Shown: positions 1-5,341 of the stretch, one piece after another
Layout of the letters: the number at the start of each line of letters is the position of its first letter
Position numbering within the stretch: the stretch's first letter is position 1
Assembly (NCBI GenBank): GCA_019242465.1
Contig: JAFAVL010000231.1
Coordinates: 1-5,341 of the forward strand
Source: Chroococcidiopsidaceae cyanobacterium CP_BM_RX_35
GTDB taxonomy: Bacteria; Cyanobacteriota; Cyanobacteriia; Cyanobacteriales; Chroococcidiopsidaceae
Direction: 5' to 3'
Length of the DNA: 5,341 nucleotides
Translations under genes and position numbers: made by a program
The notes under the pieces: generated by a model
The model's database searches: none
Seen by the model: the letters and a program-made list of their open reading frames with translations, nothing else
What the model was told of the DNA's origin: nothing

Positions 1-1
1 T

Positions 2-1036
2 TCAGTTGAGCAAAGAGATGAGCCTCAATACCGGGGTAGACCATTAGTCGTGGGTGCCTCCCCAGAACAGCGAGGGGTAGTGGCTGCTGCTAGCTATGAA
101 GCGAGAAAATATGGAATTCATTCAGCTATGCCAACTCGGACAGCTTGTCATAGATGTAGAGAACTGCTCGTTGTCCGACCCAGGTTTGCAGTTTATCGCG
201 AAATCTCTGAGCAGATTCGGGAGATTTTTTCCAGGTATACAGATTTAGTAGAGCCACTAGCGTTAGATGAGGCTTATCTAGATGTAACTGCAAATAAGCA
301 GGGGATACCCTCTGCCACCTGGATAGCAGAACAGATCAAGGAAAGTATATTTAAGGAAACTGAACTGACGGCATCTGCTGGTATATCCATCAACAAGTTT
401 TTAGCCAAAATCGCTTCGGGGATGAACAAGCCAAACGGGTTGTACTTAATCCCTCCTGACTCAGCTGCAGAGTTTGTCGAGCAACTTCCCATTCAAAAGT
501 TTCATGGAATTGGGCAAGTGACCGCAGCCAAGATGCAGCGACTAGGAATTCATTCAGGAGCTGATTTAAAGCAATGGTCCTTAGATGAGTTGGTCAAGCA
601 TTTTGGTAAACAGGGAATTTTTTACTATAAGATAGCTAGAGCCCAAGATGATAGAGCAGTTGAACCAAATCAAATTCGTAAATCTATTGGTGCTGAAACG
701 ACCTTTGAAAAAGACTTAGACGATCCGCTGTTAATGAATGTCGAACTAGAGAAGCTCTCTCAAGTTGTCAAAGAACGCTTAGACAAGCATGGGAGTTATG
801 GACGCACCATAACTTTAAAAGTCAAGTATGCAGATTTCCAGCAAAGTACTAGGAGTATAACAGTCAACTACTTACTTCAAGAAGCAGATGCGATTTCAAC
901 TCTAGCCAAAAGTTTACTGCCAGCCACTGCTGCTAGTAGCAAGGAAGTGAGACTCTTAGGAATATCTATTTCTAATTTAGAGGGAAATAACGAAGGTAAA
1001 GATTGTTTTCAGCTGGCGCTGGAGTTCAAAATCTGA
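2..1036 (+). CDS. dinB: DNA polymerase IV (Y-family translesion polymerase), 5' end outside the window
   Basis: Error-prone Y-family polymerase that copies past damaged template bases. The frame is open from base 2 and its first residues (SVEQRDEPQYRG) match the family's N-terminal FxxVE-x-RDxPxxRG region, so the GTG at 50 is internal. About a dozen residues, including the first catalytic Asp and the steric-gate Phe, lie before the window. Counting from the GTG at 50, the catalytic LDEAYLDVT is at 72-80 (D73, E74), TASAGIS at 107-113, KFLAKIASGMNKPNG at 116-130, the helix-hairpin-helix FHGIGQVTAAKMQRLG at 151-166, and the little-finger domain at about 210-315. The C-terminus carries QLALEF, like the beta-clamp motif QLVLGL that ends E. 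coli DinB. The visible 344 residues plus the missing start equal the usual length of about 350. It overlaps the convergent gene by 11 bp. I see no frameshift, and the identification is firm. Confidence 0.97.
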   Translation, partial: SVEQRDEPQYRGRPLVVGASPEQRGVVAAASYEARKYGIHSAMPTRTACHRCRELLVVRPRFAVYREISEQIREIFSRYTDLVEPLALDEAYLDVTANKQGIPSATWIAEQIKESIFKETELTASAGISINKFLAKIASGMNKPNGLYLIPPDSAAEFVEQLPIQKFHGIGQVTAAKMQRLGIHSGADLKQWSLDELVKHFGKQGIFYYKIARAQDDRAVEPNQIRKSIGAETTFEKDLDDPLLMNVELEKLSQVVKERLDKHGSYGRTITLKVKYADFQQSTRSITVNYLLQEADAISTLAKSLLPATAASSKEVRLLGISISNLEGNNEGKDCFQLALEFKI

Positions 1037-1424
1037 CATTAAAACAGTTCATATCCTCTGTCCAACCACATTCACAGTCCCAGAAGACTACAGCTCGATA
1101 ATCTTTCTCAAACTCAGCTCCGCAGGCGGGGCAAACACCTGTGAACATGGGATGTACCTGTGACTTGCCCAGCAACCAAATCTGTTCCTCGGTACTCGGT
1201 ATTTGTGGTGACTGGATCTCTAACTCAGGATTATAGTCCCACTCTGTTTCTTCAAGTCTCGGCTCTAAACCTAGGAAATCTCGAAACTGCTTGCCTTCCA
1301 GTTCTGGATTTGGAGCAAAGTCTGGGCAAGTAGCTCCCAAAGGACCAGCAGGATGAACGGCGCAGATTAGGTGGTAGTCATGAGCGCAGTAGAGACAGTG
1401 ATCACAAGTAGGCAGTTTAGGCAT
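1026..1424 (-). CDS. Cys/His-rich putative zinc-binding protein, cyanobacterial family of unknown function
   Basis: A 132-residue protein with two metal-binding-like clusters and no transmembrane segment. The N-terminal cluster has C7, C10, C13, H15, H18, C21, H24 and C33, with the phrase HLICAVHPAGP. The C-terminal zinc ribbon has C98-x2-C101 and C117-x-C119 followed by GW, around the phrase HPMFTGVCPACG. The acidic middle (about 36-85) is probably a linker. From memory, short cyanobacterial proteins share both blocks (CDHC..AHDYHL.CAVHP and CPxCG...WDCECGW), but I know of no function. I chose ATG 1424 because homologs as I recall them begin MPKLP just before the first cysteine, and because AGGAG lies 11 nt upstream. 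The frame stays open to a GTG at 1526, which would add 34 residues including another CxxC. The 3' end overlaps dinB tail to tail. Protein or nucleic-acid binding by zinc ribbons is a guess. Confidence 0.8.
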   Translation of the reverse strand: MPKLPTCDHCLYCAHDYHLICAVHPAGPLGATCPDFAPNPELEGKQFRDFLGLEPRLEETEWDYNPELEIQSPQIPSTEEQIWLLGKSQVHPMFTGVCPACGAEFEKDYRAVVFWDCECGWTEDMNCFNVRF

Positions 1425-1512
1425 GAGGGCGGTCACTCCTCTCAAAAGCAACCTTGGCAGCATTCCCATGGAGCCCAAATGTTCTATGATTGAGCATTTG
1501 TTGCAAATTAGC

Positions 1513-1542
1513 TTGACTGGAAGCACATTGCCTGCAAATCAT
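1513..1542 (+). promoter_or_regulatory. Possible promoter of the PD-(D/E)XK nuclease gene
   Basis: TTGACT (1513-1518) matches the -35 consensus at five of six bases. After 18 bp comes AATCAT (1537-1542), a weak -10 with four matches. Transcription would begin near 1549, about 35 nt before the ATG at 1584. The site lies in the divergent interval between the nuclease gene and the zinc-protein gene. No Shine-Dalgarno sequence is evident before the nuclease start, which is common in cyanobacteria. This is a pattern match only. Confidence 0.25.
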
Positions 1543-1583
1543 GGTTTAACTGTTCCCCAATAAAGCACTGCCTGCCTAACATT

Positions 1584-2378
1584 ATGGCTTATCCCCTATC
1601 TGCCACTAAACTCCAGGCTTACCAACGCTGTCCCCAAAGCTACTACTGGAGGTATGAGCTGAAGCTCAAAGACACAGCAGTCTTTGCCAAAGCAGCATTG
1701 GGAACGGCTTTACACGAGGCATTAGCGCAGATTTATGGAGACTGGCACTACCTGGAAGCACTACCCCCGGTGAGCTGGATACATGGTTGTTGGGAGCAGC
1801 ACCCAGAACACCTGAAGCCCAGCCAAGCTGAAGAGGGCAGGGAAATCCTGACAACCTACTACAGCAAGTTCATTGAGCCTCTGCCTGTGTTGCGGCGACC
1901 GTTGGCAGTAGAGGGCAAGCTTCAGGGAACCCTACAGGTAGCTAATCTAGAATTCACAATCCACGGTCGCTACGATCGCTTGGACTACCTGGAAGATGGT
2001 CTGGAGCTGATCGACTACAAGTCAAATCGCGATGGCAAGCTACCAGATCCCAGAGTCACTCACCTTCAAATCGGACTGTATCACCTAGCATTAGAGCAAA
2101 CATATCAGCAATGCTTAGAGCGCCTAAGTCTGATATATCTGCGCAGTGGCGAACAAATGAGCTATGAGGTAAATCCCGAATACAAGCAGAGGGCAAGGGC
2201 AACAATCGGGCAGCTGGCGTTACATTTGCGGACGGACAGAGAGTGGACGCCAACACCAGGGGAACATTGCAAACAGTGCAACTATGCCAAGTACTGTTCT
2301 GCTGTTCAGGCACGCCCTGAACCATTGCCGGAGGTGGGGAAGCAGGAGCGACATATGCAGTTGGTGCTGAGTCTTTAG
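1584..2378 (+). CDS. RecB/Cas4-like PD-(D/E)XK nuclease with probable 4Fe-4S cluster
   Basis: A 264-residue stand-alone nuclease of the RecB/AddB/Cas4 superfamily, probably acting on DNA ends or single strands in recombination and repair. The order of motifs is diagnostic: LSATKLQAYQRCPQSYYWRY at 5-24 with C16, GTALHEAL at 40-47 (H44), VEGK with E110, GRYDRLDYL at 128-136 (D131), IDYKS at 143-147 (D144-x-K146), and the QIGLYHLAL helix at 162-170. The C-terminus has C229-x2-C232-x5-C238. With C16 these make the four-cysteine pattern that holds the 4Fe-4S cluster in Cas4 and AddB. No helicase domain is present, and the length is typical of solo members. The last six residues are QLVLSL, a hexamer of the sliding-clamp-binding type, so it may work at the replication fork. 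There are no cas1/cas2 neighbours, so a CRISPR adaptation role is unlikely. Substrate and partner are unknown. Confidence 0.9.
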   Translation: MAYPLSATKLQAYQRCPQSYYWRYELKLKDTAVFAKAALGTALHEALAQIYGDWHYLEALPPVSWIHGCWEQHPEHLKPSQAEEGREILTTYYSKFIEPLPVLRRPLAVEGKLQGTLQVANLEFTIHGRYDRLDYLEDGLELIDYKSNRDGKLPDPRVTHLQIGLYHLALEQTYQQCLERLSLIYLRSGEQMSYEVNPEYKQRARATIGQLALHLRTDREWTPTPGEHCKQCNYAKYCSAVQARPEPLPEVGKQERHMQLVLSL

Positions 2379-2517
2379 TAGGACTCAGTCGGGAGACTAC
2401 TCATCAGTACTGCAGCAACTGCCGCCTTGTATTACCACAGGCAGACTTTGTACTAATTTCCAGTGGCAAAAAGTAGAAGGTGAGCTGAGAGTTTTCAAAT
2501 ATAACTCCTCACACCAC

Positions 2518-2555
2518 ACCCAGGATGAGCCGAGAGTGCTGCACCTGGGTTTTTT
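2518..2555 (+). terminator. Rho-independent terminator after the nuclease gene
   Basis: ACCCAGG (2518-2524) pairs perfectly with CCTGGGT (2544-2550). The 19-nt loop can add an AGC/GCT pairing. Six T residues (2550-2555) follow directly. The T run is on the + strand, so the terminator serves the nuclease transcript ending at 2378. On the minus strand the hairpin is not followed by T residues. The T run ends at the base before the Rpn gene's stop codon complement, so the two convergent genes are packed with no spare sequence. Confidence 0.75.
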
Positions 2556-2792
2556 CTAACAGTGGTCTTCCAACCAATCCATCAAATCCGGCACTGAGGA
2601 GAAATCTAGCAACGCCTCCCCCAACTCCTCCAATTGCTCAACGCGAAGTTGCTGGAGCTGTGAGCGCACCTCTGGAGCTAGCTGACCTAGCCGCCGTGAT
2701 AGCTGACGTAGAACTAGGGATGCCTCTCCTTCTTGACGACCCTCTTGATGTCCCTCTTGAAGAATTTCCTGGTATATGACTGACTCTCGCAT
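2556..2792 (-). CDS. Possible internally initiated C-terminal Rpn product (inhibitor-like small protein)
   Basis: Codon 199 of the Rpn gene is an ATG (2792-2790) with GGAGG five nt upstream (complement of 2798-2802), a stronger start signal than that of the full gene, which begins at TTG. Translation there would give 78 residues: a short helix, the EGHQ/EGRQ hinge and the whole DUF4351 domain, without the nuclease core. In E. coli Rpn systems, a C-terminal protein from an internal start binds and inhibits the full-length toxin, and the geometry here is the same. The surrounding residues REELMRES are common in the family, so the Shine-Dalgarno-like bases may only reflect the codons. Expression is inferred. 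Confidence 0.35.
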   Translation of the reverse strand: MRESVIYQEILQEGHQEGRQEGEASLVLRQLSRRLGQLAPEVRSQLQQLRVEQLEELGEALLDFSSVPDLMDWLEDHC

Positions 2793-3386
2793 GAGTTCCT
2801 CCCTCAAAAACCGTCGAATCAAGTCCTTGTCAAACTTTAACCCCGCTAATATCTGAGTATACGCTGAGATCTCCCGTTGCTGCCCTGGTTCCTCAATTAA
2901 CTCCACTTGAGCCGCTACTTGCTGTAGCAAAGACGCAGGTGCATTTGTTCGTGCCAAGACTGCTAGTGGTAGCAGTCCGGGATTAGCTAGTAGAGGTGCT
3001 GGATCTTGTTCCCAGATTCGGATCACCCGATACGGATGCACGGTATTTCCTACAGCAAATTGCTCAGTGAAAACAACTTCAGAGGAGGTGGGTTTGAGGA
3101 AAATCACCACTTGCTCGATGGGGCAACGGTACTTGCGGTACAATCCAACCCAATAATCCAACATTCGCAAAGGGATAGGTGGGTTAGATTGAGGTTCTGT
3201 TTGGAACTCAACCTGCAAAATTCGACCAAGTTGCGGCAGAAAATAAACAGCATCAGAACGAATCGACTCCCGATTCAGCTCCTTTGGCTCTTGTTCGATG
3301 TCTTCTGCGTTCACGTAGCCAAGCCACTGCACGAGGGCAGAGGGATATTCAGCCGCGATGCGTTTCAATACACTGTCGTAGGGCAA
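2556..3386 (-). CDS. Rpn-family recombination-promoting nuclease / putative transposase-like protein with DUF4351
   Basis: A 276-residue member of the Rpn (PD-(D/E)XK, formerly 'transposase_31'-like) family, abundant in cyanobacteria. The nuclease core is visible in IRSDAVYFL (42-50, D45) and ILQVEFQTEP (56-65, E60-x-Q62, Gln where many PD-(D/E)XK enzymes have Lys). The family block PLRMLDYWVGLYRKY follows at 72-86 and VVIFLKPTSSEVVF at 93-106. Next come a helical region (145-205), a charged hinge of EGHQ/EGRQ/EG repeats (211-220) and the DUF4351 helices (221-276). The start is TTG at 3386, with AGGA 12 nt upstream. An in-frame TGA at 3410-3408 leaves no ATG or GTG alternative. In E. coli, Rpn proteins are DNA endonucleases that promote RecA-independent recombination and act in phage defence. 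The gene follows the replication-like pair after a 114-bp gap holding no gene. No terminal inverted repeats flank it, so I do not call it an insertion sequence. Confidence 0.85.
   Translation of the reverse strand: MPYDSVLKRIAAEYPSALVQWLGYVNAEDIEQEPKELNRESIRSDAVYFLPQLGRILQVEFQTEPQSNPPIPLRMLDYWVGLYRKYRCPIEQVVIFLKPTSSEVVFTEQFAVGNTVHPYRVIRIWEQDPAPLLANPGLLPLAVLARTNAPASLLQQVAAQVELIEEPGQQREISAYTQILAGLKFDKDLIRRFLREELMRESVIYQEILQEGHQEGRQEGEASLVLRQLSRRLGQLAPEVRSQLQQLRVEQLEELGEALLDFSSVPDLMDWLEDHC
2728..2763 (-). repeat. Three 12-bp tandem units in the Rpn hinge
   Basis: Three adjacent 12-bp units (2728-2739, 2740-2751, 2752-2763 on the + strand) share the core CTCTTGA or TTCTTGA. They encode successive EG-x-Q tetrapeptides joining the nuclease part to DUF4351. 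The unit is a multiple of three, so it is an ordinary coding expansion. Copy number of such EGxQ units varies among family members. Confidence 0.7.
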
Positions 3387-3500
3387 AGGTTTTACGCTTC
3401 CTGTCTCTCACAGTATTGTGCCGAGTTTTGAGGTGGATTTTGCTAGCAATAGCAGCAGCAGTCGAGTTGAAATTCGGCAGAAGTGCAAAGAATTGCTGCG

Positions 3501-4025
3501 TCATCTTGCTTTAGTGCTGCCATTAAGAGCCATCTTTGGCGAAAGTGCTTGCACCATTTCTGTTGAGTGCAAATCAACAGTTAGTGATGGTGAAAAACTT
3601 CTAACATTAGTGGTGGAAGTAGATTTCCACGCCGCGACAAAATCTTTTTTCAACCAGCGCAGCTCTTCCTCCGTCGCCAAGCCCAACTTGTACAGTCCAC
3701 CTACCAGTTGTAATGCCGATTGACCTGGGGCAGAGAGTTGAGCAACCATGTCTCTATCATTCCTGGCAGCAGCTTTGCTCAAAAGCTCCCATTCATGCAA
3801 TGCCTGTGTTTCTGAGTCGCCTTTAACTGCACTGACGAACTCTTCCACTGTCGGGAAAAAACGACAGTTGTCAAAGACGGCGATCACTGCTTGTAAAAAC
3901 TCTGCGGTAGTGAGCTGTTGTGAGAGCCTTTGATGCAACCGTTGCAATGTTGCCTCCTCAAAGTCTCGGTTAAACCAATCCATCAGAATGCCAATCTCTT
4001 CCAAGAAGACTTGTTGGTCAATCAT
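3501..4025 (-). CDS. Small protein with helicase-loader-like features, second gene of a replication-like pair
   Basis: A 174-residue protein that I cannot assign to a named family with certainty. Residues 6-66 are helical and end in FFPTVEEFV (56-64), after an FxxAVxxxFDNC helix. This pattern recalls the N-terminal fold of phage G39P-type helicase loaders (…KFPPTxxE…). Residues 75-133 (ALHEW…A…LVGGLYKLG…EELRWLKKDFVAAWKS) recall the W/GG/L-K-F pattern of a domain (DUF6475-like) found beside phage replication genes. The last 40 residues are a Ser/Thr-rich tail. The ATG at 4025 overlaps the upstream TGA by one base and has GGAGG seven nt upstream. The GTG one codon earlier would be only four nt away, so ATG is preferred. 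Coupling to the winged-helix gene suggests a joint role, perhaps loading DnaB helicase; this is inference. Confidence 0.7.
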   Translation of the reverse strand: MIDQQVFLEEIGILMDWFNRDFEEATLQRLHQRLSQQLTTAEFLQAVIAVFDNCRFFPTVEEFVSAVKGDSETQALHEWELLSKAAARNDRDMVAQLSAPGQSALQLVGGLYKLGLATEEELRWLKKDFVAAWKSTSTTNVRSFSPSLTVDLHSTEMVQALSPKMALNGSTKAR

Positions 4026-5176
4026 CACGATACCTCCATCCCTATGGCACGGGCAATTTTGGCTCTCCGGGCAGCAGCTTTGGCTGTGAGAGAACTCGTA
4101 GCGGCTGAGAAGTCATCAGCAGCATGGCTTGATTGCATTGCCTCCCACTCGATATTCAGCTCCTCGCGGCGTTTTAGGTCGTAGCGGCCTGCGCTGATAT
4201 GCTTACGAACCTTGGTCAGCAGCTCCCCGAACATCAGGTTTTGGTAGGCTGGGTACTGCATCAGACTTCGCGCCATGTGCTTTTCAAACTCTGAGTCAAA
4301 CACACCTCGCTTGGTTGTGTCCCACGGTAGGTGATCGCTGCCATCCAGGTGTTTGGAATACTGCGGCTGGTTCTTTTGATAACGATTTGGGTGGTCTTGA
4401 GGAGCGACGGAACAATTATCCCCAGCAGGATTTTTTGTTTCCAGGCAGTGAGTTTTAGCTTGAAACTGCTCCTCACAACCGTGATTGTTTGCTAACTCCT
4501 CCTCAGACAACTTTTCAACCTTTCTGGGATTTGCACGCTCACCCGGCTGTTTTTCCTCTGGTGGGGGGTAAGGGGGGTAGGTGTTGTAGTCTCTGCTTGT
4601 AGTCTGTGTAGTAATCTGTGTATATAGATTGCTTGCAGGGTTGCTGCTGACTTGTGTGCAGGGTTCCTGCTTACTTGCTTGCAGGATTTGTGCCGACTTG
4701 ATTGTAGGATTCCTGCTTTCAATAGTGTTTGTTTCCTGCCAACTTGATTGCAGCATCTCTGCGTTATTGTCTGTGGGATTGCGACATGCTTTAATGCAGG
4801 AATCCTGCATTATGGCAGAATCAATGCTGGGCAAGAGTTCTAATTCTTTTGCTCCGACTGGCTTTTTCAAGTAGCGAGGTTGAGTAGTGACTCTACGGTC
4901 TGGTTTCTGGGTCAGCTTAGTATCCTCAATTAAGGGCTTTTCTACCTGATGTTCCAGAAAAAAAGTCCAGCGGTTCTCCAGCTCATCTTCATCAAGCCAA
5001 AATTCTAACCGCCGGGGTAGTCCACTGTAGCGCTCCTTAATGAGATTCCGTTGGCGCAACAAGCGTCGAGCCGTTTCTTGCTCAGTACGACTCAATCCAG
5101 TTTCGGTTTCAATATCGGCTTGAGTCTTGTAAATCCAGCCAGTAGGATCGTCTTGCTTGCCCTGCCAATAGTACAT
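4025..5176 (-). CDS. Winged-helix protein of replication-initiator type containing an iteron-like DNA array
   Basis: A 383-residue protein. Residues 1-65 (YYWQGK…GWIYKTQADIETETGLSR, TEQETARRLLRQRNLIKERY, SGLPRRLEFWLD) form a winged helix like that of phage and plasmid replication proteins, which share the phrases YWQG, W-YKT, GLSR-EQ-TAR and LP-RL. Residues about 120-181 are encoded by 23-bp tandem repeats, and 182-290 are Thr/Pro/Gln-rich and probably disordered, with a YPPYPPPEE stretch. Residues 292-350 (VFDSEFEKHMARSL…GELLTKVRKHISAGRYDLKRREELNIEWEAMQ) form a compact helical domain seen in cyanobacterial relatives. It overlaps the next gene by one base, giving a two-gene operon. No Shine-Dalgarno sequence precedes ATG 5176. 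The frame upstream is open to TAG 5221-5219 and reads CNLFLCQ just before YYWQG, which looks family-like, so the 5' end may be truncated. The proposed role is binding its own repeats to start replication; the alternative is a transcriptional regulator. Confidence 0.75.
   Translation of the reverse strand: MYYWQGKQDDPTGWIYKTQADIETETGLSRTEQETARRLLRQRNLIKERYSGLPRRLEFWLDEDELENRWTFFLEHQVEKPLIEDTKLTQKPDRRVTTQPRYLKKPVGAKELELLPSIDSAIMQDSCIKACRNPTDNNAEMLQSSWQETNTIESRNPTIKSAQILQASKQEPCTQVSSNPASNLYTQITTQTTSRDYNTYPPYPPPEEKQPGERANPRKVEKLSEEELANNHGCEEQFQAKTHCLETKNPAGDNCSVAPQDHPNRYQKNQPQYSKHLDGSDHLPWDTTKRGVFDSEFEKHMARSLMQYPAYQNLMFGELLTKVRKHISAGRYDLKRREELNIEWEAMQSSHAADDFSAATSSLTAKAAARRAKIARAIGMEVS
4033..4037 (-). 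promoter_or_regulatory. Shine-Dalgarno site deciding the start of the loader-like gene
   Basis: The complement reads GGAGG, seven nt before ATG 4025 and four nt before GTG 4028. The spacing favours ATG. The site lies inside the last codons of the upstream gene, whose TGA shares one base with the ATG, so translation is probably coupled. Confidence 0.7.
4560..4634. other. AT-rich tract and G-run tract next to the 23-bp array
   Basis: Bases 4600-4634 are about 31% G+C (11 of 35), clearly poorer than the surrounding gene. They contain two near-identical 12-bp units (4600-4611 and 4612-4623, 10/12 identical). Bases 4560-4583 hold two runs of six G on the + strand, flanked by GG doublets, and encode the proline-rich stretch on the other strand. 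The AT tract could serve as a DNA unwinding element beside iterons, and the G runs could fold or pause a polymerase. Both roles are inferred; coding constraint alone could explain the Pro tract. Confidence 0.3.
4635..4818. repeat. Tandem array of eight 23-bp palindrome-based units (iteron-like) inside the winged-helix gene
   Basis: Units begin at 4635, 4658, 4681, 4704, 4727, 4750, 4773 and 4796, exactly 23 bp apart. The + strand consensus is the core GCAGGATTCCTGC plus the spacer TTACTTGATT. The core is an inverted repeat GCAGGA-N-TCCTGC. By eye, matches to the 23-base consensus are about 18, 21, 19, 17, 17, 15, 14 and 15. The unit at 4796 has a perfect core (GCAGGAATCCTGC). The array decays at both ends. 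Because 23 is not divisible by three, the units pass through all three frames and the protein repeats only every 23 residues (RNPT-x3-A-x2-LQ-S motif). Units some two helical turns apart are typical of iterons. A selfish palindromic repeat that invaded a tolerant linker is the main alternative. Confidence 0.85.
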
Positions 5177-5190
5177 CTGGCAAAGGAATA

Positions 5191-5240
5191 GGTTACAACT
5201 GGTTGCGGGTTTTAAATTCTAGGAGAAATTGTCTGTAACC
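5191..5240. repeat. Inverted repeat upstream of the winged-helix gene, possible operator
   Basis: GGTTACA (5191-5197) and TGTAACC (5234-5240) are perfect 7-bp inverted arms bounding 50 bp. Between them AATTCT-AGG-AGAAATT forms a smaller imperfect palindrome (5215-5230), which also contains TAGAAT on the minus strand (5221-5216), a good -10 hexamer although no good -35 precedes it. A further GGTCATAACC lies at 5255-5264. The cluster sits where the promoter of the two-gene operon should be. Autoregulation by the winged-helix protein is possible but not shown. Confidence 0.35.
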
Positions 5241-5341
5241 CTTTGTCCGAGCGGGTCATAACCAACAACCGCTAAAATGACTCCAGTCGATTGGTTTGGA
5301 TACGTGACCGTAGTGATAATGCCTCAAGCTTGCACCTGGAA
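5222..5341. other. Intergenic sequence upstream of the replication-like operon, no gene seen
   Basis: No frame here gives a supported gene. A minus-strand frame is open from the TGA near 5325 to the TAG at 5221-5219 but contains no ATG, GTG or TTG. A + strand ATG at 5277 runs off the window after 21 codons with no recognisable sequence. The stretch probably holds the rest of the control region. Confidence 0.4.

Follow-up and report, generated by a model that had tools for sequence, protein, structure and literature searches.

The window analysed here, a stretch of DNA of 5,341 nt, carries eight repeat units in exact 23-bp register within the coding sequence of an O-like initiator gene, and we consider it probable, on the basis of sequence comparisons, that this array serves a plasmid- or phage-type replicon as its origin of replication, located within the gene of its own initiator. 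Arrays of similar period are found at the same place in many related genes, their sequence is associated with a residue of the recognition helix of the encoded protein, and they are followed by a conserved tract, CAGAGAYTAC.

An array in 23-bp register within a coding sequence

The units (consensus TGCAGGAWTCCTGCA plus spacer) occupy positions 4630–4813 and are part of a minus-strand ORF. A preliminary description had placed the array at 4635–4818; the eight units and their register proved real, while the position was slightly off. It had also assigned GCAGGA-N-TCCTGC to all units, which is true in full for the only one with a perfect 15-bp palindrome (4791–4813, minus strand; 15/15 of TGCAGGAWTCCTGCA), the other seven being imperfect, with 10–13 matches out of 15. 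The lag-23 identity over 4629–4820 was 0.574, a value reached by none of 5000 synonymous shuffles in which the protein was kept (mean 0.385, sd 0.035, maximum 0.527); base and codon shuffles, for which any lag from 12 to 59 was allowed, did not exceed 0.459 and 0.431, respectively. This agrees with the earlier proposal that the order is maintained at the DNA level while the gene stays open: the units are read through all three frames, the ORF is open in every phase of the unit, and the pure consensus would indeed give rise to a TAA in one frame. The window thus shows what was looked for in an embedded origin, namely in-register repeats inside a coding sequence that are kept at the DNA level. 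Tandem Repeats Finder, the check suggested at the outset, reported the first four units and missed the others, and a repeat-family search carried the array family across the remaining ones. A register-blind motif scan of the window gave a weak signal (7 matches with up to three mismatches vs 3.2 expected), with a single match, with three mismatches, outside the array. The significance of the array is therefore due to its register and not to the plain motif count, and the scattering that would have pointed to a repeat unrelated to the gene was not observed in the window.

The initiator gene and its 5' end

The array-bearing ORF (4025–5176, minus strand) codes for 383 aa from the first ATG and comprises a winged helix, a linker containing the array and a C-terminal helical domain, as judged from PHROG 9773, its relatives and the model of the homologue P0003. 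The profile phrog_9773 ("replication initiation O-like") matched the N-terminus of the ORF with an E-value of 4.9e-16 and the complete homologue P0003 with 2.8e-29, in support of the earlier designation as a putative initiator; Pfam and NCBIfam gave nothing above their cut-offs for the window ORF. A protein search with the ORF retrieved 45 proteins, including the window's own, and the C-terminal part (LPWDT...RKHISAG...RRDELLIEWEAM) was also present in proteins with other N-terminal domains. In the AlphaFold2 model of P0003 the N-terminal domain (residues 1–112) is confident and has the elements of a winged helix in order, the C-terminal domain is helical, and the linker (114–314) mostly has a pLDDT below 50. 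With a mean pLDDT of 59 only the domains of this model are usable, and given the low confidence of the linker the array would encode a stretch of protein that is predicted to be unstructured. A fold search returned no match below an E-value of 0.001. The recognition helix is predicted at 5051–5089 (minus strand; helix 65–77 of the P0003 model, coordinates obtained by arithmetic from the ORF), and its residue T31 in the window ORF corresponds to T66 in P0003 numbering. One database protein, P0038, is an O-like initiator with linker repeats that carries a DnaA N-terminal domain (PF11638) at its end, which suggests that helicase-recruiting C-termini can be swapped.

Homology between the window and P0003 begins at 5194, so that the ORF matches the O-like profile with an incomplete N-terminal domain, the window having no counterpart of the ~29 residues with which the homologue starts. 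The sequence at 5195–5341 (minus strand) is unrelated to the N-terminus of the homologues and has an in-frame TAG ahead of the frame leading into NLFLCQ-MYYWQ. Candidate explanations for this 5' sequence are a rearrangement, a contig artefact or a real variant; no Rfam match up to an E-value of 0.5 pointed to a structured RNA or intron at the junction. Because the N-terminal residues are missing, the window copy of the initiator may be inactive. That the window holds a truncated, decaying copy, its origin having lost its function, is a serious possibility that falls short of being probable: the imperfect array units are in line with it, as are the missing residues and the start of P0002 and P0010 at the same Met as the window ORF (MYYWQ; known from the proteins, not from upstream DNA), while the register, the open frame through all units and the tract copies described below have been kept. 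Even such decay would leave the nature of the array in the family uncontested.

Arrays in related genes

For relatives known as proteins, the register was assessed by back-translation with the window motif against amino-acid shuffles (n = 200). P0001–P0004, P0007 and P0010 were compatible with eight units at 23 nt (mean 13.0–13.8 of 15) and P0005 with five units, i.e. 69 nt fewer; P0006 gave a weak signal only (four units at 11.0). None of the 200 shuffles reached the score of any of these proteins (P0001–P0007 and P0010). Loss of the register in close homologues, which would have spoken against DNA-level order, was thus not seen in these back-translations, the weak case of P0006 included. P0019 and P0029 beat the shuffles at 11/15 despite their own motifs being different, and P0008 and P0012, which have other N-terminal domains, did not beat them with the window motif.

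A survey at the DNA level started from 192 loci with an O-like domain, which, made non-redundant, left 99 genes. Of these, 53 had their best linker period at 23 bp, 14 at 45 bp, 8 at 22 bp and 6 at 46 bp (81/99 in total), and all 61 genes with z > 5.5 belonged to these four classes; the largest z among 99 codon-shuffled controls was 5.24. Consensus motifs were palindromic (6–7 of 7 pairs) in 16 of 64 genes, compared to 1.8% of shuffles. The layout is not peculiar to cyanobacteria, and the earlier view of it as a case new to this group was too narrow. The best period was a different one in 18 of the 99 genes, including the chromosomal cyanobacterial homologues, in which no array was found. Homologues in cyanobacterial genomes (L011–L015, L017–L019, L021–L028) have the N-terminal domain in common, no array and a different C-terminus; these array-less genes are possibly domesticated.

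One 8.2-Mb Symploca genome contains a relative, whose own motif occurred there at four sites with no more than one mismatch; each of them lay in the relative's array, and 11 two-mismatch sites were spread elsewhere. The C-terminal domain was detected in one species by a scan of genome contigs and in one of 386 cyanobacterial genomes, in both cases Symploca. Two loci (L008 and L001) combine a related C-terminal domain with another N-terminus and a 24-bp array (SDDGIVPN); in these, AGATCAGATCA repeats stand where the CAGAGAYTAC tract would be. At nine loci (L050, L082, L091, L096, L108, L115, L216, L227 and L237) the linker apparently has an extra HNH-like segment before the tract, with sequences such as HGMVCGCC... 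in O-like or similar initiators.

A conserved tract behind the array

Directly behind the array, and separated from it by an AT-rich step containing TATATA (4621–4629, minus strand), the window carries a tract (4586–4620, minus strand) that is a candidate unwinding or loading element. It consists of three copies of CAGAGAYTAC, CACAGATTAC (4611–4620), CACAGACTAC (4599–4608) and CAGAGACTAC (4586–4595), in different reading frames; the copy at 4586 is exact and the other two match at 9/10 positions. In the family the repeats follow each other at 11–13 bp, and a tract was recognised in 51 of 57 genes at a median distance of 4 nt from the array. Its AT fraction was 0.62, compared to 0.47 for the genes. 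The tract encodes (S/T)E(T/I/N)T repeats with a codon usage far from that of the rest of the same genes: GAG for Glu (98% vs 42%), ATT for Ile (100% vs 44%), AAT for Asn (100% vs 49%), TCA for Ser (97% vs 16%) and ACA or ACT for Thr (93% vs 49%). A site with at least 10 of 12 bases was present in 73 of 100 genes, compared to 15.5 (maximum 21) in synonymous shuffles. Exact CAGAGAYTAC had 136 occurrences, spread over 70 of the 100 genes, 124 of these sites lying in the linker region, and the distribution over the frames (127, 5 and 4 sites) indicates that the bases are kept where the amino acids differ. The reversed pattern occurred three times and the reverse complement never; in 445 kb of these loci beyond the initiator gene, one site was present (1.7 expected).

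In viral contigs, at least 120 stretches at no fewer than 80 loci carried the tandem tract, and of 79 distinct ORFs with it, one (L290) was clearly not an initiator among the matches listed. Among the matches listed for 60 non-redundant tract ORFs (threshold 1e-5), 50 hit phrog_6493 (DnaD-like) and 48 and 45 the initiator families phrog_428 and phrog_9773, respectively, from which it follows that many of these ORFs are kin to the O-like set; 3 of the 60 matched the HNH endonuclease family phrog_338. Other tract ORFs carry different N-terminal sequences. An array just upstream of the tract exceeded the 99% level of the shuffles (z = 4.94; 600 shuffles reached at most 6.68) in 51 of the 60 ORFs, with lags of 23 (38 ORFs), 24 (6), 22 (5) and 21 (2), again among the matches listed. 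In the 386 cyanobacterial genomes the tandem tract was found once, within the O-like gene L016. A 41-base tract query retrieved 161 phage and 58 plasmid records, a list that bottoms out at chance level and includes Proteobacteria, Cyanobacteria and Firmicutes among others; the tract accompanies diverse winged-helix initiators of these three phyla.

We propose that the tract is an unwinding or helicase-loading element. Tentatively, and as a matter close to evenly balanced, we further suggest that CAGAGAYTAC is an undescribed origin element of phages and plasmids across phyla, on which different initiators converge because it is read by a conserved host replication factor or in a common step, for instance strand-specific loading of the helicase. 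"Undescribed" is weakly grounded here, since the open-access literature, in which no title dealt with the array family or the tract, was searched with few subscription journals and preprints covered; searches of this literature with sequence words likewise gave no title on phage or plasmid origins. A different role is conceivable but rather unlikely, namely that the tract is no part of initiation and provides homology for the exchange of the DNA-binding domain together with the array. In line with this, from the tract onwards P0002 and P0008 share 86% identity across 189 aa (best E-value before the tract 0.019, not significant), P0003 and P0011 share 89% from the tract on (0.013 before it), and in both pairs the DNA-binding domain and the linker change together. 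Near-invariant tandem copies in distant phyla and in GC-rich genes, however, would exceed what rare recombination is expected to maintain, and the tract has the position of the AT-rich segment of lambda.

Two plasmids carried the tract in other settings. In pAQ4 of Picosynechococcus sp. PCC 7002 (L337), a CRISPR spacer at 2488–2521 contains the tract sequence TATATACAGAGATTACTACAGAGA in an array near cas2/cas1d; it seems that the cyanobacterium sampled the element from an invader. In the small Bacillus amyloliquefaciens plasmid pBSG3 (L336), which has its own annotated rep, CTACAGGGAAA repeats at ~740–845 are followed by two exact copies of CAGAGATTAC, all outside annotated genes; this may be a piece of a phage-type origin that lacks its initiator.

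The recognition helix is associated with the array sequence

The association between protein and array was determined over 57 loci with a clear consensus and 86 domain columns, with overall domain identity regressed out. The column X in [ST]R-X-EQ (Thr in the window), the second residue of the recognition helix in the P0003 model, predicted the motif best, with z = 9.67 vs 3.12 for the next of the other 85 columns, which served as control, in a permutation that ignores phylogeny. This column ranked first again when the q4/q5 clade was left out (42 loci; 7.31 vs 2.92) and second within that clade alone (15 loci; 3.94 vs 4.24). CCTGCA/TGCAGG was part of the consensus at all five loci with Thr (window included), at one of five with Ser and at none of the 47 others, and CGCCA/TGGCG at 11 of 17 loci with Arg, two of seven with Glu, one of three with Phe and none of the 30 others. 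Half-sites of the Tyr/Phe type were less clean (5/10 and 2/3), as they also occurred with Arg (2/17) and Ser (1/5).

The motifs closest to that of the window belonged to viral-contig loci with Ser or Thr (L073, L065, L087, L101 and L059), the domains of which are just 36–39% identical to the window's over 66 positions. At 11 further loci, the best motif neighbour with less than 65% domain identity shared the recognition residue in six cases (1.6 expected), compared to none of 11 for the best domain neighbour; in three of the five misses, Thr, Ala or Glu was paired with a Ser locus. A search by DNA only for two RRE-type motifs at 23 bp returned four viral contigs, of which two were known before; the motifs lay in O-like RRE genes in three and in another winged-helix, replication-type gene in one. 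A scan of viral contigs for a pair of perfect window motifs spaced 23 bp apart gave no stretch, the criterion being too strict to inform. Since the recognition-helix residue tracks the array sequence, O-like initiators very probably bind the arrays that their own genes contain, in the manner of lambda O and pSK41 RepA, which lends support to the binding sites postulated in the preliminary description.

Such binding might serve autorepression, incompatibility or copy-number control, with replication starting elsewhere. Iteron arrays outside origins act in this way in other plasmids; we nevertheless regard this as unlikely, as the array lies mid-gene and not at a promoter, and the place taken in lambda by the AT-rich segment is occupied here by a conserved tract. 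We reject the reading of the units as a repeat of the protein only, i.e. an expansion of a disordered linker: 69 nt correspond to 23 aa, so that protein repeats arise as well, but the signal is lost in synonymous shuffles, the unit is read in three frames and the motif tracks the recognition helix. A selfish or mobile 23-bp repeat that entered the gene by chance would likewise be tandem, with palindromic units, and is the least credible of all, given the same position and period with different sequences in many relatives and the confinement of the motif (at most one mismatch) to the array in the whole Symploca genome.

Model of the proposed origin and genomic setting

If the array is the origin, the winged helix would bind to the individual units, with a dimer probably occupying the palindrome, and units about two helical turns apart would assemble an O-some-like complex. 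This complex would open the adjoining tract, and the helicase would be loaded via the C-terminal domain and/or the product of the downstream gene. The linker can tolerate a DNA constraint in three frames because it need not fold.

The downstream gene (3501–4028, minus strand; 175 aa) overlaps the end of the initiator gene by 4 bp at its start and matched phrog_10105 (E = 2.7e-10) and, below the cut-off, DUF6475 (E = 0.0054). From its position only, we infer a helicase loader (P-like). It had five plasmid matches, all in Nostocales cyanobacteria, and no match in phages; the UmuC-like gene, too, had its best plasmid matches in cyanobacteria. In plasmid 5 of Nostoc sp. UHCC 0302, a helix-turn-helix gene, a relative of the 175-aa gene and an Rpn nuclease stand in an order resembling that of the window, with an initiator of another type. 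A Marinobacter plasmid has a "replication protein O" gene followed by a DUF6475 gene, and in Nostocaceae plasmids relatives of the 175-aa gene stand behind other winged-helix-type genes. At L342, L343 and L344, strong periodicities of 15, 36 and 15 bp were present and no CAGAGAYTAC tract was found; these periods are multiples of three and thus possibly reflect protein repeats. The genes of L345 were not convincing. The remainder of the window codes for a Y-family polymerase (IMS, 50–1036), a protein without clear family (1026–1526), a PD-(D/E)XK/Cas4-like nuclease (1584–2378) and a DUF4351 protein (2556–3386). Of the possible sources of the window, a cyanobacterial plasmid-like replicon is the most likely.

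From the odd repeat a testable rule emerges by which origins could be located in many phages and plasmids: a winged helix with its recognition-helix residue, an array of ~23 bp in the same gene, and then the tract. If true, the tract and a recognition-helix code for the iterons would allow such origins to be read from sequence, and in cyanobacteria they would offer candidate replicons for vectors. The data also suggest that the DNA-binding domain travels with the origin, as one cassette, onto a common C-terminal part, and they present CAGAGAYTAC as a DNA element conserved across phyla and a candidate target of some reader factor.

Comparison with known origins

For the staphylococcal phage 80alpha, an origin lying inside the initiator gene ORF20 is backed by genetic evidence, and ORF20-21 support autonomous replication (PMC5499656, in excerpt). 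Unlike the window, 80alpha has its strongest periodicity at 15 bp in the stretch examined, and gp20 gave 8/10 as best match to CAGAGAYTAC, with no exact copy in 6.5 kb. The DnaD recognition element of B. subtilis oriC, which is strand-specific and recruits a helicase-loading protein (PMC10201434, in excerpt), is a possible functional analogue of the tract. Its core consists of TnnT pairs, unlike the tract, in which these are not enriched (5.1 vs 5.2 per 36 nt in shuffles), and the tract is accordingly not counted as a DnaD element.

The N-terminal domain of pSK41 RepA binds four Rep boxes in the centre of rep, the origin-encoded part of the protein is a linker, and a chimeric rep gene was reported for pPR9 (PMC5703833, in excerpt). 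The window resembles this system in its mid-gene repeats and array-encoded linker. Structures of the RepA N-domain (4pql, 4pt7 and 5kbj) were among the weak fold matches, none below an E-value of 0.001, and the RepA_N Pfam domain was absent up to an E-value of 1 in the window ORF and 0.1 in P0003, which places neither in that family.

Lambda O, for which an in-gene origin likewise has experimental support, resembles the window in layout, with an N-terminal DNA-binding domain and iterons mid-gene. It differs in iteron sequence and in having four units, annotated at 39034, 39054, 39078 and 39101 and thus 20, 24 and 23 bp apart, and no close CAGAGAYTAC was found in it (best 8/10). According to the part of PMC7466680 available, a lambda iteron is an imperfect 19-bp inverted repeat, the iterons are followed by an AT-rich segment, and two extra iterons in lambda-related phages add 13 aa. 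An origin inside an initiator gene is thus of a kind already known; new, as far as the searched literature goes, are the family-wide array, associated with the recognition helix, and the conserved tract.
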